Source: Paracoccaceae bacterium
GTDB lineage: Bacteria; Pseudomonadota; Alphaproteobacteria; Rhodobacterales; Rhodobacteraceae
Direction: 5' to 3'
Assembly: GCA_030148005.1 (NCBI GenBank)
Contig: JASBUI010000025.1
Span: 1-64,000 of the forward strand
DNA length: 64,000 bases
Numbering within the stretch: position 1 is the stretch's first letter; every line of letters starts with the position of its first letter. The notes under the pieces were generated by a model. That model saw only the letters and a program-made list of their open reading frames with translations. It was not told the origin of the DNA and did no database searches. Made by a program: the position numbers and the translations under genes. Shown here one piece after another: positions 1-64,000 of the stretch.

Positions 1-81
1 TCTGCCCAAAATCAGGCGTTGGGGGCCTCAGAACAGCCAATTCTGGCGCTACGAGCCCAAAATCGGTTCCTGTCTGCTCAA

Positions 82-645
82 TCAAAGCCCGATTGCACGG
101 AAATCGGCGCAGCCAAAACGGTAAATCAGACGTTCCTTGACATGATTTACTAGCTCAGTCTTTTCCTCCGCATCGAAAAGAAATATCGGCGCAGAGCGAT
201 TTATCTCTTCATCTGTGAAAATCGGTTCAGCTTGCCCTATGTCTTGAGAAAAGAACCTTACCAGATCTTCCCTGCTTTGGTATGCCGTATAACCTAATAC
301 ATCAAATATACCTATTTGATCTCTATTTTGATCGTCCTTCAGATCGCGATTCAAAATTAGTCTAATTTTTCTCTGCCGACCAATAGCGTAACCAAGCTCG
401 TAAGTTACATTAGGATTCAGCGTCGTAACGTCTGCGATGAAAAACTGCCGACGATCAATTTCCTCGAAAATCTTCTTCCAAATAAGGCCGCCAGAAATAT
501 TCAAATCCGTCCAAGGCTTTAGATCGAAGGGAGGGCCGCTACGTTGGTATTCGCCAACCGCATCAACAATCAGTTCAAAGAGGCCTGTTGGCTTGGACGC
601 AAACGCCAAAAAAACTTGGCGCTCTCTCGAATCTGCTTCGGTCAA
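82..645 (-). CDS. TIR-like / nucleoside 2-deoxyribosyltransferase-like domain protein
   Basis: A 187-residue protein. The segment ADVTTLNPNVTYELGYAIG (about residues 71-89) matches the ADxTxxNPNVxYELGxA signature of TIR-like nucleotide-binding and nucleoside 2-deoxyribosyltransferase-like domains. Such domains often act as NAD- or nucleotide-processing effectors in bacterial stress or defence modules. The N-terminal VFLAFASKP strand fits the first beta strand of that fold. No ATG is available: the frame opens only to about 672, and the likely start is TTG at 645 after a GGAAG. The gene is visibly AT-richer than everything to its right, which suggests transfer. Its partner genes, if any, lie outside the window. 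The fold is fairly clear; the biochemical role is inference. Confidence 0.5.
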   Translation of the reverse strand: MTEADSRERQVFLAFASKPTGLFELIVDAVGEYQRSGPPFDLKPWTDLNISGGLIWKKIFEEIDRRQFFIADVTTLNPNVTYELGYAIGRQRKIRLILNRDLKDDQNRDQIGIFDVLGYTAYQSREDLVRFFSQDIGQAEPIFTDEEINRSAPIFLFDAEEKTELVNHVKERLIYRFGCADFRAIGL

Positions 646-838
646 ATCTTCCGCGCTCCAAGTGATTTTTCGTTATATTTATACTCTTACATGTATTGAA
701 TAGTGACAAGTGCAAGTATTGGGGTTCCACCTACCCTTTCCAAACCTCCAGCGCCGTGTAGCCCCTCCCCGCGCCCTCGCGGTCCACAACGTCTCCGCCC
801 AAGCAAACCACCCCACATCTTCATCGCGCAGCACCTGC

Positions 839-1561
839 TCACCCCCCAAAAGGCAGGCTGCTCTCGATCCCGGCGCGGGTGGCGAGTTCGGGTAGGTTGG
901 GGAGGCTCAGCAGACCGCCCTTGCGCAGCACCAGCCCGTCATGCTCCAGCGCGCGGAGCTTTTTGTTGACGGCCTCGCGCGTCACGCCCAGCGATTGGGC
1001 GAGGTCGGTCTGGGAAAAACGGCGGGTGAACTGGGCGGCCTCTCCGGTGATCCTGGCATGGTCCTGGGCCAGATCGTAGAGCCTGCGGGCCAGCCGCGCA
1101 TCCAGCCCGGAAAAGGCAAAGCCGCTGATCGTGTCGACATTGCGCCGCAGGATCGCGCAGAGCGACAGGATCAGGTGCCGTGACAGGGCCGGGTCCGCGA
1201 CAATCGCGGTTTCGACCGCGCTGACCGGCAACAGCAGGCAGCGGGTCGTCTCGGATGCGGTCGCGGCGGCGGTGCGGGGCAGTTTGTCGAGCAGCGCGAT
1301 TTCACCGAAGGACTCTCCTGCTTCGGCCAAGTGCAGGGTCAGCTGTCGCCCCTCGCGGTCGGCGATCCAAAGCCGCACCTGCCCCGAGATCACGATGCGC
1401 AGCCCGTCGACAGGATCCCCCGCCGCGAAAACCTGCGTGCCCGGTTCGATCACGCGGATCGCACTGGCCTCGACCAGCGGCGCAAGGCTTTCGGGCGCGA
1501 GCCCTTCAAACAGGTAACATTTGCGTAGAACGCTCTCCCTCTCGTCACGAAGCGCGCTCAT
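839..1561 (-). CDS. Crp/Fnr family transcriptional regulator
   Basis: A 240-residue cytoplasmic DNA-binding protein. A cyclic-nucleotide-binding-type beta-roll spans about residues 18-125 (GESFGEIALLDKLPRTA is the phosphate-binding-cassette region). A Crp-type winged helix-turn-helix spans about 150-220 (FSQTDLAQSLGVTREAVNKK). It lacks the four-cysteine [4Fe-4S] pattern of true FNR, so it is closer to the CRP/DNR kind; the effector cannot be told. Start chosen at ATG 1561, which has GGGAGG eight bases upstream, rather than the longer frame to 1612. A TTGA-N6-TCAA dyad 145 bp upstream could be an autoregulatory site. Confidence 0.85.
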   Translation of the reverse strand: MSALRDERESVLRKCYLFEGLAPESLAPLVEASAIRVIEPGTQVFAAGDPVDGLRIVISGQVRLWIADREGRQLTLHLAEAGESFGEIALLDKLPRTAAATASETTRCLLLPVSAVETAIVADPALSRHLILSLCAILRRNVDTISGFAFSGLDARLARRLYDLAQDHARITGEAAQFTRRFSQTDLAQSLGVTREAVNKKLRALEHDGLVLRKGGLLSLPNLPELATRAGIESSLPFGG

Positions 1562-1704
1562 GTGGTCCTCCCGGTATCGCCCCTGCTGAGAGGTCAGCCT
1601 ACCGCGTCGCACCGCCGATCCAAAGCCTTTTGACCCGCGCTGCGGGCCGGAGGTTTCCCGATTTAAAGGCTTGTTGGCGATGCGGTGTGACCCGCATCGC
1701 CTAA

Positions 1705-1720
1705 ATTGATTTTTTTCAAT
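1705..1720. promoter_or_regulatory. FNR/CRP-type dyad (ATTGA-N6-TCAAT)
   Basis: Perfect inverted repeat ATTGA / TCAAT with six T between the arms. This is the half-site spacing of FNR-like operators (TTGA-N6-TCAA). It lies between the end of the small exported-protein gene and the Crp/Fnr gene, both on the minus strand, so it could serve the regulator's own promoter. Binding is inferred from the pattern only. Confidence 0.45.
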
Positions 1721-1749
1721 GCCTTGAACACAGAATGAACGCTCGGTGT

Positions 1750-2019
1750 TTACTGGTCGCCGCTGTGAACGAAGCTCTGACGCAGGATCTGGCGGCTGGT
1801 CGGATGGACCACGATCAGGACTTCGCTGCCGTCCGAGTCATAGGCGGCCAGCGTGTTCGTTTCCTGATCCACCATCTGGACGTCGCGGAATCCCGCCATG
1901 ATGAGCTTTGCGGCCATGCCATCGAAATACTGGTTCGGCATTTCTCCGGAAGTGTTGGCGGACGCACTTGCCGCGCGCAGCAGTGCAACCCCGGTCAAAG
2001 CAGATGCAAAATATTTCAT
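1750..2019 (-). CDS. small exported protein, PepSY-like
   Basis: An 89-residue protein with a signal peptide (basic N-terminus, hydrophobic segment, Ala-rich cleavage region near residue 21). The mature part is small. The strand pattern around SDGSEVLIVVHPTSRQIL resembles a single PepSY-like module, a guess from pattern only. The frame stays open upstream, but ATG 2019 is supported by AAAGGA at a good distance and by the signal peptide starting there. It lies alone between YaeQ and the Crp/Fnr regulator on the same strand. Function unknown. Confidence 0.6.
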   Translation of the reverse strand: MKYFASALTGVALLRAASASANTSGEMPNQYFDGMAAKLIMAGFRDVQMVDQETNTLAAYDSDGSEVLIVVHPTSRQILRQSFVHSGDQ

Positions 2020-2186
2020 GATCAGTGTCCTTTGGAATAAATGGCGTTTGGCAGACCCGTTGCCGAGCCTGCCCTCATCTAGCCATAAACACTGTCGGTG
2101 CGATGTGAACGGGGTCACAGGTTTGCGGGAAAACATCGCTTTTGGCCCCGCGTCGTGGGCAAAAGCGATGGCGCAGGCGAGCTGCC

Positions 2187-2732
2187 CTAGCCCAACGCCT
2201 TCCAGTCGACCGGGGTCACGTAGACCATGCCCTCGTCGACACTGACCATCACGTCGCCATCCTGGATGTTGACCTGCATCTTCATCGCGCGGCTGGCGAG
2301 GTTGGCCAGCGCGGTGGTGTCCGTTTCGGACAATCCCGTCACCTGAAGGTTGTCGAACCGCGTGGTGCTGCCTTTGACCTTGTCCCACCAGATCTCGGCT
2401 GGCCGCCCGCCATAGGCGTAGACCACGACCTTGCCCGCCTTGGCGCAGGACTGGCGCAGGACCTTTTCGGAGGGCAGACCAAGAGCAATCCAGACGTCCA
2501 GTTCGCCGCTCAGGCTTTTTTGCCAGATGTCCGGCTCATCATCGGTGGACAGACCCTTGGTCATCTCCAGATGCTCGTGCGCGTTGAGCGCAAAGGCCAC
2601 GAGGCGCACCATCATGCGTTCGTCGGTCTCGGACGGGTGTTTGGCCACGGTCAGCTTGTGGGTCTCGTAATAGTGGCGATCCATGTCCGACACGGTGAGT
2701 TCGACTTTGTAGATGGTGGCATTCTGCGCCAT
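2187..2732 (-). CDS. yaeQ: YaeQ family protein
   Basis: 181 residues, the usual length of the YaeQ family. It has the characteristic N-terminal MAQNATIYKVELTVSDMDR and a central region with HPSETDERMMVRLVAFAL. YaeQ has a restriction-endonuclease-like (PD-(D/E)XK) fold in solved structures, but its cellular role is not settled. The gene follows the hybrid kinase on the same strand with about 97 bp between them, so cotranscription is possible but not shown. Confidence 0.9.
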   Translation of the reverse strand: MAQNATIYKVELTVSDMDRHYYETHKLTVAKHPSETDERMMVRLVAFALNAHEHLEMTKGLSTDDEPDIWQKSLSGELDVWIALGLPSEKVLRQSCAKAGKVVVYAYGGRPAEIWWDKVKGSTTRFDNLQVTGLSETDTTALANLASRAMKMQVNIQDGDVMVSVDEGMVYVTPVDWKALG

Positions 2733-2829
2733 GACGTGTCCCAGTCCGTTACAGATTGGGATGCCTACTGCGTCTGAGACGTGGGTAAAAGCAGATAAAC
2801 GGTCTTGGCAAGGCAGAGCAGGTACGGCC

Positions 2830-4654
2830 CTATCCCATCAGAACGTCTTTGAGGCGGTCCAGCCTGAGGGGCTTGGGCATAAAGGCGTTCATGCCGGCCG
2901 CTTTGCACTTGTCGATGTCATCCTGCTGCACGCTGGCGGTGAGCGCGATTATTCGGGTCTCGGCATTGGGGCCATCTTCGTTGCGAATGCGTCTGGTCGC
3001 CTCGAGCCCGTCCATTTCCGGCATGTGCATGTCCATGAAGATGACATCGAACTTTTTCTGTTGCGCCTTAACGAGTGCGGACAGGCCGTTGTCTGCGGTG
3101 TCCACATCGAACCCGAGGCTTTGAAGCATGGCCGATGCCACGGTGAGATTGATCTCACTGTCATCCACCACGAGGGCAGAGCGTTGACGCCCTGTCGGCT
3201 GGGTGTCGGTCTGCGGTGGTCTGGCTTCGACAGAGGCTGCGGTCGCGATGTCCAGCTCAAGCTCTACCGTGAAGGTGCTGCCTACGCCCTGCGCGGTTTG
3301 CACGGAGACGGTGCCGCCCATGGCGTCGAGCAGGCTTTTGACGATCGACAATCCCAGACCGCTGCCCCCAAAGCGGCGCGCGATGCCTTGGTCTTCCTGT
3401 TCGAACCGGTAGAAAATCCGATCAAGCGCCTTTTCCGAAATCCCTATGCCTGTGTCGGTGACTTCAAACCGCAGCTTTGCGCGGTTCGCACCCCGTGTCT
3501 CGACCGAGGTCTTCACGGTGACGCTTCCCTCTTGTGTGAACTTTACCGCGTTGCCGAGAATGTTGATGAGAACCTGTCGAAGGCGATCCGGGTCTCCAAT
3601 GCAGGTCAGATCGGTTGGCCCCATGTGCTCGACTGTCAGCGTCAACCCTTTCCTCTCGGCACTGGGGCGCGCGATGGCACAGGCTTCATCACAGAGCTTT
3701 GACGGGGAGAACACTTCCCGCCGGAGGGTCAGCTTTCCGGTCTCGAGCATCGAGACATCGAGAATGTCGTCAACGATCGAGGACAGCGCCTTGCCGGACT
3801 GGACAATGGTCTCCACCTTTTGGCGCTGCGCCGGATCGAGGTCAGACGCGGTCAGAAGTTCCGCGACCGGGATGATCCCGTTAAGCGGCGTGCGGATTTC
3901 GTGGCTCATCGTTGCAATGAAGCGGGACCGTGCCTCAAGCGCATTCTCAGCCCGCATGCGCGCCTCTTGCAGGCTTTTGGTCTGGTATTGGATTTGCGCG
4001 CGCATCGCACTAAAGCTGCGTGCCATCATGCCAACTTCATCACGACCATCGGGCAAAGAGACGTCAAAATTCCCGACTGCCATTTCATCGGCGGCGCGCG
4101 AAATCTGGATCAGGCGGCGCGTGAACAAGCGGTCGACGACATAGGCGACGCCGAACAGGATCAAAGCAACGATCACCGCCGCCACGTAGACCATGCGCAA
4201 TTGTTCGGTCCTAAAACGCTCGATTCCGGGGCCGAGATCGACGACGACGGACAGCTCACCAAGGTCTTGCCCCTGGAACGCGATCTGAACGGTTTCGGTG
4301 ATGATCGCGGCCCCGCTTGCAACCTGCACATCGCCCAAAGGGAAAATGCGACGTCCATCCACGCCGTGCAGTGTGACCTCGATCCAGTTGTCGTAACGGT
4401 CTTTGGCGCTTTGGAGCGTCTCGTATGCAGCGCCAATCTGATTACTGAGGAGAAAGGGTAGAATTCCATCCGCGAGGATCTCTGCTTCCCGTTCCACTTC
4501 CAGGGATTGTGTGTCGATGAGCAGAGCATTATTGTGTGTCGATGAGCAGAGCATTCATGCGTGGCGTCCACGCAAACTCGATCAAAACGGTTCCAACAAG
4601 AGCCCCGATGATGATGACGGCAATGACCTGAAATCTGATCGATTTGACATTCAT
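2830..4654 (-). pseudogene. hybrid sensor histidine kinase, interrupted by a 25-bp duplication
   Basis: Encodes a membrane hybrid kinase. From ATG 4654 the frame gives one transmembrane helix (about residues 8-26) and then hits TAA at 4531-4529 after 41 codons. The stop is created by a 25-bp tandem duplication (4506-4555). Deleting one copy restores a 599-residue protein: TM1, a periplasmic domain of about 120 residues, TM2 (about 146-165), HAMP, HisKA with the phospho-His in MSHEIRTPLNG (about H243), HATPase (DTGIGIS, GGSGLGLS) and a receiver domain with Asp in FMDMHMPEMDG. The downstream part is open from 4554, where an out-of-context ATG gives a 574-residue form lacking TM1. The gene follows the PhnD-like gene by 31 bp, so it is the third gene of an Hpt / binding protein / kinase operon. 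Confidence 0.85.
4506..4555. repeat. 25-bp perfect tandem duplication inside the kinase gene
   Basis: Two head-to-tail identical copies, 4506-4530 and 4531-4555, each beginning ATTGTGTGTC and ending AGAGCATT. The unit length is not a multiple of three, so the second copy shifts the reading frame of the hybrid kinase and brings in a TAA. The flanking sequence reads through perfectly if one copy is removed. Confidence 0.95.
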
Positions 4655-4685
4655 GGTCACTGACCGCCTTCGCTAAAAGCCCGAA

Positions 4686-5546
4686 TTACTTGTCGACCCA
4701 GTAGTTTCTGAGCTGCAATTCGTTCAGGATTTCGTATTCTTCTGCAGATGCGGGCACGACTTTCCGGATCGGAATCTTCGCTAGAAGAGCTTTGCCGTCT
4801 TCCGTCTCGCCCATGGCAAGAAAGGCCGCTCTGACGTTTTCCACGATGGAAGGATCGACACGTTTGTGCGCGACGACCGGATGCGGTGGCACACGCGTCG
4901 TTTCGTAGATGATCCGAAGCCTGTCTCGAACGTTTGGATCAATGCTGTTGAAGGTCGCCATGACCCCGCCGGCCGCATCCATCTCTCCTAGCGCCACGTT
5001 CAGATACGCAGAGGAATGGGTGGTTACGTAGGTCGCGTCGTAGCTTATTCCGAAAATTCGATCGAGATCAGCCCGCATCAGCAATGCCGCGCCCAACGCG
5101 TTTGGCGCCGGGAAGGCAATCGTGTGCCCTTCAAGGTCGGCAACCGTCTGAAAATCGGAATCCTTGGCCACCACCAGCACGCCAAAAAGCTCACGACCGC
5201 CATCCCGGACCACGGGATAATAGCCTTGGGATTCCGCCGCCACGAGGAAATGGTAGGGATTCATATACGCAAAATCGAACGCGCCTTCGATAAAGTCCTG
5301 TTCGAATTCGGGAATCTCGGGTGATCCCCTTATCACGAATTGGTGGCCGGTTCGGTTTTCCAATTCGGCAAGAATAGGCGCCCAGATTTCCGCGAGCTTT
5401 CGCGGTTCGAACTGGGGCACGATGCCGACACTGAACGTTTCGGCCCAGGCAGCCCCACAGACCACGGCAGACGCCAGTGTCGCAGAACAAAACACCTTGA
5501 ATTCCCCACGCCGCTGGCACCACAGGTCATGAAGCAATGTCATCAT
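4686..5546 (-). CDS. PhnD-like periplasmic phosphate/phosphonate-type binding protein
   Basis: 286 residues. A signal sequence ends near AAWAETFSVGI, followed by a PhnD-type periplasmic binding fold: GIVPQFEPRKLAEIWAPIL near the mature N-terminus, FDFAYMNPYHFLVA, and ADLEGHTIAFPAPNALGA. PhnD-like proteins bind phosphonates or related oxyanions for ABC uptake. Here there is no permease or ATPase; the gene sits between an Hpt gene (17 bp upstream) and a hybrid kinase (31 bp downstream). The likely job is therefore ligand sensing for the kinase rather than import. Start ATG 5546 has GGGGG upstream. Confidence 0.8.
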   Translation of the reverse strand: MMTLLHDLWCQRRGEFKVFCSATLASAVVCGAAWAETFSVGIVPQFEPRKLAEIWAPILAELENRTGHQFVIRGSPEIPEFEQDFIEGAFDFAYMNPYHFLVAAESQGYYPVVRDGGRELFGVLVVAKDSDFQTVADLEGHTIAFPAPNALGAALLMRADLDRIFGISYDATYVTTHSSAYLNVALGEMDAAGGVMATFNSIDPNVRDRLRIIYETTRVPPHPVVAHKRVDPSIVENVRAAFLAMGETEDGKALLAKIPIRKVVPASAEEYEILNELQLRNYWVDK

Positions 5547-5563
5547 GGATACCCCCTGATCCG

Positions 5564-5908
5564 TCAAAGCGCGGCGTTCAGCCGGTTTTTCGTTTCGTTC
5601 CATGTCGAGCGCAATCCTTCGATTAGCTCGTTTGCTTGCGTTTTCTGTCCATTTCGCAAGGCGTTCTCGGCGGCAATGAGTTCCTGTCGGAACCGAACCA
5701 CCCCAAGAGCCGCAGCCGACCCCGCGATCTTGTGCAGGATCTCCGCCATTACCATTTCGGAAGACGTGCCCTGTTCCACAGTGTCCAGCCCGGTTTCCGT
5801 GTCCTGGATGAACTTTGACATCAGACCTTGTAGCACTTCAGCATCGAGGACCGCTCGCAATTCGGCGAGACTGGAAGGGTCTATGTATCCTGGTGCAGCC
5901 ATAGCCAT
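5564..5908 (-). CDS. Hpt (histidine phosphotransfer) domain protein
   Basis: 114 residues, a single Hpt four-helix-bundle domain. The motif HKIAGSAAALG supplies the phosphorylatable histidine (H59). It would take phosphate from the receiver domain of the hybrid kinase at the other end of this operon and pass it to a response regulator that is not in the window. It is the first gene of the Hpt / PhnD-like / kinase operon, with 17 bp to the next start. Confidence 0.85.
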   Translation of the reverse strand: MAMAAPGYIDPSSLAELRAVLDAEVLQGLMSKFIQDTETGLDTVEQGTSSEMVMAEILHKIAGSAAALGVVRFRQELIAAENALRNGQKTQANELIEGLRSTWNETKNRLNAAL

Positions 5909-6249
5909 AAGTGCCTTCGCATAAACCTTTTTCGTGAGCGATGGTCACAGAAAGAAACGACACGCATTCCGAACAATAACACTGGCTTGAAAAGCCGGTA
6001 CTCAGGACCACCCCCGTCTCACAAAAGGAAACAAATCAGACTGATATGTCAAGAATCTAGCTGGTTTCGCTAGGTATTGGCCCAGGTGCCGTGAGGGGTT
6101 ACGAACGGATCACGATCACGCCGCAACCATAAGGCATCACGGCACAACCTTCGGCAGCAAGAGCTTGCTGGCGTGATGTTCCACCCGACCGTTGCTACCC
6201 GGGCGCGTCAGGCACCCGGGTTTGGCTGAGCCCCGCATCTAGCGCGGGT
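5909..6249. other. intergenic region upstream of the Hpt operon
   Basis: 341 bp without a convincing gene. It must hold the promoter of the minus-strand Hpt operon, and it holds a hairpin at 6197-6221 just after the serine hydrolase stop. The part around 6010-6080 is AT-richer. I see no clear -35/-10 pair or operator dyad. Confidence 0.6.
6197..6221 (-). terminator. hairpin after the serine hydrolase gene
   Basis: ACCCGGG and CCCGGGT form a 7-bp GC stem with an 11-base loop, 29 bp after the minus-strand stop. There is no T run on the minus side, so if it terminates it is weak or Rho-assisted. Confidence 0.4.
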
Positions 6250-7587
6250 TTATCGGCTCATCAGGTATTCTGCGACGGCCTGATAGGCGGGCAACGAGGT
6301 CGGGTCGATGAACCCGTTTTGCGCCTGCGGGAAAGAGGCGAGGCGCACCAGCACCATCTCGGCGGTTGGATCGACATAGATCGTCTGGCCATGCACCCCG
6401 CGCGCGGCGTAGGCGCCGTGGTCGTTGTGGAAGACCCACCACTGGCTGGTATAGCTGCCGTTGGGGATGGTCTTGAAACCTGCGAACTTGGAGGGGTCGC
6501 CTCCAGCGGCGATGGTTTCGACCACCTCGGCCGGGAAGAGCCGTTCGCCGTTGATCTCACCGCCGTTGAGCATCAGTTGCCCCAGACGGCCCAGATCGCG
6601 CAGCCCGGCTGTCACGCCGCCGCCCGCAAAGGGCACGCCCTTGCCGTCGACGGTCTGGTAGGCGTCCATCTCGGCCCCCATGCGCCGCCAGAGGCGTTCG
6701 GACGCGAGATCGGTCACCGCTTTGCCGGTGACGCGGCTGATCATCCAGCCCAGCATGTCCGAGTTGATGGTCTTGTAGTGGAACGCATCGCCGTGGTTGC
6801 CCTCGGGTTTGACCTGCTGGAGGTATTCCCAATAGCCATCCGGGCCTTCATAGCCTTCGGGCTTGGGCAGCGGGCTGGCCGCGCGGGAATAGATCCAGAT
6901 GTCGGCGTTAGGGTCGGAATAGTTCTCCGAATACTGCACGCCGGTGGTCATATCCATGACCTGCCACACAGTTGCGGAGGCAAAGGCGCTGTCGCCGATC
7001 TCAGGGATCACGTCACGCACCAGAAGCGTGTCATCAAGCACGCCTTCGGCCACGAGGATTTCGCCCAAAAGACCGGTGATCGACTTGGTCATCGACATGA
7101 TCGCGTGTTTGCCGTCTTCCTCAAGACAGCCGAAATAGCGTTCATAGACCACTTCGCCCTTGTGCAGGATCAGCATCCCGTCGGTGTAATTGGCGTAAAG
7201 CGACTGTTCCCATGTCATCGGCGTGTCGCCGTCGATCGGCATGAAGGTCAACGCGTCGATCTCGCGGGCCAGATCGGCGAATTCGGCGGGCGACGGATAG
7301 GTCAGAGGAACGGGCGCGCCGGTGCCTCGGCTGATTTCCTCGGTCGGCAGGAATTCCCGCAGGTGGCAGACTGACCAGCGCAGCTTTGGGAAGCTGAAGA
7401 AGTTGGAATCCGGTTGCGTGATCAATTTGTCAGGGGGCGGTGGGAACCCCTGCATCCAGCCCATGACATTCGGGGCGGACTCCTGCGCCGACAACGGGGC
7501 AGATTGGGCGAGCGCGCCAGTCGCGGTTCCGAGCGTGATGGCAATCCCTGCCGCCAGCGCAGCGAGATTAGAAATTGACGACGACAT
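6250..7587 (-). CDS. beta-lactamase-fold serine hydrolase, exported
   Basis: 445 residues. A signal peptide (cleavage near GALAQS, about residue 28) is followed by a class C beta-lactamase/esterase fold. The nucleophile motif SMTK is at S165-K168 and the second motif YKTINS lies about 120 residues later. Family members act as esterases or peptidases at the cell surface; true antibiotic resistance is unlikely. The length fits the family. Start ATG 7587 has AGGAGG upstream. It overlaps the end of the upstream porin gene by 20 bp, so translational coupling is likely. Confidence 0.85.
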   Translation of the reverse strand: MSSSISNLAALAAGIAITLGTATGALAQSAPLSAQESAPNVMGWMQGFPPPPDKLITQPDSNFFSFPKLRWSVCHLREFLPTEEISRGTGAPVPLTYPSPAEFADLAREIDALTFMPIDGDTPMTWEQSLYANYTDGMLILHKGEVVYERYFGCLEEDGKHAIMSMTKSITGLLGEILVAEGVLDDTLLVRDVIPEIGDSAFASATVWQVMDMTTGVQYSENYSDPNADIWIYSRAASPLPKPEGYEGPDGYWEYLQQVKPEGNHGDAFHYKTINSDMLGWMISRVTGKAVTDLASERLWRRMGAEMDAYQTVDGKGVPFAGGGVTAGLRDLGRLGQLMLNGGEINGERLFPAEVVETIAAGGDPSKFAGFKTIPNGSYTSQWWVFHNDHGAYAARGVHGQTIYVDPTAEMVLVRLASFPQAQNGFIDPTSLPAYQAVAEYLMSR

Positions 7588-9041
7588 TAACGAAGCCTCC
7601 TGTCCAAGGGTCTGCGTTCCCGCCAATGACGTTGTCGATCCCCGCACCGGGGAACGAGACCGAGATACCGGCCGTCAGGAACGTATTGCGATTGATGATA
7701 CGGCTGTATTCAAGGAACACATCATCAGCGAGATGCGAGTCGGTGACACCCGAAACAACGTTGCCGTTTACATCAACGCGGGTGGCCTGACCGAATTGCA
7801 CGGGGCTGTTCAACTCGTTCGCGCGGATATGCGCATAGCGAAGCGTCACACTGTCTTGCCGGGTCGGCTGCACCCGCACCGCCAGTGTCAGCGCGTTGAC
7901 GTTCGAATTGATGAAGGTCGAGGCCGATTTTGACCCCGTGGCCCAAGCGCTTGGGCTGCCCCGATAATAAAGCGGATCGAACCGTTCAAGTTTCGTTGTA
8001 TCGGGATCGTCGCCGGAAAAGCTTTGGTAGCCCAAGGTCACATTCGGCGTCCACGGCAGGTTTGCGAAGGTGTAACCTCCGGTCACACGTCCGGCCCATG
8101 CCTCAAGATCGATCCGGTCATTCCACTGATACGCCAGATCACCGGTGAAGGACCAATTGGCCAATGCGCCTTCAAACGGGTTGGTCTTGGCATAAAGACC
8201 CAGAGTTTGCGTATCCTCCCGCGCACCGGGCGTTACGCTTGGCGGTCCGTTGCCGCCCAAGGCAGCCTGAGGATAGGGCGAGTCGGAATTGAGCACCTTG
8301 ACGTAGGTTGCACCAAGATAACCGCCGGCAGGCGCGTCATAGCGCAGATCGACACCAGCCAGTTCGTTGTGACCGTCGGTCGAGGGCAATTCATTGGGAT
8401 CAAGAAAAAATGCCGTCCCAGTGACATTTCCATAGGACAGCCGCGCGATGGCGGCCCGTTCCCACGCCTTGCGTGGCCCGAATTTCAACGCCCCGCGTTC
8501 GAACCCGCTGGTCGCACCGTTTGCAATCAACATGCCCGTTCCAAGGGTCAGTTCGCGCGGGCCAAAAGACAGATCGTATGAGAATCCGTTGGAAAGATCC
8601 CCACGAATGGCAAGATAGGCCTCTTCAAGTGTCGTTTCGCCGGTATCGCCCGTGTCGAACGCGTCTGTGCCCCACGTGTAGGACGCGACCGCCGACAGCT
8701 TGCCGTAAAGCACGGCGCCCGCATCCAGTTGGTACTCGAAGCTGAGGCCCGGCTTGATGTACCCTTCGAGCCAGTTCGTGTCGGCATCAAACCCGCTTCC
8801 CGGCGCAGTTGTCGCTGCGAGGTCCCAAAAGAGATTGCGCTCTGCCACCGCGTTCAGACCGAATTGCAGGTGCCCCCGGCACCTTGAACCCATTGGCAAC
8901 ATGGAACAGCATCGGATCGCGCTCCTGCGCATGTGCTGTTTCCGCAAAACTGGCTGCGGCGATGACCGAGATCGTGAGAAAACTGCGGTACCAGAGGGCT
9001 TTGCACGAGGGCCTGACACGTACCGAACGGCTTTGAACCAT
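7568..9041 (-). pseudogene. alginate-export-type outer membrane porin, frameshifted
   Basis: Two frames together make one protein. The first, from ATG 9041, gives a signal peptide (FLTISVIAAASFAETAHAQ) and about 20 mature residues. The rest, from about 8880 down to the stop at 7568, is a typical beta-barrel of the alginate_exp family (LQFGLNAVAERNLFWDLA, NWLEGYIKPGLSFEYQ, terminal GFVNVVVNF with the C-terminal Phe of outer-membrane proteins). The frames join if one base is removed from the G5 run at 8873-8877 (C5 on the plus strand). The full 1,474-bp span is one base too long for a 490-residue gene. It probably forms a pore for oligosaccharides or other anionic solutes and is coupled to the serine hydrolase behind it. 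The shift may be real or a homopolymer sequencing error. Confidence 0.8.
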
Positions 9042-9263
9042 TGATTTGCGCTCACAATTCCAGTGGATTCCATGCGCCGCCTCTGCTGCGCAGACCGGCT
9101 TTGGCCCCTCAAATCCATCACCAAAGGGAACTGGTTATGCACTTTTGTTTTCAAGTCAGGTCGATAGTTTTGGACTTTCCGCCAACAGTCAAGCAAAGCG
9201 GCAAATTTTCCACTTGCACCCTGTCCAGACACGCACTAAATCCGCCCCTACCAGATTGGCAGC

Positions 9264-9338
9264 GCGGGCGTAGCTCAGGGGTAGAGCATAACCTTGCCAA
9301 GGTTAGGGTCGGGCGTTCGAATCGCCTCGCCCGCTCCA
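9264..9338 (+). tRNA. tRNA-Gly (GCC)
   Basis: 75 nt including an encoded CCA. The acceptor arm GCGGGCG pairs with CGCCCGC, the D arm is GCTC/GAGC, the anticodon stem TAACC/GGTTA holds the loop TTGCCAA (anticodon GCC), and the T loop is TTCGAAT. It is the first of two identical copies 97 bp apart. Confidence 0.97.
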
Positions 9339-9360
9339 ATCCGGTCTGATCGATGGCAGC

Positions 9361-9435
9361 GCGGGCGTAGCTCAGGGGTAGAGCATAACCTTGCCAAGGT
9401 TAGGGTCGGGCGTTCGAATCGCCTCGCCCGCTCCA
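9361..9435 (+). tRNA. tRNA-Gly (GCC), second copy
   Basis: Identical over all 75 nt to the copy at 9264-9338, including the six bases GGCAGC before it. It therefore arose by tandem duplication with a 97-bp period and about 22 bp of unrelated spacer. No integrase or attachment-site remnant is visible beside it. Confidence 0.97.
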
Positions 9436-9446
9436 TCGACATTCCC

Positions 9447-9911
9447 TTACACCGGTATCGACATCGCCGCGCGGCCGAACGTCTCGCCGTTGCGCGTGAC
9501 CGTTTCGTGGTGGTCAATCACAAAGCCCTGCCGCGCAAAGGCGCGCTGTGCCATCAGGCTGGCATGGGTGCTGAGCCGGGTGAGGCTATTCTTGCGGGCT
9601 TCGTCCGTGATCCGGCATAGAAGCGCTGAAAACAGCCCCTGCCCGCGTGCCACCGGCAGGATATATGCAAGGTCGATATATCCCTCGGGTGTCATCGTCA
9701 TGAAGCCCGTGATCGCATCTGTTTCCGCCAGCACCACATGCTGCGCCGTCAGCCGCGCAGACCAGTCAGGACCGCTGTTGGGCTGGGCCAGCCATGCGAT
9801 GCGTTGTGCCTGCGTGTAGGGACTGGGCCCCTAATGGATGGCGCGGAACATCACGATCCCCAGCGCGTCGGCATCGGCTTCGGTGGCAGTGCGCAGCTTG
9901 GGCTCTGTCAT
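9447..9911 (-). pseudogene. GNAT acetyltransferase with an in-frame amber codon
   Basis: From ATG 9911 (AAGGA upstream) the frame reads MTEPKLRTATEADADAL and continues to FRAIH, meets TAG at 9831-9833, and continues in the same frame with GPSPYTQAQRIAWLA to the stop at 9447, 155 codons in all. The second part carries the GNAT acetyl-CoA loop (ILPVARGQGLFSALL). The protein is a normal-length GNAT acetyltransferase apart from one codon; a G-to-T change of GAG would explain it. GNAT enzymes acetylate amines or protein N-termini; the substrate here is unknown. It lies divergent from hisB. Confidence 0.85.
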
Positions 9912-10031
9912 GGTCGGCATTCCTTTTGTGACGTGACAGAGATGCACGGATGAAAGCGCATCTGCAACAAGGCCTTGGCGCATGCGGCAGGCCCGCCTAT
10001 AAGGCCGCGACACTTGCCAAGGAGAGGCGAT

Positions 10032-10619
10032 ATGCGCAGCGCCACAGTGACCCGCAATACGGCCGAGACCAAGATCACCGTTGAGGTGAAACTTGACGGC
10101 TCCGGGCAGTATGACAACCAGACCGGAGTCGGGTTTTTCGACCACATGCTGGATCAGCTTGCGCGCCATTCCCTGATCGACATGAAGGTCCGCTGCGACG
10201 GCGATCTGCATATCGACGACCACCACACGGTCGAGGATGTGGGCATCGCTTTGGGCCAAGCCCTGACACAAGCCATGGGCGACAAGCGCGGCATCGTCCG
10301 GTACGGCGCCTGCCTTCTGCCGATGGACGACGCTCTGGTGCGGGCAGCACTTGACCTGTCGGCGCGACCCTTCCTCGTGTGGAACGTGGACTTGCCGTCC
10401 GCCAAGATCGGCACCTTCGACACAGAGTTGGTGCGCGAGTTCTTTCAGGCGCTCAGCACCCATGGCGGCATCACCCTGCATGTGGACATGCTGCATGGTG
10501 TGAACAGCCACCACATCGCCGAAGCCGCGTTCAAGGCGGTGGCCCGCAGCCTGCGCGATGCATTGGAGGTCGACCCGCGCAAGGCGGATGCGATCCCGTC
10601 GACCAAAGGTGCTTTGTAA
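10032..10619 (+). CDS. hisB: imidazoleglycerol-phosphate dehydratase
   Basis: 195 residues, the monofunctional IGPD form (no N-terminal phosphatase domain). It catalyses dehydration of imidazoleglycerol phosphate in histidine synthesis. Metal-binding motifs [12 protein letters not shown] and [25 protein letters not shown]-type segments are present. Start ATG 10032 has AAGGAGAGG upstream. It is immediately followed, without any gap, by the GTG start of hisH. The divergent neighbour is the broken GNAT gene, so the 120 bp between them should hold the hisB promoter. Confidence 0.97.
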
Positions 10620-11255
10620 GTGCTGACAGCCATCATCGACTACGAAAGCGGCAACCTTCATTCCGCCGAAAAGGCGTTTCAGCGGATGGCGTTGGACGTG
10701 GGCGCGGGCGATGTCGTCGTCACCTCTGACCCTGATGTCATCGCGGGGGCAGACCGGCTGGTCCTGCCCGGCGATGGCGCGTTTCCGGCCTGTGCCGCGG
10801 CCCTGCGCGCCTCTGGTGCCTTTGCCGCGATGATCGAGGCGGTCGAGGTCAAGGCGCGGCCTTTCCTCGGCATCTGCGTCGGCATGCAGTTGATGGCGCG
10901 CGAGGGGCTGGAATACACCCCGACAGAAGGTCTGGGCTGGATCGACGGTGTGGTCGAACGGATCGCCCCGGCGGGCGCAGGCATGAAAGTCCCGCATATG
11001 GGTTGGAACGATCTGGTGATCGACGCCACGCACCCGGTGCTGGACGGGGTCGCGACAGGCGAGCACGCGTATTTCGTGCATTCCTACCAGATGCGCGTCG
11101 ACACGCCGGCCCAGCGCGTCGCACATGTGGATTATGGCGGCGATGTCACCGCCGTGGTGGCACGGGACAATATGGTGGGGTTCCAGTTCCACCCGGAAAA
11201 AAGCGCCGCCACCGGCCTGCGGATGATCGCCAATTTCCTGCGTTGGGCGCCCTGA
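10620..11255 (+). CDS. hisH: imidazole glycerol phosphate synthase, glutaminase subunit
   Basis: 211 residues, a class I glutamine amidotransferase. It supplies ammonia to HisF. The nucleophile is in GICVGMQLM, and the His/Glu of the triad are in FQFHPEKS. It starts with GTG directly after the hisB TAA, so translation is coupled. Its partner hisF is 3.4 kb downstream rather than adjacent. Confidence 0.97.
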   Translation: MLTAIIDYESGNLHSAEKAFQRMALDVGAGDVVVTSDPDVIAGADRLVLPGDGAFPACAAALRASGAFAAMIEAVEVKARPFLGICVGMQLMAREGLEYTPTEGLGWIDGVVERIAPAGAGMKVPHMGWNDLVIDATHPVLDGVATGEHAYFVHSYQMRVDTPAQRVAHVDYGGDVTAVVARDNMVGFQFHPEKSAATGLRMIANFLRWAP

Positions 11256-11300
11256 ACGCGCAGGAACCGGGTCGCCTCACGCGGTATCACGGCCAAGAGT

Positions 11301-11322
11301 GATGTCCTGACCACAGGACATC
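11301..11322 (+). promoter_or_regulatory. hairpin covering the LysE ribosome binding site
   Basis: GATGTCCT (11301-11308) and AGGACATC (11315-11322) are perfect 8-bp inverted repeats with loop GACCAC. The only Shine-Dalgarno-like sequence for the LysE gene (AGGA, 11315-11318) lies in the 3' arm and the ATG is four bases after the hairpin, so folding would hide the start. A DNA operator is the alternative. Confidence 0.5.
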
Positions 11323-11325
11323 CTA

Positions 11326-11922
11326 ATGACCGAAACAATCCTCGCCCTTTTGATCTTCCTCTTCCCACTGGCCTACAGCCCCGGCCCCGGCAACATGCTT
11401 TTTGCCGCCAATGGCGCGCTGTTCGGGTTCCGGGCGACGCTCCCCGCCAGCATCGGCTATCATCTTGCCACGTGGATCGTGACATTGGGCCTCGGGTTTG
11501 GCCTCCTCGGCGTTTTCGAGACATGGCCGATGCTGTTTCCCGTGCTCAAGACGGCGGGTGCGGCCTATGTCCTGTGGCTGGCGCTCAAACTCTGGCGCAC
11601 CAGAACATCGACATCCGCGCAAACCCCGCGCCCGGCGTCCTTCACCGATGGGGTGATGCTGCTGCTTCTCAACCCCAAGGCCTACGTCATCATTGCGCTG
11701 ATGTTCTCGCAGTTCCTGTCCCCGGCAGAGCCACATGTCCTGACGGCCGTTCTGCTGCTCACGACCGTGTTCACGCTCAACAACCTTGTGGCTTTTTCGA
11801 CATGGACGCTGATCGGAGACCGCCTTGCCCGCGCGTTCCGTGAAGACCAGAGCGCGGTCTGGCTGAACCGGAGTTTTGCAGCAATATTGGTGGGCGTGGC
11901 GACATGGATGCTCCTCGCGTGA
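11326..11922 (+). CDS. LysE/RhtB family amino-acid exporter
   Basis: 198 residues with five to six transmembrane helices and the family motif SPGPGNMLFAANGALFG after the first helix. Family members export lysine, arginine, threonine, homoserine or homoserine lactones; the substrate cannot be told. It follows hisH by 70 bp on the same strand. Its ribosome binding site is inside a perfect hairpin. Confidence 0.88.
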   Translation: MTETILALLIFLFPLAYSPGPGNMLFAANGALFGFRATLPASIGYHLATWIVTLGLGFGLLGVFETWPMLFPVLKTAGAAYVLWLALKLWRTRTSTSAQTPRPASFTDGVMLLLLNPKAYVIIALMFSQFLSPAEPHVLTAVLLLTTVFTLNNLVAFSTWTLIGDRLARAFREDQSAVWLNRSFAAILVGVATWMLLA

Positions 11923-12001
11923 CGCGCTGCGCGCCTCTCATCCGCCCGGGCTAGACACAGCGCCCCCTCTTCTTCGGTTTACAAATTCTTTTGGGGGGTC
12001 T

Positions 12002-12048
12002 GGGGGGCAACGCCCCCCGGCAGGTCGCGGGGGCAACGCCCCCGCGAC
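12002..12048. terminator. double GC hairpin between convergent genes
   Basis: Two stem-loops with the same AAC loop: GGGGGGC-AAC-GCCCCCC (12002-12018) and an 11-bp perfect stem from GTCGCGGGGGC (12024) to GCCCCCGCGAC (12048). They sit between the LysE and DUF2147 stops and could terminate both transcripts. A GTATTTG-type motif lies beside them at 11967-11994 on the minus strand. Confidence 0.6.
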
Positions 12049-12055
12049 ACAAGGA

Positions 12056-12442
12056 TCACTTCACGCGCGTCCAGGTCTGACCACGGCAGATACCCAAAAC
12101 GCAGCCTTCGACCTTCAACTGGTTGCCGCTCAGCGTCATCTTTGAGTTGTAGGTCTTGTCGCGGTCCGGTGCCCAGATCTTGCCGCCCTTGTAGGCGCCA
12201 TTGCCTTCGGGCTTCATGCCCCAGATCATCTGCTTGCCGATATTGGGCGACGCGATCTTCTTGCCAGCGGAATCATACCCCTGCCCAAGCACGCCGCAAA
12301 TCTCGGCGCCGCAGGTGCTGATGGTGACCAGCCCGTAATTGCCGTCATCACCCGGCTGGGTCTTCCATGTGCCTTCCACCGGATCGGCAAAGGCGGCGCT
12401 GGCGGCCAGCACGAGGCTTGCGGCGAGTGTCATCAGTCTCAT
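12056..12442 (-). CDS. DUF2147 family exported protein
   Basis: 128 residues with a signal peptide (cleavage near AAFADPVEG). DUF2147 beta-rich domain: VEGTWKTQPGDDGNYGLV, two cysteine pairs (CGAEICG and CVLGICRG) and the terminal GQTWTRVK. Probably periplasmic; function unknown in the family. Start ATG 12442 has AGGGAGGAG upstream. It lies convergent to LysE and divergent from hisA. Confidence 0.85.
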   Translation of the reverse strand: MRLMTLAASLVLAASAAFADPVEGTWKTQPGDDGNYGLVTISTCGAEICGVLGQGYDSAGKKIASPNIGKQMIWGMKPEGNGAYKGGKIWAPDRDKTYNSKMTLSGNQLKVEGCVLGICRGQTWTRVK

Positions 12443-12578
12443 CTCTGTCTCCTCCCTCAGAGTGGTGCAAAAACTCTGAACCGAGCTTGCAAATCCAATC
12501 AAGATTGACGCTGGGTCGCGTTGCATGTGCCGTTCCGTCATGTCAAAGCGCAGGGGACATTTGACCGGAGACCGCGCC

Positions 12579-13301
12579 ATGATCCTCTATCCCGCCATCG
12601 ACCTCAAAGACGGTCAGGCCGTCCGCCTGCTGCGCGGCGACATGGAAAAATCCACCGTCTTCAACGACGATCCCGCCGCGCAGGCGATGGAGTTTGTCGA
12701 GGCGGGCTGCGAGTGGCTGCATCTGGTCGACCTGAACGGCGCATTCGCAGGTGAGCCGGTCAACGCGGCAGCGGTTGAAGCGATTCTGGAGCGCTGCAAA
12801 GTGCCTGCGCAGCTGGGCGGCGGCATCCGCGACATGGCCACCATCGAACGCTGGCTCGACAAGGGTCTGCAGCGGGTGATCCTCGGCACCGTCGCGGTTG
12901 AAAACCCCGATCTCGTGCGCGAGGCAGCACGCGCCTTTCCAGGCCATGTCGCCGTCGGCATCGACGCGCGCAACGGGCGCGTGGCGACAAAGGGCTGGGC
13001 CGAGGAAACCGACGTGATGGTCACCGATCTGGCCCGCTCCTTCGAGGACGCGGGTGTTGCGGCAATCATCTACACAGACATCAACCGTGACGGTGCGATG
13101 CAGGGGCCGAACGTGGAAGCCACCGCCGATCTGGCGCGCGCCGTGTCGATCCCTGTCATCGCCTCGGGCGGTGTGTCGTCACTGGACGACCTGATCGCCC
13201 TGCGCGATTGCGGCGCGGACCTCAATGGCGCAATTTCAGGCCGCGCGCTTTATGATGGCGCAATTGACCTGAAAGCGGCGCTGGCAGCTCTTCGCAGTTA
13301 A
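12579..13301 (+). CDS. hisA: ProFAR isomerase
   Basis: 240 residues, a TIM barrel converting ProFAR to PRFAR. The N-terminal motif [16 protein letters not shown] and the phosphate-binding [10 protein letters not shown] near the C-terminus are present. The frame is open upstream to 12525, but ATG 12579 (GGAG upstream) gives the family N-terminus [12 protein letters not shown]. It ends overlapping the convergent DUF302 gene by 4 bp. By hand count its leucines include six CTC and two CTT. Confidence 0.97.
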
Positions 13302-13750
13302 TTTTCCGCCATATCGGTGAACTTCGCCAAGGCCCCCGCCATGGTCTTGAGATAGGCGGCATCCTTGGGCACACCGCCCAGCTTCCCCAACATCTCTGCA
13401 GGCTCTTCGTAGACGATTTTGGTGGCACCCAAGGCGTCTTCATAGACCAACACCTTGAGCGGCAAGTACAAACCGGAAACCGGATCGTCCTTGATGGCCG
13501 GGGTGCCCACCTTCGGATTGCCGAAAATCAGCACTTCCGACGCGCCGATGTCTTCGCCGATGGATGCTGCCCCTGCTCCGTGATCGATCCGGGCGAAGAT
13601 GGTCAGGCCCGCCCCTTCCATCGCGGTCACCATCGCATCCACGGTTTCGGTCACGCCCAAAGCGCTGTCTTTGCGCATCAACCCGTTGTCACCGGCCGCA
13701 ACCATCGTGCCCGCGACCGCAAGGCCAGCTGCAAGAATCACGTGCTTCAT
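13298..13750 (-). CDS. DUF302 family exported protein
   Basis: 150 residues from ATG 13750, which has AGGGGG at proper spacing; an ATG two codons earlier is too close to it. A signal peptide is followed by a DUF302 domain: [34 protein letters not shown] and [10 protein letters not shown]. The family is found as small periplasmic or cytoplasmic proteins, some linked to metal or redox functions; the role is unknown. It is convergent with hisA and overlaps it by 4 bp. Confidence 0.88.
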
Positions 13751-13835
13751 ATCCATCCCCCTGTTTGCGTGTTCAAAGGGTCAGGCAGTTCCAGTTCACT
13801 TGATATGCACGTTGGCGTGAGTGGCGCAGGTCCGC

Positions 13836-14594
13836 TCAGATCGACCCGGCTTCAACCATGAAATTGTTGGCCGTGCACATGGCCGCGTCATCCGAAGCAA
13901 GAAACAGCACCATGCGCGCCACGTAGACAGGCTCGATCAGGTCGGGCAGGCACTGGTTCTGGCGGTGCTTCTCCAACGCCTCGGGCGTCGCCCAAAGCTC
14001 TTTCTGCCGGTCGGTCATGATCCAGCCGGGCACCACGGTGTTCACCCGGATACGGTGCCCTCCCAGATCCCGCGCCATAGTGCGCGTCAGACCATGCACC
14101 GCGCCCTTGGCCGTGACATAGGCGGGCATGTTGCCGACCGCTTCCCACCAGCTGTTGGAACTCATGTTGATGATCGACCCACCCCCTGCGTCGATCATGT
14201 CGGGTGCCACCGCCTGAATGGCAAAGAACATGTGCCGCAGGTTGGTCGCCTGACGTTCATCCCAATACTCGGGTGTCACCTCGCGCCAGTTGTGACGGTC
14301 GTCGCGGGCTGCGTTGTTCACCAACACCTGCGCAGGGCCAAGCCTCGCCTTCAGCTTGGCAAACGCCTCCTGCAGCGCCGCAATATCGCGCAGATCAGCC
14401 TGTTCCCACGCCACTGTACCCTCGGTCGCATCAACCAGCGCCTCGGCGCCAGCAACGTCGAGATCAACAAAGCCAACCTTTGCGCCTTGCGCCGCAAAGG
14501 CTTTGACGATCTCGGCCCCGATGCCCGACGCACCGCCGGTAACGAACACGGTTTTGCCACTCAGGCTGGGATAACGGGCGAACGTGTCGGGCAT
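13836..14594 (-). CDS. SDR dehydrogenase similar to Caulobacter D-xylose 1-dehydrogenase (XylB)
   Basis: 252 residues, a Rossmann-fold NAD(P) enzyme. Cofactor motif TGGASGIG (19-26), NNAARDDRH (93-101), catalytic S145/S146, Y159 and K163 (YVTAK). The pattern of [33 protein letters not shown] and [12 protein letters not shown] follows my memory of Caulobacter XylB closely. The substrate is therefore probably an aldose such as xylose or arabinose, although no xylonate pathway genes are nearby. Start ATG 14594 has AAGGAGG upstream. It is divergent from hisF. Confidence 0.75.
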
Positions 14595-14682
14595 GGGAAA
14601 CCTCCTTCTTTTCGATGGTCCCACGCATAATGCGCAACACGCAGGCTTCACAAGCGGCGATCTTCGGGGTACGCGATGGCCC

Positions 14683-15444
14683 ATGTTGAAGACCCGCATC
14701 ATCCCCTGTCTCGATGTCGCCGATGGCCGCGTGGTCAAGGGTGTCAATTTCGTCGATCTGCGCGACGCCGGTGATCCGGTGGACGCCGCCCGCGCTTACG
14801 ACGCGGCGGGGGCGGACGAGATCTGCTTTCTCGACATTCACGCCACCCATGAAAACCGCGGCACGATGTTCGACGTGGTGACACGCACAGCGGAACAATG
14901 CTTCATCCCGCTGACCGTGGGCGGCGGGGTGCGCACCGTGGCAGACGTGCGGGCGCTCTTGCTGGCAGGGGCCGACAAGGTGTCGTTCAACTCCGCCGCC
15001 GTCGCAAACCCGGATGTGGTGGCCGAGGCAGCCGACCAGTTCGGCACCCAGTGCATCGTGGTCGCCATCGACGCCAAGACGGTAGAGCCGGGTCGGTGGG
15101 AGATTTTCACCCATGGCGGCCGCAAATCCACCGGCATCGACGCTGTTGAGTTCGCCAAGACGGTCGTCGCCAAGGGGGCGGGGGAAATCCTTCTGACCTC
15201 GATGGACCGGGACGGGACCAAGGCGGGGTTCAACCTGCCGCTCACCCGCGCGATTTCCGATGCGGTGGATGTCCCGGTGATCGCAAGTGGCGGCGTAGGT
15301 ACTCTGGATCACCTTATTGAAGGTGTGACCCAAGGTGGTGCCAGCGCGGTGCTGGCGGCGTCGATCTTCCATTTCGGCGAATACACGATTGGCGAGGCCA
15401 AGGCCCACATGGCCGCGGCCGGCATCCCGGTGAGGCTGACATGA
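14683..15444 (+). CDS. hisF: imidazole glycerol phosphate synthase, cyclase subunit
   Basis: 253 residues, the TIM-barrel partner of HisH. The N-terminus [20 protein letters not shown] and [12 protein letters not shown] near the end are diagnostic. The frame extends upstream to 14584, but ATG 14683 gives the family N-terminus. The stop overlaps the hisE start (ATGA), so the two are translationally coupled. Confidence 0.97.
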
Positions 15445-15749
15445 CGCTGGAAGAGCTGGAACAGATCGTCGCCGCACGGGCAAGTGCGTCCACTGACGAA
15501 AGCTGGACAGCCAAACTGCTGGCCAAGGGCCCGGAAAAATGCGCCGAAAAGTTTGGTGAAGAGTCCATCGAGGCCATCATCGAAGCCATCAAGGGCGACC
15601 GCGACCGCCTGACCTCGGAAGCGGCGGACGTGCTGTTCCACCTGCTGGTGATGCTGAAATCCCGCGATGTGGCACTGGCCGATGTGATGGCGGAACTGGC
15701 GCGCCGTCAGGGGCAATCGGGCCTGCAGGAAAAAGCCAGCCGGTCCTGA
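15441..15749 (+). CDS. hisE: phosphoribosyl-ATP diphosphatase
   Basis: 102 residues, an all-alpha MazG-like enzyme hydrolysing PR-ATP to PR-AMP. The metal-binding EEs are in [14 protein letters not shown], followed by [14 protein letters not shown]. It is a stand-alone protein, not fused to HisI; hisI is not in the window. Its ATG overlaps the hisF stop by four bases. Confidence 0.96.
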
Positions 15750-15790
15750 TCTTCTCTGGTTTCAAAATACTTCGGGGTTTGCGGCGTCGT

Positions 15791-15811
15791 CCATTGGGCT
15801 TGAACCAATGG
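15791..15811. terminator. inverted repeat after hisE
   Basis: CCATTGG-GCTTGAA-CCAATGG forms a 7-bp stem, extended by GTCC/GGAC further out. It lies between hisE and the convergent CoA-binding gene, with a GTATTTTG motif (15751-15777, minus strand) beside it. There is no strong T run. Confidence 0.4.
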
Positions 15812-15884
15812 CGCACCAACGGACGACCCCAGGCTTTTTCGTCCACGGAAACGCACGATGCGTCGCCGCATCGTCCGCCCACCC

Positions 15885-16352
15885 TCAGAGCTTGGACGAG
15901 ATGATCCCGGTGTTGAATCCACCCATGCGAAGCTCTCCAAAAAGGCGCTGGTATTCGATCTTGGGACAGCGGTTCATCACCACGTCCACCCCCCGCGCCC
16001 CGGCCTTGGCAGCAGCCTCCGCATTCTCGACCCCGATCTGCATCCACACGGTCTGCAAGTCTGGAAACTGCTCCAACGCCTCATCCACGATGGGCGGCAC
16101 GGCGTCCGAGCGACGGAAGATATCCACCATATCGACCTTGGCCTCGATATCCGCCAGCGACGCCTTCACTTCGGCGCCGAACAGGCGTTCACCCGCATGG
16201 CCCGGGTTCACCGGGATCACCGTAAACCCCTTCAGCGCCAGGTAGCGCGCGACGTAATAAGACGGGCGCACCGGGTTGAGCGACACCCCCACCACCGCAA
16301 CCGTCTTGGTACGTTTCAGGATCGTGCGCAGGAAATCATCTGAATAGGTCAT
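15885..16352 (-). CDS. CoA-binding domain protein (YccU-like)
   Basis: 155 residues, a single Rossmann-like CoA_binding domain: VAVVGVSLNPVRPSYYVARYL, VIPVNPGHAGERLFG, DMVDIFRRSDAVPPIVDEAL and GVDVVMNRCPKIEYQ. These small cytoplasmic proteins resemble the N-terminal domain of succinyl-CoA synthetase alpha; their role is not established. Start ATG 16352. It is convergent with hisE. Confidence 0.9.
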   Translation of the reverse strand: MTYSDDFLRTILKRTKTVAVVGVSLNPVRPSYYVARYLALKGFTVIPVNPGHAGERLFGAEVKASLADIEAKVDMVDIFRRSDAVPPIVDEALEQFPDLQTVWMQIGVENAEAAAKAGARGVDVVMNRCPKIEYQRLFGELRMGGFNTGIISSKL

Positions 16353-16387
16353 GCCCCATCTCTACCCGGTCGCGCGGCAAAGAAAAA

Positions 16388-16410
16388 GCGCCCAAGGAAG
16401 CCTTGGGCGC
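16388..16410 (-). terminator. Rho-independent terminator of the DUF2235 gene
   Basis: Perfect 10-bp stem GCGCCCAAGG / CCTTGGGCGC with a 3-base loop, followed on the minus strand by TTTTTCTTT. It lies 130 bp after the DUF2235 stop. Confidence 0.85.
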
Positions 16411-16540
16411 AAGTGTTGGAACGAGGGACAGTGTAGGTGCTGCGGGTGTTCCATTCCCGCGCTCCTTGAGTCTCAGATAGGCGCGAAATTCGCGGTTTAA
16501 AGGGAAGAAAGGCTGGATTTGGTCACAGAATCGTCAGAAC

Positions 16541-17599
16541 TCACGGCACCAAAGGTTCTGGCACAACCTTGGGCTGCGTGACGTGCAGGGTTTCGTGGAC
16601 ACGCTCGGACCGGTCCTCTCCGACGCGGCGCTGTCGGCGGTAGAGAAACAGCTTTCCCCAGCCCTTCCAGTTGCCCGAGGACGGCGCGTGCACGTTCTGC
16701 GGAAACCGCATCCGCCACCCTTCGGGAAGCGGCAGGCCCGCCGTTTCGGCGCGGTCCAGCATCCAGACCAGAGGGATATTGGCCAGCGGACGGGCCTCTT
16801 CGTGGCCGCGCAGCTGGCCTCCCACATCGCCATGCACCCCTTTGAACCACACCTGTTCGACATGGCCTTTAAAGCCGGGCGGGCAGGACCAGAGCACCGG
16901 TTCATAGGCCATGCGCCGCTCGTGATAGGCCAGAGCGTGCAGACCGCACTGAATCGACGGCCCCAGTTGGTCATTGTGAAACGCGTGCTTGTCGTTGGTG
17001 AACCGCCACAGGATCGGCAGACGCATGCCCAGCGCCTTGACCGTGTCCCAGACACCGACCACCGCAATCGCGGTTTCCGGATGACAGAACAGCCGTGCGA
17101 AATCCTCTGCGACCGGGCTGTCGGCGGCAAAGCGGTAATGCGCATAGACCTGCCGGATGTTGCGTTCGGTGGCGTGTTCGGCACGCACCAGCCCGACGCG
17201 GTCAATCACCCCGGCCAGCGAACGCACCGCGTAGGCACCACGGGAATAGCCGAACAGGAAAATCCGATCCCCCGGCATGTACCGCGAGGCGAGGAACCCG
17301 TACGCTCGGCAGATCTGGCGGTTGATGCCGCGCCCGACAGCAATGTCGGAGGCGCTGCGCCAATCAGACCATTGCAGCCCGGATTCGTAGTACAGCGACA
17401 GATCGCCCCGAACTTCCTGCAGCAAACGGAACAGGCGTCCCGCGTTGGTCTCGCAACCCGGTTCGAGCGAAGACAATGTCCCGTCGAGGATGATCACATG
17501 GGTGCGCGGCCCGCGACGGACCGTGACGGGTGACTGGTCTGCCGAAAACCTCCGGCGGAACCAGCCAAGAACAGTGTCACTCAGCCGCGACGCGCGCAT
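16541..17599 (-). CDS. DUF2235 alpha/beta hydrolase (Tle1-type lipase fold)
   Basis: 352 residues from ATG 17599. A DUF2235 domain covers most of it: HVIILDGTLSSLEPG at the start, the nucleophile elbow GYSRGAYAVRSLAG (GxSxG), VGVWDTVKALG, and VWFKGVHGDVGG with the catalytic Asp/His region. The same fold occurs in type VI phospholipase effectors (Tle1), but no T6SS gene is near. The start overlaps the upstream CoxL-like gene by 23 bp and has only a weak ribosome binding site, so it is probably translationally coupled. Longer in-frame starts up to 17686 exist. It ends in a clear terminator. Confidence 0.8.
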   Translation of the reverse strand: MRASRLSDTVLGWFRRRFSADQSPVTVRRGPRTHVIILDGTLSSLEPGCETNAGRLFRLLQEVRGDLSLYYESGLQWSDWRSASDIAVGRGINRQICRAYGFLASRYMPGDRIFLFGYSRGAYAVRSLAGVIDRVGLVRAEHATERNIRQVYAHYRFAADSPVAEDFARLFCHPETAIAVVGVWDTVKALGMRLPILWRFTNDKHAFHNDQLGPSIQCGLHALAYHERRMAYEPVLWSCPPGFKGHVEQVWFKGVHGDVGGQLRGHEEARPLANIPLVWMLDRAETAGLPLPEGWRMRFPQNVHAPSSGNWKGWGKLFLYRRQRRVGEDRSERVHETLHVTQPKVVPEPLVP

Positions 17600-19874
17600 C
17601 CTGCAACATACCCCAGACCCGCTGCGGCGTGAACGGCATGTCTGCCTGACGTACGCCGCGCTGCCACATCGCGTCCTGCACCGCATTGGCGACAGCGGCC
17701 AATGCGCCGACGGTGCCCGCCTCGCCGCATCCTTTCATGCCCATCGGGTTGGTAACCGACGGCGTCGCTTCTGTGGTGAACCCAATCATGGGGATATCAT
17801 CTGCGCGTGGCATCGCGTAGTCCATGAACGTTGCCGTGAGGAGCTGTCCATCCTCGTCATAGACCACACGTTCGGTCAGCGCCTGACCCAGCCCCTGCGC
17901 CACACCACCATGCACCTGACCTTCGGCCAGCATCGGGTTGATGAGGTTGCCGAAATCATCCACCACCGTGTAGCGGTCAACCGTCACATGGCCGGTATCG
18001 GGGTCGATCTCGACCTCGGCCACATGGGCGCCGTTGGGGAAGCTGCGGGCGTCGAGCGTGATCGTCGCGTCAAAGGTCAAGAGGTCCGTTCGCCCGGCGT
18101 CTCGCGCCATCTGCGCCACTTCGAGCATCGTTGGTGTGACGTTCGATGTTCCGACGCGGAACTGTTCGTCATCAAAGCTGATCTCGGCTTCGTCGACGCC
18201 CTGCTGTTCCGCAAGGAAAGCGGTGAAGGCGGTGATGATCTTTTCAACCGCTGCCAAAGTCGCTGTGTTCTGGATCGTCACGGAACGTGACCCACCCGTG
18301 CCACCGCCCCGCGCGATCAGGTCGCTGTCGCCCTGGACAAAGCGGATCTTGTCTGCCGGAATTCCGGTCTGGTCAGACAGGAACTGTGTGAAAACGGTCT
18401 CGTGCCCCTGCCCATTCGACTGGGTGCCAACATAGATCGACGCGCCACCATCGTCGTCGAAGGTGACCTTCACGTCCTCCACAGGCGCACCGAGGATGCT
18501 TTCGATGTAGTAGCAAAGGCCCATGCCCCGCAGCTTGCCCTGCGCCTCGGACGCCGCGCGGCGGGCGGCGAACCCGGCGCGGTCGGCAAAGCCTTCGGCG
18601 CGGCAGAGCACGCGGTCGAAATCGCCCACATCATAGGTCTCGCCCGTTGTGGTCTTGTACGGGAATTGGTGCGGTTTTATGAAGTTGATCCGGCGCATCT
18701 CCCACGGATCAAGGCCCAACTCGCGCGCCGCGCGGTCCATGACCCGTTCCAGCAGGTAGATCGCCTCTGGCCGCCCTGCCCCACGATACGCATCGACGGG
18801 CGTGGTGTTGGTGTAAACGCCTTCGACCTGCAGCCACGAGGTCTGCACGTCATAAACCCCCATCAACACCTTCGAAAACAGGCTGGTCTGGATAGCCTGC
18901 GCAAAGTGCGAGTTGTAGGCCCCCATATTGGCAACGGTCTGCACCCGGTAGGCGGTGATGCGGTTGTTTTCGTCAAAGGCCAGTTCGGCTGTGTGGCGCA
19001 AATCGCGGCCTGCGTTGTCGGACAACATGGCTTCGGTCCGTTCCGACATCCAGCGCACCGGCTGGCCCAGCATCTTGCAGGCGATGGCGGTCAGGAAATT
19101 CTCGGGGTGCGGCATCGCCTTCATGCCGAAACCGCCGCCCGTGTCGGGGTTGGTGACGCGAATGTGCTCTTCGGCCATGTTCAGCACGCGAGCGAGCTGC
19201 TTTTTGTGCTCCCACACACCCTGAGCGTTGACCGCGAAATGCAGGCGGTCGCCTTCCATCTCGGCGTAGCAGCCACGCGGCTCCATCGCGTTGACGATGA
19301 TGCGGTTGTCCTCGACGTCGAGGCTGACCGTACGGTGGGCGGCCTTGAACGCCTCTGCCGTTACGGCTTCGTCCCCCATGCCCCAGTCGAAGGCGACATT
19401 GCCCGGAGCGTCGGCATGAAGAGGCTCACCACCCGCGTTGAGGCCCAGATGCACGGGTTTGTCGGTGTAGTCGAAAGTGATCAGTTCCGCCGCATCGCGG
19501 GCCGCTTCAAAGCTGTCTGCGACGATAAAGGCAACCGCCTCGCCCACATAGCGGACGGTATCGGTGGCAAGGACCGGACGGAACGGCGACGCACCCATCG
19601 ACCCGTCGCGGTTGGGCATCGTCACCCCCCACAGACCTTTGGTAAAGCCTGCCTCTGTCAGGTCGGCAGCCGTCAGAACAAGATGTACGCCCGGCACCTC
19701 ACGCGCGTCGGTCACATCCAGCGTGTCGATACTGGCATGAGCGACAGAAGACCGGAACACGTAGCCCCGCAACGCGCCCTCAGGTGCGATATCATCGACA
19801 TATCGCCCGGCCCCAGTGAGAAACCGCACGTCTTCGACCCGTTTGACCGGTTGTGACTTGCCAAATTTATCCAT
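17577..19874 (-). CDS. xanthine dehydrogenase-family molybdopterin subunit (form II CoxL-like)
   Basis: 765 residues, the large molybdenum-cofactor subunit of the xanthine oxidase family. Motifs in order: RFLTGAGRYVDDI, GGGFGMK, AYRGAGRPEA (the active-site loop of form II CoxL, unlike AYRCSFR of true CO dehydrogenase), SNGQGHET, and KGCGEAGT with the catalytic Glu. The substrate is probably an aldehyde or heterocycle rather than CO. The FAD (CoxM) and 2Fe-2S (CoxS) subunits are not next to it, so it must use distant partners. Start ATG 19874 with GAGGGA upstream. Confidence 0.88.
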   Translation of the reverse strand: MDKFGKSQPVKRVEDVRFLTGAGRYVDDIAPEGALRGYVFRSSVAHASIDTLDVTDAREVPGVHLVLTAADLTEAGFTKGLWGVTMPNRDGSMGASPFRPVLATDTVRYVGEAVAFIVADSFEAARDAAELITFDYTDKPVHLGLNAGGEPLHADAPGNVAFDWGMGDEAVTAEAFKAAHRTVSLDVEDNRIIVNAMEPRGCYAEMEGDRLHFAVNAQGVWEHKKQLARVLNMAEEHIRVTNPDTGGGFGMKAMPHPENFLTAIACKMLGQPVRWMSERTEAMLSDNAGRDLRHTAELAFDENNRITAYRVQTVANMGAYNSHFAQAIQTSLFSKVLMGVYDVQTSWLQVEGVYTNTTPVDAYRGAGRPEAIYLLERVMDRAARELGLDPWEMRRINFIKPHQFPYKTTTGETYDVGDFDRVLCRAEGFADRAGFAARRAASEAQGKLRGMGLCYYIESILGAPVEDVKVTFDDDGGASIYVGTQSNGQGHETVFTQFLSDQTGIPADKIRFVQGDSDLIARGGGTGGSRSVTIQNTATLAAVEKIITAFTAFLAEQQGVDEAEISFDDEQFRVGTSNVTPTMLEVAQMARDAGRTDLLTFDATITLDARSFPNGAHVAEVEIDPDTGHVTVDRYTVVDDFGNLINPMLAEGQVHGGVAQGLGQALTERVVYDEDGQLLTATFMDYAMPRADDIPMIGFTTEATPSVTNPMGMKGCGEAGTVGALAAVANAVQDAMWQRGVRQADMPFTPQRVWGMLQDARVAAE

Positions 19875-19915
19875 GTTTCCCTCGCGCGTGTGACCTTGGT
19901 CTTTCGGCAGGGACA

Positions 19916-21097
19916 CTAGCCTGCGAGGCGGCACTGTCCAGCAGGTTCGGGCATAGAATCGAGGTTTCGCAAATCGGTTGTCCCATAGCCGTTGAACGGT
20001 GTGACCAGCGCGGTGCTATAGGCCCCCGCCCCGGTGATCAGTATGTAATCGCCATCCGCAATTCCGTCGGGCAGGGTCCAAGGGTCCGGCACACGGTCCA
20101 GACTGTCACAGGTGGGGCCAAAGATGGTGAAGGGCCGCGGTTTGCCTGACACAGGTTGACCGTGCGCTGTCAGGGCGAACTGTCGGCTGGGCACGGGCAT
20201 ATCGCGCCATTCGCCCAAGGCACCGTAGAGACCGTCGTTCAGGGTCAGCACCCCGTCACCACGCGCTTTCACGCGCAGCACCAGCCACACCGCCTCGGCC
20301 ACCATCGCGCGACCGGGTTCGCACCAGAGAAGGGGCGGCTGGTTCGGGAAATGCGCTTTGGTTGCAGCGTCGATGGTTTTGAAAAGCCGTTGACGCAGAG
20401 CAGCGCCGCCGCGCGGAAGCGATGGAAACCCTCCACCCACGTTCAAAGCGGACAAGTGGACCCCTGCCCGCTCCGCGACCTCTGCGGAGGCGGCGATGTA
20501 GTCGGCCCAACTGGCGGGGTCGGTACATTGGGTGCCTGGGTGAAACGTCAACGACGGGACCATGCCTCGGGCCGCGACGGCGCGCAGCAGGTCTGCGGCC
20601 TCATCAGGTGACGCGCCGAACTTGCTGCCGAAATCGTAGGCAGCCCCCCCGCGTTTCAGCGACAGGCGCGCAGCCACTTCTGTTCCCTTGGGAAGGTCAC
20701 CCAGCTTGTCCAGTTCCGACATCCGGTCTACCGACCACGAGGCCACGCCCAGCGCCTTGGCCTGCGCGATCTCGGACGCGGAGCGGACCGGGTTGTGGTA
20801 GTGCAGCCGTCCCGTTGGGCAGATCGCGCGGACGGCCCGCATTTCGGGCACCGAGGCGACATCAAAAACCGTGACCCCGGTTTGCACCAGAATGCGCAGG
20901 ATGTCGGGGGCCGGATTGGCCTTGACCGCGTAACTGACCTGACCGGGAAAGCCGCGCAGAAAGCTTTGCGCCGTGCGACGAAGCACCTCCGGCCGCAGGA
21001 TCGCTAGCGGGTCATCCGGTTGGCTGTCTGCGATAAGCGTCGCGATGCGCGCCCTGTCGAACCGCGCCTGATTGTTGTCTTCTGCCCCTGCAACCAT
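19916..21097 (-). CDS. type III PLP-dependent (ornithine/lysine-type) decarboxylase
   Basis: 393 residues, alanine-racemase-fold (fold III) decarboxylase of the eukaryotic ornithine decarboxylase kind. The PLP lysine is in SYAVKANPAPDIL, the phosphate-binding glycines in LNVGGGFPS, and the active-site Cys in FGPTCDSLDR. It makes putrescine or cadaverine; ornithine is the likeliest substrate. It is divergent from an Lrp/AsnC regulator with 103 bp between starts. Confidence 0.88.
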   Translation of the reverse strand: MVAGAEDNNQARFDRARIATLIADSQPDDPLAILRPEVLRRTAQSFLRGFPGQVSYAVKANPAPDILRILVQTGVTVFDVASVPEMRAVRAICPTGRLHYHNPVRSASEIAQAKALGVASWSVDRMSELDKLGDLPKGTEVAARLSLKRGGAAYDFGSKFGASPDEAADLLRAVAARGMVPSLTFHPGTQCTDPASWADYIAASAEVAERAGVHLSALNVGGGFPSLPRGGAALRQRLFKTIDAATKAHFPNQPPLLWCEPGRAMVAEAVWLVLRVKARGDGVLTLNDGLYGALGEWRDMPVPSRQFALTAHGQPVSGKPRPFTIFGPTCDSLDRVPDPWTLPDGIADGDYILITGAGAYSTALVTPFNGYGTTDLRNLDSMPEPAGQCRLAG

Positions 21098-21200
21098 GAC
21101 TGCCTCATATGGTTCTGTTTCCTTCAGTCTGCTTGCGTTCCACGTCGATTCGTTTCGGCAGTTCTTGCAAAACAGACTCTTTTACGCTCAGACTGACGAA

Positions 21201-21641
21201 ATGAGCATGCAAATCGACGAAACTGATGCAGACCTGATCGCACTCCTGCGCCGAGACGCGCGGATGCCGGTGGCAGAACTGGCCCGCAAACTGGGTTTGG
21301 CGCGTACCACGGTGCAGACGCGCATCGACCGGTTGCTGGAAAGGGGCGTGATTGCCGGATTCACTCTGCGCAGCGGCGATGCGCTGGCCGCGCCCATCAG
21401 GGCCACGGCGCTGGTGTCGATTGCGCCGCGCACAGGGCCTGCGGTCTTGTCCCGACTGCACGCGCTGCCCAATGTGGAAGCGGTGTTCACCGTGTCAGGG
21501 CGGGTTGACCTGGTGGTCGAGATCAGCGCCCAGACAACGCAGGAATTGGATCGGACGCTGGATCACATCGCCGAGGCGAAGGGCGTTCAAAGCTCGGAAA
21601 GTTTTATCCACCTGTCGACCAAGATCGACCGGCGGGGTTAG
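21201..21641 (+). CDS. Lrp/AsnC family regulator
   Basis: 146 residues: N-terminal winged HTH (DADLIALLRRDARMPVAELA, then LARTTVQTRIDRLLERGVI) and a C-terminal RAM ligand domain (NVEAVFTVSGRVDLVVEI). Its divergent position makes the decarboxylase gene the natural target, with an amino acid or polyamine precursor as effector; this is inference. Start ATG 21201 (MSMQIDETD); the open frame upstream to 21072 overlaps the decarboxylase start and is not used. The stop overlaps the convergent yciB stop by 4 bp. Confidence 0.9.
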   Translation: MSMQIDETDADLIALLRRDARMPVAELARKLGLARTTVQTRIDRLLERGVIAGFTLRSGDALAAPIRATALVSIAPRTGPAVLSRLHALPNVEAVFTVSGRVDLVVEISAQTTQELDRTLDHIAEAKGVQSSESFIHLSTKIDRRG

Positions 21642-22237
21642 TCTTCCTCGGCGGTGCTGTACTTCTGGATCAGACCGGCCTGCGCAATGAAGAAGGCAAA
21701 GGTCACCACCATCTGCCCGACAGTGTCCCAAAGAACGAAAGCCTGTTCCGACATGAACTGCCAGATCGCAACGTTCAGTATGGCCATCCCGAAAAAGAAC
21801 CCTGTCACGCGGCGTGTCAGTTGCATCCAGCCTTCATCCTGAAGAGGCATCAGTTCTTCCATCACATAGCGCAACCAAGACCTGCCGAAGAGCAGCCCCA
21901 CACCAAGGATGGCCCCGAACGCTCCGTACACCAGCGTCGGCTTCAGCTTGACGAAGCGGTCGTCATTGAACCACACGGTCAGTCCGCCCATGACAATCAG
22001 CACCACAGCCGTGAAGACCTGCATGCGCCCGATCGTTCCGGTCAGCCACCAGACTGCCGCCATGGAGGCGATGAAAACCGGAACAAACACGGCGGTCACA
22101 GCGATAAAGGCGCTGTATTCTTGCCCGCCAACTGTGAAAATACGGTCCTGAAACCAGAAATAGGCGACAAGAAAGCCCAGCACCGGGCCCAGTTCCAATA
22201 CCGATTTCACCCATTGCGGGACGTGTCGTTGTGCCAA
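21638..22237 (-). CDS. yciB: YciB/IspZ family inner membrane protein (septation protein A family)
   Basis: 199 residues with five to six transmembrane helices: ELGPVLGFLVAYFWF near the start, KPTLVYGAFGAILGVGLLFG, and the C-terminal WDTVGQMVVTFAFFIAQAG. YciB/IspZ proteins act in envelope maintenance and division. The start is TTG 22237 with GGAGG at good spacing. It follows the EamA gene by 3 bp, a typical co-transcribed arrangement. Confidence 0.92.
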   Translation of the reverse strand: MAQRHVPQWVKSVLELGPVLGFLVAYFWFQDRIFTVGGQEYSAFIAVTAVFVPVFIASMAAVWWLTGTIGRMQVFTAVVLIVMGGLTVWFNDDRFVKLKPTLVYGAFGAILGVGLLFGRSWLRYVMEELMPLQDEGWMQLTRRVTGFFFGMAILNVAIWQFMSEQAFVLWDTVGQMVVTFAFFIAQAGLIQKYSTAEED

Positions 22238-22240
22238 GTC

Positions 22241-23146
22241 TCAGCCTCCGAATTCCACGATGACAGCCCCTAACGCGATCAGGGCCATGAGCGCAATCCT
22301 TCGCGGACCCACGGTTTCCTTCAGGAACACCCAACCGATGATCGCGGCAAAGACGGTCGATGTCTCGCGCAGCACCGCCGCTTCGCCCACCTGGTCTAGG
22401 CGTGTGGCCACCATGATGGAGCCGAAACTGAAAAAAGCCACCAGCCCGCCGATCACACCTCTGACAGCCAGCGGCCCAAGTGCGGGTTTGTGGGTCATGT
22501 TGCGATAGCGCAGTGCGGCGATGATCGGCATGACGATGCCGTCAATCATGAAAAACCACGCAAGAAAGGTGAACGGGTTTGCGGTGGCGCGGATTCCGTA
22601 GGCGTCATAGGTGGTGTAGAGCGCCACGAAGAGACCCGTCGCGATGGCAAGCATCAGGGCCGCTGGCAGCGTGTCGCGCTCTGCTTCGAGAAAGATCAGG
22701 TTGTAGACCGCAAGTCCGAAAATGCCCGCAAGGAGCACCGCAAGGCCGAGCCACTGCGTGGCGGTGAAAACTTCTCCGAAGATGACGTAAGCGCCGATAA
22801 CGGCAAAAAGCGGCCCGGTGCCGCGCACGACGGGGTAGACCACCGTGAACGCGCCTTTGGTGTAGGCTTGTGCCTGAAGGAGTTTGTATCCCAGGTGAAT
22901 GATGAACACGCCCGCGAAGATCGGCCACATATGGGGTTCTGGCCATGGGACGACGAAGAGCGCAAAGGGGGCTGCCATCAGCCCGTAGCTGATGTCGATC
23001 GCCCCGCGCGACAACCACGGGTCGTGTTTGCCCTTTTGCAGCGCGCCAAAGGCCGCATGCAGCACGGCGGCCAGAAGGGCGAGCCAGAGGGCAAGCTGCT
23101 GCCCGGCCTCGGTGCCTTCAATGGAGACAAGCCAGTCGCTGATCAT
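22241..23146 (-). CDS. EamA (DMT superfamily) transporter
   Basis: 301 residues with about ten transmembrane helices in two EamA repeats. The second repeat ends with the motif RETSTVFAAIIGWVFLKETVG typical of the family. Substrate unknown; family members mostly export metabolites. It is transcribed with yciB, 3 bp downstream. Start ATG 23146. Confidence 0.88.
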   Translation of the reverse strand: MISDWLVSIEGTEAGQQLALWLALLAAVLHAAFGALQKGKHDPWLSRGAIDISYGLMAAPFALFVVPWPEPHMWPIFAGVFIIHLGYKLLQAQAYTKGAFTVVYPVVRGTGPLFAVIGAYVIFGEVFTATQWLGLAVLLAGIFGLAVYNLIFLEAERDTLPAALMLAIATGLFVALYTTYDAYGIRATANPFTFLAWFFMIDGIVMPIIAALRYRNMTHKPALGPLAVRGVIGGLVAFFSFGSIMVATRLDQVGEAAVLRETSTVFAAIIGWVFLKETVGPRRIALMALIALGAVIVEFGG

Positions 23147-23154
23147 GGGCGGTG

Positions 23155-23236
23155 GACGGATTTTGCAAAATCCGTCTCAGGGGCTCTGCCCCTCGGCGCT
23201 GCGCGCCTCACCCCGAAGTATTTGGAAACCGGAGAG
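23155..23236. repeat. palindrome, GC hairpin and GTATTTGG motif between ftsY and the EamA gene
   Basis: Three elements in 82 bp: a 22-bp perfect palindrome (GACGGATTTTG/CAAAATCCGTC, 23155-23176), a hairpin AGGGGC-TCT-GCCCCT (23179-23193), and CCCCGAAGTATTTGGAAACC (23211-23230). The last element has relatives at four other intergenic sites in the window. It probably acts in termination of the minus-strand ftsY transcript. Confidence 0.6.
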
Positions 23237-23240
23237 TGAC

Positions 23241-24695
23241 TCATTCGGTGCCAAGCCCCGTCAGGGCGGCGGCAAATTCCTCGGGGTCGAAGGGTTGCAG
23301 ATCGTCGATCTGTTCGCCCACGCCGATGGCGTGGATCGGAAGGCCGAACTTGTCGGCAAGTGCCACAAGCACCCCGCCCTTGGCGGTGCCGTCGAGTTTG
23401 GTCATGACAAGGCCCGTGACATCAGCGAGTTTCTGGAAGGTCTCGACCTGGCTAAGCGCGTTCTGACCCGTCGTGGCGTCGAGCACCAGAAGCGTGTTGT
23501 GCGGCGCGTCGGGGTCTTTCTTGCGGATCACGCGAACGATCTTGGCCAGTTCCTCCATCAGGTCCTGACGGTTCTGCAGGCGGCCTGCGGTGTCGATCAT
23601 CAAGAGGTCCGCGCCATCGGCCTGCGCTTTGGTCATGGCGTCAAAGGCGAGGCTGGCGGGGTCCGAGCCTTCGGGAGCGGTAAGCACCGGCACGCCCGCG
23701 CGGTCGCCCCACACCTGAAGCTGTTCTACTGCCGCCGCGCGGAACGTGTCACCTGCGGCGATCACCACCTTCTTGCCCGCAGCGCGGAACTGGCTGGCGA
23801 GCTTGCCGATGGTCGTGGTCTTGCCAGAGCCGTTCACACCCACGACCAGCACCACCTGCGGTTTGGTGGGGTAAAGCGGCATCGGTTTGGCGACCGGGTC
23901 CATGATGCGGGCCACTTCGCCTGCAAGCAGTTCCTTGATCTCGCGCACGCTGAGTTTCTTGCCAAAGCGGCCTTCGGCGATATTGGCCGTAACGCGGAGC
24001 GAGGTGTCGACGCCCATATCGGCCTGGATCAGCAGCTCTTCGAGCTGTTCCAGCATGTCGTCGTCGAGCTCGCGCCGGATTTCGGTAGGGGTTGCCGTGC
24101 GTCCCAGCAGGCGGCCCAGGAAGCCGGGTTTCTTGGCCTCTGCAACCGGGGTTTCTTCGACAAGCCCGACGGGTTTCACAGGCACTTCGAGCGGTGCAGG
24201 TGGTTGCACTTCGGTGCGCGGTGACGGGATTGGGTCTCTGGGTTGCGGGACCTCTGCGGGAGGTGGCGGGGGGCTGACCGGTGTCGACTCGGGTGCGGGC
24301 ATGTCCGGGCCGGGTGTGGGGGGCGTGTCCTGCGGCAGGTCGGGCTGGGGTATTTCCTGCGGGGTCTCGGGCGCAGGCAGATCAGGCTGCGGCACCTCTG
24401 CGGGCACATCAGGTTCCGGCAGGTCAGGCTGCGGCACCTCGGCGGGCGCGTCGGGTTCCGGCAGGTCCGGCGCAGGCAGGTCCGGCTCGGGCACCTCTTC
24501 CGGCGTCGGGGGCGCGGGCACGTCAGGCGGCGGGGTTTGCGGCGCAGGCGGGGACGGCGGGGTCGGGTCGCTGGGCGGTGGCGCTTCGGGGGTCGGGGTT
24601 TCCTCACCACCATCAGAAACGATGGCGTCCAACCCCTCGTCCAGCTTGGACGAGGATTTGAAGAGCTTGGATTTCAGCTTGCCGAAAAAGGACAT
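23241..24695 (-). CDS. ftsY: signal recognition particle receptor FtsY
   Basis: 484 residues. The N-terminal MSFFGKLKSKLFKSSSK is an amphipathic basic membrane-targeting stretch. Next comes a low-complexity Pro/Asp/Glu domain (about 30-185) built of repeats like EVPQPDLPEPD. The C-terminal NG GTPase domain has GVNGSGKTT (G1), DTFRAAAVEQL, DTAGR (G3) and TKLDGTAKGG (G4). It is the SRP receptor for co-translational membrane insertion. The acidic domain is the usual variable A domain, but unusually proline-rich. Start ATG 24695. Confidence 0.97.
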   Translation of the reverse strand: MSFFGKLKSKLFKSSSKLDEGLDAIVSDGGEETPTPEAPPPSDPTPPSPPAPQTPPPDVPAPPTPEEVPEPDLPAPDLPEPDAPAEVPQPDLPEPDVPAEVPQPDLPAPETPQEIPQPDLPQDTPPTPGPDMPAPESTPVSPPPPPAEVPQPRDPIPSPRTEVQPPAPLEVPVKPVGLVEETPVAEAKKPGFLGRLLGRTATPTEIRRELDDDMLEQLEELLIQADMGVDTSLRVTANIAEGRFGKKLSVREIKELLAGEVARIMDPVAKPMPLYPTKPQVVLVVGVNGSGKTTTIGKLASQFRAAGKKVVIAAGDTFRAAAVEQLQVWGDRAGVPVLTAPEGSDPASLAFDAMTKAQADGADLLMIDTAGRLQNRQDLMEELAKIVRVIRKKDPDAPHNTLLVLDATTGQNALSQVETFQKLADVTGLVMTKLDGTAKGGVLVALADKFGLPIHAIGVGEQIDDLQPFDPEEFAAALTGLGTE

Positions 24696-24758
24696 GGGGA
24701 CCGTCCGTGTCTGGGTCGTTCCCCTTCACCTAGTCCTTATCCGGGCAAGATGGAAGGC

Positions 24759-26444
24759 TCAGACCTCGTCCGGGAAATGCTTCATCGTCAGACGGATGGG
24801 GTTCGGTGCCGCCTGCCCCAGCCCGCAAATCGACGCATCGGCCATAGCAGTGCACAGCTCTTCAAGCAACGGCTGGTTCCAATGCTCGGCCTGCATCAGT
24901 TTGACCGCCTTTTCGCAGCCCACGCGGCAGGGGGTACATTGTCCACAGGATTCGTCCTCGAAGAAGCGCAGCATGTTGAGTGCTGCATCGCGGGCGCTGT
25001 CTTTGTCGGACAGGACCACAACAGCGGCGGAGCCGATGAAGGAGCCATGGGGCTGGAGCGTGTCGAAATCGAGCGGGATGTCATTCATTGACGCGGGCAG
25101 GATACCCGAGGACGGGCCTCCGGGTTGATAGGCCTTGAAGCTGTGGCCCTCGGCCATGCCGCCTGCGGCGTCAATGATGTCGGTGATCGTGCTGCCTGCG
25201 GGCAGGAGGTAGATACCCGGATTGGCGACACGGCCCGAGACGGAATAGGACCGCAAGCCTTTGCGCCCATTCTTTTCGGTCGTGTTCAGGCATTCCGGCC
25301 CTTCGCGGCAGACGCGCGCGACCCAGTAAAGGGTTTCGACGTTGTGCACCAAGGTGGGGCGATCGAAGATGCCAACCTGCGCGACAAACGGCGGGCGGTG
25401 GCGGGGCATGCCGCGTTTGCCTTCAATGGATTCGATCATCGCGGATTCTTCGCCGCAGATATAGGCCCCGGCCCCGCGCCGCAGGTCGATATAGCCGGGG
25501 GCGACCATGCCTGCCGCCTCAAGCGCCGCGATTTCACGGCGCAGGATTTCGAGGACAGCCGGATATTCGTCGCGCATGTAGATGAAGCAGGTCTTGGCCT
25601 CGACCGCCCAGGCGGCGATCAGCATGCCTTCGAGGAAGAGATGCGGCACGCGTTCGAGGTAGAACCGGTCCTTGAAGGTGCCCGGCTCGCCCTCGTCCCC
25701 GTTCACGGCCAGATAGCGTGGGCCGGGATTGGCGCGCACGAAGCCCCATTTCTTGCCCGACGGGAAACCCGCCCCACCTAGACCGCGCAGGCCGGAGGCG
25801 AGCACCTGTTCCTGCACGTCTTCCCAATTGCCATTGGCCCGCAGGTCGATAAGCGCGGAATAGCCGCCGGTTTTGAGATATGCGCTGAGATCCTGATAGT
25901 CGGGGATATGGGTGTGGGTGTCGCCCGCCGCGATGGCGGCTTTCACCTTTTCGGGGGTCGCGTGGTCGATATGGTTGTGTCCCAACTCCAGCACCGGGGC
26001 GGTGTCGCAGCGGCCCATGCAGGGGGCGCGGAGGACACGGACCTCCGAACGGTCAAGCCCGTCTTCCAGTGCCTGCTGAAGGGCCTGTGCGCCCGCCAGT
26101 TCGCAGGAGAGCGAGTCGCAGACGCGGATGGTCAGCGCAGGCGGCGGGGTCTCGCCCTCCTTCACCACGTCGAAATGGGCGTAGAAGGTGGCGACCTCGT
26201 AGATTTCGGCCATGCTCAGGCGCATCTCTTCGGCCAGCGCACGCAGATGGGCGGCGCTCAGATGGCCATGGGCGTCCTGTATCAGGTGCAGGAATTCGAT
26301 CAGCAAATCCCGGCGGCGCGGACGGTCGCCCAAAAGCGTCTTTACCTCAGCCAGCGCCTCATCGGTATATTGACGGCCCTTGGGCGTCTTGCGGCCTTTG
26401 CCGCTTCCGGATTTCCACACACCTTTGCGTTCGTCCAATGCCAT
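24759..26444 (-). CDS. NAD-dependent formate dehydrogenase beta subunit, NuoE-NuoF fusion type
   Basis: 561 residues from ATG 26444 (AAAGGA upstream). Residues about 20-165 are a NuoE/FdsG-like thioredoxin-fold domain with four 2Fe-2S cysteines (CDSLSC, and CMGRC). About 190-560 is NuoF/FdsB-like, with GLGGAGFPSGKKWGF (FMN/NADH) and the 4Fe-4S motif SCGQCTPCRVG. It would pass electrons from formate to NAD. The catalytic molybdenum/tungsten alpha subunit that normally follows is absent; ftsY is next, 63 bp on. Fused G-B subunits are known in this family. A complex-I-like or hydrogenase diaphorase role is the alternative. Confidence 0.82.
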   Translation of the reverse strand: MALDERKGVWKSGSGKGRKTPKGRQYTDEALAEVKTLLGDRPRRRDLLIEFLHLIQDAHGHLSAAHLRALAEEMRLSMAEIYEVATFYAHFDVVKEGETPPPALTIRVCDSLSCELAGAQALQQALEDGLDRSEVRVLRAPCMGRCDTAPVLELGHNHIDHATPEKVKAAIAAGDTHTHIPDYQDLSAYLKTGGYSALIDLRANGNWEDVQEQVLASGLRGLGGAGFPSGKKWGFVRANPGPRYLAVNGDEGEPGTFKDRFYLERVPHLFLEGMLIAAWAVEAKTCFIYMRDEYPAVLEILRREIAALEAAGMVAPGYIDLRRGAGAYICGEESAMIESIEGKRGMPRHRPPFVAQVGIFDRPTLVHNVETLYWVARVCREGPECLNTTEKNGRKGLRSYSVSGRVANPGIYLLPAGSTITDIIDAAGGMAEGHSFKAYQPGGPSSGILPASMNDIPLDFDTLQPHGSFIGSAAVVVLSDKDSARDAALNMLRFFEDESCGQCTPCRVGCEKAVKLMQAEHWNQPLLEELCTAMADASICGLGQAAPNPIRLTMKHFPDEV

Positions 26445-26633
26445 CGGGATCGTCCTTTGTTCGCGTCTGGCGGCAAACTCGCACAGGCGCGACATCGCCA
26501 CGAGCCTGAAAACGACCTGAATCACAGCCTGACCGCCCCAACCCATGCGCCGATGGGCAACCTGCGTCGGTTTTCGGAAAACTTACGCCGATGTCATTTG
26601 TGCCAAGGGCAGCATTTGGGTAGGATCGTCGTC

Positions 26634-27035
26634 ATGAAACACACACTCAAATCCGCTGCCCTTGTGATGCTCATGGCGGTTCCCGGTTTTGCGGCCGAGC
26701 CGATGAACGGGGCACAGTTCGAGGCCTATGTCACCGGCAAAACGCTCTATTTCGGGCAGAACGGTCAAGCCTATGGGGTCGAGGAGTATCTCGAGGACCG
26801 GCGCGTGCGCTGGTCGTTTCTGGATGGACATTGCAAGGACGGGGTCTGGCACGAAGATCAGGGCATGATCTGCTTTGTCTATGAGGACAATTCGACGCCG
26901 CAGTGCTGGTCGTTTTTCAAGGAAGCCAACGGGTTGCGGGCAATCTTCGAGAACGATCCGAACGCGACGACACTGTATGAGGCGCAGCAGAATGATGAGC
27001 CGATGATGTGCCTTGGCCCGGAGATCGGCGTCTGA
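26634..27035 (+). CDS. conserved exported protein of unknown function
   Basis: 133 residues with a signal peptide (KSAALVMLMAVPGFAAEP). The mature part has three cysteines and paired aromatic stretches (CKDGVWHEDQGMICFVYED, CWSFF), suggesting a small disulfide-stabilised periplasmic domain. Start ATG 26634 has TAGGA upstream. It is divergent from the formate dehydrogenase subunit. I do not recognise a named family. Confidence 0.65.
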   Translation: MKHTLKSAALVMLMAVPGFAAEPMNGAQFEAYVTGKTLYFGQNGQAYGVEEYLEDRRVRWSFLDGHCKDGVWHEDQGMICFVYEDNSTPQCWSFFKEANGLRAIFENDPNATTLYEAQQNDEPMMCLGPEIGV

Positions 27036-27135
27036 TCCATACTTCGGTTTGACGAAGCGCATGCAGAACCAATGCGCCTCGGGCAGCGTCGGCCCCAATC
27101 TGTCTGCTGTTCTCAATATTTCTTTAAGTGTTTTA

Positions 27136-27159
27136 CAGAAACTTCGTACGAAGTTTCTG
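27136..27159. repeat. 24-bp perfect palindrome
   Basis: CAGAAACTTCGT followed by its exact reverse complement ACGAAGTTTCTG. It lies in the intergenic region between two convergent genes and is preceded by an AT-rich stretch. It could form a cruciform, bind a dimeric protein, or be a dispersed intergenic repeat. Confidence 0.7.
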
Positions 27160-27235
27160 GGGCCGCCCCATAAAATTCTGGAGATCCCGCCCAACAGTTT
27201 GCGGATGACCTGACGCGGGATGACCTGCAAAGAAA

Positions 27236-27259
27236 AAGGCCGGTCAAATGACCGGCCTT
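27236..27259 (-). terminator. Rho-independent terminator of the Bax1 inhibitor gene
   Basis: Perfect 11-bp stem AAGGCCGGTCA / TGACCGGCCTT with a 2-base loop (4-base in practice), then TTTCTTT on the minus strand. It lies 24 bp after the stop of the gene at 27283. Confidence 0.9.
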
Positions 27260-27282
27260 GTCGTTCTGGAGAGTGGCGTCGC

Positions 27283-28026
27283 TTATTCGCGATTGCCGAA
27301 AAGCTGCAGCAGGAACATGAACATGTTGATGAAGTTCAGGTACAGGCTCAGAGCGCCCATGATGCCAGACTTCGCCATCCATTCGCTATCGCCATGCGCT
27401 GCGTGCTGGAGGTAGGTGTTCTTGATGTTCTGCGTGTCATAAGCGGTCAGACCGGCGAAGATCAGCACACCGAGGATCGAAATAGCGAACATGATCGCGG
27501 GCGAGCCGAGGAAGATGTTCACGATGGACGCCACGATGAGGCCGATCACACCCATGATCAGGAATGCGCCCCACCCAGAAATGTCTTTCTTGGTAGTGTA
27601 GCCATAGAGCGACAGACCCGCAAACGCGATCGCAGTCACGAGGAAGATCTGCGCAATGGACATGCCGGTGAAGGCCACGAAAATCCAGGCAAGGCTCAAG
27701 CCCATGACGGACGCGAACGCGTAGAAGAACAGCTGCGCGCCTGCAGCGGAAAGTTTGTTGATCATCGCGCTCATGGTGAAGACCATGATCAGGGGCGCGA
27801 ACATGATGATCCAGCCAAGGATGTTCGGCTGGAGTGTCATCGGATCGCGGAATACCGCAAGCAGGTCGGGGCTTGTGCCCACGGCCCAAGCGACAGCGAA
27901 GGTGAGCAGCATGCCGATCGACATGGTGCCGTACACCTTACTCATATGCGCGCGCAGACCCTCATCAATCTGGGCGGCTCGGGCGCCAGCTACGCCGGTC
28001 GTCCGGATTGTGTTATACTCAGCCAT
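27283..28026 (-). CDS. Bax inhibitor-1/YccA family membrane protein
   Basis: 247 residues with seven transmembrane helices. Motifs include AHMSKVYGTMSIGMLLTFAVAW at the start, and GLSLAWIFVAFTG and LTAYDTQNIKNTY near the end. Bacterial homologues (YetJ, YccA) are pH-sensitive calcium leak channels or FtsH-associated proteins. Start ATG 28026. It is a single-gene unit ending in a strong terminator. Confidence 0.95.
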   Translation of the reverse strand: MAEYNTIRTTGVAGARAAQIDEGLRAHMSKVYGTMSIGMLLTFAVAWAVGTSPDLLAVFRDPMTLQPNILGWIIMFAPLIMVFTMSAMINKLSAAGAQLFFYAFASVMGLSLAWIFVAFTGMSIAQIFLVTAIAFAGLSLYGYTTKKDISGWGAFLIMGVIGLIVASIVNIFLGSPAIMFAISILGVLIFAGLTAYDTQNIKNTYLQHAAHGDSEWMAKSGIMGALSLYLNFINMFMFLLQLFGNRE

Positions 28027-28136
28027 TTATCCCTCCGAAATAAATCTGGATGCCTCCCGCACCTGCGGGGACAGATGAAGGGAATATCGGGTGTTCACAT
28101 CACCATTTCAAGCTTTCGGACGCATTCGAACCGCCA

Positions 28137-28161
28137 AAAAATGCATGGCATATGCATTTTT
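28137..28161 (-). terminator. AT-rich terminator of the DUF1127 gene
   Basis: Stem AAAAATGCAT / ATGCATTTTT (10 bp) with a 5-base loop, ending in a T run on the minus strand. It lies about 30 bp after the DUF1127 stop. Confidence 0.65.
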
Positions 28162-28192
28162 AATCACTCTTTGACCCAGACACGCGCCAAAC

Positions 28193-28414
28193 TCACTTGA
28201 TCCAGGACGACGGAGCATCCCAGACGGGGCGATTTGCCTCGGCTTCGGCGGCGGCACGATCCAGTCCGATGTCCTCAAGCAGGTGAGTATCCAGCGATGC
28301 CAGACGGGCGCGGCTGCGATGCAGCGCCATTGCGGCGTTGAGGCGCGCCAAGAAAGAGCGACGGGGAGCAGCCACAGAGGCGCGGCCAATAACGGTGTTG
28401 ATCAGGCTCGACAT
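28193..28414 (-). CDS. DUF1127 small protein (YjiS-like)
   Basis: 73 residues from ATG 28414 (AAAGGAA upstream). The DUF1127 motif LASLDTHLLEDIGLDRAAAEAEANRP is at the C-terminus, and the N-terminal half is basic. Small DUF1127 proteins in alphaproteobacteria are linked to RNA turnover and to phosphate or carbon metabolism. It is divergent from a LysR regulator across an AT-rich 124-bp gap, so that regulator may control it. Confidence 0.85.
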   Translation of the reverse strand: MSSLINTVIGRASVAAPRRSFLARLNAAMALHRSRARLASLDTHLLEDIGLDRAAAEAEANRPVWDAPSSWIK

Positions 28415-28538
28415 GGGTATTCCTTTCCATTCTGTGATGCTTTTCGCATCAACCATCGTATTGCCTGATGTATATGGTACTGCTATTATCATTTGTGAAA
28501 CGAATGTTATTGAACTAAAACATCATGGATCGTGATAT

Positions 28539-29414
28539 ATGAGAAACCTCGACATCACCACGCTCCGCTCGTTCATCGCGGTGGCCGATGCGGGCGGTGT
28601 CACGCGGGCGGCGTCCTTTCTCAATCTGACGCAATCGGCGGTGTCGATGCAGATCAAACGGTTGGAAGAAAGCCTCGACCTGACCCTGCTAGACCGGCAG
28701 GGGCGCGGGGTCGCGCTGACTTCGGCGGGCGAGCAGCTTTTGACCTATGCGCGGCGGATCGTTGATCTGAATGACGAGGTGTATGGCAAGCTGACCAACA
28801 CGGTCTGGGAAGGAGAAATCATCCTCGGCGTGCCGCATGACATCATCTACCCCGCCATTCCCAATGTGATGAAAGCGATGCAGCGCGACTTTCCCCGCGT
28901 GAAAGTGCAGTTGCACAGTTCCTATTCCAGCGATCTCAAGGAACGGTTCGCGAGGGGCGAGGTGGATGTGATCCTGACCACGGAAACCAAACCCGATGGT
29001 GCCGCCGAAATCCTGATGAAAGTGCCGCTGCGCTGGTACGGGGCACCGGGTGGTCAAGCCTGGAAAATGTCCCCCCTGCCCGTCGCGTTCTGCAACCATT
29101 GCTCGTTCCGGCCCGTGGCGCTCGGCACTCTCGAGAAAACCGGCGCGAAATGGGATCTGGTGCTGTCCTCGGACAGCGACCGTGCCATCGAAGTGGCGGT
29201 CAGCGCCGATCTGGCGGTGACCTCGGTGCTGGAAGGGCACGAGCCGCCACAATTCGAGGCGATTCCGTCAAGTGCCAACCTGCCCGATCTGGGTCATCAG
29301 TCGGTGGCTCTGTACCGGGGCACGGCACGGCCGCAGATCATCGAACCGCTTTGCGATCTGTTGCGGCGGGAATTCGCCGCGATTTCTGGCGTCGATCTGC
29401 GCGCGGCTGAGTGA
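28539..29414 (+). CDS. LysR family transcriptional regulator
   Basis: 291 residues: N-terminal winged HTH (LRSFIAVADAGGVTRAASFLNLTQSAVSMQ as the two-helix core) and a C-terminal periplasmic-binding-like effector domain. The divergent DUF1127 gene is the obvious candidate target. Start ATG 28539, with only a weak upstream GGAT. Ligand unknown. Confidence 0.93.
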   Translation: MRNLDITTLRSFIAVADAGGVTRAASFLNLTQSAVSMQIKRLEESLDLTLLDRQGRGVALTSAGEQLLTYARRIVDLNDEVYGKLTNTVWEGEIILGVPHDIIYPAIPNVMKAMQRDFPRVKVQLHSSYSSDLKERFARGEVDVILTTETKPDGAAEILMKVPLRWYGAPGGQAWKMSPLPVAFCNHCSFRPVALGTLEKTGAKWDLVLSSDSDRAIEVAVSADLAVTSVLEGHEPPQFEAIPSSANLPDLGHQSVALYRGTARPQIIEPLCDLLRREFAAISGVDLRAAE

Positions 29415-29440
29415 AGCCATTGGAAAGGGCCTGAACGGCT

Positions 29441-30406
29441 CTAGTCAACGATCTTGATCACGACCTTTCCGGTGGAGGCGCGGCTTCGCAAAAGCTCCAG
29501 CCCTTCGTCTGCGGCGTCCAGTGCCAAAACATGGCTGACATGCGGCGACAGACGGCCGTCGCTGTACCAGCCCATCAGGGTCGCCAGACTGTCTGTCACG
29601 ACATCGGGGCGGAACTGCAGGTAGCCGCCCCAATAAACGCCCAGAACCGAAAGATTTTTGACCAGCAGATGGTTCGATTTGATCTGCGGCACCTCCCCGC
29701 TGGCAAACCCGATCGGCAAGAGCCGCGCCTCGGGTTTGCAGGACCGGAACGCCGCCACGAACTGTTCCCCGCCAACCGGGTCGTAGACCACATCCGCACC
29801 ACCCAATGCCTTCATCTCCGCCCGAATGTCCTGCGTTTCGGCGTCGATCAGATGGTCCGCACCGGCAGCCTTGGCAGCTTCCAACTTGGCAGCGCCTCGT
29901 GCACAGGCGACCACGTTCGCTCCCATGAGTTTCCCGATTTCCACTGCGGTCAGGCCAACCCCGCCCGCTGCACCCAGAACCAGAAGGGTTTCACCCGGCT
30001 GCAACCGCGCCCGATGGTCGAGTGCGACATGGCTTGTTCCGTAGGCGATCTGAAACGCCGCAGCGTCAACCATCGACATCGCGTCTGGCAGATGGACCGC
30101 GCGGCGCGCATCGAAACAGCCGAATTCCGCAAGACCGCCCTGCCCTCCGAACACCGCCACCCGGTCCCCCGGAGCGAATCCCTCAACCCCGTCGCCAAGT
30201 GAATTGACAGTCCCCGCAACCTCCATGCCAAGAGTGAAAGGCAACTCTGGCGTGTCCTGATAGGTGCCTTTGACCATCAGAAGATCGGCAAAATTCAACC
30301 CACAGGCATGGATTCGGACACGAATCTCTCCCTTTGCGGGTTCTGGAACAGCCACCTCCTCGATCTTCGGTGCGACTTCGTGACTTTGGACCAAAAATGC
30401 TTTCAA
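29441..30406 (-). CDS. NADPH:quinone oxidoreductase family protein (MDR superfamily)
   Basis: 321 residues, a zinc-free medium-chain reductase. N-terminal GroES-like catalytic domain (GEIRVRIHACGLNFADLLMV, GMEVAGTV) and a Rossmann domain with LVLGAAGGVGLTAVEIGK. It probably reduces quinones or enoyl compounds with NADPH. The start is TTG 30406 with GGGAG six bases upstream; the ATG at 30419 is in another frame. It is convergent with the LysR gene. Confidence 0.9.
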   Translation of the reverse strand: MKAFLVQSHEVAPKIEEVAVPEPAKGEIRVRIHACGLNFADLLMVKGTYQDTPELPFTLGMEVAGTVNSLGDGVEGFAPGDRVAVFGGQGGLAEFGCFDARRAVHLPDAMSMVDAAAFQIAYGTSHVALDHRARLQPGETLLVLGAAGGVGLTAVEIGKLMGANVVACARGAAKLEAAKAAGADHLIDAETQDIRAEMKALGGADVVYDPVGGEQFVAAFRSCKPEARLLPIGFASGEVPQIKSNHLLVKNLSVLGVYWGGYLQFRPDVVTDSLATLMGWYSDGRLSPHVSHVLALDAADEGLELLRSRASTGKVVIKIVD

Positions 30407-30702
30407 AGCGGGCTCCCATATTAAATTTTTCAGATGTGACTTTGGCTTAGGCCGAAGCGACTGTCACGGGCGGCCACGCCTGTTTGCGCTAACGATCTTT
30501 CAAAACATGTCAAATCCTTGCAGTTTGATAACCATTTTCGGACCCTTTTGCCCAATTATCTTGCCCTGATACCTGTCATGCTATAGCGTCCGGCCATCAA
30601 TAACCGGATAGGTTGTTCTGCGTAACACTTGCTGAAGCAACGGACCCTACCATCCTATCCATTAGAAAAAGACGAAAGTTGCGTTTGGCGAAAGGGAGCA
30701 AG

Positions 30703-31083
30703 ATGGCACATCCTGTTGACGTCCATGTGGGAAAGCGGGTTCGACATCGGCGCTGGCTGGTGGGTATGACCCAGCAACAACTGGCTGAAAAAGTCGGAAT
30801 CAAATTCCAGCAAATTCAAAAATACGAAACCGGAGCGAACCGTGTCAGCGCGTCCCGTCTCTGGGATATTGCCTATGCGCTCGACGTACCGGTGGCGTTC
30901 TTCTTTGAAGGAATCGAAGACGCGGAGAAGAAACCGGCACCCAACGTCGCGACCGAAGCGATCCCGGCGGATCTTCTGGGCGACAAGGAAGCACTCGACC
31001 TGATCCGGTCGTACTACTCGATCCCCGAAAACCAACGTCGTCGCCTTTTCGAACTGGCGCGCGTTCTGTCAGACGTCGCTTGA
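30703..31083 (+). CDS. XRE family helix-turn-helix regulator
   Basis: 126 residues from ATG 30703 (AAAGGGAG upstream). Cro/C1-type HTH: VGKRVRHRRWLVGMTQQQLA and GIKFQQIQKYETGANRVSASRLWDIAYAL. A short C-terminal helical segment ends in LFELARVLSDVA. Members of this group are conserved in Rhodobacteraceae. It is followed by hisN after 52 bp containing a possible small hairpin, so the pair may be cotranscribed. Confidence 0.9.
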   Translation: MAHPVDVHVGKRVRHRRWLVGMTQQQLAEKVGIKFQQIQKYETGANRVSASRLWDIAYALDVPVAFFFEGIEDAEKKPAPNVATEAIPADLLGDKEALDLIRSYYSIPENQRRRLFELARVLSDVA

Positions 31084-31135
31084 GCAGCAAAGCCACCTGA
31101 GGTAGCCCTTGTGGGCTGCTTGCAGGAGGCGTTTC

Positions 31136-31936
31136 ATGACAAAATTCACTTCGGACGAAGCCGCTGACCTTTGGTCAGTGGCAGAACGCATGGCTGATGC
31201 GGCCCGCGCGGCAATCCTGCCGCATTTCCGCTCGGTCGGGCTGGCTGCCGACAACAAGCTTGCGGGCGGCTTCGATCCTGTCACCGTCGCGGACCGCGCT
31301 GCCGAAACCGCGATGCGCGAGGTGCTGGCCGATCTGCGCCCCGATGACGGTATCCTGGGCGAGGAACATGGCAGCGTGGCAGGCACCAGTGGCCTCACAT
31401 GGGTGCTCGACCCAATCGACGGCACGCGTTCTTTCATCAGCGGCACGCCAACTTGGGGCGTGCTGATTGCGCTCTCGGATGACACGGGGCCGGTCATGGG
31501 CATGATCGACCAGCCTTATGTCGGCGAACGCTTCATGGGTGGGCTTGGTCGCTGCAACTGGACAGGACCGGGACGCGCCGACCTACTTGGCACCAAATCC
31601 ACGACCTCACTGTCAGATGCCACCCTCTTCACGACCTTTCCCGAAATCGGAACCGAGGATCAGCGCCACGCCTTCCAAAGGGTCGCCCGTGAAGTCAAGC
31701 TGACCCGCTATGGCTGCGACTGCTACGCCTATGCGCTTCTGGCCGCCGGGCAGATCGACCTCGTGATCGAGGCGGGGCTCAATGCCTATGACGTGCAGGC
31801 TCCGATTGCCGTGATCGAAGCAGCAGGCGGTATTGTCACTCAATGGGACGGCAGCCCGGCCCATGACGGCGGAACCACGCTTGCAGCGGCAACACCAGAA
31901 CTGCATGCGGCAGCCCTCGCTCTGCTCAATGGCTGA
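31136..31936 (+). CDS. hisN: histidinol-phosphatase, inositol monophosphatase type
   Basis: 266 residues, IMPase fold. Metal-binding motifs GEEHG (about 76-80), WVLDPIDGTRSFISG and the later NAYDVQAPIAVIEAAGG. This class serves as histidinol-phosphatase in alphaproteobacteria that lack a HisB phosphatase domain, as here, where hisB is monofunctional. Inositol monophosphatase activity is an alternative. Start ATG 31136 has GCAGGAGG upstream. Confidence 0.85.
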   Translation: MTKFTSDEAADLWSVAERMADAARAAILPHFRSVGLAADNKLAGGFDPVTVADRAAETAMREVLADLRPDDGILGEEHGSVAGTSGLTWVLDPIDGTRSFISGTPTWGVLIALSDDTGPVMGMIDQPYVGERFMGGLGRCNWTGPGRADLLGTKSTTSLSDATLFTTFPEIGTEDQRHAFQRVAREVKLTRYGCDCYAYALLAAGQIDLVIEAGLNAYDVQAPIAVIEAAGGIVTQWDGSPAHDGGTTLAAATPELHAAALALLNG

Positions 31937-32054
31937 CAAACGCAACCTTTCGCGTTACACTTGATCCCGCCCGGGCGAGTCCTTCCGCTCCTTTTCTGTC
32001 GTCCCGGCGGGTTATCCTCACCGAAAAGGGCACATTTTGTGTGGAGGGAACGGC

Positions 32055-33386
32055 ATGGCCATCCTGATCAAGAACGCAACAACCATCGTGACGATGGACG
32101 CCACACTGTCAGAACTGGCGCAGGCGGACATTCGTGTCGAAAACGGCGTCATCTCCGAAATCGGCAAAGGTCTGGACAGCACGGGCGACACCATTGACGC
32201 CAGCGGCTGTATGGTGACGCCCGGTCTGGTGAACACCCATCACCATCTGTACCAGACCCTGACCCGCGCGGTACCGGGCGGGCAGGACGCGCTGCTCTTT
32301 GGTTGGCTGCAAACGCTCTATCCGATCTGGTCGCGCTTTGGCCCGGAAGAGATGTTCATCTCGGCCCAGATCGGGCTTGCGGAACTTGCTCTGTCGGGTT
32401 GTACGCTCACCTCGGATCATCTCTATCTCTACCCCAATGGCGCCCGGCTCGACGACACCATCGCCGCCTCACACGAGATCGGGATGCGTTTTCATCCGAC
32501 ACGTGGTGCGATGAGCATCGGCGAGAGCGATGGCGGCCTGCCGCCGGATGCTCTGGTTGAGCGCGAAGAATTCATCCTTGAAGACTGCGTTCGCGTGATC
32601 GACGCCCATCACGACCCGCGCGAGGGCGCGATGGTGCGGGTGGGTGTTGCCCCCTGCTCGCCTTTCTCGGTGAGCCGTGAATTGATGCGCGATGCCGCGC
32701 TGCTGGCGCGCGACAAGGGCGTCATGCTGCACACCCATCTGGCGGAGAACGACGAGGATATTGCCTACAGCTTGGAAAAATTCGGCTGCCGCCCCGGCCA
32801 ATATGCCGAAGATCTGGGCTGGACCGGACCCGATGTCTGGCACGCGCATTGTGTGAAACTCGACGGGCAAGAGATTGACCTCTTTGCCAGATCCCGCACC
32901 GGGGTAGCGCATTGCCCCTGTTCCAACTGTCGGCTGGGGTCGGGCATCGCGCCTGTGCGCGCCATGCGGGATGCAGGGGTGCCGGTCGGTCTGGGTGTCG
33001 ACGGATCGGCCAGCAATGATTCCGGCAATCTGGTGGCCGAGGCGCGTCAGGCGATGCTGCTGCAACGGGTGGCCCATGGTGCCAACGCCATGAGTGCGCG
33101 CGAGGCGCTTTACATCGCGACGCGCGGCGGGGCCGAAGTGTTGGGCCGCCCCGATTGCGGCCAGATCGCTGTCGGCAAACGCGCCGACCTTGCGATTTGG
33201 GATGTGTCGGGTGTCGAGAGCGCTGGAAGCTGGGATCCCGCGGCGTTGCTGCTGGCGGGGCCGACACGGGTGAAACACCTGCTTGTCGAGGGACGCCAAA
33301 TTGTACGCGACGGGCATATGACCAGCATAGACCTACCGCGCGTGGTCGAACGTCAGAACGCCTTGGCCCGCACGTTGATGGAGTGA
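32055..33386 (+). CDS. 8-oxoguanine deaminase
   Basis: 443 residues, amidohydrolase superfamily (ATZ/TRZ group). Metal ligands in NTHHHLYQTLTRA, HTHLAEND, HAHCVKLD and GLGVDGSASND. The sequence order and length fit 8-oxoguanine deaminase (hydroxydechloroatrazine ethylaminohydrolase-like), which converts 8-oxoguanine to urate. Start ATG 32055 with GGAGGGAA upstream. It is followed by two adjacent hairpins. Confidence 0.88.
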   Translation: MAILIKNATTIVTMDATLSELAQADIRVENGVISEIGKGLDSTGDTIDASGCMVTPGLVNTHHHLYQTLTRAVPGGQDALLFGWLQTLYPIWSRFGPEEMFISAQIGLAELALSGCTLTSDHLYLYPNGARLDDTIAASHEIGMRFHPTRGAMSIGESDGGLPPDALVEREEFILEDCVRVIDAHHDPREGAMVRVGVAPCSPFSVSRELMRDAALLARDKGVMLHTHLAENDEDIAYSLEKFGCRPGQYAEDLGWTGPDVWHAHCVKLDGQEIDLFARSRTGVAHCPCSNCRLGSGIAPVRAMRDAGVPVGLGVDGSASNDSGNLVAEARQAMLLQRVAHGANAMSAREALYIATRGGAEVLGRPDCGQIAVGKRADLAIWDVSGVESAGSWDPAALLLAGPTRVKHLLVEGRQIVRDGHMTSIDLPRVVERQNALARTLME

Positions 33387-33391
33387 GCCAC

Positions 33392-33435
33392 CAAAGCTTT
33401 TCGAAAAGCTTTGCCAGATGCTTAGAAGCATCTGG
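33392..33435. repeat. two adjacent perfect palindromic hairpins
   Basis: CAAAGCTTTTC/GAAAAGCTTTG (22 bp, 33392-33413) directly abuts CCAGATGCTT-AG-AAGCATCTGG (33414-33435). They lie 5 bp after the 8-oxoguanine deaminase stop. They may serve as a terminator pair, or as a mobile intergenic repeat. Confidence 0.65.
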
Positions 33436-33495
33436 CACCCGGCGCATGATTTGTTAGTGTCGCTGCAAACCTATGCAGACCGAGGGGCCGAGCCG

Positions 33496-34629
33496 ATGAC
33501 ACGCATCAAGACCACCCATGTCGGATCGCTGCCGCGCACGCAGAAGGTGGTCGATTTCATCTTCGCCCGCGAGAACCGTCAGGACTATGACAGCGCCGCT
33601 TTCGATGCAGCCATGACCGAGGCCGCAGCCGAAACCGTACGTCGTCAGGTCGACGCGGGCATCGACATCGTGTCGGACGGCGAGACCTCAAAGATCAGTT
33701 ACGCCACCTACGTGAAAGACCGCTACACCGGGTTTGACGGCGACAGCCCGCGAAACGCGCCTGCGGATCTCAAGCTTTACCCCTCTTTCCTCGAACGGCT
33801 CAAGAACGATGGCGGCACGCCGAAATACGCGCGTCCCATGTGCGTGGGAGAGGTAAAGTCCAAAGGTCAGGGCGAGTTGGAGACCGACATCGCCAACCTC
33901 AAGGCAGGAATGGCGGCGCATGGCGCGACCGAGGCCTTCATGAACGCGGCCTCCCCGGGTGTGATCTCGCTTTTCTTGCAGAACGATTACTACCCGACCC
34001 GCGACGCGTATCTGGCGGCTCTGGCCGACGCGATGCGCGATGAATACCGCACCATCGTGGACAGCGGCCTGATGCTGCAACTCGACTGCCCCGACCTCGC
34101 GCTATCGCGGCACATGATTTTCACCGATCTCACCGATGCCGAATTCGTCAAAATCGCCGAGGCCCATGTCGAAGCGATGAACCACGCACTCGACGGAATC
34201 GATCCGGCCCGCGTGCGGGTGCATATTTGCTGGGGCAATTACGAAGGCCCGCATGTCTGCGACATCGACATGGACACCGTGTTCCCGACCCTGATGAAAG
34301 TGCGCGCCGGACAGGTACTGTTCGAGACTTCGAACCCGCGCCACGCCCATGAATGGACGGTGTTCCGCGACCGCAAAGCCGAAATCCCCGAGGACATGGT
34401 GCTGGTGCCCGGCGTGATTGATTCGACCACCAATTTCGTCGAACACCCCGAGGTGGTCGCCCAACGCATTGAACGTTTTGCCGACATCGTCGGTGCCGAC
34501 CGCGTGATCGCGGGAAGCGATTGCGGCTTCGGCACCTTCGCGGGGTTTGGTGCGGTCGATCCCGAGATTGCCTATGCCAAGCTCGCCACATTGGCCAAGG
34601 GCGCGGCCTTGGCGTCAGGACGCCTCTGA
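33496..34629 (+). CDS. MetE-like (cobalamin-independent methionine synthase C-terminal type) methyltransferase
   Basis: 377 residues, a TIM-barrel homologous to the C-terminal half of MetE. Zinc-ligand motifs HICWGNYEGPH and AGSDCGFGTF are present, as is TTHVGSLPRTQKVVDF at the N-terminus. Stand-alone members include core-type methionine synthases and coenzyme-M-type alkyl transferases; the methyl donor here is unknown. It is followed 3 bp later by an alpha/beta hydrolase, with which it forms an operon. Start ATG 33496. Confidence 0.85.
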   Translation: MTRIKTTHVGSLPRTQKVVDFIFARENRQDYDSAAFDAAMTEAAAETVRRQVDAGIDIVSDGETSKISYATYVKDRYTGFDGDSPRNAPADLKLYPSFLERLKNDGGTPKYARPMCVGEVKSKGQGELETDIANLKAGMAAHGATEAFMNAASPGVISLFLQNDYYPTRDAYLAALADAMRDEYRTIVDSGLMLQLDCPDLALSRHMIFTDLTDAEFVKIAEAHVEAMNHALDGIDPARVRVHICWGNYEGPHVCDIDMDTVFPTLMKVRAGQVLFETSNPRHAHEWTVFRDRKAEIPEDMVLVPGVIDSTTNFVEHPEVVAQRIERFADIVGADRVIAGSDCGFGTFAGFGAVDPEIAYAKLATLAKGAALASGRL

Positions 34630-34632
34630 ACC

Positions 34633-35343
34633 ATGATCGAACCCGTCGTCTTTCTGCCCGGCATGATGTGCGACGCGCGGCTCTACGAGCCGCAAATCCG
34701 GGCGTTTTCTGCCACCCACCCGGTGATGGTCGCCCCAATTACCCATGGTCAGCGGATCGAAGAGATCGCCTCGGCCATCCTGCCGCTTTTGCCCGCGAAA
34801 TTCGCTCTGGCGGGGTTGAGCATGGGCGGTATCGTGGCAATGGAGATCCTGCGCCGCGCGCCGGAGCGGGTCACGCGCATTGCGCTCATGGACACCAATT
34901 GTTTGGCAGAGACACCGCAAGTGGCCGCAAACCGAGAGCCGCAGATCGTCAAGGTGAAGTCCGGCAAGCTGATCGAGGTGATGCGGGACGAGTTGAAGCC
35001 CACCTACCTCGCCCCCGGCCCGCGCCGTCCCGCCGTGTTGCAAACGGTGATGGACATGGCGCACACGCTGGGCCCGGAGGTGTTCATCCACCAGTCCCGC
35101 GCCCTGCAACGCCGCCGCGACCAGCAGTCGACCCTGCGCAAGATCCGCCAGCCCGCATTGGTGCTGTGCGGTGCGCATGACGCGCTCTGCCCGGTCAAGC
35201 GGCATACGTTCATGGCAGAGCTGATCCCGCATGCGCGTCTGGTTGTGCTGGACGACGCCGGACACCTGCCGACGCTGGAAACCCCGGACGAGACCAATGA
35301 CGCGCTGTGGGAGTGGCTGCACCAGCCGTATGTGCTGCGGTAG
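34633..35343 (+). CDS. alpha/beta hydrolase
   Basis: 236 residues. Oxyanion region VVFLPGMMCDARLY, nucleophile elbow GLSMGGIVA, acid in CGAHDALCPVKRH and catalytic His in DDAGHLPTLETPDE. Esterase or lyase of unknown substrate, transcribed with the MetE-like gene 3 bp upstream. Its leucine codons still follow the left-hand style (about four CTC to one CTT by hand count). It is the last such gene before the codon-use change. Confidence 0.9.
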   Translation: MIEPVVFLPGMMCDARLYEPQIRAFSATHPVMVAPITHGQRIEEIASAILPLLPAKFALAGLSMGGIVAMEILRRAPERVTRIALMDTNCLAETPQVAANREPQIVKVKSGKLIEVMRDELKPTYLAPGPRRPAVLQTVMDMAHTLGPEVFIHQSRALQRRRDQQSTLRKIRQPALVLCGAHDALCPVKRHTFMAELIPHARLVVLDDAGHLPTLETPDETNDALWEWLHQPYVLR

Positions 35344-35348
35344 TGTTT

Positions 35349-35425
35349 CGGATCGGCGTTGCCGATCCGAACTATTGGGGGGCCAGCCCCCCAAACCCCC
35401 CGGCATATTTGTAAAAAGAAGAAGA
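35349..35425 (+). terminator. tandem hairpins and CATATTTG motif after the hydrolase gene
   Basis: CGGATCGGC-GTT-GCCGATCCG (35349-35369) and TTGGGGGGC-CA-GCCCCCCAA (35375-35394) precede CCCCCCGGCATATTTGTAAA, a relative of the motif at 23211. Likely the transcription end of the methyltransferase/hydrolase operon. Confidence 0.6.
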
Positions 35426-35487
35426 ACAGCCGGTACCTCCGTTGCATGGTGATTGACCGCACAAGGCGCTTGCACTACGCCACATGT

Positions 35488-35864
35488 CGCGCGGAGGGCC
35501 GGATGGCCGCCCCTTTACGGGGGAGGAAAGTCCGGACTCCCTGAAGCAATGGTGCCGGGTAACGCCCGGGCAGGGCAACCTGACGGAAAGCGCCACAGAG
35601 AACAGACCGCCCCGGTCCGCCGGGGTAAGGGTGAAACGGTGGGGTAAAAGCCCACCGGGGGGCTGGCAACAGTCCCCGCATGGCAAGCCCCACCGGGAGC
35701 AATGCCGAATAGGGGGATCGCGCCGCGCGCCGGCAGGGTCGCTTCAGCCCAGATCCCCGGGTTGGCAGCACGAGGCCGGTGGCGACATCGGTCCCAGAGG
35801 AATGGTCATCTATGGGTGAGGCAACTCACCCGGGACAGAATCCGGCTTACAGGCCCTCCGCGCG
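35488..35864 (+). ncRNA. rnpB: RNase P RNA component
   Basis: About 377 nt. The 5' strand CGCGCGGAGGGCC pairs with the 3' strand GGCCCTCCGCGCG (P1/P2 region). The universal core GAGGAAAGTCCGGACTCC, GGGTAAGGGTGAAACGGTG-like segments, and the ACAGAATCCGGCTTACAG end are present. It is followed by a T run (GCGTTTTTC). It processes tRNA 5' ends. The exact ends are set from the terminal helix. Confidence 0.95.
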
Positions 35865-35987
35865 TTTTTCTTCATCCTTTGTGCAAAGTCCCTTGCAAGA
35901 AGGGTTGACTCAGTCGCCGACACGGGTAGAAGGCAGCCTTCAAGATGATATTCACGGGCAGTCCTTGCCCGGTGCAGGAGACGACCC

Positions 35988-36155
35988 ATGGCGAAGCCGA
36001 CCACAATCAAAATCCGCCTGAACTCGTCTGCGGGAACGGGTCATTTCTATGTGACCAAGAAAAACGCGCGGACGATGACGGAAAAGATGTCTGTTCGGAA
36101 GTACGACCCCGTCGCGCGCAAGCACGTCGAGTACAAAGAAGGCAAAATCAAGTAA
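35988..36155 (+). CDS. rpmG: 50S ribosomal protein L33
   Basis: 55 residues, the full family length: [18 protein letters not shown] at the N-terminus, then [14 protein letters not shown] and VEYKEGKIK. It lacks the zinc cysteines, so it is the C-minus type. Start ATG 35988 with GCAGGAGAC upstream; a strong terminator follows 32 bp after the stop. Confidence 0.97.
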
Positions 36156-36186
36156 GCCTTCCGTTCACACGGACAGTGAAGAAAAG

Positions 36187-36219
36187 CCGCGCCGGGGCGA
36201 CCCGGGCGCGGTTTTTTTT
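36187..36219 (+). terminator. rpmG terminator
   Basis: CCGCGCC and GGCGCGG arms with an inner GGG/CCC pair, followed by eight T. Classic Rho-independent terminator. Confidence 0.95.
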
Positions 36220-36328
36220 GCTGGTAGCCATCAAAGAGGGAGAAGTCCGACAGAATCAGCGCAAAAGAACTTGTATCCCGAGAAATGGGAACAAATCGAA
36301 CATTTCCCTTTCCAAGAGAACACGAGCT

Positions 36329-36637
36329 ATGGAACACATTTTAGCCTTGGGGTTTGGAGTGCCAGCTCTTACCGCATTTACATTCATTATCGCAGGTCGT
36401 TCGATCTCGATTCCGCAGTCCGTTTTTGTTGTGGTTGGATCAATACTTGTTTTTTTGGGCTTTGCTCTTGGACGTCTGGCGGCCTTGTTTCGCGGGGCGT
36501 TGATACCGGGTGAGTATTCGGGATGGCCCACGTCAGCCATATTGCTGGATCAGCTTTATATCAGCGGAGCGGTTGGTGGCGGAGCCATACTTTTCGGCTC
36601 CTTACTCATTTTATTTCGAAAAAGACTGTCGAGCTGA
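36329..36637 (+). CDS. small membrane protein of unknown function
   Basis: 102 residues with three predicted transmembrane segments (about 5-24, 31-50 and 77-97) and a short polar loop GEYSGWPTS between the second and third. It is AT-richer than its neighbours and has a weak ribosome binding site. It sits exactly in the stretch where codon use changes, between rpmG and guanine deaminase. I recognise no family; the protein may be real because the hydrophobic pattern is clean. Confidence 0.5.
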   Translation: MEHILALGFGVPALTAFTFIIAGRSISIPQSVFVVVGSILVFLGFALGRLAALFRGALIPGEYSGWPTSAILLDQLYISGAVGGGAILFGSLLILFRKRLSS

Positions 36638-36667
36638 GCAAGTCAAAATCCTTTTGCAAGCCACATG

Positions 36668-37951
36668 TCAGCCTTTTCTCTCCCCCATCACCCAAACCCC
36701 AGTCACCGCCCGGTCATCGCCCATCATGATCGTCGGGAACACCGCCTCCCAGATATTCGCTGCCTGTGTGCTGCGTTGGGCGATGGCGGGGGTTGATCCC
36801 AGATCGAGCGTGATGAAATCCGCTTCAGAGCCCGGGGCCAGCGTCCCCACCCGGTCTGCGATCTGCAAGGACCGGGCAGAGCCTTCAGTCGCCAGCCACA
36901 GCAAGGCCGATGGGTGCAGCGCCACGCCGCGCAGTTGCGCCACCTCGTAGGCCGCCGCCATCGTGCGCAGCATCGAAAAGGAAGAGCCGCCGCCGGTGTC
37001 GGTGGCAAGTCCCACCCTTTGGCCAGCCGCAATCAGACCGGCCATGTCAAAGATGCCAGAGCCTATGAAGGTGTTGGAGGTCGGGCAATGCACCAAACCT
37101 GCGCCTGCCTCGCGCAGCCGATCCTTTTCGCGCGCCTCCAGATAGATGGCATGGCCGTAAACGCCGCGTGCGCCCAAAAGCCCGTGTGTCTCATAGGTAT
37201 CAAGATAGTCGCGCGCCTGCGGGTAAAGTGATTTGACCCATGCCACTTCATCCGTCTGCTCACTTAGGTGGGTCTGCATCAGGCAATCGGGATGCTCGGC
37301 CCAAAGCGCGCCCATTGCCTCAAGCTGCTCTGCGGTGGATGTGGGCGAAAAGCGCGGCGTGATGGCGTATCGCGCGCGCCCTTTTTCGTGCCAGCGCTGC
37401 AACAACGCCTTGCTGTCATCATAGGCCGAGGCCGGTGTATCCATAAGCCCTTCGGGGGCGTTGCGATCCATGCAGGTTTTGCCGGCAATCGCGGCCATTC
37501 CACGCTTTTCGGCGGCGTCAAAGAAGGCGTCGACGCTGGCGGGGTGGATCGTGCAATAACTTGCGACGGTCGTTGTGCCGTTTGCCAGAACAAGGTCAAG
37601 GTAGGTATCGGCGGTGGCGCGGGCATAGCTTGGATCGCCAAAGCGCATTTCTTCGGGGAAGGTATAGCTGTTTAGCCAATCGATCAGCCGCTTGCCCCAA
37701 CTGGCAATGATCGCCGTCTGCGGATAGTGAACATGGGCATCGACAAAACCGGCCATGATAAGCTTGTCACCATAATCGGTGCGATCGGCACGTGGGTAAC
37801 GCGCGATCAGATCGCTTGCTGTTCCGGTGGCGGCAATGCGGCCGCCGTCGATCAGAACAGCGCCATGGGACTGATGCTTTGCCGCCTCATCGTGCGGCGT
37901 TTCAAAGGGGTCGGCACCAAACCCAAGCGTCTGGCCAAGTAGCAGTTGCAT
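36668..37951 (-). CDS. guaD: guanine deaminase
   Basis: 427 residues, amidohydrolase superfamily. Motifs FVDAHVHYPQTAIIASWGKRL, CMDRNAPEG, QTHLSEQTDEV and GLATDTGGGSSFSML are those of guanine deaminase, which makes xanthine from guanine. It is convergent with the small membrane protein. Its leucine codons are of the right-hand style (many CTT, no CTC noticed). Confidence 0.93.
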   Translation of the reverse strand: MQLLLGQTLGFGADPFETPHDEAAKHQSHGAVLIDGGRIAATGTASDLIARYPRADRTDYGDKLIMAGFVDAHVHYPQTAIIASWGKRLIDWLNSYTFPEEMRFGDPSYARATADTYLDLVLANGTTTVASYCTIHPASVDAFFDAAEKRGMAAIAGKTCMDRNAPEGLMDTPASAYDDSKALLQRWHEKGRARYAITPRFSPTSTAEQLEAMGALWAEHPDCLMQTHLSEQTDEVAWVKSLYPQARDYLDTYETHGLLGARGVYGHAIYLEAREKDRLREAGAGLVHCPTSNTFIGSGIFDMAGLIAAGQRVGLATDTGGGSSFSMLRTMAAAYEVAQLRGVALHPSALLWLATEGSARSLQIADRVGTLAPGSEADFITLDLGSTPAIAQRSTQAANIWEAVFPTIMMGDDRAVTGVWVMGERKG

Positions 37952-38074
37952 ATCGCTCTCACTGATTGAACAACGACAGACTTAAAGCCGTAGCTTGCCG
38001 AGGTAAATCGCCAATCCCTCTTGTTGGCCTGCCACTGCGGCGGCTAATGTGCCGTGAATAGATTGGGGCGCAGT

Positions 38075-39457
38075 ATGAGTGAACAAGGCGAGGAGAACGA
38101 GGCACGCGAAGACAACGCTTATGCGTTGGACGGGCGGATCGTTGACGAAATTGTCGAAGTGGCCGAGGCGGGCGATGCCGCTGCGCTTGATGCGCTGCTT
38201 GAACCCTTGCACGTCGCCGACATCGCCGACCTTCTTGAACAGATCGGCAGCGCCGAACGAAAGGCCATCCTGACCCTCTGGGGCGGGAACATCGATGGCG
38301 AGGTTCTGTCGGAACTTGATGAGGGTATCCGCGAAGAGGTACTTGCTAGCATCACGCCGGCCGATCTGGCCGAAGCGCTTAGCGAGCTGGACAGTGACGA
38401 TGTCGTCGATCTGGTCGAGGACATGGACGAGCCGCAGCAAGAGGCGGTTCTTGGCGCACTTCAGGACGCCGACCGGGTTGCCGTCGAACAGGCGCTTTCC
38501 TATCCCGAAGAAAGTGCCGGCCGTCTTATGCAGCGCGAGGTCGTCATGGCCCCCGAGCATTGGACCGTGGGTGAGGCGATCGACTTCTTGCGCGGCTCGG
38601 ACGATCTTCCGGAACAGTTCTACCACATGATCCTTGTCGATCCGCGCACGCGCCCGGTTGGCTATGTCACGCTGGGCCGTCTGCTGGCGGCGCGGCGCGA
38701 AACCAAGCTTATGGATCTGACCGAGGAAAGCTTTCGCATAATCCCGGTGGATCAGGATGAGGGCGAAGTGGCTTATGCCTTTAACCAGTATCACCTGATC
38801 TCGGCCCCGGTGGTGGATGAGAACGAACGACTTGTCGGTGTGATCACAATTGATGACGCCATGGCCGTTCTTGATGAAGAACTGGAAGAGGACATCCTGC
38901 GCCTTGCCGGTGTGGGCGAGGGATCACTGACCGACCGGGTCATTGAAACCGTGCGCGGGCGTTTCCCTTGGCTTGCGGTCAACCTTGTGACGGCAATTCT
39001 GGCCTCGCTCGTCATTGCGCAGTTCGAGGCGACAATCACGAAGTTCGTGGCCTTGGCCGTGCTGATGCCGATTGTCGCTTCAATGGGCGGCAACGCCGGA
39101 ACACAGTCGCTGACAGTTGCCGTCCGGGCCATCGCAACCAAGGACCTTACCGGGTCGAACGTCTGGCGGGTTATCCGCCGCGAGGCGCTTGTGGGGCTGG
39201 TCAACGGTTTGATTTTCGCCGTGGTGATGGGAATTGTCGGCCTGCTTTGGTTTGGAATTCCGATGCTGGGTGTCGTCATCGCGGTGGCGATGGTGGTCAA
39301 TCTTGTCGTGGCCGGATTGGCCGGGGTGATGATCCCGATTTGGCTGGAACGCTGGGGCGTTGACCCGGCGCTTGCCTCGGGCGCTTTTGTGACAACGGTC
39401 ACGGATGTAGTTGGTTTCTTTGCCTTTCTTGGGCTTGCTGCTTCGGTTCTCTTGTGA
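38075..39457 (+). CDS. mgtE: MgtE magnesium transporter
   Basis: 460 residues: N-terminal helical MgtE_N domain (about 25-125), two CBS domains (about 130-250) and a C-terminal pore of five helices with PIVASMGGNAGTQSL, the ion-selectivity motif. Imports Mg2+ under control of cytosolic Mg2+ binding. Start ATG 38075. The stop overlaps the GTG start of the next gene. By hand count the first 930 bases use 19 CTT and two CTC for leucine. Confidence 0.95.
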   Translation: MSEQGEENEAREDNAYALDGRIVDEIVEVAEAGDAAALDALLEPLHVADIADLLEQIGSAERKAILTLWGGNIDGEVLSELDEGIREEVLASITPADLAEALSELDSDDVVDLVEDMDEPQQEAVLGALQDADRVAVEQALSYPEESAGRLMQREVVMAPEHWTVGEAIDFLRGSDDLPEQFYHMILVDPRTRPVGYVTLGRLLAARRETKLMDLTEESFRIIPVDQDEGEVAYAFNQYHLISAPVVDENERLVGVITIDDAMAVLDEELEEDILRLAGVGEGSLTDRVIETVRGRFPWLAVNLVTAILASLVIAQFEATITKFVALAVLMPIVASMGGNAGTQSLTVAVRAIATKDLTGSNVWRVIRREALVGLVNGLIFAVVMGIVGLLWFGIPMLGVVIAVAMVVNLVVAGLAGVMIPIWLERWGVDPALASGAFVTTVTDVVGFFAFLGLAASVLL

Positions 39458-40008
39458 ATCTGACCGAAAGAAAAGCTGCGGCCCGCAAGGCCGCCTTTGC
39501 CCGGCGCGAAGCTGCATTCAGCGCAGGTCACCCCGCCGCTGCGGCCCAGCTTTCGGCGGTTCTGGCGGGGTATCGCGGGGCGCCCCTTGCCGGGTACATG
39601 CCAATGCGCACCGAAATTGATCCGCTGGCGGCGATGTCCGAAGCCGCCGCGCATGGGCCGGTTTGCGTGCCCGTGATCGTGGCGCGCGGGCATCCCCTGA
39701 AATTCGCAATGTGGGAGCCGGGCACAGAGATGGTCGAGGGGCAGTTTGGCGCGCGCATCCCGCGCGATACAAAGTGGCTAGAACCCGAGATCCTGATCGT
39801 TCCGCTTGTGGCCTTTGACAGAACCGGCGGGCGCCTTGGCTATGGCGGCGGCTTTTACGACCGGACGATCGAAAAGCTGCGCCAGCAACGCCCAACCCTG
39901 GCCATCGGGTTTGCATTTGGCGCGCAGGAAGACACCGATCTGCCGCTGGAGGACACCGATCAGCCGCTGGACATGATCATCACCGAAAGCGATGTGATCA
40001 CATTCTGA
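39454..40008 (+). CDS. 5-formyltetrahydrofolate cyclo-ligase
   Basis: 184 residues, starting at GTG 39454 in a GTGA overlap with the mgtE stop. Motifs ARKAAFARRE (ATP/phosphate contact), YMPMRTEIDPLAAM and the GGRLGYGGGFYDRTI signature. Makes 5,10-methenyl-THF from 5-formyl-THF with ATP. YgfA/MTHFS family. Confidence 0.93.
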   Translation: MNLTERKAAARKAAFARREAAFSAGHPAAAAQLSAVLAGYRGAPLAGYMPMRTEIDPLAAMSEAAAHGPVCVPVIVARGHPLKFAMWEPGTEMVEGQFGARIPRDTKWLEPEILIVPLVAFDRTGGRLGYGGGFYDRTIEKLRQQRPTLAIGFAFGAQEDTDLPLEDTDQPLDMIITESDVITF

Positions 40009-40100
40009 AACACCCCGCCGCGTCCTTGGCAAAGCACAATCGGGCCCCAGCCTTGCATCTGATGCTTGCCCTTTGAGCCGGGCGCGCCTAGGCATCTGGC

Positions 40101-40913
40101 ATGAGAATTCTATTTTTAGGCGATGTTGTAGGACGTTCCGGGCGCGCGGCGATCACCGGGCGTCTGGCTGCGCTCAAAGCTGAGTGGCGGATCGATTTTG
40201 CGGTCGTCAACGGTGAGAATGCAACCTCGGGTGCTGGGCTGTCGGGGGCGCATGCCAAGACGCTGCTTGAGGCGGGGGCCGACTGTGTGACGCTTGGCGA
40301 TCATGCCTTCGATCAAAAGGACATGGTTCAGTTTATCGAACAGGAACCACGGGTTCTGCGGCCGCTCAACTTTGCCAAGAACGCCCCCGGGCGGGGCTTT
40401 CGTGTCTTCAACGTCCCCGGCGGGCGCAAGATACTGGTGACGCAAGTTCTGGGGCAGGTCTTTATGAAGCGGCCCTTCGATGATCCCTTTTCTGCCATTG
40501 AAACGGTTCTGAAGGCGCACCCACTGGGCGGTCTGGTTCAGGCCTCACTTGTCGATGTCCATTGCGAGGCAACTTCAGAGAAGATGGCGATGGGCCATTG
40601 GTGCGATGGGCGCGCCTCGGTCGTTGTGGGCACCCATACACATGTGCCGACCGCCGATGCGATGATCCTGGAAAAAGGTAGCGCGTATCAGTCGGATGCG
40701 GGCATGTGCGGTGACTACCGGTCAGTGATTGGCATGGAAAAGTCCGAACCCATGCGCCGCTTTATCACCGGAATGCCCAAGGGGCGCTTTACCCCGGCCA
40801 ATGGCGTGGCCACGCTTTCGGGTCTTTTTGTTGAAACCGACGACCGCACGGGCCTTGCCAAACGGGTCGCGATGGTGCGCCAGGACGGTTTGCTAGAGGC
40901 CGCCGCGCCGTGA
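40101..40913 (+). CDS. YmdB-type metallophosphoesterase (TIGR00282)
   Basis: 270 residues, calcineurin-like fold. RILFLGDVVGRSGRAAI, VVNGENATSGAG, TLGDHAFDQ, DVHCEATSEK and VVGTHTHVPTAD carry the dinuclear metal ligands. The Bacillus homologue YmdB is a cyclic-nucleotide phosphodiesterase. Start ATG 40101. It follows the cyclo-ligase by 92 bp and overlaps the next gene by 4 bp (GTGA). Confidence 0.92.
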   Translation: MRILFLGDVVGRSGRAAITGRLAALKAEWRIDFAVVNGENATSGAGLSGAHAKTLLEAGADCVTLGDHAFDQKDMVQFIEQEPRVLRPLNFAKNAPGRGFRVFNVPGGRKILVTQVLGQVFMKRPFDDPFSAIETVLKAHPLGGLVQASLVDVHCEATSEKMAMGHWCDGRASVVVGTHTHVPTADAMILEKGSAYQSDAGMCGDYRSVIGMEKSEPMRRFITGMPKGRFTPANGVATLSGLFVETDDRTGLAKRVAMVRQDGLLEAAAP

Positions 40914-41833
40914 AAGCGCAGCTTTGGCCCGTTCTTGTTCTGGTGATCCTTGGCGCCGGATGGGGGCTGACACAGCCCTTGGCAAAGATCGCCGTCAGTC
41001 AGGGCCATCAACCCTTTGGGCTTATCTTCTGGCAGCTGGTGATCGGCGCTTTTGTCATGAGCGTTGTGACCTTCCTGCGGGGAAAGCGCCTGCCAACGAC
41101 ACCTGCGGCGCTGCGCCTTTATGTGATCATTGCGCTGATCGGAACGGTGCTTCCGAATTCAACCTCATATCTGGCGATCTCGCATCTGCCGTCCGGCCTG
41201 ATCTCGATCCTTTTGTCGCTCGTGCCGATGTTCGCCTTTCCCATTGCGCTTGTCCTTGCGGTGGAAACCTTTGCATGGCGGCGGCTTTTTGGGCTGATGC
41301 TTGGGATGCTTGGCGTCGTCATTCTTGTGGCGCCAGAGGCCAGCCTGCCAGAGGCGGCGATGATTGCATGGGTGCCGCTGGCGCTGATTGCGCCACTGTT
41401 TTATGGGCTTGAGGGAAATGTTGTCGCCAAATGGGGCACTTTGGGCATGGATGCGATGCAGGTTCTGGCAGGGGCGTCGATTATTGGTGCAATCCTATCC
41501 TTTCCTCTGGCAATGTTTTGGGGTCAATGGATCAACCCCTTGCAGCCATGGGGCGCGCCTGAATGGGCGCTGGTTGCGGCATCGCTGGTGCATGTGTCGG
41601 TCTATGCTGGCTATGTCTGGCTTGTCGGGCGGGCAGGGGCCGTCTTTGCGGCTCAGGTGTCTTATCTGGTAACGGGTTTCGGAGTTTTTTGGGCCATGCT
41701 GGTCTTGGGTGAACGCTATAGCAGTTATTTCTGGCTTGCCGGGATCGTCATGATCCTTGGGGTCTTTCTGGTTCAACCGCGGCGCAGGGTCAGGACGGGC
41801 CCGGCCGTTGTGCTGGAAGGTGCCAAGCCATGA
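40910..41833 (+). CDS. EamA (DMT superfamily) transporter
   Basis: 307 residues with ten transmembrane helices in two EamA repeats (GAGWGLTQPLAKIAV, LISILLSLVPMFAF and AAQVSYLVTGFGVFWAMLVLGE). GTG start in a 4-bp overlap with the phosphoesterase stop; the end overlaps the SLC13 start (ATGA). Substrate unknown. Confidence 0.9.
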   Translation: MKAQLWPVLVLVILGAGWGLTQPLAKIAVSQGHQPFGLIFWQLVIGAFVMSVVTFLRGKRLPTTPAALRLYVIIALIGTVLPNSTSYLAISHLPSGLISILLSLVPMFAFPIALVLAVETFAWRRLFGLMLGMLGVVILVAPEASLPEAAMIAWVPLALIAPLFYGLEGNVVAKWGTLGMDAMQVLAGASIIGAILSFPLAMFWGQWINPLQPWGAPEWALVAASLVHVSVYAGYVWLVGRAGAVFAAQVSYLVTGFGVFWAMLVLGERYSSYFWLAGIVMILGVFLVQPRRRVRTGPAVVLEGAKP

Positions 41834-43608
41834 TCGATCTTGGCCTGTCGCAGGATGTAAGCGCGTTTCTGACCTTGGGCATCGTCCTTGGCATGTTCAT
41901 CTTCTTTCTGCGTGAAACCTTTCCGGTCGAAGTGACGGCGCTGGCGGGCGTTGCGCTGATGCTGCTTTTGGGGCTTCTGCCCTATGACAATGCAATCGCG
42001 GTTTTGGCCAACCCGGCGCCTTGGACAATCGGCGCGATGTTCGTGGTGATGGGCGCATTGGTGCGCACCGGCGCGCTGGACTGGTTTACGCAGATCGCCG
42101 AGCGCAACGCCGAGGCGCGGCCGGTGCTGGCCGTCCTTGGCCTTTTGGGCTTTGTCGCGCTTGCCTCTGCCTTTGTTTCCAACACGCCGGTCGTTGTGGT
42201 GATGATCCCGATTTTCGTGCAACTGGCGCGCAAGTTGAACCAGCCTGCATCGAAACTGCTTATCCCGCTTTCCTATGCGGCAATTCTGGGGGGGACGCTG
42301 ACGCTGATCGGCACCTCGACGAACCTTCTTGTCGATGGTGTGGCGCGCGCCAACGGGCTTGCGGCTTTTTCGATCTTCGAAGTGACGCCGCTTGGCATCA
42401 TCCTAGTGATCTGGGGGATGATCTATTTGCGGTTCATCGCGCCGATGCTGCTTCCGGCGCGCGACAGCATGGCCACGCTTTTGTCCGACAAATCGCGCAT
42501 GAAGTTCTTTACCGAGGCGGTGATCCCCCCCGACAGCAACCTGATCGGGCGCGAAGTGACGGGCGTGCAGCTTTTCAAACGCGAAGGCGTCCGGCTGATC
42601 GACGTGGTGCGCGGTGACGCTTCTTTGCGGCGCGATCTGACCTCTGTCACCTTGCGGGTGGGCGACCGCGTTGTCCTGCGCTCGGCCGTGACCGAACTTT
42701 TATCGCTTCAGCGCAACAAGGATCTAAAGCGCGTCGATCAGGTTTCAGCGGTCGAAACATCGACCGTCGAGGTTCTGATCACGCCCGGTTGCAAGATGGT
42801 GGGCCGGTCGCTTGGCGGGCTGCGCCTTCGGCGGCGCTATGGTGTCTACCCGCTTGCGGTGCACCGGCGGAACCAGAACATCGGCCGTCAGCTTGATGAT
42901 TTGATCGTGCGCGTCGGTGACACGCTTTTGCTGGAAGGCGCGCCAGAGGATATTCAGCGCCTTGCCGCTGACATGGACCTTGTCGATGTCTCCAAGCCCT
43001 CGGGCCGGGCATTCCGGCGCAGCCACGCGCCTATCGCTCTTGCCGCCCTTGCCGCGATCGTGGCCTTGGCAGGCCTTGGCGTTGCGCCGATCTTTTTCCT
43101 GTCGGTGCTTGCGGTTGCTGCGGTTCTTGTCACGCGCTGCATCGACGCGGATGAGGCTTTTGGCTTTGTCGACGGGCGCCTTCTGACGCTCATCTTTTCG
43201 ATGCTGGCCATCGGCGCGGCGCTTGAGGCGACCGGCGCGGTTGAGCTTATCGCGGGCGCCATTGCCCCGGGTCTTGCGAGTTTGCCGCCCTTCCTGATCG
43301 TCTGGGCGGTCTATCTTTTGACCTCGGTCCTGACAGAGCTTGTGTCGAACAACGCGGTGGCGGTTGTCGTCACCCCGATTGCCATTGGCCTTGCCGGGGC
43401 GCTTGGAATTGACGCGCGCCCGCTTGTGGTTGCGGTGATGATCGCCGCCTCGGCAAGCTTTGCCACGCCCATCGGCTATCAGACCAACATGCTTGTCTAC
43501 GGTCCGGGCGGGTACAAGTTCAGCGATTTTCTGAAAGTCGGAGTGCCGCTGAACCTGTCGGTGGGTCTTCTGGCCTCGCTGATCATTCCGATGCTTTGGC
43601 CGCTCTGA
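41830..43608 (+). CDS. SLC13-family permease with two RCK_C (TrkA_C) domains
   Basis: 592 residues. Transmembrane halves (about 1-200 and 395-592) flank two cytosolic TrkA_C ligand-binding domains (about 210-370). NTPVVVVMIPIF and LTLIGTSTNLLVDG are the first substrate/sodium hairpin; the second is SNNAVAVVVTPIAIG. SLC13 proteins carry dicarboxylates or sulfate; those with RCK_C domains are often sulfate or thiosulfate-linked. ATG in an ATGA overlap. A second gene of the same size and layout lies convergent at 43944. Confidence 0.9.
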   Translation: MIDLGLSQDVSAFLTLGIVLGMFIFFLRETFPVEVTALAGVALMLLLGLLPYDNAIAVLANPAPWTIGAMFVVMGALVRTGALDWFTQIAERNAEARPVLAVLGLLGFVALASAFVSNTPVVVVMIPIFVQLARKLNQPASKLLIPLSYAAILGGTLTLIGTSTNLLVDGVARANGLAAFSIFEVTPLGIILVIWGMIYLRFIAPMLLPARDSMATLLSDKSRMKFFTEAVIPPDSNLIGREVTGVQLFKREGVRLIDVVRGDASLRRDLTSVTLRVGDRVVLRSAVTELLSLQRNKDLKRVDQVSAVETSTVEVLITPGCKMVGRSLGGLRLRRRYGVYPLAVHRRNQNIGRQLDDLIVRVGDTLLLEGAPEDIQRLAADMDLVDVSKPSGRAFRRSHAPIALAALAAIVALAGLGVAPIFFLSVLAVAAVLVTRCIDADEAFGFVDGRLLTLIFSMLAIGAALEATGAVELIAGAIAPGLASLPPFLIVWAVYLLTSVLTELVSNNAVAVVVTPIAIGLAGALGIDARPLVVAVMIAASASFATPIGYQTNMLVYGPGGYKFSDFLKVGVPLNLSVGLLASLIIPMLWPL

Positions 43609-43919
43609 TGCAAAGGATCGCCAAACCTGCCCTTGCGGCCCTGATCTTGGGCGCTTGCGCCGCGCCGCAGGTGGCAGAGCCGCCGCGCGTTGAAACCGTC
43701 ATCCTTTACCGCCAGACGGTAACCGCGCAGATGAGCGACGGCAGCATCTGTGTCGGGCAGCGCCCACAAGGCGCGCGGCTTTGGTCAGGAACCATGACAG
43801 GATGCGCCGCAGCGCCGGTATTTGCCGTGACAAGCCCGCCGCGTGCGGCCCGCCAGATCCTTGCGCCTTCGGCCAAGGCGCAGGTGATCGTCAACGGCCA
43901 AGGGTACGGGCCCGTCTGA
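43608..43919 (+). CDS. small lipoprotein
   Basis: 103 residues, ATG sharing one base with the SLC13 stop (TGATG). Lipobox LILGAC (Cys at 18). The rest is a short domain with two further cysteines (GSICVGQRP and MTGCAAAP) and VNGQGYGPV at the end. It is the last gene of the mgtE-to-SLC13 run. Function unknown. Confidence 0.75.
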   Translation: MQRIAKPALAALILGACAAPQVAEPPRVETVILYRQTVTAQMSDGSICVGQRPQGARLWSGTMTGCAAAPVFAVTSPPRAARQILAPSAKAQVIVNGQGYGPV

Positions 43920-43943
43920 CAGGGCAGGCAAAGCCCTTTGTCT

Positions 43944-45722
43944 CTAAAGCGGCCAGAAGATCAGAATCGACGGGATCGAAACGACAACGACGATGATCTC
44001 AAGCGGCAGGCCCATGCGCCAGTAGTCGCCAAAGGCATATGCGCCGGGGCCAAGGATCAGCGTGTTGTTCTTATGCCCGATCGGCGTCAGGAAGGCGCAG
44101 GACGCCGCCACCGCAACAGCCATCAGGAAAGGATCGGGGTTCACGCCCAGCGTTTCGGCCATCTTGATGCCGACCGGCGCTGCAACAATCACCGTCGCGG
44201 TGTTGTTCAGAACATCCGACAAGGTCATCGTGACGATCATCAGCACGGTCAGAACAACCCATGCAGGATAACCTGCGGTCAAATCTGTCAGCGCATTGGC
44301 GATAAGCGCGGTGCCTCCGGCGGTTTCAAGCGCCGCGCCCAGCGGGATCATGGACCCCAAAAGGACGACCACGGGCCATTCGATGTGATCATAGATTTCG
44401 CGGATGGGCAGGATGCCGGTCAGCACAAAGGCAACCACGACAAGCCCAAGGGCGACGGGCAGGTAGATCAGCCCGACACTTGCCGCCGCCACGGCCGCGG
44501 CGAAAAGCCCGATGCCAAGCCAGACTTTCTTGTGATCGGTGACCGCCAGCCCGCGTTCGGCCAGCGGCAGCGCGCCCAGCCATTCGGTAACATCGGCGGC
44601 GTTTTGCTGCGGCACCAGAAGCAACAGGATGTCGCCGGTCTGTATCGTGGTCTTGCGCACCTGCTTTTTGATGGTCTTGCCGCGCCGCGAGATGCCCAAA
44701 AGGACGGTGCTTTGCCGCCAAGCCAGCCCGATTGCCTCGGACGTCTTGCCGTTGATGCGTGACTGATCGGTGACGACAACCTCGATCACGGTTAGGCCTG
44801 CGCCGCCAGCTTCCAGCGCCTGCTGGCGCTTCTCGTCCGAGAAATCCAGCGACAGGGCGGCGCGAAATTCGTCCAGAGCATCGGGGCGGGCCTCTATCAC
44901 GATGGCGTCGCCTGCGGCCAGAACCGCGTTCTGCGAAGTGCCATAGCGCCGCTTGCCGCCGCGAACGAGGCCAAGGATTGCGACATCGTTTTTCTCGGCC
45001 GTCTCGTAAAGTTCGGACAGGCGCTTGCCGATGTGCTTGGACCCGGATGGAACGGTCAGCTCGGCGATATAGGCGGCATAATCGTCCATCGGGCTTGAAC
45101 TTTTGCCGCTGTCGCGCTGCGGGATAAGCCGCCATCCGATCACTGCGACAAACAACAGACCGACAAGCGCCGTGACGCCGCCAACCGGGGCGAAGTCGAA
45201 CATCTTGAAAGGCTCACCCAGCTGCTTTTCCCGGATAGAGGCGATGATGATGTTGGGCGGCGTTCCGATCAGCGTGACCATGCCGCCAAGGATCGTGGCA
45301 AAGGACAGCGGCATAAGCGACAGCCCCGGCGCGCGCCCGGCCTTGCGCGCGGTCTGAATGTCGACCGGCATCAACAGGGCAAGGGCCGCCACGTTGTTCA
45401 TGAAGGCCGACAGAACGCCACCGATCCCGCCCATCAGCGCGATATGGCCCCCCAAGGATCGTGTACTGTCGACAAGCGTGCGGGTGATCAGGAAAACCGC
45501 GCCCGAGCGCACGAGCCCCGCCGAGACGACCAGCACCAGCGCCACAACCAGCGTGGCGGGATGGCCAAAGCCGGTAAAGGCTTCCTTGGTTGGGACAACG
45601 CCCAGAACGACGCCGATCATCAGGGCGGTGAAGGCAACCAGATCATACCGGAAGCGGCCCCAGAGAAGCATTGCAAAGACGGCGCCGAAGAGGGCGAATA
45701 GTATGATCTGATCCTGTGTCAT
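43944..45722 (-). CDS. SLC13-family permease with two RCK_C (TrkA_C) domains, second copy
   Basis: 592 residues from ATG 45722; an alternative GTG at 45758 with AAGG upstream would add 12 residues. Transmembrane halves flank two TrkA_C domains ([23 protein letters not shown] begins the first). Hairpin motifs [12 protein letters not shown] and [14 protein letters not shown], then [15 protein letters not shown]. It is a homologue of, but clearly different from, the convergent gene at 41830. The substrate is probably sulfate or a dicarboxylate. Confidence 0.9.
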
Positions 45723-45900
45723 GGTGACCGGTTTAGCGCCGAGTTGGGCAAGCGTCACGTCGAAACCTTGGGGCCGCAGTGCGGGCCCCCCGTGGCAACG
45801 TGGACGAATTTCGCCGAAATCTGTTTCCCGGCCGGGATTGCCGATTGCGGCGCGGGTATCTATAGAAAGCGCTCAAGTTCCGACCACGATGGAGATACCC

Positions 45901-46641
45901 ATGGCAGGCCATTCAAAATGGGCCAACATCCAACACCGCAAAGGGCGGCAGGATGCGGCACGTTCCAAGCTGTTTTCAAAACTGGCCAAGGAAATCACCG
46001 TGGCCGCCAAGATGGGCGATCCTGACCCCGAAAAGAACCCGCGCCTGCGCCTTGCCGTGAAAGAGGCAAAGTCACAGTCAGTGCCCAAGGACGTGATCGA
46101 CCGCGCGATCAAGAAATCGCTGGGCGGCGAGGGCGAAAACTATGAAGAAATTCGCTATGAGGGCTATGGCCCCGGCGGCGTTGCCGTCATCGTCGAGGCG
46201 ATGACCGACAACCGCAATCGCACCGCCTCTGTCGTGCGTTCGACCTTTTCCAAGCATGGCGGAAACCTTGGCGAAACCGGAAGCGTTTCGTTCATGTTCG
46301 ACCGCAAGGGTGAGATCGTCTATTCGGCCGATGTCGGCGACGAAGACACCGTGATGCTGGCCGCGATCGAGGCTGGCGCGGAAGACGTCGAAAGCTCGGA
46401 AGACGGGCATGTCATCTATTGCGCGGATACTGATCTGAACGATGTCTCGAACGCGCTTGAGGCTGTGCTGGGCGAATCTGAAACGGCCAAGCTTGTCTGG
46501 CGTCCGCAAACAACGACAGAGCTTGATCTTGAGGGTATGCAAAAGCTTATGCGCCTGATGGAAGTGCTTGAAGATGACGACGATGTTCAGCGCGTGACGG
46601 CCAATTTTGAAGTTTCGGATGAGGTTATGGCCGCGCTTTGA
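45901..46641 (+). CDS. YebC/PmpR family DNA-binding regulatory protein
   Basis: 246 residues: [19 protein letters not shown] at the N-terminus, then [39 protein letters not shown] and FDRKGEIVY. YebC proteins act as transcription regulators and, in recent work, help ribosomes at proline stretches. Start ATG 45901 with TGGAGA upstream. It is divergent from the SLC13 gene. Confidence 0.96.
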
Positions 46642-46716
46642 TCGGCGCGTCTTGCCGGATGTGAAACTTGGAATTTGGGGCTTGTGACGGCCCGTAATTT
46701 GCGATCACCTGCGGTC

Positions 46717-47616
46717 ATGCAAACCGTCAATCGCCCCTTGGCCGGCGTCCTTTGGATGCTTGCTACCGGCCTTCTTTTTGTCGCCGTAACGGCCATCGTC
46801 AAACACGTCGGAAGCGGTGTCCCAGCGGCCGAAGCGGCCTTTTTGCGCTATGTGCTGGGGCTTGTCTTTCTGATTCCGATGATGCGGCCGATCCTGAACG
46901 CACGCCTGACGCGGCGCCAGATCGGGCTGTTTTCCCTGCGCGGGCTGGTCCATACGATCGCGGTGATGCTCTGGTTCTTTGCCATGACCCGCATCTCGAT
47001 CGCCGAAGTGACCGCGATGAACTATCTTTCGCCGATTTACGTAACACTGGGCGCTGCGTTCTTTCTTAGAGAGCGCATCGCGCTGCGGCGCATTCTGGCG
47101 GTTCTTGCCGCGCTTGTGGGGGCGATGATCATCCTGCGCCCCGGTTTTCGCGAAGTGTCGCCGGGGCATCTGGCGATGCTGGCCACCGCCATTCTTTTTG
47201 CGGCGGGGTATCTGATCGCCAAGCAGATGGCCGATGAGGTAAGCCCGCCGGTCGTCGTCGGGATGCTGTCGATCACCGTCACCATCGGTCTTGCGCCCTT
47301 TGCATGGGCGGTCTGGGTGACGCCTACGCTGATGCAGGTGTTCTGGCTGTTTCTGGTGGCCTGTTTTGCAACGGCGGGGCATCTGACGATGACGCTTGCC
47401 TTCAAGGCCGCACCAATAACGGTGACCCAGCCGGTGACCTTTCTGCAATTGGTCTGGGCGACGCTTTTAGGGTACTTCGCGTTTAGCGAGGCGGTTGATC
47501 AATGGGTGCTGCTGGGCGGCGGGGTCATCATGGCTTCGGTCAGTTTCATCACCTGGCGCGAGGCGGTCAGCCGCCTCCGCTCCATCACCCCAACCCATGT
47601 AGCAACCAAGGTCTAA
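46717..47616 (+). CDS. EamA (DMT superfamily) transporter
   Basis: 299 residues from ATG 46717; the frame is open to 46675 and a GTG at 46684 is an alternative. Ten transmembrane helices (VLWMLATGLLFVAVTAIVKH first, ALRRILAVLAALVGAMIILRP mid). The RSPA/YdcZ-like group exports amino-acid-like metabolites. No clear ribosome binding site. It is unrelated in position to the other two EamA genes. Confidence 0.87.
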   Translation: MQTVNRPLAGVLWMLATGLLFVAVTAIVKHVGSGVPAAEAAFLRYVLGLVFLIPMMRPILNARLTRRQIGLFSLRGLVHTIAVMLWFFAMTRISIAEVTAMNYLSPIYVTLGAAFFLRERIALRRILAVLAALVGAMIILRPGFREVSPGHLAMLATAILFAAGYLIAKQMADEVSPPVVVGMLSITVTIGLAPFAWAVWVTPTLMQVFWLFLVACFATAGHLTMTLAFKAAPITVTQPVTFLQLVWATLLGYFAFSEAVDQWVLLGGGVIMASVSFITWREAVSRLRSITPTHVATKV

Positions 47617-47751
47617 GGCGCGGCCCCCCCGGCAAACCATGCCCGGCCGCGCCATCGGTGGCGCATTTTGGACCTGTTGGTTCGGTTTGGCGATTGACCT
47701 CTGCGCCCCGGGCGGCAAAGGCTTGTCCCGATAGCGCTGAGGAAGGCAAAC

Positions 47752-49257
47752 GTGTCCCAGAACATCCTTATCTTCATGGTTGACCAGTTGAACGGCACGT
47801 TCTTTCCCGACGGGCCTGCCAGTTGGCTGCATGCGCCGAACCTGCGGCGCCTTGCGGATCGGTCGGTGCGGTTTGCAAATACCTATACTGCCTCACCGCT
47901 TTGCGCCCCGGGGCGCGCCAGTTTCATGTCCGGTCAGCTTCCTTCGCGCACAGGGGTCTATGACAATGCGGCCGAGTTTGCCTCGGACATCCCGACATTT
48001 GCCCACCATCTGCGGCGCGCAGGCTATCGGACCTGCCTTTCGGGCAAGATGCATTTTGTCGGCCCCGATCAGCTTCACGGGTTTGAAGAGCGGCTGACAA
48101 CCGACATCTATCCGGCCGATTTCGGCTGGACGCCGGACTATCGCAAGCCGGGGGAGCGGATTGATTGGTGGTATCACAACATGGGATCGGTCACCGGGGC
48201 GGGCGTGGCCGAGACATCAAACCAGCTTGAGTATGATGACGAGGTTGCCTTTCATGCCCGCGCCAAGGTTCACGATCTGGCGCGCGGCGGCGATGATCGT
48301 CCGTGGTGCCTGACGGTCAGTTTCACCCATCCGCACGACCTTTACGTTGCGCGGCGCAAGTACTGGGACCTCTATGAGGGCTGCGAGCATCTTTTGCCGC
48401 GCGTTCCGGCCATGGACTACGGTGATCATGACCCGCACTCTCAGCGGCTTTTGGATGCCAACGACTGGCGCAAGTTCGATATCACCCAAGACGACATCCG
48501 CCGCGCGCGCCGCGCCTATTTCGCCAACATCTCGTATCTTGACGACAAGATCGGCGAGGTGATCGAGGCGCTGGAGGCGACACGCCAAGAGGCCACAATC
48601 CTTTTCGTGTCCGACCACGGCGACATGCTGGGCGAGCGTGGCCTTTGGTTCAAGATGAGCTTTTACGAGGGCGCATCGCGCGTGCCTTTGATGATCGCCG
48701 CGCCGGGCGGGCAGGGGCAAAGAATAGACGCGCCCATCTCAACGCTTGATGTCTGCCCGACGCTTTGCGACATCGCCGGTGTCTCGATGGATGAGGTAAT
48801 GCCTTGGACCGATGGCCAAAGCCTTTTGCCATTGATGCACGGCGCTGACCGCGAGGCGCCGGTTGCCATGGAATACGCCGCTGAAGGGTCCCAGGCGCCG
48901 CTGGTGTCGCTGCGTTACGGCAAGTGGAAGTACAATCGCTGCGCATTGGACCCCGATCAGCTTTTTGATCTTCAGGCTGACCCTGAAGAGCTTCGAAATC
49001 TGGCGGCTGATCCGCGCCACAAGGGCACGCTGAACAGCTTGCAGGCCAAATCGATGGCCAGATGGGACCTTGATGCCTTTGATGCGGACGTCCGCGCCAG
49101 TCAGGCGCGCCGTCTTCTTGTCTATCAGGCGCTGCGCCAGGGGGGGTACTACCCTTGGGACTACCAGCCGCTTCAGAAGGCATCAGAGCGGTACATGCGC
49201 AACCACATGGACCTCAACGTTCTGGAAGAGAACAAACGCTTTCCAAGAGGGGAATAG
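47752..49257 (+). CDS. betC: choline-sulfatase
   Basis: 501 residues, alkaline-phosphatase-fold sulfatase. The formylglycine signature is LCAPGRASFMSG (C-x-P-x-R type), metal ligands are in IFMVDQLNGTFFPDG and SDHGDMLGERGLW. It releases choline from choline-O-sulfate, feeding betB/betA in the same cluster. GTG start 47752 with GAGGAAGG upstream. The C-terminal choline-sulfatase tail (YYPWDYQP) is present, supporting choline over other sulfate esters. Confidence 0.92.
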   Translation: MSQNILIFMVDQLNGTFFPDGPASWLHAPNLRRLADRSVRFANTYTASPLCAPGRASFMSGQLPSRTGVYDNAAEFASDIPTFAHHLRRAGYRTCLSGKMHFVGPDQLHGFEERLTTDIYPADFGWTPDYRKPGERIDWWYHNMGSVTGAGVAETSNQLEYDDEVAFHARAKVHDLARGGDDRPWCLTVSFTHPHDLYVARRKYWDLYEGCEHLLPRVPAMDYGDHDPHSQRLLDANDWRKFDITQDDIRRARRAYFANISYLDDKIGEVIEALEATRQEATILFVSDHGDMLGERGLWFKMSFYEGASRVPLMIAAPGGQGQRIDAPISTLDVCPTLCDIAGVSMDEVMPWTDGQSLLPLMHGADREAPVAMEYAAEGSQAPLVSLRYGKWKYNRCALDPDQLFDLQADPEELRNLAADPRHKGTLNSLQAKSMARWDLDAFDADVRASQARRLLVYQALRQGGYYPWDYQPLQKASERYMRNHMDLNVLEENKRFPRGE

Positions 49258-49259
49258 GC

Positions 49260-49904
49260 ATGCTGACGCTTTATGGCCGCGCAACTTCGTCGAACGTACA
49301 GGCAGTGATCTGGGCGATGAACGAACTTGGCCTGACATTTGATCGCCGCGATGTCGGCGGCAGTTTCGGGGGGCTTGATACGCCGCAGTTCCGGGCGATG
49401 AACCCGCATGGGCGCATCCCTGTCCTGATGCACAATGACGGGCTGGCGATCTTCGAAAGCATGGCCATCCTGCGCTATCTCGGCGCGGTCTTCGCAAACG
49501 CGCCTTTCTGGCCGGCCGATCCGGTCGCGCGCGCGCAGGTCGATCAATGGGCCGAATGGGCCAAGATGGACGTGGCGAACAATTTCACCGGCCCGATTTT
49601 CTGGCGCGTGGTGCGCACACCGCCCGAACGGCACGATCACGGCGCCATCCGCGCCGCCGTCGACAAGTTCGAGCGTGAGCTTGTAAGCGCAGAGCGGCAG
49701 CTTTCCAGCCGCGACTTTCTGGCGGGTGATGAACTGTCCCTGGCCGACATTCCACTTGGCCATGTGCTTTACCGCTACTTCGATATCGACATCGAACGCC
49801 GCGACTTTCCCGCTCTCAAGGCCTATTATCAAAGATTGACGCAGCGTCCGGCCTATCGCGAAAGCGTCATGATATCCTACGAAAGCCTGCGAAACACGAT
49901 CTGA
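49260..49904 (+). CDS. glutathione S-transferase family protein
   Basis: 214 residues: N-terminal thioredoxin-like domain ([22 protein letters not shown], then [27 protein letters not shown] with the glutathione-binding ES) and an all-alpha C-terminal domain ([12 protein letters not shown]). ATG two bases after the betC stop, within the choline-sulfate cluster. Its role there is unknown. Confidence 0.9.
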
Positions 49905-49910
49905 ACCCTT

Positions 49911-49943
49911 GTTTCTTCTTTGCACCAAATACTCACGCCGGAG
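49911..49943 (-). repeat. GAGTATTTGG-type intergenic motif before betB
   Basis: On the minus strand CTCCGGCGTGAGTATTTGG is followed by TGCAAAGAAGAAAC. It is the same pattern as the elements at 11967, 15751, 23211 and 35397: a C/G-rich start, (A)GTATTTG, then purine-rich AAGAAGA. Confidence 0.55.
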
Positions 49944-49951
49944 GCGTTGCC

Positions 49952-51409
49952 ATGACCTATGACACCCAGCCCAAGGCCAGCCATTTTGTCGCCGGCGCCT
50001 ACCTTGAAGATACCGGCGGCGCCGAGATCGAGGTTATCTATCCCGCAAGCGGAGAGGTGATCGCGCGGCTGCACAGCGCGACGCCGAAAGTGATCGAAGC
50101 GGCCATAACGTCGGCGCGGGCGGCGCAAAAGGAATGGGCGGCGATGACCGGGACGGCCCGGGGCCGCATCCTGCGCCGCGCGGCTGACCTTATGCGCGCG
50201 CGCAACCGCGAACTTTCCCAGCTAGAGACGATGGATACCGGCAAGCCGCTGCAGGAAACGCTTGTTGCCGATGCAACCTCTGGCGCTGATGCGCTGGAAT
50301 ACTTTGGCGGCGTGGCCGCCACGCTTACGGGCCAGCACATACCGCTGGGTCAGGACTGGGCCTATACCATCCGCGAACCGCTGGGCCTTTGTGTCGGGAT
50401 CGGGGCCTGGAACTATCCGACCCAGATCGCCTGCTGGAAAGGCGCACCGGCGCTGGCTTGCGGTAATGCGATGATCTTCAAGCCTTCCGAAACAACGCCG
50501 CTTTGCGCGCTGAAGGTGGCCGAAATCCTGCATGAGGCGGGCTTGCCAGCGGGGCTTTACAACGTTGTTCAGGGCATGGGCGATGTGGGCGCGGCGCTGG
50601 TGTCGGATCCGCGCGTCGACAAGGTTTCGCTGACCGGTTCGGTTCCCACGGGGCGCAAGGTTTATGCCGCCGCCGCCGAGGGCATTCGCCATGTCACGAT
50701 GGAACTGGGGGGCAAATCGCCCCTCGTTGTGTTTGAGGATGCCGATATCGAAGATGCCGTCAGCGGCGCGATCCTTGGAAACTTCTATTCCTCGGGGCAG
50801 GTCTGTTCGAACGGTACGCGCGTCTTTGTTCAGCGCTCTGTGCTAGAGCCGTTCCTTGAGCGGCTGACGGCGCGGCTGGCCGATGCGGTGATCGGCGATC
50901 CCTTGGATGAGGCAACAAGTTTCGGGCCTCTGGTCAGTCAGCGGCAACTGGACATTGTCCAAGGCTTCATCGCGCGTGGTCAGGCGACAGGCGCGCGGCT
51001 TGTGACGGGCGGCCAAAGGCTTGATCTTCCGGGCTACTACCTGCAGCCAACGGTCTTTGCCGATGTCACCGACGAGATGGAGATCGCGCGCGAAGAAATT
51101 TTCGGGCCGGTCCTGTCGGTCCTGACCTTCGATGACGAAGAAGAAGTTCTGCGCAGGGCCAATGATACGCCCTACGGGCTTGCCGCCGGTGTCTTTACCC
51201 GCGATCTGGCGCGCGCGCACCGGATGGTGGCGGGGTTTGAGGCGGGGACATGCTATATCAACACCTACAACCTTGCGCCCGTAGAGATGCCCTTTGGTGG
51301 ATCCAAGCTTTCAGGCGTCGGGCGCGAAAACTCCATGGCCGCAATTGAACACTATTCGCAGCTAAAATCGGTCTATGTCTCGATGGGGACAGTGGAGGCA
51401 CCGTTTTGA
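49952..51409 (+). CDS. betB: betaine aldehyde dehydrogenase
   Basis: 485 residues, ALDH superfamily. NAD site GSVPTGRKV, catalytic Glu in [11 protein letters not shown], catalytic Cys in [11 protein letters not shown], and [10 protein letters not shown]. Converts betaine aldehyde to glycine betaine. Start ATG 49952. The stop overlaps the TTG start of the next small gene. Confidence 0.93.
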
Positions 51410-51654
51410 CCCATGAAGACATTCACGCAGATCCGCGTGTTAAGCTGGTTGATGTCGTAAAATGGATTGCCACGGCCGTTCAACTGGTCGGCTATGGGCT
51501 TACCGGGCTCAACATCGTGCCGTGGAATGTCTTTGCCTTCTTTATCGGCATCTTCCTTTGGTTCGCTGTTGGTGTTCTATGGAAGGACCGCGCGATCATG
51601 GTTGTGCATGTCGGGGCCTTCATCTCACTTTTCGGCGGGTATCTGAACGCATGA
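51406..51654 (+). CDS. small membrane protein between betB and betA
   Basis: 82 residues, starting at TTG 51406 in a TTGA overlap with the betB stop, with GGAGG eight bases upstream; no in-frame ATG is near. Three hydrophobic segments (about 17-38, 42-58, 62-80) make it a compact inner-membrane protein. The overlap ties it to betaine synthesis. I do not recognise a characterised family; a betaine- or quinone-linked accessory is possible. Confidence 0.7.
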
Positions 51655-51677
51655 GAACGCAAGGTAAGGACCGGAAG

Positions 51678-51719
51678 ATGACACAGCGCCTGCGGCCTTG
51701 TGCCCGCGGCGAGGTTTGA
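51678..51719 (+). CDS. possible 13-codon leader ORF before betA
   Basis: ATG 51678 with AAGGA eight bases upstream, then [13 protein letters not shown] and TGA at 51717. It ends one base before the betA ATG and holds the betA ribosome binding site (GAGG) in its last codons. It could couple or attenuate betA translation, or be chance. Confidence 0.3.
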
Positions 51720-51720
51720 C

Positions 51721-53379
51721 ATGGAAGCAGAGTTTGTAATCGTCGGGGCCGGCTCGGCCGGGTGCGCCATGGCTTACCGACTGGCCAAGGCCGGGCGCGA
51801 CGTTCTTTTGATCGAACATGGCGGGTCGGACATCGGCCCGTTCATCCAGATGCCGGGCGCCTTGTCCTACCCGATGAACATGTCGCGTTACGACTGGGGC
51901 TATAAATCCGAGCCCGAGGCGCATCTGGGCGGCAGAGAGCTGGCCTGTCCGCGCGGCAAGGTGATCGGTGGGTCATCCTCGATCAACGGGATGGTCTATG
52001 TGCGCGGCCATGCGCGCGACTTTGACCATTGGGCGGAAAACGGCGCCGATGGCTGGGGCTTTGCCGATGTCCTGCCCTACTTCAAGCGGATGGAAAACTG
52101 GCACAGCGGCGGCCACGGCGGCGATCCTGACTGGCGCGGGAAGGGCGGGCCGCTTCACGTCAGTCGCGGCAGCCGCGAAAACCCGCTTGTGAAGGCTTTC
52201 GTCACCGCGGGCCAACAGGCCGGCTATCACACGACAGAAGATTACAACGGCCAGCAGCAGGAAGGCTTTGGGCCGATGGATGCCACCATCTGGAAGGGGC
52301 GGCGCTGGTCGGTTGCAAACGCCTATCTTCGGCCTGCGCTGAAGACGGGACATTTGCGCGTGATCCGGGCCTTGGCGGAAAAGGTGGTCATCACCGAGGG
52401 GCGCGCACAAGGCGTTCAGGTGCGCAGGCGCGGGCGGCGCGAAGTGATCAGCGCCAAAGCCGAAGTTATCATTGCCGCCTCTGCCATCAACTCGCCCGCG
52501 CTTTTGATGCATTCGGGCATCGGGCCTGCGGCTGAACTTTCGGGCCTCGGGATCGAGGTGCTTGCCGATCGGCCCGGGGTTGGCAAGAACCTTCAGGATC
52601 ACCTTGAGGTCTATGTGCAGATGGCCGCCTCTCAGCCGGTATCGCTTTTCAAGTACTGGAACCTTTTCGGGAAGGCGCGCGTGGGTCTGGAATGGCTGTT
52701 GCGCAAGACGGGGCCGGGCGCTTCGAACCAGTTTGAAAGCGCCGGTTTCATCCGCTCGCGCGCGGGCGTCGATTACCCCGATATCCAGTACCATTTCCTA
52801 CCTATCGCGGTGCGCTATGACGGCAAGGCCGCCGCAGAGGGCCACGGGTTTCAGGCGCATGTCGGACCGATGCGATCGGCCAGCCGGGGGGCGGTGACGC
52901 TTGGATCAGCCGATCCGCTGGCGGCGCCGAAAATTCAGTTCAACTACATGTCTGAACCGCAGGACTGGGAGGATTTCCGCACCTGTATCCGCCTGACGCG
53001 CGAAATTTTCGGGCAAGAGGCGTTTCGCCCCTATCTGCGACACGAAATTCAGCCCGGCGCGGATGTGCAGACGGACGAGCAGATCGACGATTTCATTCGT
53101 GAGCATGCCGAAAGCGCCTATCACCCCTGCGGCACCTGCCGGATGGGGCGCGCCGACGATCCGGCGGCGGTCGTCGATCCACAGTGCCGCGTGATCGGCG
53201 TCAGCGGTTTGCGCGTCGCCGACAGCTCTGTCTTTCCGCGCATCACGAACGGCAACCTTAACGCCCCATCGATTATGGTTGGAGAAAAGGCGGCCGATCA
53301 TATCCTTGGGCGCGATCCGCTTCCGCCCCAGAACGTGGAACCTTGGGTGCATCCCAACTGGCAGAACGCGCAGCGCTAG
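51721..53379 (+). CDS. betA: choline dehydrogenase
   Basis: 552 residues, GMC flavoprotein. FAD motif [20 protein letters not shown] signature [20 protein letters not shown], and the catalytic His region [31 protein letters not shown]. Oxidises choline to betaine aldehyde at the membrane. Start ATG 51721. The stop shares bases with the convergent CoxG stop. Confidence 0.93.
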
Positions 53380-53825
53380 GCGGTGTCGGCTTCGACCTTT
53401 GCCTTGAAGTTCTCGAAAAAAGCGTCGGCCATCTTCTTGGCAAAACCGTCCACGATGCGCGAGCCAAGCTGCGCCAGCTTGCCGCCCACCTTGGCCTGAA
53501 CGTTATAGGCCAGTTCCGTGCCCTCGGGCACTTCGGTCAGCGTCACCTCGGCGCCGCCTTTTGCAAATCCGGCCACGCCGCCCTTGCCTTCGCCGCTGAT
53601 CCGGTAGCTTTGCGGCGGCTGCACATCCGACAGGGCGACCGCGCCGCGAAAGGTGGCCTTGACCGGTCCGACCTTCTGTTTGACGACAGCTTCGAACCCG
53701 TCCTCGGGCGTGCCGGTCAGCTCTTCACAGCCCGGAATGCAGGCTTTGAGCGTCTCGGCGTTGTTCAGATGCGCCCAGACCTTTTCGCGGGGGGCGGCAA
53801 TTGTGCGGCTTCCAACCATTTCCAT
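53376..53825 (-). CDS. CoxG/SRPBCC family protein
   Basis: 149 residues, a START/SRPBCC lipid-binding fold. [19 protein letters not shown] and [30 protein letters not shown] are typical CoxG motifs. CoxG helps membrane association of CO dehydrogenase or related enzymes, but no such genes are near here; the CoxL-like gene is 34 kb away. It is convergent with betA, overlapping by 4 bp. Start ATG 53825. Confidence 0.88.
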
Positions 53826-53900
53826 CGGATCGGTTCCTTGATGCAGTTCGCCGCCAATCTAGGGCGGATGGGACGTTTCCGAAAGGGGGCTTGTGGGCCG

Positions 53901-55127
53901 TTAGCTGGCTGACTGAACTTCGATTTGACGCTCGCGGCGCAGAACAAAAAGGATCGACAGAACGCCCATGATCGCCGTGATCAACATGATCCAGAGAAGC
54001 GGGAAGGCCCCGGACTCCGGCGTCAGGCTCACGCCGGCAAGCGCCGACAAAAGGGCGCCGCCGCCGATCATGATCGCCCCGCCAAGCCCCGATGCCGTTC
54101 CGGCAAGGCGCGGGCGCACCGAAAGCATGCCAGAGGTCGCGTTGGGAAGAACCATCCCGTTGCCAAGACCGACGAAGGTCATGAAGCCAAAAAAGCTCCA
54201 CTGAGTGCCAAGGCCCGCGTAGAAAACCAAGAGCGACAGCAGCAATCCAAAGGCAGACAGGATCGTTCCCCAAAGGATCATCGGGTTGATGCCAACGCGG
54301 CGCGAATAGCGCCCGGACAGGAAGTTTCCGACCATATAGCCGACCGCAGGCGCGCCAAAGAAAAGGCCCAGATGTTCAGGGTCCATTTCAAAGACGACCG
54401 ATCCGACAAAGGGCGCGCCGCCGAGATAGGCAAAGAAGGCGCCGCTGGCAAAGGCAGAAGAGGCGCAGTAGCCCCAGAACCGCTGTGATCCCAAAAGCTC
54501 GGGGTATTCGCGGGCCTGATCTGCAAAGCTGGTCGCACGGCCCGTCGATGTCTCGCCCACATCGGCCCAGATCAGCGCGTAAAGCGCAACCCCAAGGCCC
54601 GCCAGTACAAGGAAGTTCGACTGCCAGCCAAAGGCCGCGTCCAGCATTCCGCCAACCGCAGGGCCGATCATTGGGACGATGGCAATGCCCATGGTGACAT
54701 AACCGATGACAGAGGCTGCCTCATCCTGTGAAACCATATCGCGCACAATGGCGCGCGACAGGACCATGCCGGTGACGATCACGGCTTGCGCCATGCGAAA
54801 CAGCAGAAAAACCTCGACCGTGGTGGCCAGCAGGCAACCGATCGTGGCCAGAACAAACAGAGCGGCGCCCCACAAAAGCACGGGCCTGCGGCCATAACGA
54901 TCCGAGATCGGGCCGACAAAGACCTGAAGGATGCCGTTCATGCCCAGATAAAGCGCGACCGACAACTGCATCAGCCGATAGTCGGTCTGAAAATAGGCCG
55001 TCATGTTGGGCAGAGAGGGCAGAAATATATTCATGCTGAGCGCCGAGATGCCGGCGATCAGGACAAGGGTTATGACATGTGGGGGGCTGGTGCGGTTTAA
55101 AAAACGCACCTCTTTCGTTGTCTGCAT
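53901..55127 (-). CDS. Bcr/CflA family drug-resistance MFS transporter
   Basis: 408 residues with 12 transmembrane helices. TDYRLMQLSVALYLGMNGILQ, then the MFS motif A GPISDRYGRRPVLL, and motif C region VIGYVTMGIAIVPMIGPAVGG. Proton-driven efflux of small molecules. Start ATG 55127. It is divergent from pccB across 168 bp. Confidence 0.93.
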   Translation of the reverse strand: MQTTKEVRFLNRTSPPHVITLVLIAGISALSMNIFLPSLPNMTAYFQTDYRLMQLSVALYLGMNGILQVFVGPISDRYGRRPVLLWGAALFVLATIGCLLATTVEVFLLFRMAQAVIVTGMVLSRAIVRDMVSQDEAASVIGYVTMGIAIVPMIGPAVGGMLDAAFGWQSNFLVLAGLGVALYALIWADVGETSTGRATSFADQAREYPELLGSQRFWGYCASSAFASGAFFAYLGGAPFVGSVVFEMDPEHLGLFFGAPAVGYMVGNFLSGRYSRRVGINPMILWGTILSAFGLLLSLLVFYAGLGTQWSFFGFMTFVGLGNGMVLPNATSGMLSVRPRLAGTASGLGGAIMIGGGALLSALAGVSLTPESGAFPLLWIMLITAIMGVLSILFVLRRERQIEVQSAS

Positions 55128-55182
55128 GACCTAGGGGTATGACCAGCTATCAGCCTTGTCCAGTGAGAGTGAACTGTGCGAA

Positions 55183-55223
55183 TTTGCGCAAGTCGGCGTG
55201 GCAGGCGCCGATGATAGCGCAAA
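55183..55223. promoter_or_regulatory. TTGCGCAA dyad and related half site upstream of pccB
   Basis: TTGCGCAA (55184-55191) is a perfect palindrome preceded by T; GCGCAAA (55217-55223) is a second half site. In Rhodobacter the regulator PccR binds TTTGCAAA repeats at pccB, and these sites are similar but not identical. Binding is inference. Confidence 0.35.
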
Positions 55224-55295
55224 CCCTAATATTTCCGCGCTTTTTACGTTGCAGCGTTTCCAAAGGTTCCCCTACAAGAAAACTGGAGGATCTAA

Positions 55296-56828
55296 ATGTC
55301 AGACATCTTGGCCGAACTTGAACAGCGCCGTCAGACTGCCCGGATGGGCGGGGGACAACGGCGAATTGATGCCCAACACTCCAAAGGCAAGCTGACCGCG
55401 CGCGAGCGGATAGAGCTTTTGCTGGACGAAGGCAGTTTTGAAGAATTCGACATGTTCGTGGCACATCGCTGCACCGACTTCGGAATGGAAAAGGATCGCC
55501 CAGCCGGCGACGGTGTGGTGACAGGCTGGGGCACGATTAATGGCCGGATGGTCTATGTCTTCAGTCAGGACTTTACCGTCTTTGGCGGCTCGCTTTCTGA
55601 AACCCACGCCCAGAAGATCTGTAAGATCATGGACATGGCGGTGCAGAACGGTGCGCCTGTGATCGGTATCAACGACAGCGGCGGCGCGCGTATTCAGGAA
55701 GGCGTGGCCAGCCTTGCGGGCTATGCCGAGGTGTTCCAACGCAACATCATGGCCTCGGGCGTGGTGCCGCAGATCAGCCTGATCATGGGCCCATGCGCGG
55801 GCGGGGCGGTCTATTCGCCTGCGATGACCGACTTCATCTTTATGGTCAAAGACACCTCTTACATGTTTGTGACCGGCCCCGACGTGGTCAAGACGGTCAC
55901 GAATGAGGTTGTAACGGCAGAAGAGCTTGGCGGTGCATCGACGCATACGCGAAAGTCGTCCGTAGCTGATGGCGCGTTCGAGAACGATGTCGAGGCTTTG
56001 GCAGAGGTGCGGCGGCTGGTGGATTTCCTGCCGCTCAACAACCGCGAAAAGCCGCCCGTGCGTCCCTTCTTTGACGATGTCGCCCGCGTCGAGGACAGCC
56101 TTGATACACTGATCCCGGCCAATCCCAATTCGCCCTACGACATGAAAGAGCTGATCGAGAAGCTGGCCGATGAAGGCGATTTCTTCGAGATACAGGAAGA
56201 CTTTGCCAAGAACATTCTGACCGGGTTCATCCGGCTTGAAGGTTCAACCGTTGGCGTGGTCGCCAACCAGCCTATGGTGCTGGCAGGGTGTCTGGACATC
56301 GACAGCAGCCGCAAGGCCGCGCGTTTTGTGCGTTTCTGCGATGCTTTCGAAATCCCGATCCTGACGCTGGTTGATGTGCCCGGGTTCCTTCCCGGCACCA
56401 GTCAGGAATATGGCGGCGTGATCAAACATGGTGCCAAACTGCTTTTCGCCTATGGCGAGGCGACGGTGCCAAAGGTGACCGTCATCACGCGCAAAGCCTA
56501 TGGCGGGGCCTATGACGTTATGGCCTCCAAGCATCTGCGCGGCGATTTCAACTACGCCTGGCCTACGGCAGAGATCGCGGTGATGGGCGCAAAGGGCGCG
56601 ACAGAGATCCTTTATCGGAGCGAACTTGGTGAGCCTGAAAAGATCGCCCAGCGGACCAAGGACTATGAGGATCGCTTTGCCAATCCGTTCGTGGCCGCCG
56701 AAAAGGGCTTTATCGATGAGGTGATCCAGCCGCATTCGACGCGCCGAAGGGTGTCACGCGCCTTTGCGTCGCTTCGGGGCAAGCAATTGCAGAACCCATG
56801 GAAAAAGCACGACAATATTCCGCTGTAA
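55296..56828 (+). CDS. pccB: propionyl-CoA carboxylase beta subunit
   Basis: 510 residues, carboxyltransferase (crotonase-like) fold. [60 protein letters not shown] (oxyanion hole) and [18 protein letters not shown]. With PccA it makes methylmalonyl-CoA from propionyl-CoA, for propionate or DMSP carbon. Start ATG 55296 with TGGAGGA upstream. pccA is 2.7 kb downstream after five small genes. Confidence 0.96.
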
Positions 56829-56849
56829 CAATGAAAATGGGGCACAAGT

Positions 56850-57593
56850 TTGGAATTCCAAGACATACTGAAAGAGGCGGACAGACCGCACATCAAAGCG
56901 CTGGACTTTAGCGCATTTGGCCAAAGCGACATTCTGAACTGCGTTCTACAACGCTCAGAGATCCTGTCAGATCAGCGCCGACCGGGTCAGTTGATCCGTG
57001 CATGGTCAAATGGTGATGAGGGTCCGCTGTTGCAGGTCGTCGAGCAACTTGGGCCTGAACTTGTCGCACGCACGGCGGCCGTGAATTTCTTGGAGTTCGA
57101 AGAGCTTAAGCCAGTACTTGATGAGTTGAAGCCTGAACGCGTCGCAGACATCGGCTGTGGCTACGGCTTCTTTGATTTCTTCTTGAGCCGCGACAGCGAC
57201 ACGAAAATCGTGCTGATCGACCTAGAAGAAAGCGAGGACCGGCACTTTGGTTTTCAGGATGAAGGTTCTGCCTACACAAGTCTTGCCGTGGCGCGTCAGT
57301 TCATGATCGACAATGGGATTTCGGCCGAACGGATCAAGACCGTAAACCCTTCCACTTCCGATGTCGGGCGTATTCGCGGCGTTGATCTGGCCGTCAGCTT
57401 TCTAAGCTGCGGGTTTCACTACCCGCTTTCGACCTATGAGGGGTTCTTCAGCAAGGTTCTGGCGGGCGGCGGGGCGATGATCGTCGATGTGCGCCAAACA
57501 CAAGGCAGCGAAAAAGACGCCGAGCTGCAGGAGTACGGCGATACGCGTGAAATCTCGCTCTTTAGCAAGCGCCGCCGCGTGCTGGTTAACTGA
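56850..57593 (+). CDS. class I SAM-dependent methyltransferase-like protein
   Basis: 247 residues starting at TTG 56850, which has GGGG upstream; ATGs at 56831 and 56837 are in another frame. The glycine-rich loop VADIGCGYGFFDFFLS and acid-bearing VLIDLEESED are SAM-binding motifs I and II. The substrate is unknown; resemblance to sugar or antibiotic O-methyltransferases is weak. It looks slightly richer in AT and in non-preferred codons than pccB, and it interrupts the pcc locus, so it may be a later insertion. Confidence 0.65.
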   Translation: MEFQDILKEADRPHIKALDFSAFGQSDILNCVLQRSEILSDQRRPGQLIRAWSNGDEGPLLQVVEQLGPELVARTAAVNFLEFEELKPVLDELKPERVADIGCGYGFFDFFLSRDSDTKIVLIDLEESEDRHFGFQDEGSAYTSLAVARQFMIDNGISAERIKTVNPSTSDVGRIRGVDLAVSFLSCGFHYPLSTYEGFFSKVLAGGGAMIVDVRQTQGSEKDAELQEYGDTREISLFSKRRRVLVN

Positions 57594-57600
57594 GGCCCCG

Positions 57601-58044
57601 ATGGCCAAAGCCGTGTGGCATAGCTGGACAAAAGGCGGGCGCAAAAGCCTTGCTGCGGTTCTGTCGTTGCTTCTGGCCGTGGCCCCGGCATATGCGCAGG
57701 AGGATCAGGCAATTGCCGTGCCTTCGGGTCAGCAGATCACGCTGACCGAACAGTTCCTAGAGCCGCAGGAAAATGGCGAGATGTGGTTTCGCATGCGCTT
57801 TCTGGCGCCGCAGATCGGAACTGCGGATGACCAGATGACTTATGAGAAATCCGAGGCCGATTTCCTTTACCTCTGCCAGTCGGTGGCGTTGAAACAACTG
57901 GATGAGGCTGGCAAATCAGCGCAGGCCATCATCATCACCTTGATGGATCGCCCGGTCGACTTTGGCGCCTCAGACCCGCAGGCCACACAGTTTTTTGAAG
58001 CGTTTAGGCCAGAAAACGCCACCTGTATGTGGGAGGATTTATGA
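57601..58044 (+). CDS. exported protein in the pcc locus (possibly DUF6497)
   Basis: 147 residues with a signal peptide (KSLAAVLSLLLAVAPAYAQ; mature from about 33). The mature domain contains GEMWFRMRFLAPQI and a C-terminal CMWEDL. I associate this with a Rhodobacteraceae family of unknown function found beside pccB, from memory only. Start ATG 57601, 7 bp after the methyltransferase stop. Confidence 0.65.
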   Translation: MAKAVWHSWTKGGRKSLAAVLSLLLAVAPAYAQEDQAIAVPSGQQITLTEQFLEPQENGEMWFRMRFLAPQIGTADDQMTYEKSEADFLYLCQSVALKQLDEAGKSAQAIIITLMDRPVDFGASDPQATQFFEAFRPENATCMWEDL

Positions 58045-58258
58045 TGAAACCACAATATGTTGCGGCGCAAGGTTCATCTTCCTGCGGATTTGATGCTTTC
58101 GAGTCACATTGGACCACTCCTGCCAATAAAATCCGCTTTCGGTCGTGGTTTTCGGCTATCTTCTTTCAAGGTTATCCCCAAGTAGCCTGTATCTCGAACG
58201 AGGGTGAGACAAGCGGCCGTAGTGCGGGCGCTGTCTTAGAAATGAGTAGGAGTGAACT

Positions 58259-58405
58259 ATGTCAAAAAGCATCAAGATCCTGCTGGGCCTGGGCCTGGCA
58301 ACTTTCGTATCCGCTTGTGCGCAGCAGGCGCAGCAAGAAGAAGTCATCCTGGTTGACCCGGCGCCGATCGATTCCGGCCCCGTCTTTACCGGCAAATACA
58401 AGTAA
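58259..58405 (+). CDS. very small lipoprotein
   Basis: 48 residues, too short for most gene finders. ATG 58259 has TAGGAG six bases upstream. Basic start MSKSIK, hydrophobic segment, lipobox FVSAC with Cys20, then Gln-rich and an acidic tail ending FTGKYK. A strong hairpin follows at once (58413-58440). The codon frame is clean. Likely an outer- or inner-membrane lipoprotein of unknown role. Confidence 0.75.
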   Translation: MSKSIKILLGLGLATFVSACAQQAQQEEVILVDPAPIDSGPVFTGKYK

Positions 58406-58412
58406 GACTTCT

Positions 58413-58440
58413 ACCGGACGGGCGCGCTTGCCCGTCCGGT
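58413..58440 (+). terminator. hairpin after the 48-residue lipoprotein gene
   Basis: Perfect 11-bp stem ACCGGACGGGC / GCCCGTCCGGT with a 6-base loop, 7 bp after the stop. There is no T run after it, so it may be a pause, an mRNA 3' stabiliser, or a Rho-assisted end. Confidence 0.7.
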
Positions 58441-58507
58441 ACACCGCCCCCACGGGCAGTTTGCAAATGCACGGCCCCGGCGCCGGCCCGACAGAAAGGG
58501 CGCGCGC

Positions 58508-58855
58508 ATGCTAAAGCACAGGGGCTTTCCCGGCCGATTGGCGGGCACAGATTACCAGTTTGTCATCCGGCGTCCCAATCCCAAGGGCGTCACCCCGATC
58601 ACCGAGCGGGCGCGCTTTGCTGATCGCAGGCCAGCCGACCGCCGGGCGGACGCCGGTTTCATGGCCGCGCTCTGGCGACAGTTCGGCGATCAACCCTTTG
58701 AGCGTGGCAACCTTGATGCCGGGCGCCTGTCATGGCTTTTCGGGCGCGAAGTGCTTCCTGCGACAGACCCGTTTGACCCGGCCAGTTATGAGGCGCTTCT
58801 GGTGATCGACGAGGCGCGGGCAAGGGCAAGCTTTCCGGGCGTGCTGGATGACTGA
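58508..58855 (+). CDS. hypothetical protein in the pcc locus
   Basis: 115 residues, Arg-rich N-terminal half (MLKHRGFPGRLAGTDYQF, ERARFADRRPADRRADAG) and an acidic C-terminal part (DPASYEALLVIDEARARASF). No transmembrane segment or known motif. Start ATG 58508 with AAAGGGC upstream. Function unknown; conserved position between pccB and pccA in relatives is from memory. Confidence 0.6.
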   Translation: MLKHRGFPGRLAGTDYQFVIRRPNPKGVTPITERARFADRRPADRRADAGFMAALWRQFGDQPFERGNLDAGRLSWLFGREVLPATDPFDPASYEALLVIDEARARASFPGVLDD

Positions 58856-59212
58856 TTTCGGCACCATACCGCGCATGGTTTACCCCCCAATTGGGCGGAA
58901 ACCGGCCCAAATCGGCACCCTCGTCGATGGGGGGTATTTTTTGCCCGCCACCTCAATCAAGTTCGTTCGCAGGTCAGACGCCTCCAGCAAAACGTCTGAC
59001 TGTAATTGTCAAAACCGTTACCCTTCCCCTTATTGTCGGCCTGTTCCAGATCGGAGCAGGTCGACAATTCCCCTTGGGGGGCGCCTTGGCGTCAAAAGGG
59101 TGTTTCGGCAAGTGCCTGCCGACAGTGTGACTGGCGTAGGTATTCGTGTTGCTGTATTTAAGCGCTGTGCCATAGTTGGGCACTGTAAATGTCCTAGTGG
59201 AGGCAATCGAAC
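58856..59212 (+). other. intergenic region before the glycine-zipper lipoprotein
   Basis: 357 bp without a supported gene. A hairpin TTGGGC / GCCCAA lies at 58891-58910 and a run of six T at 58936-58941. The second half (59000-59200) is AT-richer and should carry the promoter for the gene at 59213. Short open frames on both strands look like shadows. Confidence 0.5.
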
Positions 59213-59413
59213 ATGCAGGTTATCAAGCTGGCGACAGCAATCGTATTCACGGCAACCCTTTCGGGCTGCTTGCAAAATGACTCACAGCGTGCCCTTGCGG
59301 GTGCGGCTGGCGGCGCGGTTATCGCCGATGCCTTGGGCGGCAATGCCGTCACGGGCGCAGTGGCTGGCGCGGCCGCAGGCGCACTTTGCGACGACGTGCG
59401 TCTCTGCAGATAA
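59213..59413 (+). CDS. glycine-zipper lipoprotein
   Basis: 66 residues. Lipobox TLSGC (Cys19), then GAAGGAVIADALGGNAVTGAVAG, a glycine-zipper segment able to insert in or line a membrane, and a C-terminal pair of cysteines (CDDVRLC). Start ATG 59213 with TGGAGGC upstream. A strong terminator follows. Related to the OsmB/Rcc01761-like small envelope lipoproteins by pattern only. Confidence 0.75.
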   Translation: MQVIKLATAIVFTATLSGCLQNDSQRALAGAAGGAVIADALGGNAVTGAVAGAAAGALCDDVRLCR

Positions 59414-59454
59414 AATTTGCGCCAAAGCGGCGTATTCACAAACATCGACAATAG

Positions 59455-59486
59455 CCATCCGGGACCCATTCCCGGATGGCTTTTTT
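59455..59486 (+). terminator. terminator between the glycine-zipper gene and pccA
   Basis: 10-bp perfect stem CCATCCGGGA / TCCCGGATGG with loop CCCAT, then C and six T. It isolates pccA, 51 bp further on, so pccA needs its own promoter in that short gap or readthrough. Confidence 0.92.
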
Positions 59487-59536
59487 GCGTGCCGGCCAAC
59501 GGTGCGTGAAGGTAAGAGTTACAGAAGGGACGATAG

Positions 59537-61537
59537 ATGTTCAGCAAGATCCTGATCGCAAACCGGGGTGAGATTGCCTGCCGCGTCATCAAGACGGCGC
59601 GCAAGATGGGGATTGCAACGGTTGCAATCTACTCTGACGCCGACGCCAAGGCGCTTCATGTGCAGATGGCGGATGAAGCGGTTCACATCGGCCCCTCACC
59701 GGCCAATCAGTCCTATATCGTGATCGACAAGGTGATGGAGGCCATTCGCGCCACCGGCGCCGAGGCTGTGCATCCCGGCTATGGCTTTTTGTCCGAGAAC
59801 TCAAAGTTCGCCGAAGCGCTGGCGGCCGAGGGCGTTGCCTTTATCGGCCCGCCCGTTGGAGCGATCGAAAAGATGGGCGACAAGATTACGTCCAAGAAGA
59901 TCGCACAAGAGGCTAATGTATCGACCGTTCCGGGCTATATGGGCCTGATTGAGGATGCCGATGAGGCCGTCAAAATCTCGAACGAGATTGGCTATCCGGT
60001 GATGATCAAGGCCAGCGCGGGCGGTGGCGGCAAAGGAATGCGCATCGCGTGGAACGATGCCGAGGCGCGCGAGGGGTTCCAGTCGTCCAAGAACGAGGCT
60101 GCAAGCAGCTTTGGCGACGACCGGATATTTATTGAGAAATTCGTGACCCAACCGCGTCATATCGAGATTCAGGTACTGGCGGACAGCCACGGCAACTGCA
60201 TCTACCTTGGCGAGCGTGAGTGTTCGATCCAGCGCCGCAACCAGAAGGTCATCGAAGAGGCGCCATCGCCGTTTCTTGATGAAAAGACACGCAAGGCCAT
60301 GGGCGAACAGGCCTGCGCCCTTGCAAGCGCGGTCGGCTATACAAGCGCCGGAACGGTCGAGTTCATCGTCGATGGCGAGCGGAACTTCTATTTTCTGGAG
60401 ATGAACACGCGGCTTCAGGTCGAGCATCCGGTGACCGAACTGATCACGGATGTGGACCTTGTCGAACAGATGATCCGGGTTGCGAACGGCGAAAAGCTTT
60501 CGCTGGCGCAAAAGGACGTCAAACTGAACGGCTGGGCCGTCGAAAGCCGGCTTTACGCCGAGGATCCTTACCGCAACTTCCTGCCCTCGATCGGGCGGCT
60601 GACGCGCTATCGCCCGCCGGCAGAAATCGCGACACCCGAAAGCGTTGTTCGCAACGACACCGGCGTCTACGAGGGCGGCGAGATCAGCATGTTCTACGAT
60701 CCGATGATCGCCAAGCTTTGCACATGGGCGCCGGACCGCAAGACGGCCATCGCGGATATGCAGGATGCGCTGGATGCCTTCGAGGTCGAAGGTATCGGCC
60801 ACAACATTCCCTTCCTCTCTGCGGTGATGGGCCATCCCAAGTTCACGTCGGGCGATATGACAACCGCCTTTATTGCCGAGGAATATCCTGACGGCTTTGA
60901 AGGTGTCAGCCTGCCCGACACAGACCTTGGCAGGCTTGCAGCCGCCGCAGCCGCAATGCACCGCGTGGCCGAGATCCGGCGCACGCGCATCTCGGGCCGG
61001 ATGGACAATCACGAACGCCACGTTGGCGAGGATTGGGTGATCTCGCTTCAGGGCAAGCGGTTTGACGCGGTGATCAAGGCCGACCGCGGCGGCGCCACGG
61101 TGACCTTTGACGATGGGGCAGAGCATCGGGTCACCTCGGACTGGACGCCCGGCGACAGCCTTGCGGTTCTCGATGTGGATGGCACCGAGATGAAGGTAAA
61201 GGTCGGCAAGATATCGGGCGGCTTCCGGATGCGCTATCGCGGCGCGGACATGGCGGTGCATGTACGCACGCCCCGTCAGGCGGAACTGGCCGCCTTGATG
61301 CCCGAAAAGCAGGCGCCTGACACATCGCGGCTGCTGCTCTGCCCGATGCCGGGGCTTATCGTCGGGATCGCGGTTGAGGTTGGCGACGAAGTTCAGGAAG
61401 GCCAGCCGCTTTGCACCGTTGAGGCCATGAAGATGGAAAACATCCTGCGGGCCGAACGAAAGGCCAAGGTGGTCAAGATCAACGCCGCCGCCGGAGACAG
61501 CCTTGCGGTGGACGAAGTGATCATGGAATTTGAATGA
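59537..61537 (+). CDS. pccA: propionyl-CoA carboxylase alpha subunit (biotin-containing)
   Basis: 666 residues. Biotin carboxylase domain (about 1-445: KILIANRGEIACRVIKTA, ASAGGGGKGMR ATP loop, EMNTRLQVEHPVTE), a linker BT domain, and the C-terminal biotinyl domain with VEAMKMENIL. Carboxylates biotin for PccB. Start ATG 59537 with GAAGGGA upstream. The stop overlaps the next gene (ATGA). Confidence 0.96.
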   Translation: MFSKILIANRGEIACRVIKTARKMGIATVAIYSDADAKALHVQMADEAVHIGPSPANQSYIVIDKVMEAIRATGAEAVHPGYGFLSENSKFAEALAAEGVAFIGPPVGAIEKMGDKITSKKIAQEANVSTVPGYMGLIEDADEAVKISNEIGYPVMIKASAGGGGKGMRIAWNDAEAREGFQSSKNEAASSFGDDRIFIEKFVTQPRHIEIQVLADSHGNCIYLGERECSIQRRNQKVIEEAPSPFLDEKTRKAMGEQACALASAVGYTSAGTVEFIVDGERNFYFLEMNTRLQVEHPVTELITDVDLVEQMIRVANGEKLSLAQKDVKLNGWAVESRLYAEDPYRNFLPSIGRLTRYRPPAEIATPESVVRNDTGVYEGGEISMFYDPMIAKLCTWAPDRKTAIADMQDALDAFEVEGIGHNIPFLSAVMGHPKFTSGDMTTAFIAEEYPDGFEGVSLPDTDLGRLAAAAAAMHRVAEIRRTRISGRMDNHERHVGEDWVISLQGKRFDAVIKADRGGATVTFDDGAEHRVTSDWTPGDSLAVLDVDGTEMKVKVGKISGGFRMRYRGADMAVHVRTPRQAELAALMPEKQAPDTSRLLLCPMPGLIVGIAVEVGDEVQEGQPLCTVEAMKMENILRAERKAKVVKINAAAGDSLAVDEVIMEFE

Positions 61538-63061
61538 CCCCAAGCGGTCCCCGCTCTCTGGCTGTTGCGGCCGTCGCGGGCGCGGCAGGCGGCTTTGCTC
61601 TGCTGGCAGCGGTGATTTTGTCGGCAACGAACGGTGTCGCTGAATATCCACTGGACGATGTATACATCCATTTGGCCATTGCCGAGCAGATTGCGTCAGG
61701 TGGATATGGTGTTAACGCAGGCGAGGCGGCGTCGGCCTCGTCCTCGCCGCTTTACTCTCTTTTACTGGTGCCCTTTGCAGGTACGGATTTCCAGCGTCTG
61801 CTTCCGCTTTTCTGGAACCTTCTCGCGCTTGGTGCGGCTTCCTGGCTTTTTGGCCTGATACTTTGGAGGGCCGGGGCGCGGGGACCTGCGGCAATTGTTA
61901 CGGCATTCATTGTGCCGCTGTCGCTTAATATCTGTGGGCTTGCGACCGCCGGTATGGAGCATACGCTGCATCTGGCGTTCAGCCTTGCCACGCTCTGGGC
62001 AATCGTCCGCTATGTCGATACCGGACGACTGCCCGGGTGGCTGTTTCCCTGCGTTGCCATTCTACCGCTCTTGCGGCCCGAAGGAATTGCCCTGGCACTT
62101 TGTGTTCCACTGGTGGTCGGGCTCCGGCGCGAGCTGCGTAGCGCCTTGGTTCTGGCGACACTTGCAGTTCTGCCTCTGACCGCCTCTGTCGCGATCCTGT
62201 ACGGGCTGGGTCTGCCTGTGATGCCCAATTCGGTGGCCGCCAAACTGGCGTTGGGCGCCGTAACTACCGGCGGGCCGTTGGCGCAGATGGCAGAAAACCT
62301 GACCGGATCCTCCGGAAGGCTCCTTCTGGGTCTGGCGTTGGGCTGTCTTGCGGCGCTGGCAACTTCCTCGGGGCGGGCAATGTGGCCTGTGGTCGTTGTG
62401 ACCGCCTTGCCGCTTTTGGCGCATCTGTTTGCCGGACAGATCGGCTGGTACAACCGCTACGAAGGCTATTCCATCAGTTTGGGCGTTGCCGGTATATTGC
62501 TTTTGTGGCTGCCACGCATGCGCACCGCCGCAGTGCGCGCAGCGATGCCTTTGGTCCTCGTGGGGTTCGTCGGGCTGATCTATTCCCGATATGTTGATAC
62601 GTGCACCCGCCAGCGCGCGCGGGGTTTATTTGCAGCAGGCCCAGATGGCGCGGTTCGCAGCCGATTTCGTCAAGGCACCGGTGGCGGTGAACGATCTGGG
62701 CCATGTCGCATGGCGCAATCCGAACTACGTGCTCGATCTGTTTGGTCTTGCCAATGGCGACGTCTTAAGAACGCGGCTTGGCAATCCGCCGCCCGGATGG
62801 GGTGATGCATTCACACGTCAAAGAGGCGCCGATCTGGCGATGATATATGACCATTGGATCGGCTCGGCGCGCGGTCCGAATTGGGTGCTTTTGGGTGTGC
62901 TGGCCTTTGACGGCTCAAAAGGCGCGCTAGGTGGAAACGCTGTGTCGTTTTATGCCACCCGGCCAGAGGCGGCGGCGGGGCTTAATAAGCTTTTGAATGA
63001 GTTTGTGCCAACGCTTCCACAAGGGGCACGGTTCACCTTTGCCAAAGTGGACGCAACTTGA
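61534..63061 (+). pseudogene. GT-C-like polytopic membrane protein, frameshifted near its C-terminus
   Basis: From ATG 61534 (ATGA overlap with pccA) the frame gives about 350 residues with ten or so transmembrane helices and the GT-C-like acidic motif YPLDDVYIHLAIAEQ near residue 40. Around 62590-62605 it slips. The correct continuation, YLQQAQMARFAADFVKAPVAVNDLGH and so on, lies in the next frame and ends at 63061. The 1,528-bp span is one base too long, and removing T at 62602 rejoins the frames to about 508 residues. It is probably a glycosyltransferase or lipid-linked sugar transferase. The real frame to 62805 codes nonsense (Arg-rich) after the slip. Confidence 0.75.
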
Positions 63062-63092
63062 AGGATCGGGTCGTTCGGCTTGAACCTTTGCG

Positions 63093-63542
63093 CTAGTTGC
63101 CCAGCCCCTGCTGATCGCGGATTTCCAGCTGGCGCAGTGGCAGGCTGTCGATCGCGCGTGAAAGTTCGCGCACGTTCCATGGGAAAGGCTTGCGCAGAAC
63201 CACGCCGCCGTCCTTGTCCATCAGCACCATCATGAACCCGCGCGGGCGCAATTTGTTGCGCCAGTCAGAGTTCTCATCGGGCTTTGCATCGACCACGATG
63301 ACCACATCGCGTTTGATCAACTCGCCCTGTTGTTCCTGCAAAAACCGAATCTGATCGCGATAGCGCGGGTCGTTTTCATCGTCGGCAAAGACGACAACGG
63401 GGCGCTTTTTCCACAGAAAATCGTTCAAGTTAACTTCAATTGCGGGCAATGGGGTCAGCTCTTCGGACACGGGCTCGGCCGCTTGCGCCATCGCGGCGAG
63501 CGGCAAAAAACCGGCTAACGTCAAAGAGATAAGCAGTTTCAT
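63093..63542 (-). CDS. DUF4174 family exported protein
   Basis: 149 residues from ATG 63542 (AAGGAG upstream), with a signal peptide ending near AQAAEP. Thioredoxin-like DUF4174 domain: RPVVVFADDENDPRYRDQI, ELIKRDVVIVVD, RPRGFMMVLMDKDGGV and REL at the end. No redox cysteines. Probably periplasmic; function unknown. Confidence 0.87.
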   Translation of the reverse strand: MKLLISLTLAGFLPLAAMAQAAEPVSEELTPLPAIEVNLNDFLWKKRPVVVFADDENDPRYRDQIRFLQEQQGELIKRDVVIVVDAKPDENSDWRNKLRPRGFMMVLMDKDGGVVLRKPFPWNVRELSRAIDSLPLRQLEIRDQQGLGN

Positions 63543-63715
63543 AAAGGCTCCTTGTGGTACCAATATAGGCCGCTTTGATCGCTTGCGAAGGGGCAAATCG
63601 TTGATTTCACGCGAACTTGGCAAATCCGTGGTTAACCCAGTGGTGGCCCGGGGGCGACTACATTCTTGGCGGGCCAGAGTTTTGTGCCCGGCGCCTTTGG
63701 GGGAAAACGCCTAAA

Positions 63716-64000
63716 TTGGATGTAACGCTGCATATCGGTGCCCACCGGTCGGGCACAACGACGCTTCAGAGGTTTCTGAGGGCGAACAGGTGCTGTCTGG
63801 ACGATCATGACATTGGGTACTGGGGGCCGGAGCGCACGCGCTCGGGCCTTTTCAGCGGTCTTTTCAAGAACCCTGCGCATGTAACGCGCGACAGTCTGCG
63901 ACGCGCGCGCCGGTCGTCCGGCCTTATCCAGATTGAGCTGGAGAGGTTTGAGCGATCGGGCATGAAAGAGCTGATTGTCAGCGAAGAGAACATGCTTGGC
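63716..64000 (+). CDS. sulfotransferase family protein, N-terminal part
   Basis: 95 residues reach the window edge. LHIGAHRSGTTTLQRFLRA is the PAPS 5'-phosphosulfate-binding loop of the sulfotransferase family. The start is uncertain: TTG 63716 (GGGGGAAAA upstream) or a GTG further up. The substrate and the rest of the gene are outside the window. Confidence 0.65.
   Translation, partial: MDVTLHIGAHRSGTTTLQRFLRANRCCLDDHDIGYWGPERTRSGLFSGLFKNPAHVTRDSLRRARRSSGLIQIELERFERSGMKELIVSEENMLG

Follow-up and report, generated by a model that had tools for sequence, protein, structure and literature searches.

The window—the 64-kb stretch of DNA analysed here, C11:1-64000 of draft genome G000—carries a hybrid sensor kinase gene that is truncated by a 25-bp tandem duplication. 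On balance, we favour an account in which a recent duplication in the first helix of a kinase paired with a periplasmic binding protein shifted the reading frame, placed a TAA at codon 42, and thereby produced a loss-of-function allele. If real, this would be a clean case of a sensor kinase gene broken recently and in principle reversibly, and one that can be set against a clear intact relative.

Positions 4506-4530 and 4531-4555 hold two identical copies of a 25-bp unit in head-to-tail order, as an earlier, sequence-only reading of this DNA had reported and as our repeat scan confirms. No other exact tandem repeat with a period of 12-300 and two full copies occurs in the window; by comparison, 20 first-order Markov sequences of the same length yielded 4 exact tandem repeats of period at least 10, the longest with a period of 11. 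The gene is read on the minus strand, where the copy at 4531-4555 comes first in transcript order and holds codons 34-41 of the leader frame together with ATG 4554; the copy at 4506-4530 comes second. Translation from ATG 4654 runs for 41 codons and ends at a TAA (4531-4529, codon 42) created by the junction between the two copies, leaving a truncated leader ORF at 4529-4654 that covers the first membrane segment (TM1) and the beginning of the sensor helix. If only one copy is read, the result is an unbroken kinase of 599 residues with two membrane helices. Both the early stop and this longer product had been proposed from the sequence; frame reading bears them out, together with a hydropathy scan in the case of the helices. 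The unit length is 25, or 3x8+1, hence the shifted frame. Copy number was also varied on paper: 0 copies give 143 residues, 1 copy reads through, and 2, 3, 4, and 5 copies all stop after 41 codons, because the unit-unit junction itself makes the TAA.

The 25-bp unit has no other copy in the genome draft with up to 3 mismatches allowed, and we therefore rejected the idea that it is a dispersed element. Microhomology-mediated duplication was rejected as a specific mechanism, since the array is exactly 2.0 copies long with no terminal microhomology (0 further matching bases at either flank). A DNA hairpin at the duplication site is no better than in shuffled sequences—of 200 shuffles, 119 and 196 gave an equal or better fold.

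Downstream of the stop, the rest of the kinase gene remains open on the minus strand as a 574-aa frame (2830-4554) comprising a sensor region, TM2, and, by Pfam, HAMP, HisKA, HATPase_c, and receiver domains. In the one-copy protein the hydropathy scan places hydrophobic segments at residues 1-31 and 141-171, with a sensor region of approximately 110 residues between them. The helix and strand layout was taken from an AlphaFold2 model of the intact homologue at locus L004 (mean pLDDT 74, pTM 0.39), which has a long first helix at 6-61, a helix/strand region at 65-131, and a second long helix at 133-184; on this model, the stop at codon 42 falls within the first long helix. A fold search with the same model returned kinases or kinase-containing proteins, judged by title, among the 50 matches listed, and these matches did not identify the sensor region.

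Comparison with relatives, which had been proposed beforehand as a check, bears out one copy as the intact state. The homologue set comprises 12 loci, 7 from one locus search and 5 from a search of 394 genomes. In the former, 79 loci were matched, of which the 7 with an alignment starting at or before kinase residue 11 were used and 72 were left out, aligning only from residue 69 or later; in the latter, 8 other genomes had a match, 3 of which appear to repeat loci already in the set (L008, L009, and L010), and the remaining 5 were added. Nearest in sequence are loci with titles such as Rhodobacteraceae bacterium, Marivita, Thalassobacter, and Tropicibacter, the three named genera belonging to the Rhodobacteraceae. 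The one-copy kinase reading can be aligned with the homologues over its full length, at identities from 81% (L004) down to 41% (L147). In all 12 loci the kinase frame is unbroken and a binding-protein gene lies directly upstream (the L007 contig carries only the 3' part of that gene; for L145 and L147 the BLAST alignment begins only at residue 22 or 28, yet the frames are open upstream of there), and an exact repeat at the duplication site is absent from every one of them. L004 is the most informative: it has the same gene order (Hpt, binding protein, kinase, yaeQ), its kinase protein is about 80-81% identical, and its DNA aligns with one copy only, the alignment having a single 25-base gap exactly at one repeat copy. 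Because of this gap, and because the 12 frames are open with no repeat at the site, we conclude that one copy is the ancestral state and that the duplication is derived, having arisen either in the lineage of the window or during its assembly.

The same-genus genome G001 (86% complete) lacks a close homologue; the best match in it shares 39% identity over the kinase part. A DNA search of 60 other genomes with positions 3900-4700 as query matched only a 28-base query stretch in G022, and megablast against plasmids found no similar DNA.

Apart from the duplication, the kinase gene has no other lesion. Between the window and L004, dN and dS are 0.118 and 1.29 for the kinase (0.109 and 0.564 over its first 41 codons), 0.131 and 0.974 for the binding protein, 0.045 and 0.573 for YaeQ, and 0.192 and 2.27 for Hpt. 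With three outgroups in turn, kinase residue changes on the window and L004 branches number 26 versus 36, 24 versus 28, and 23 versus 19 (chi-square at most 1.6, not significant), and those of the binding protein 12 versus 16, 9 versus 17, and 15 versus 11; with 26 to 62 informative sites each, these relative-rate tests have little power and cannot date the event. There is no sign of relaxed selection, a weak test whose outcome would be the same for a recent break and for an unreal one. The perfect identity of the copies had been taken as the mark of a recent event, and so it looks to us: identical copies and, for what that test is worth, the lack of relaxed selection suggest that the duplication is probably recent.

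The break lies in a group of signalling genes. Directly upstream of the kinase, on the same strand, is an intact gene for a PhnD/ArrX-like periplasmic binding protein (4686-5546, start set by the L004 alignment; PF12974, E=1.9e-56 for the ORF from 5603), whose best solved relatives are ArrX (E=3e-10), PtxB (6e-8), PhnD (3e-6), and AioX-type entries (about 3.5e-4). Upstream of this, also on the minus strand, lies a gene for a single-domain Hpt phosphotransfer protein (5564-5908; Pfam Hpt, E=1e-7), with a BLAST homologue at 1 of the 12 loci (L004). At another of these loci, L148, a frame just upstream of the binding protein (3500-3780; G381:C42) is Hpt-like by eye, and BLAST with the window Hpt missed it. 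Gene order and spacing suggest that Hpt, binding protein, and kinase form one operon. The yaeQ-like gene on the other side of the kinase (2187-2732, minus strand; PF07152) lies outside the signalling unit; in L004, a homologue with 93% identity likewise follows the kinase on its downstream side. A sigma-70-like promoter scan of 2000-6300 found no site, the sigma-70 model not being informative for this bacterial group.

The AioXS and ArrXS systems feature a PF12974-type gene that immediately precedes one for a membrane histidine kinase, and the same arrangement is present here; as PMC5908839 describes them, AioX-AioS and ArrX likewise have a gene for a PhnD-fold periplasmic binding protein beside one for a membrane histidine kinase. 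The window differs in that a receiver is built into the kinase and that the pair is preceded by a gene for a separate Hpt. The same paper gives a specific pocket cysteine, Cys106, in AioX and its orthologues, together with the Tyr88-Cys106 spacing. The cysteine of the ArrX motif FICTYSF, which we took as Cys106 from that spacing, aligns with Asn in the window protein; thus, the window binding protein misses the defining feature of the AioX subfamily. No AioR-type response regulator or arsenic enzyme was found among the six window proteins scanned with Pfam. TtrS is similar in using a PhnD-like domain as the sensor for a histidine kinase—in PMC5408782 the two are fused in the same chain, whereas here the sensor is a separate protein. 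We found no open-access paper on a PhnD-like binding protein with a hybrid kinase that used the term hybrid histidine kinase. This pairing, side by side in 12 loci, may merit more attention than the duplication itself.

From these likenesses we infer a ligand class and a relay for the intact pathway. The PhnD/ArrX-like protein would bind an oxyanion-like ligand in the periplasm, dock on the periplasmic domain of the kinase between TM1 and TM2, and control both autophosphorylation and a relay that passes via the receiver to the stand-alone Hpt. The two-copy allele would still encode the binding protein and Hpt, with the membrane kinase absent or present only as a TM1-less form made from a weak internal start; it is predicted to be a loss-of-function allele. 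Elsewhere in the draft, on C37, there is an intact paralogous pair (L120, 8171-11332), in which a PhnD-like binding protein comes first and a hybrid kinase of 765 aa second; they are 54% and 39% identical, respectively, to their window counterparts. Since this pair is present, loss of the window kinase may be tolerated, and the C37 proteins may buffer it. In all, five PF12974 matches in the draft pass the cut-off: one on C11, two on C37, one on C2, and one further along the window's contig (C11:119663-120097).

The main competing explanation is that only one copy exists in the true gene and that an assembly or sequencing fault, such as an untrimmed overlap at a contig join, entered the 25 bp twice in the draft. 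We regard this as the less likely course, though well worth keeping in mind. The source draft comprises 2,536,343 bases in 42 contigs and is 76% complete, and the duplication is known from one consensus. An array of exactly 25 bp duplicated with zero flanking homology also has the look of an untrimmed contig overlap, and an artefact would sit well with a kinase gene that is otherwise intact and constrained and with an unbroken frame at the 12 homologous loci. On the other hand, there is no sign of a systematic fault: a scan of 420 kb (21 of 22 stretches, about one fifth of the genome; 20 of them lie on contigs other than C11, and one lies on C11 beyond the window, with a 4-kb overlap) found one other exact tandem repeat of period 12-300, and this is of a different size, with a 29-bp period, 2.24 copies, 65 bp in length, and 7 bp of extra homology (L118, 13274-13338; G000:C37). 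The adjacent Hpt, PhnD-like, and YaeQ frames are likewise unbroken beside the broken kinase. We infer that the duplication is real in the cells and that no functional kinase is made. The case also shows that a single draft can give a false picture of the signalling repertoire of a species.

The sequence-only reading had further suggested that the two copies form a reversible ON/OFF switch. Tandem copies can collapse, and reversion of the two-copy allele by slippage would be possible in principle; there are also precedents in which a duplication or short insertion breaks a gene reversibly. In Pseudomonas tolaasii, a 661-bp duplication in pheN/rtpA (gacS) is reported to be reversible and to come with a colony phenotype (Han et al. 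1997, as described in PMC10928948). Common to both cases are a tandem duplication that frameshifts a sensor kinase gene and a one-copy allele that is intact; here the unit is 25 bp, not 661 bp, the kinase is a different one, and a single consensus sequence stands in place of reversibility with a colony phenotype. In Escherichia coli K-12, according to PMC6469041, an 8-bp insertion in phnE, revertible by slippage, renders phosphonate uptake cryptic. This too is a short, frame-breaking insertion in one lineage with most relatives intact, but it is 8 bp in a permease gene with reversion demonstrated, whereas the present case is 25 bp in a kinase gene known from one sequence. As an evolved device for phase variation of the kinase by copy-number change, the switch finds no support at this locus and seems to us very improbable: none of the 12 homologous loci has a repeat at the site, there are two copies and no tract, no microhomology at the ends would favour recurrent formation, and among 0 to 5 copies one copy alone reads through, with 2 to 5 giving the same stop. 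We give just as little credence to a population version, in which one- and two-copy alleles are both kept in the species and an oxyanion-sensing pathway is toggled by 25-bp slippage with the C37 pair as backup.

Least likely of all is a new working split system, in which the 41-residue TM1 peptide and a TM1-less kinase started at ATG 4554 would signal constitutively or independently of ligand. The suggested restart holds in part. Its frame is open and in frame with all of the remaining kinase, its product would retain only the second membrane segment in the hydropathy scan, and it begins 23 nt before the leader stop is reached, which makes re-use of terminating ribosomes conceivable; however, no convincing Shine-Dalgarno sequence precedes 4554 by eye. 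The counterpart of this ATG in L004 is out of the kinase frame in the DNA alignment, and thus no past use of it to start the kinase is indicated. The putative restart product would begin inside the first helix of the sensor and leave the sensor part without an export signal, and there is no sign of changed selection.

The preferred reading, a recent duplication that disables the kinase, would add at most another instance of an already known phenomenon, a sensor kinase gene broken by duplication. For a short frameshifting tandem duplication in bacteria, we found nothing directly alike among the open-access papers listed.

Three other repeats were seen along the way. The 29-bp repeat of L118 closes off a small gene at its 3' end; the adjacent gene is phage-capsid-like, a label given from reading the translation. 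At L148 (6519-6546; G381:C42), a 7-bp unit occurs four times approximately 80 bases beyond the point where the kinase alignment ends, which places it close to the 3' end of the kinase gene or shortly past it; this tract could be slippage-prone. In the window itself, two tandem tRNA-Gly (gcc) genes at 9264-9435 form a repeat with a 97-bp period, 1.8 copies, and 100% matches.
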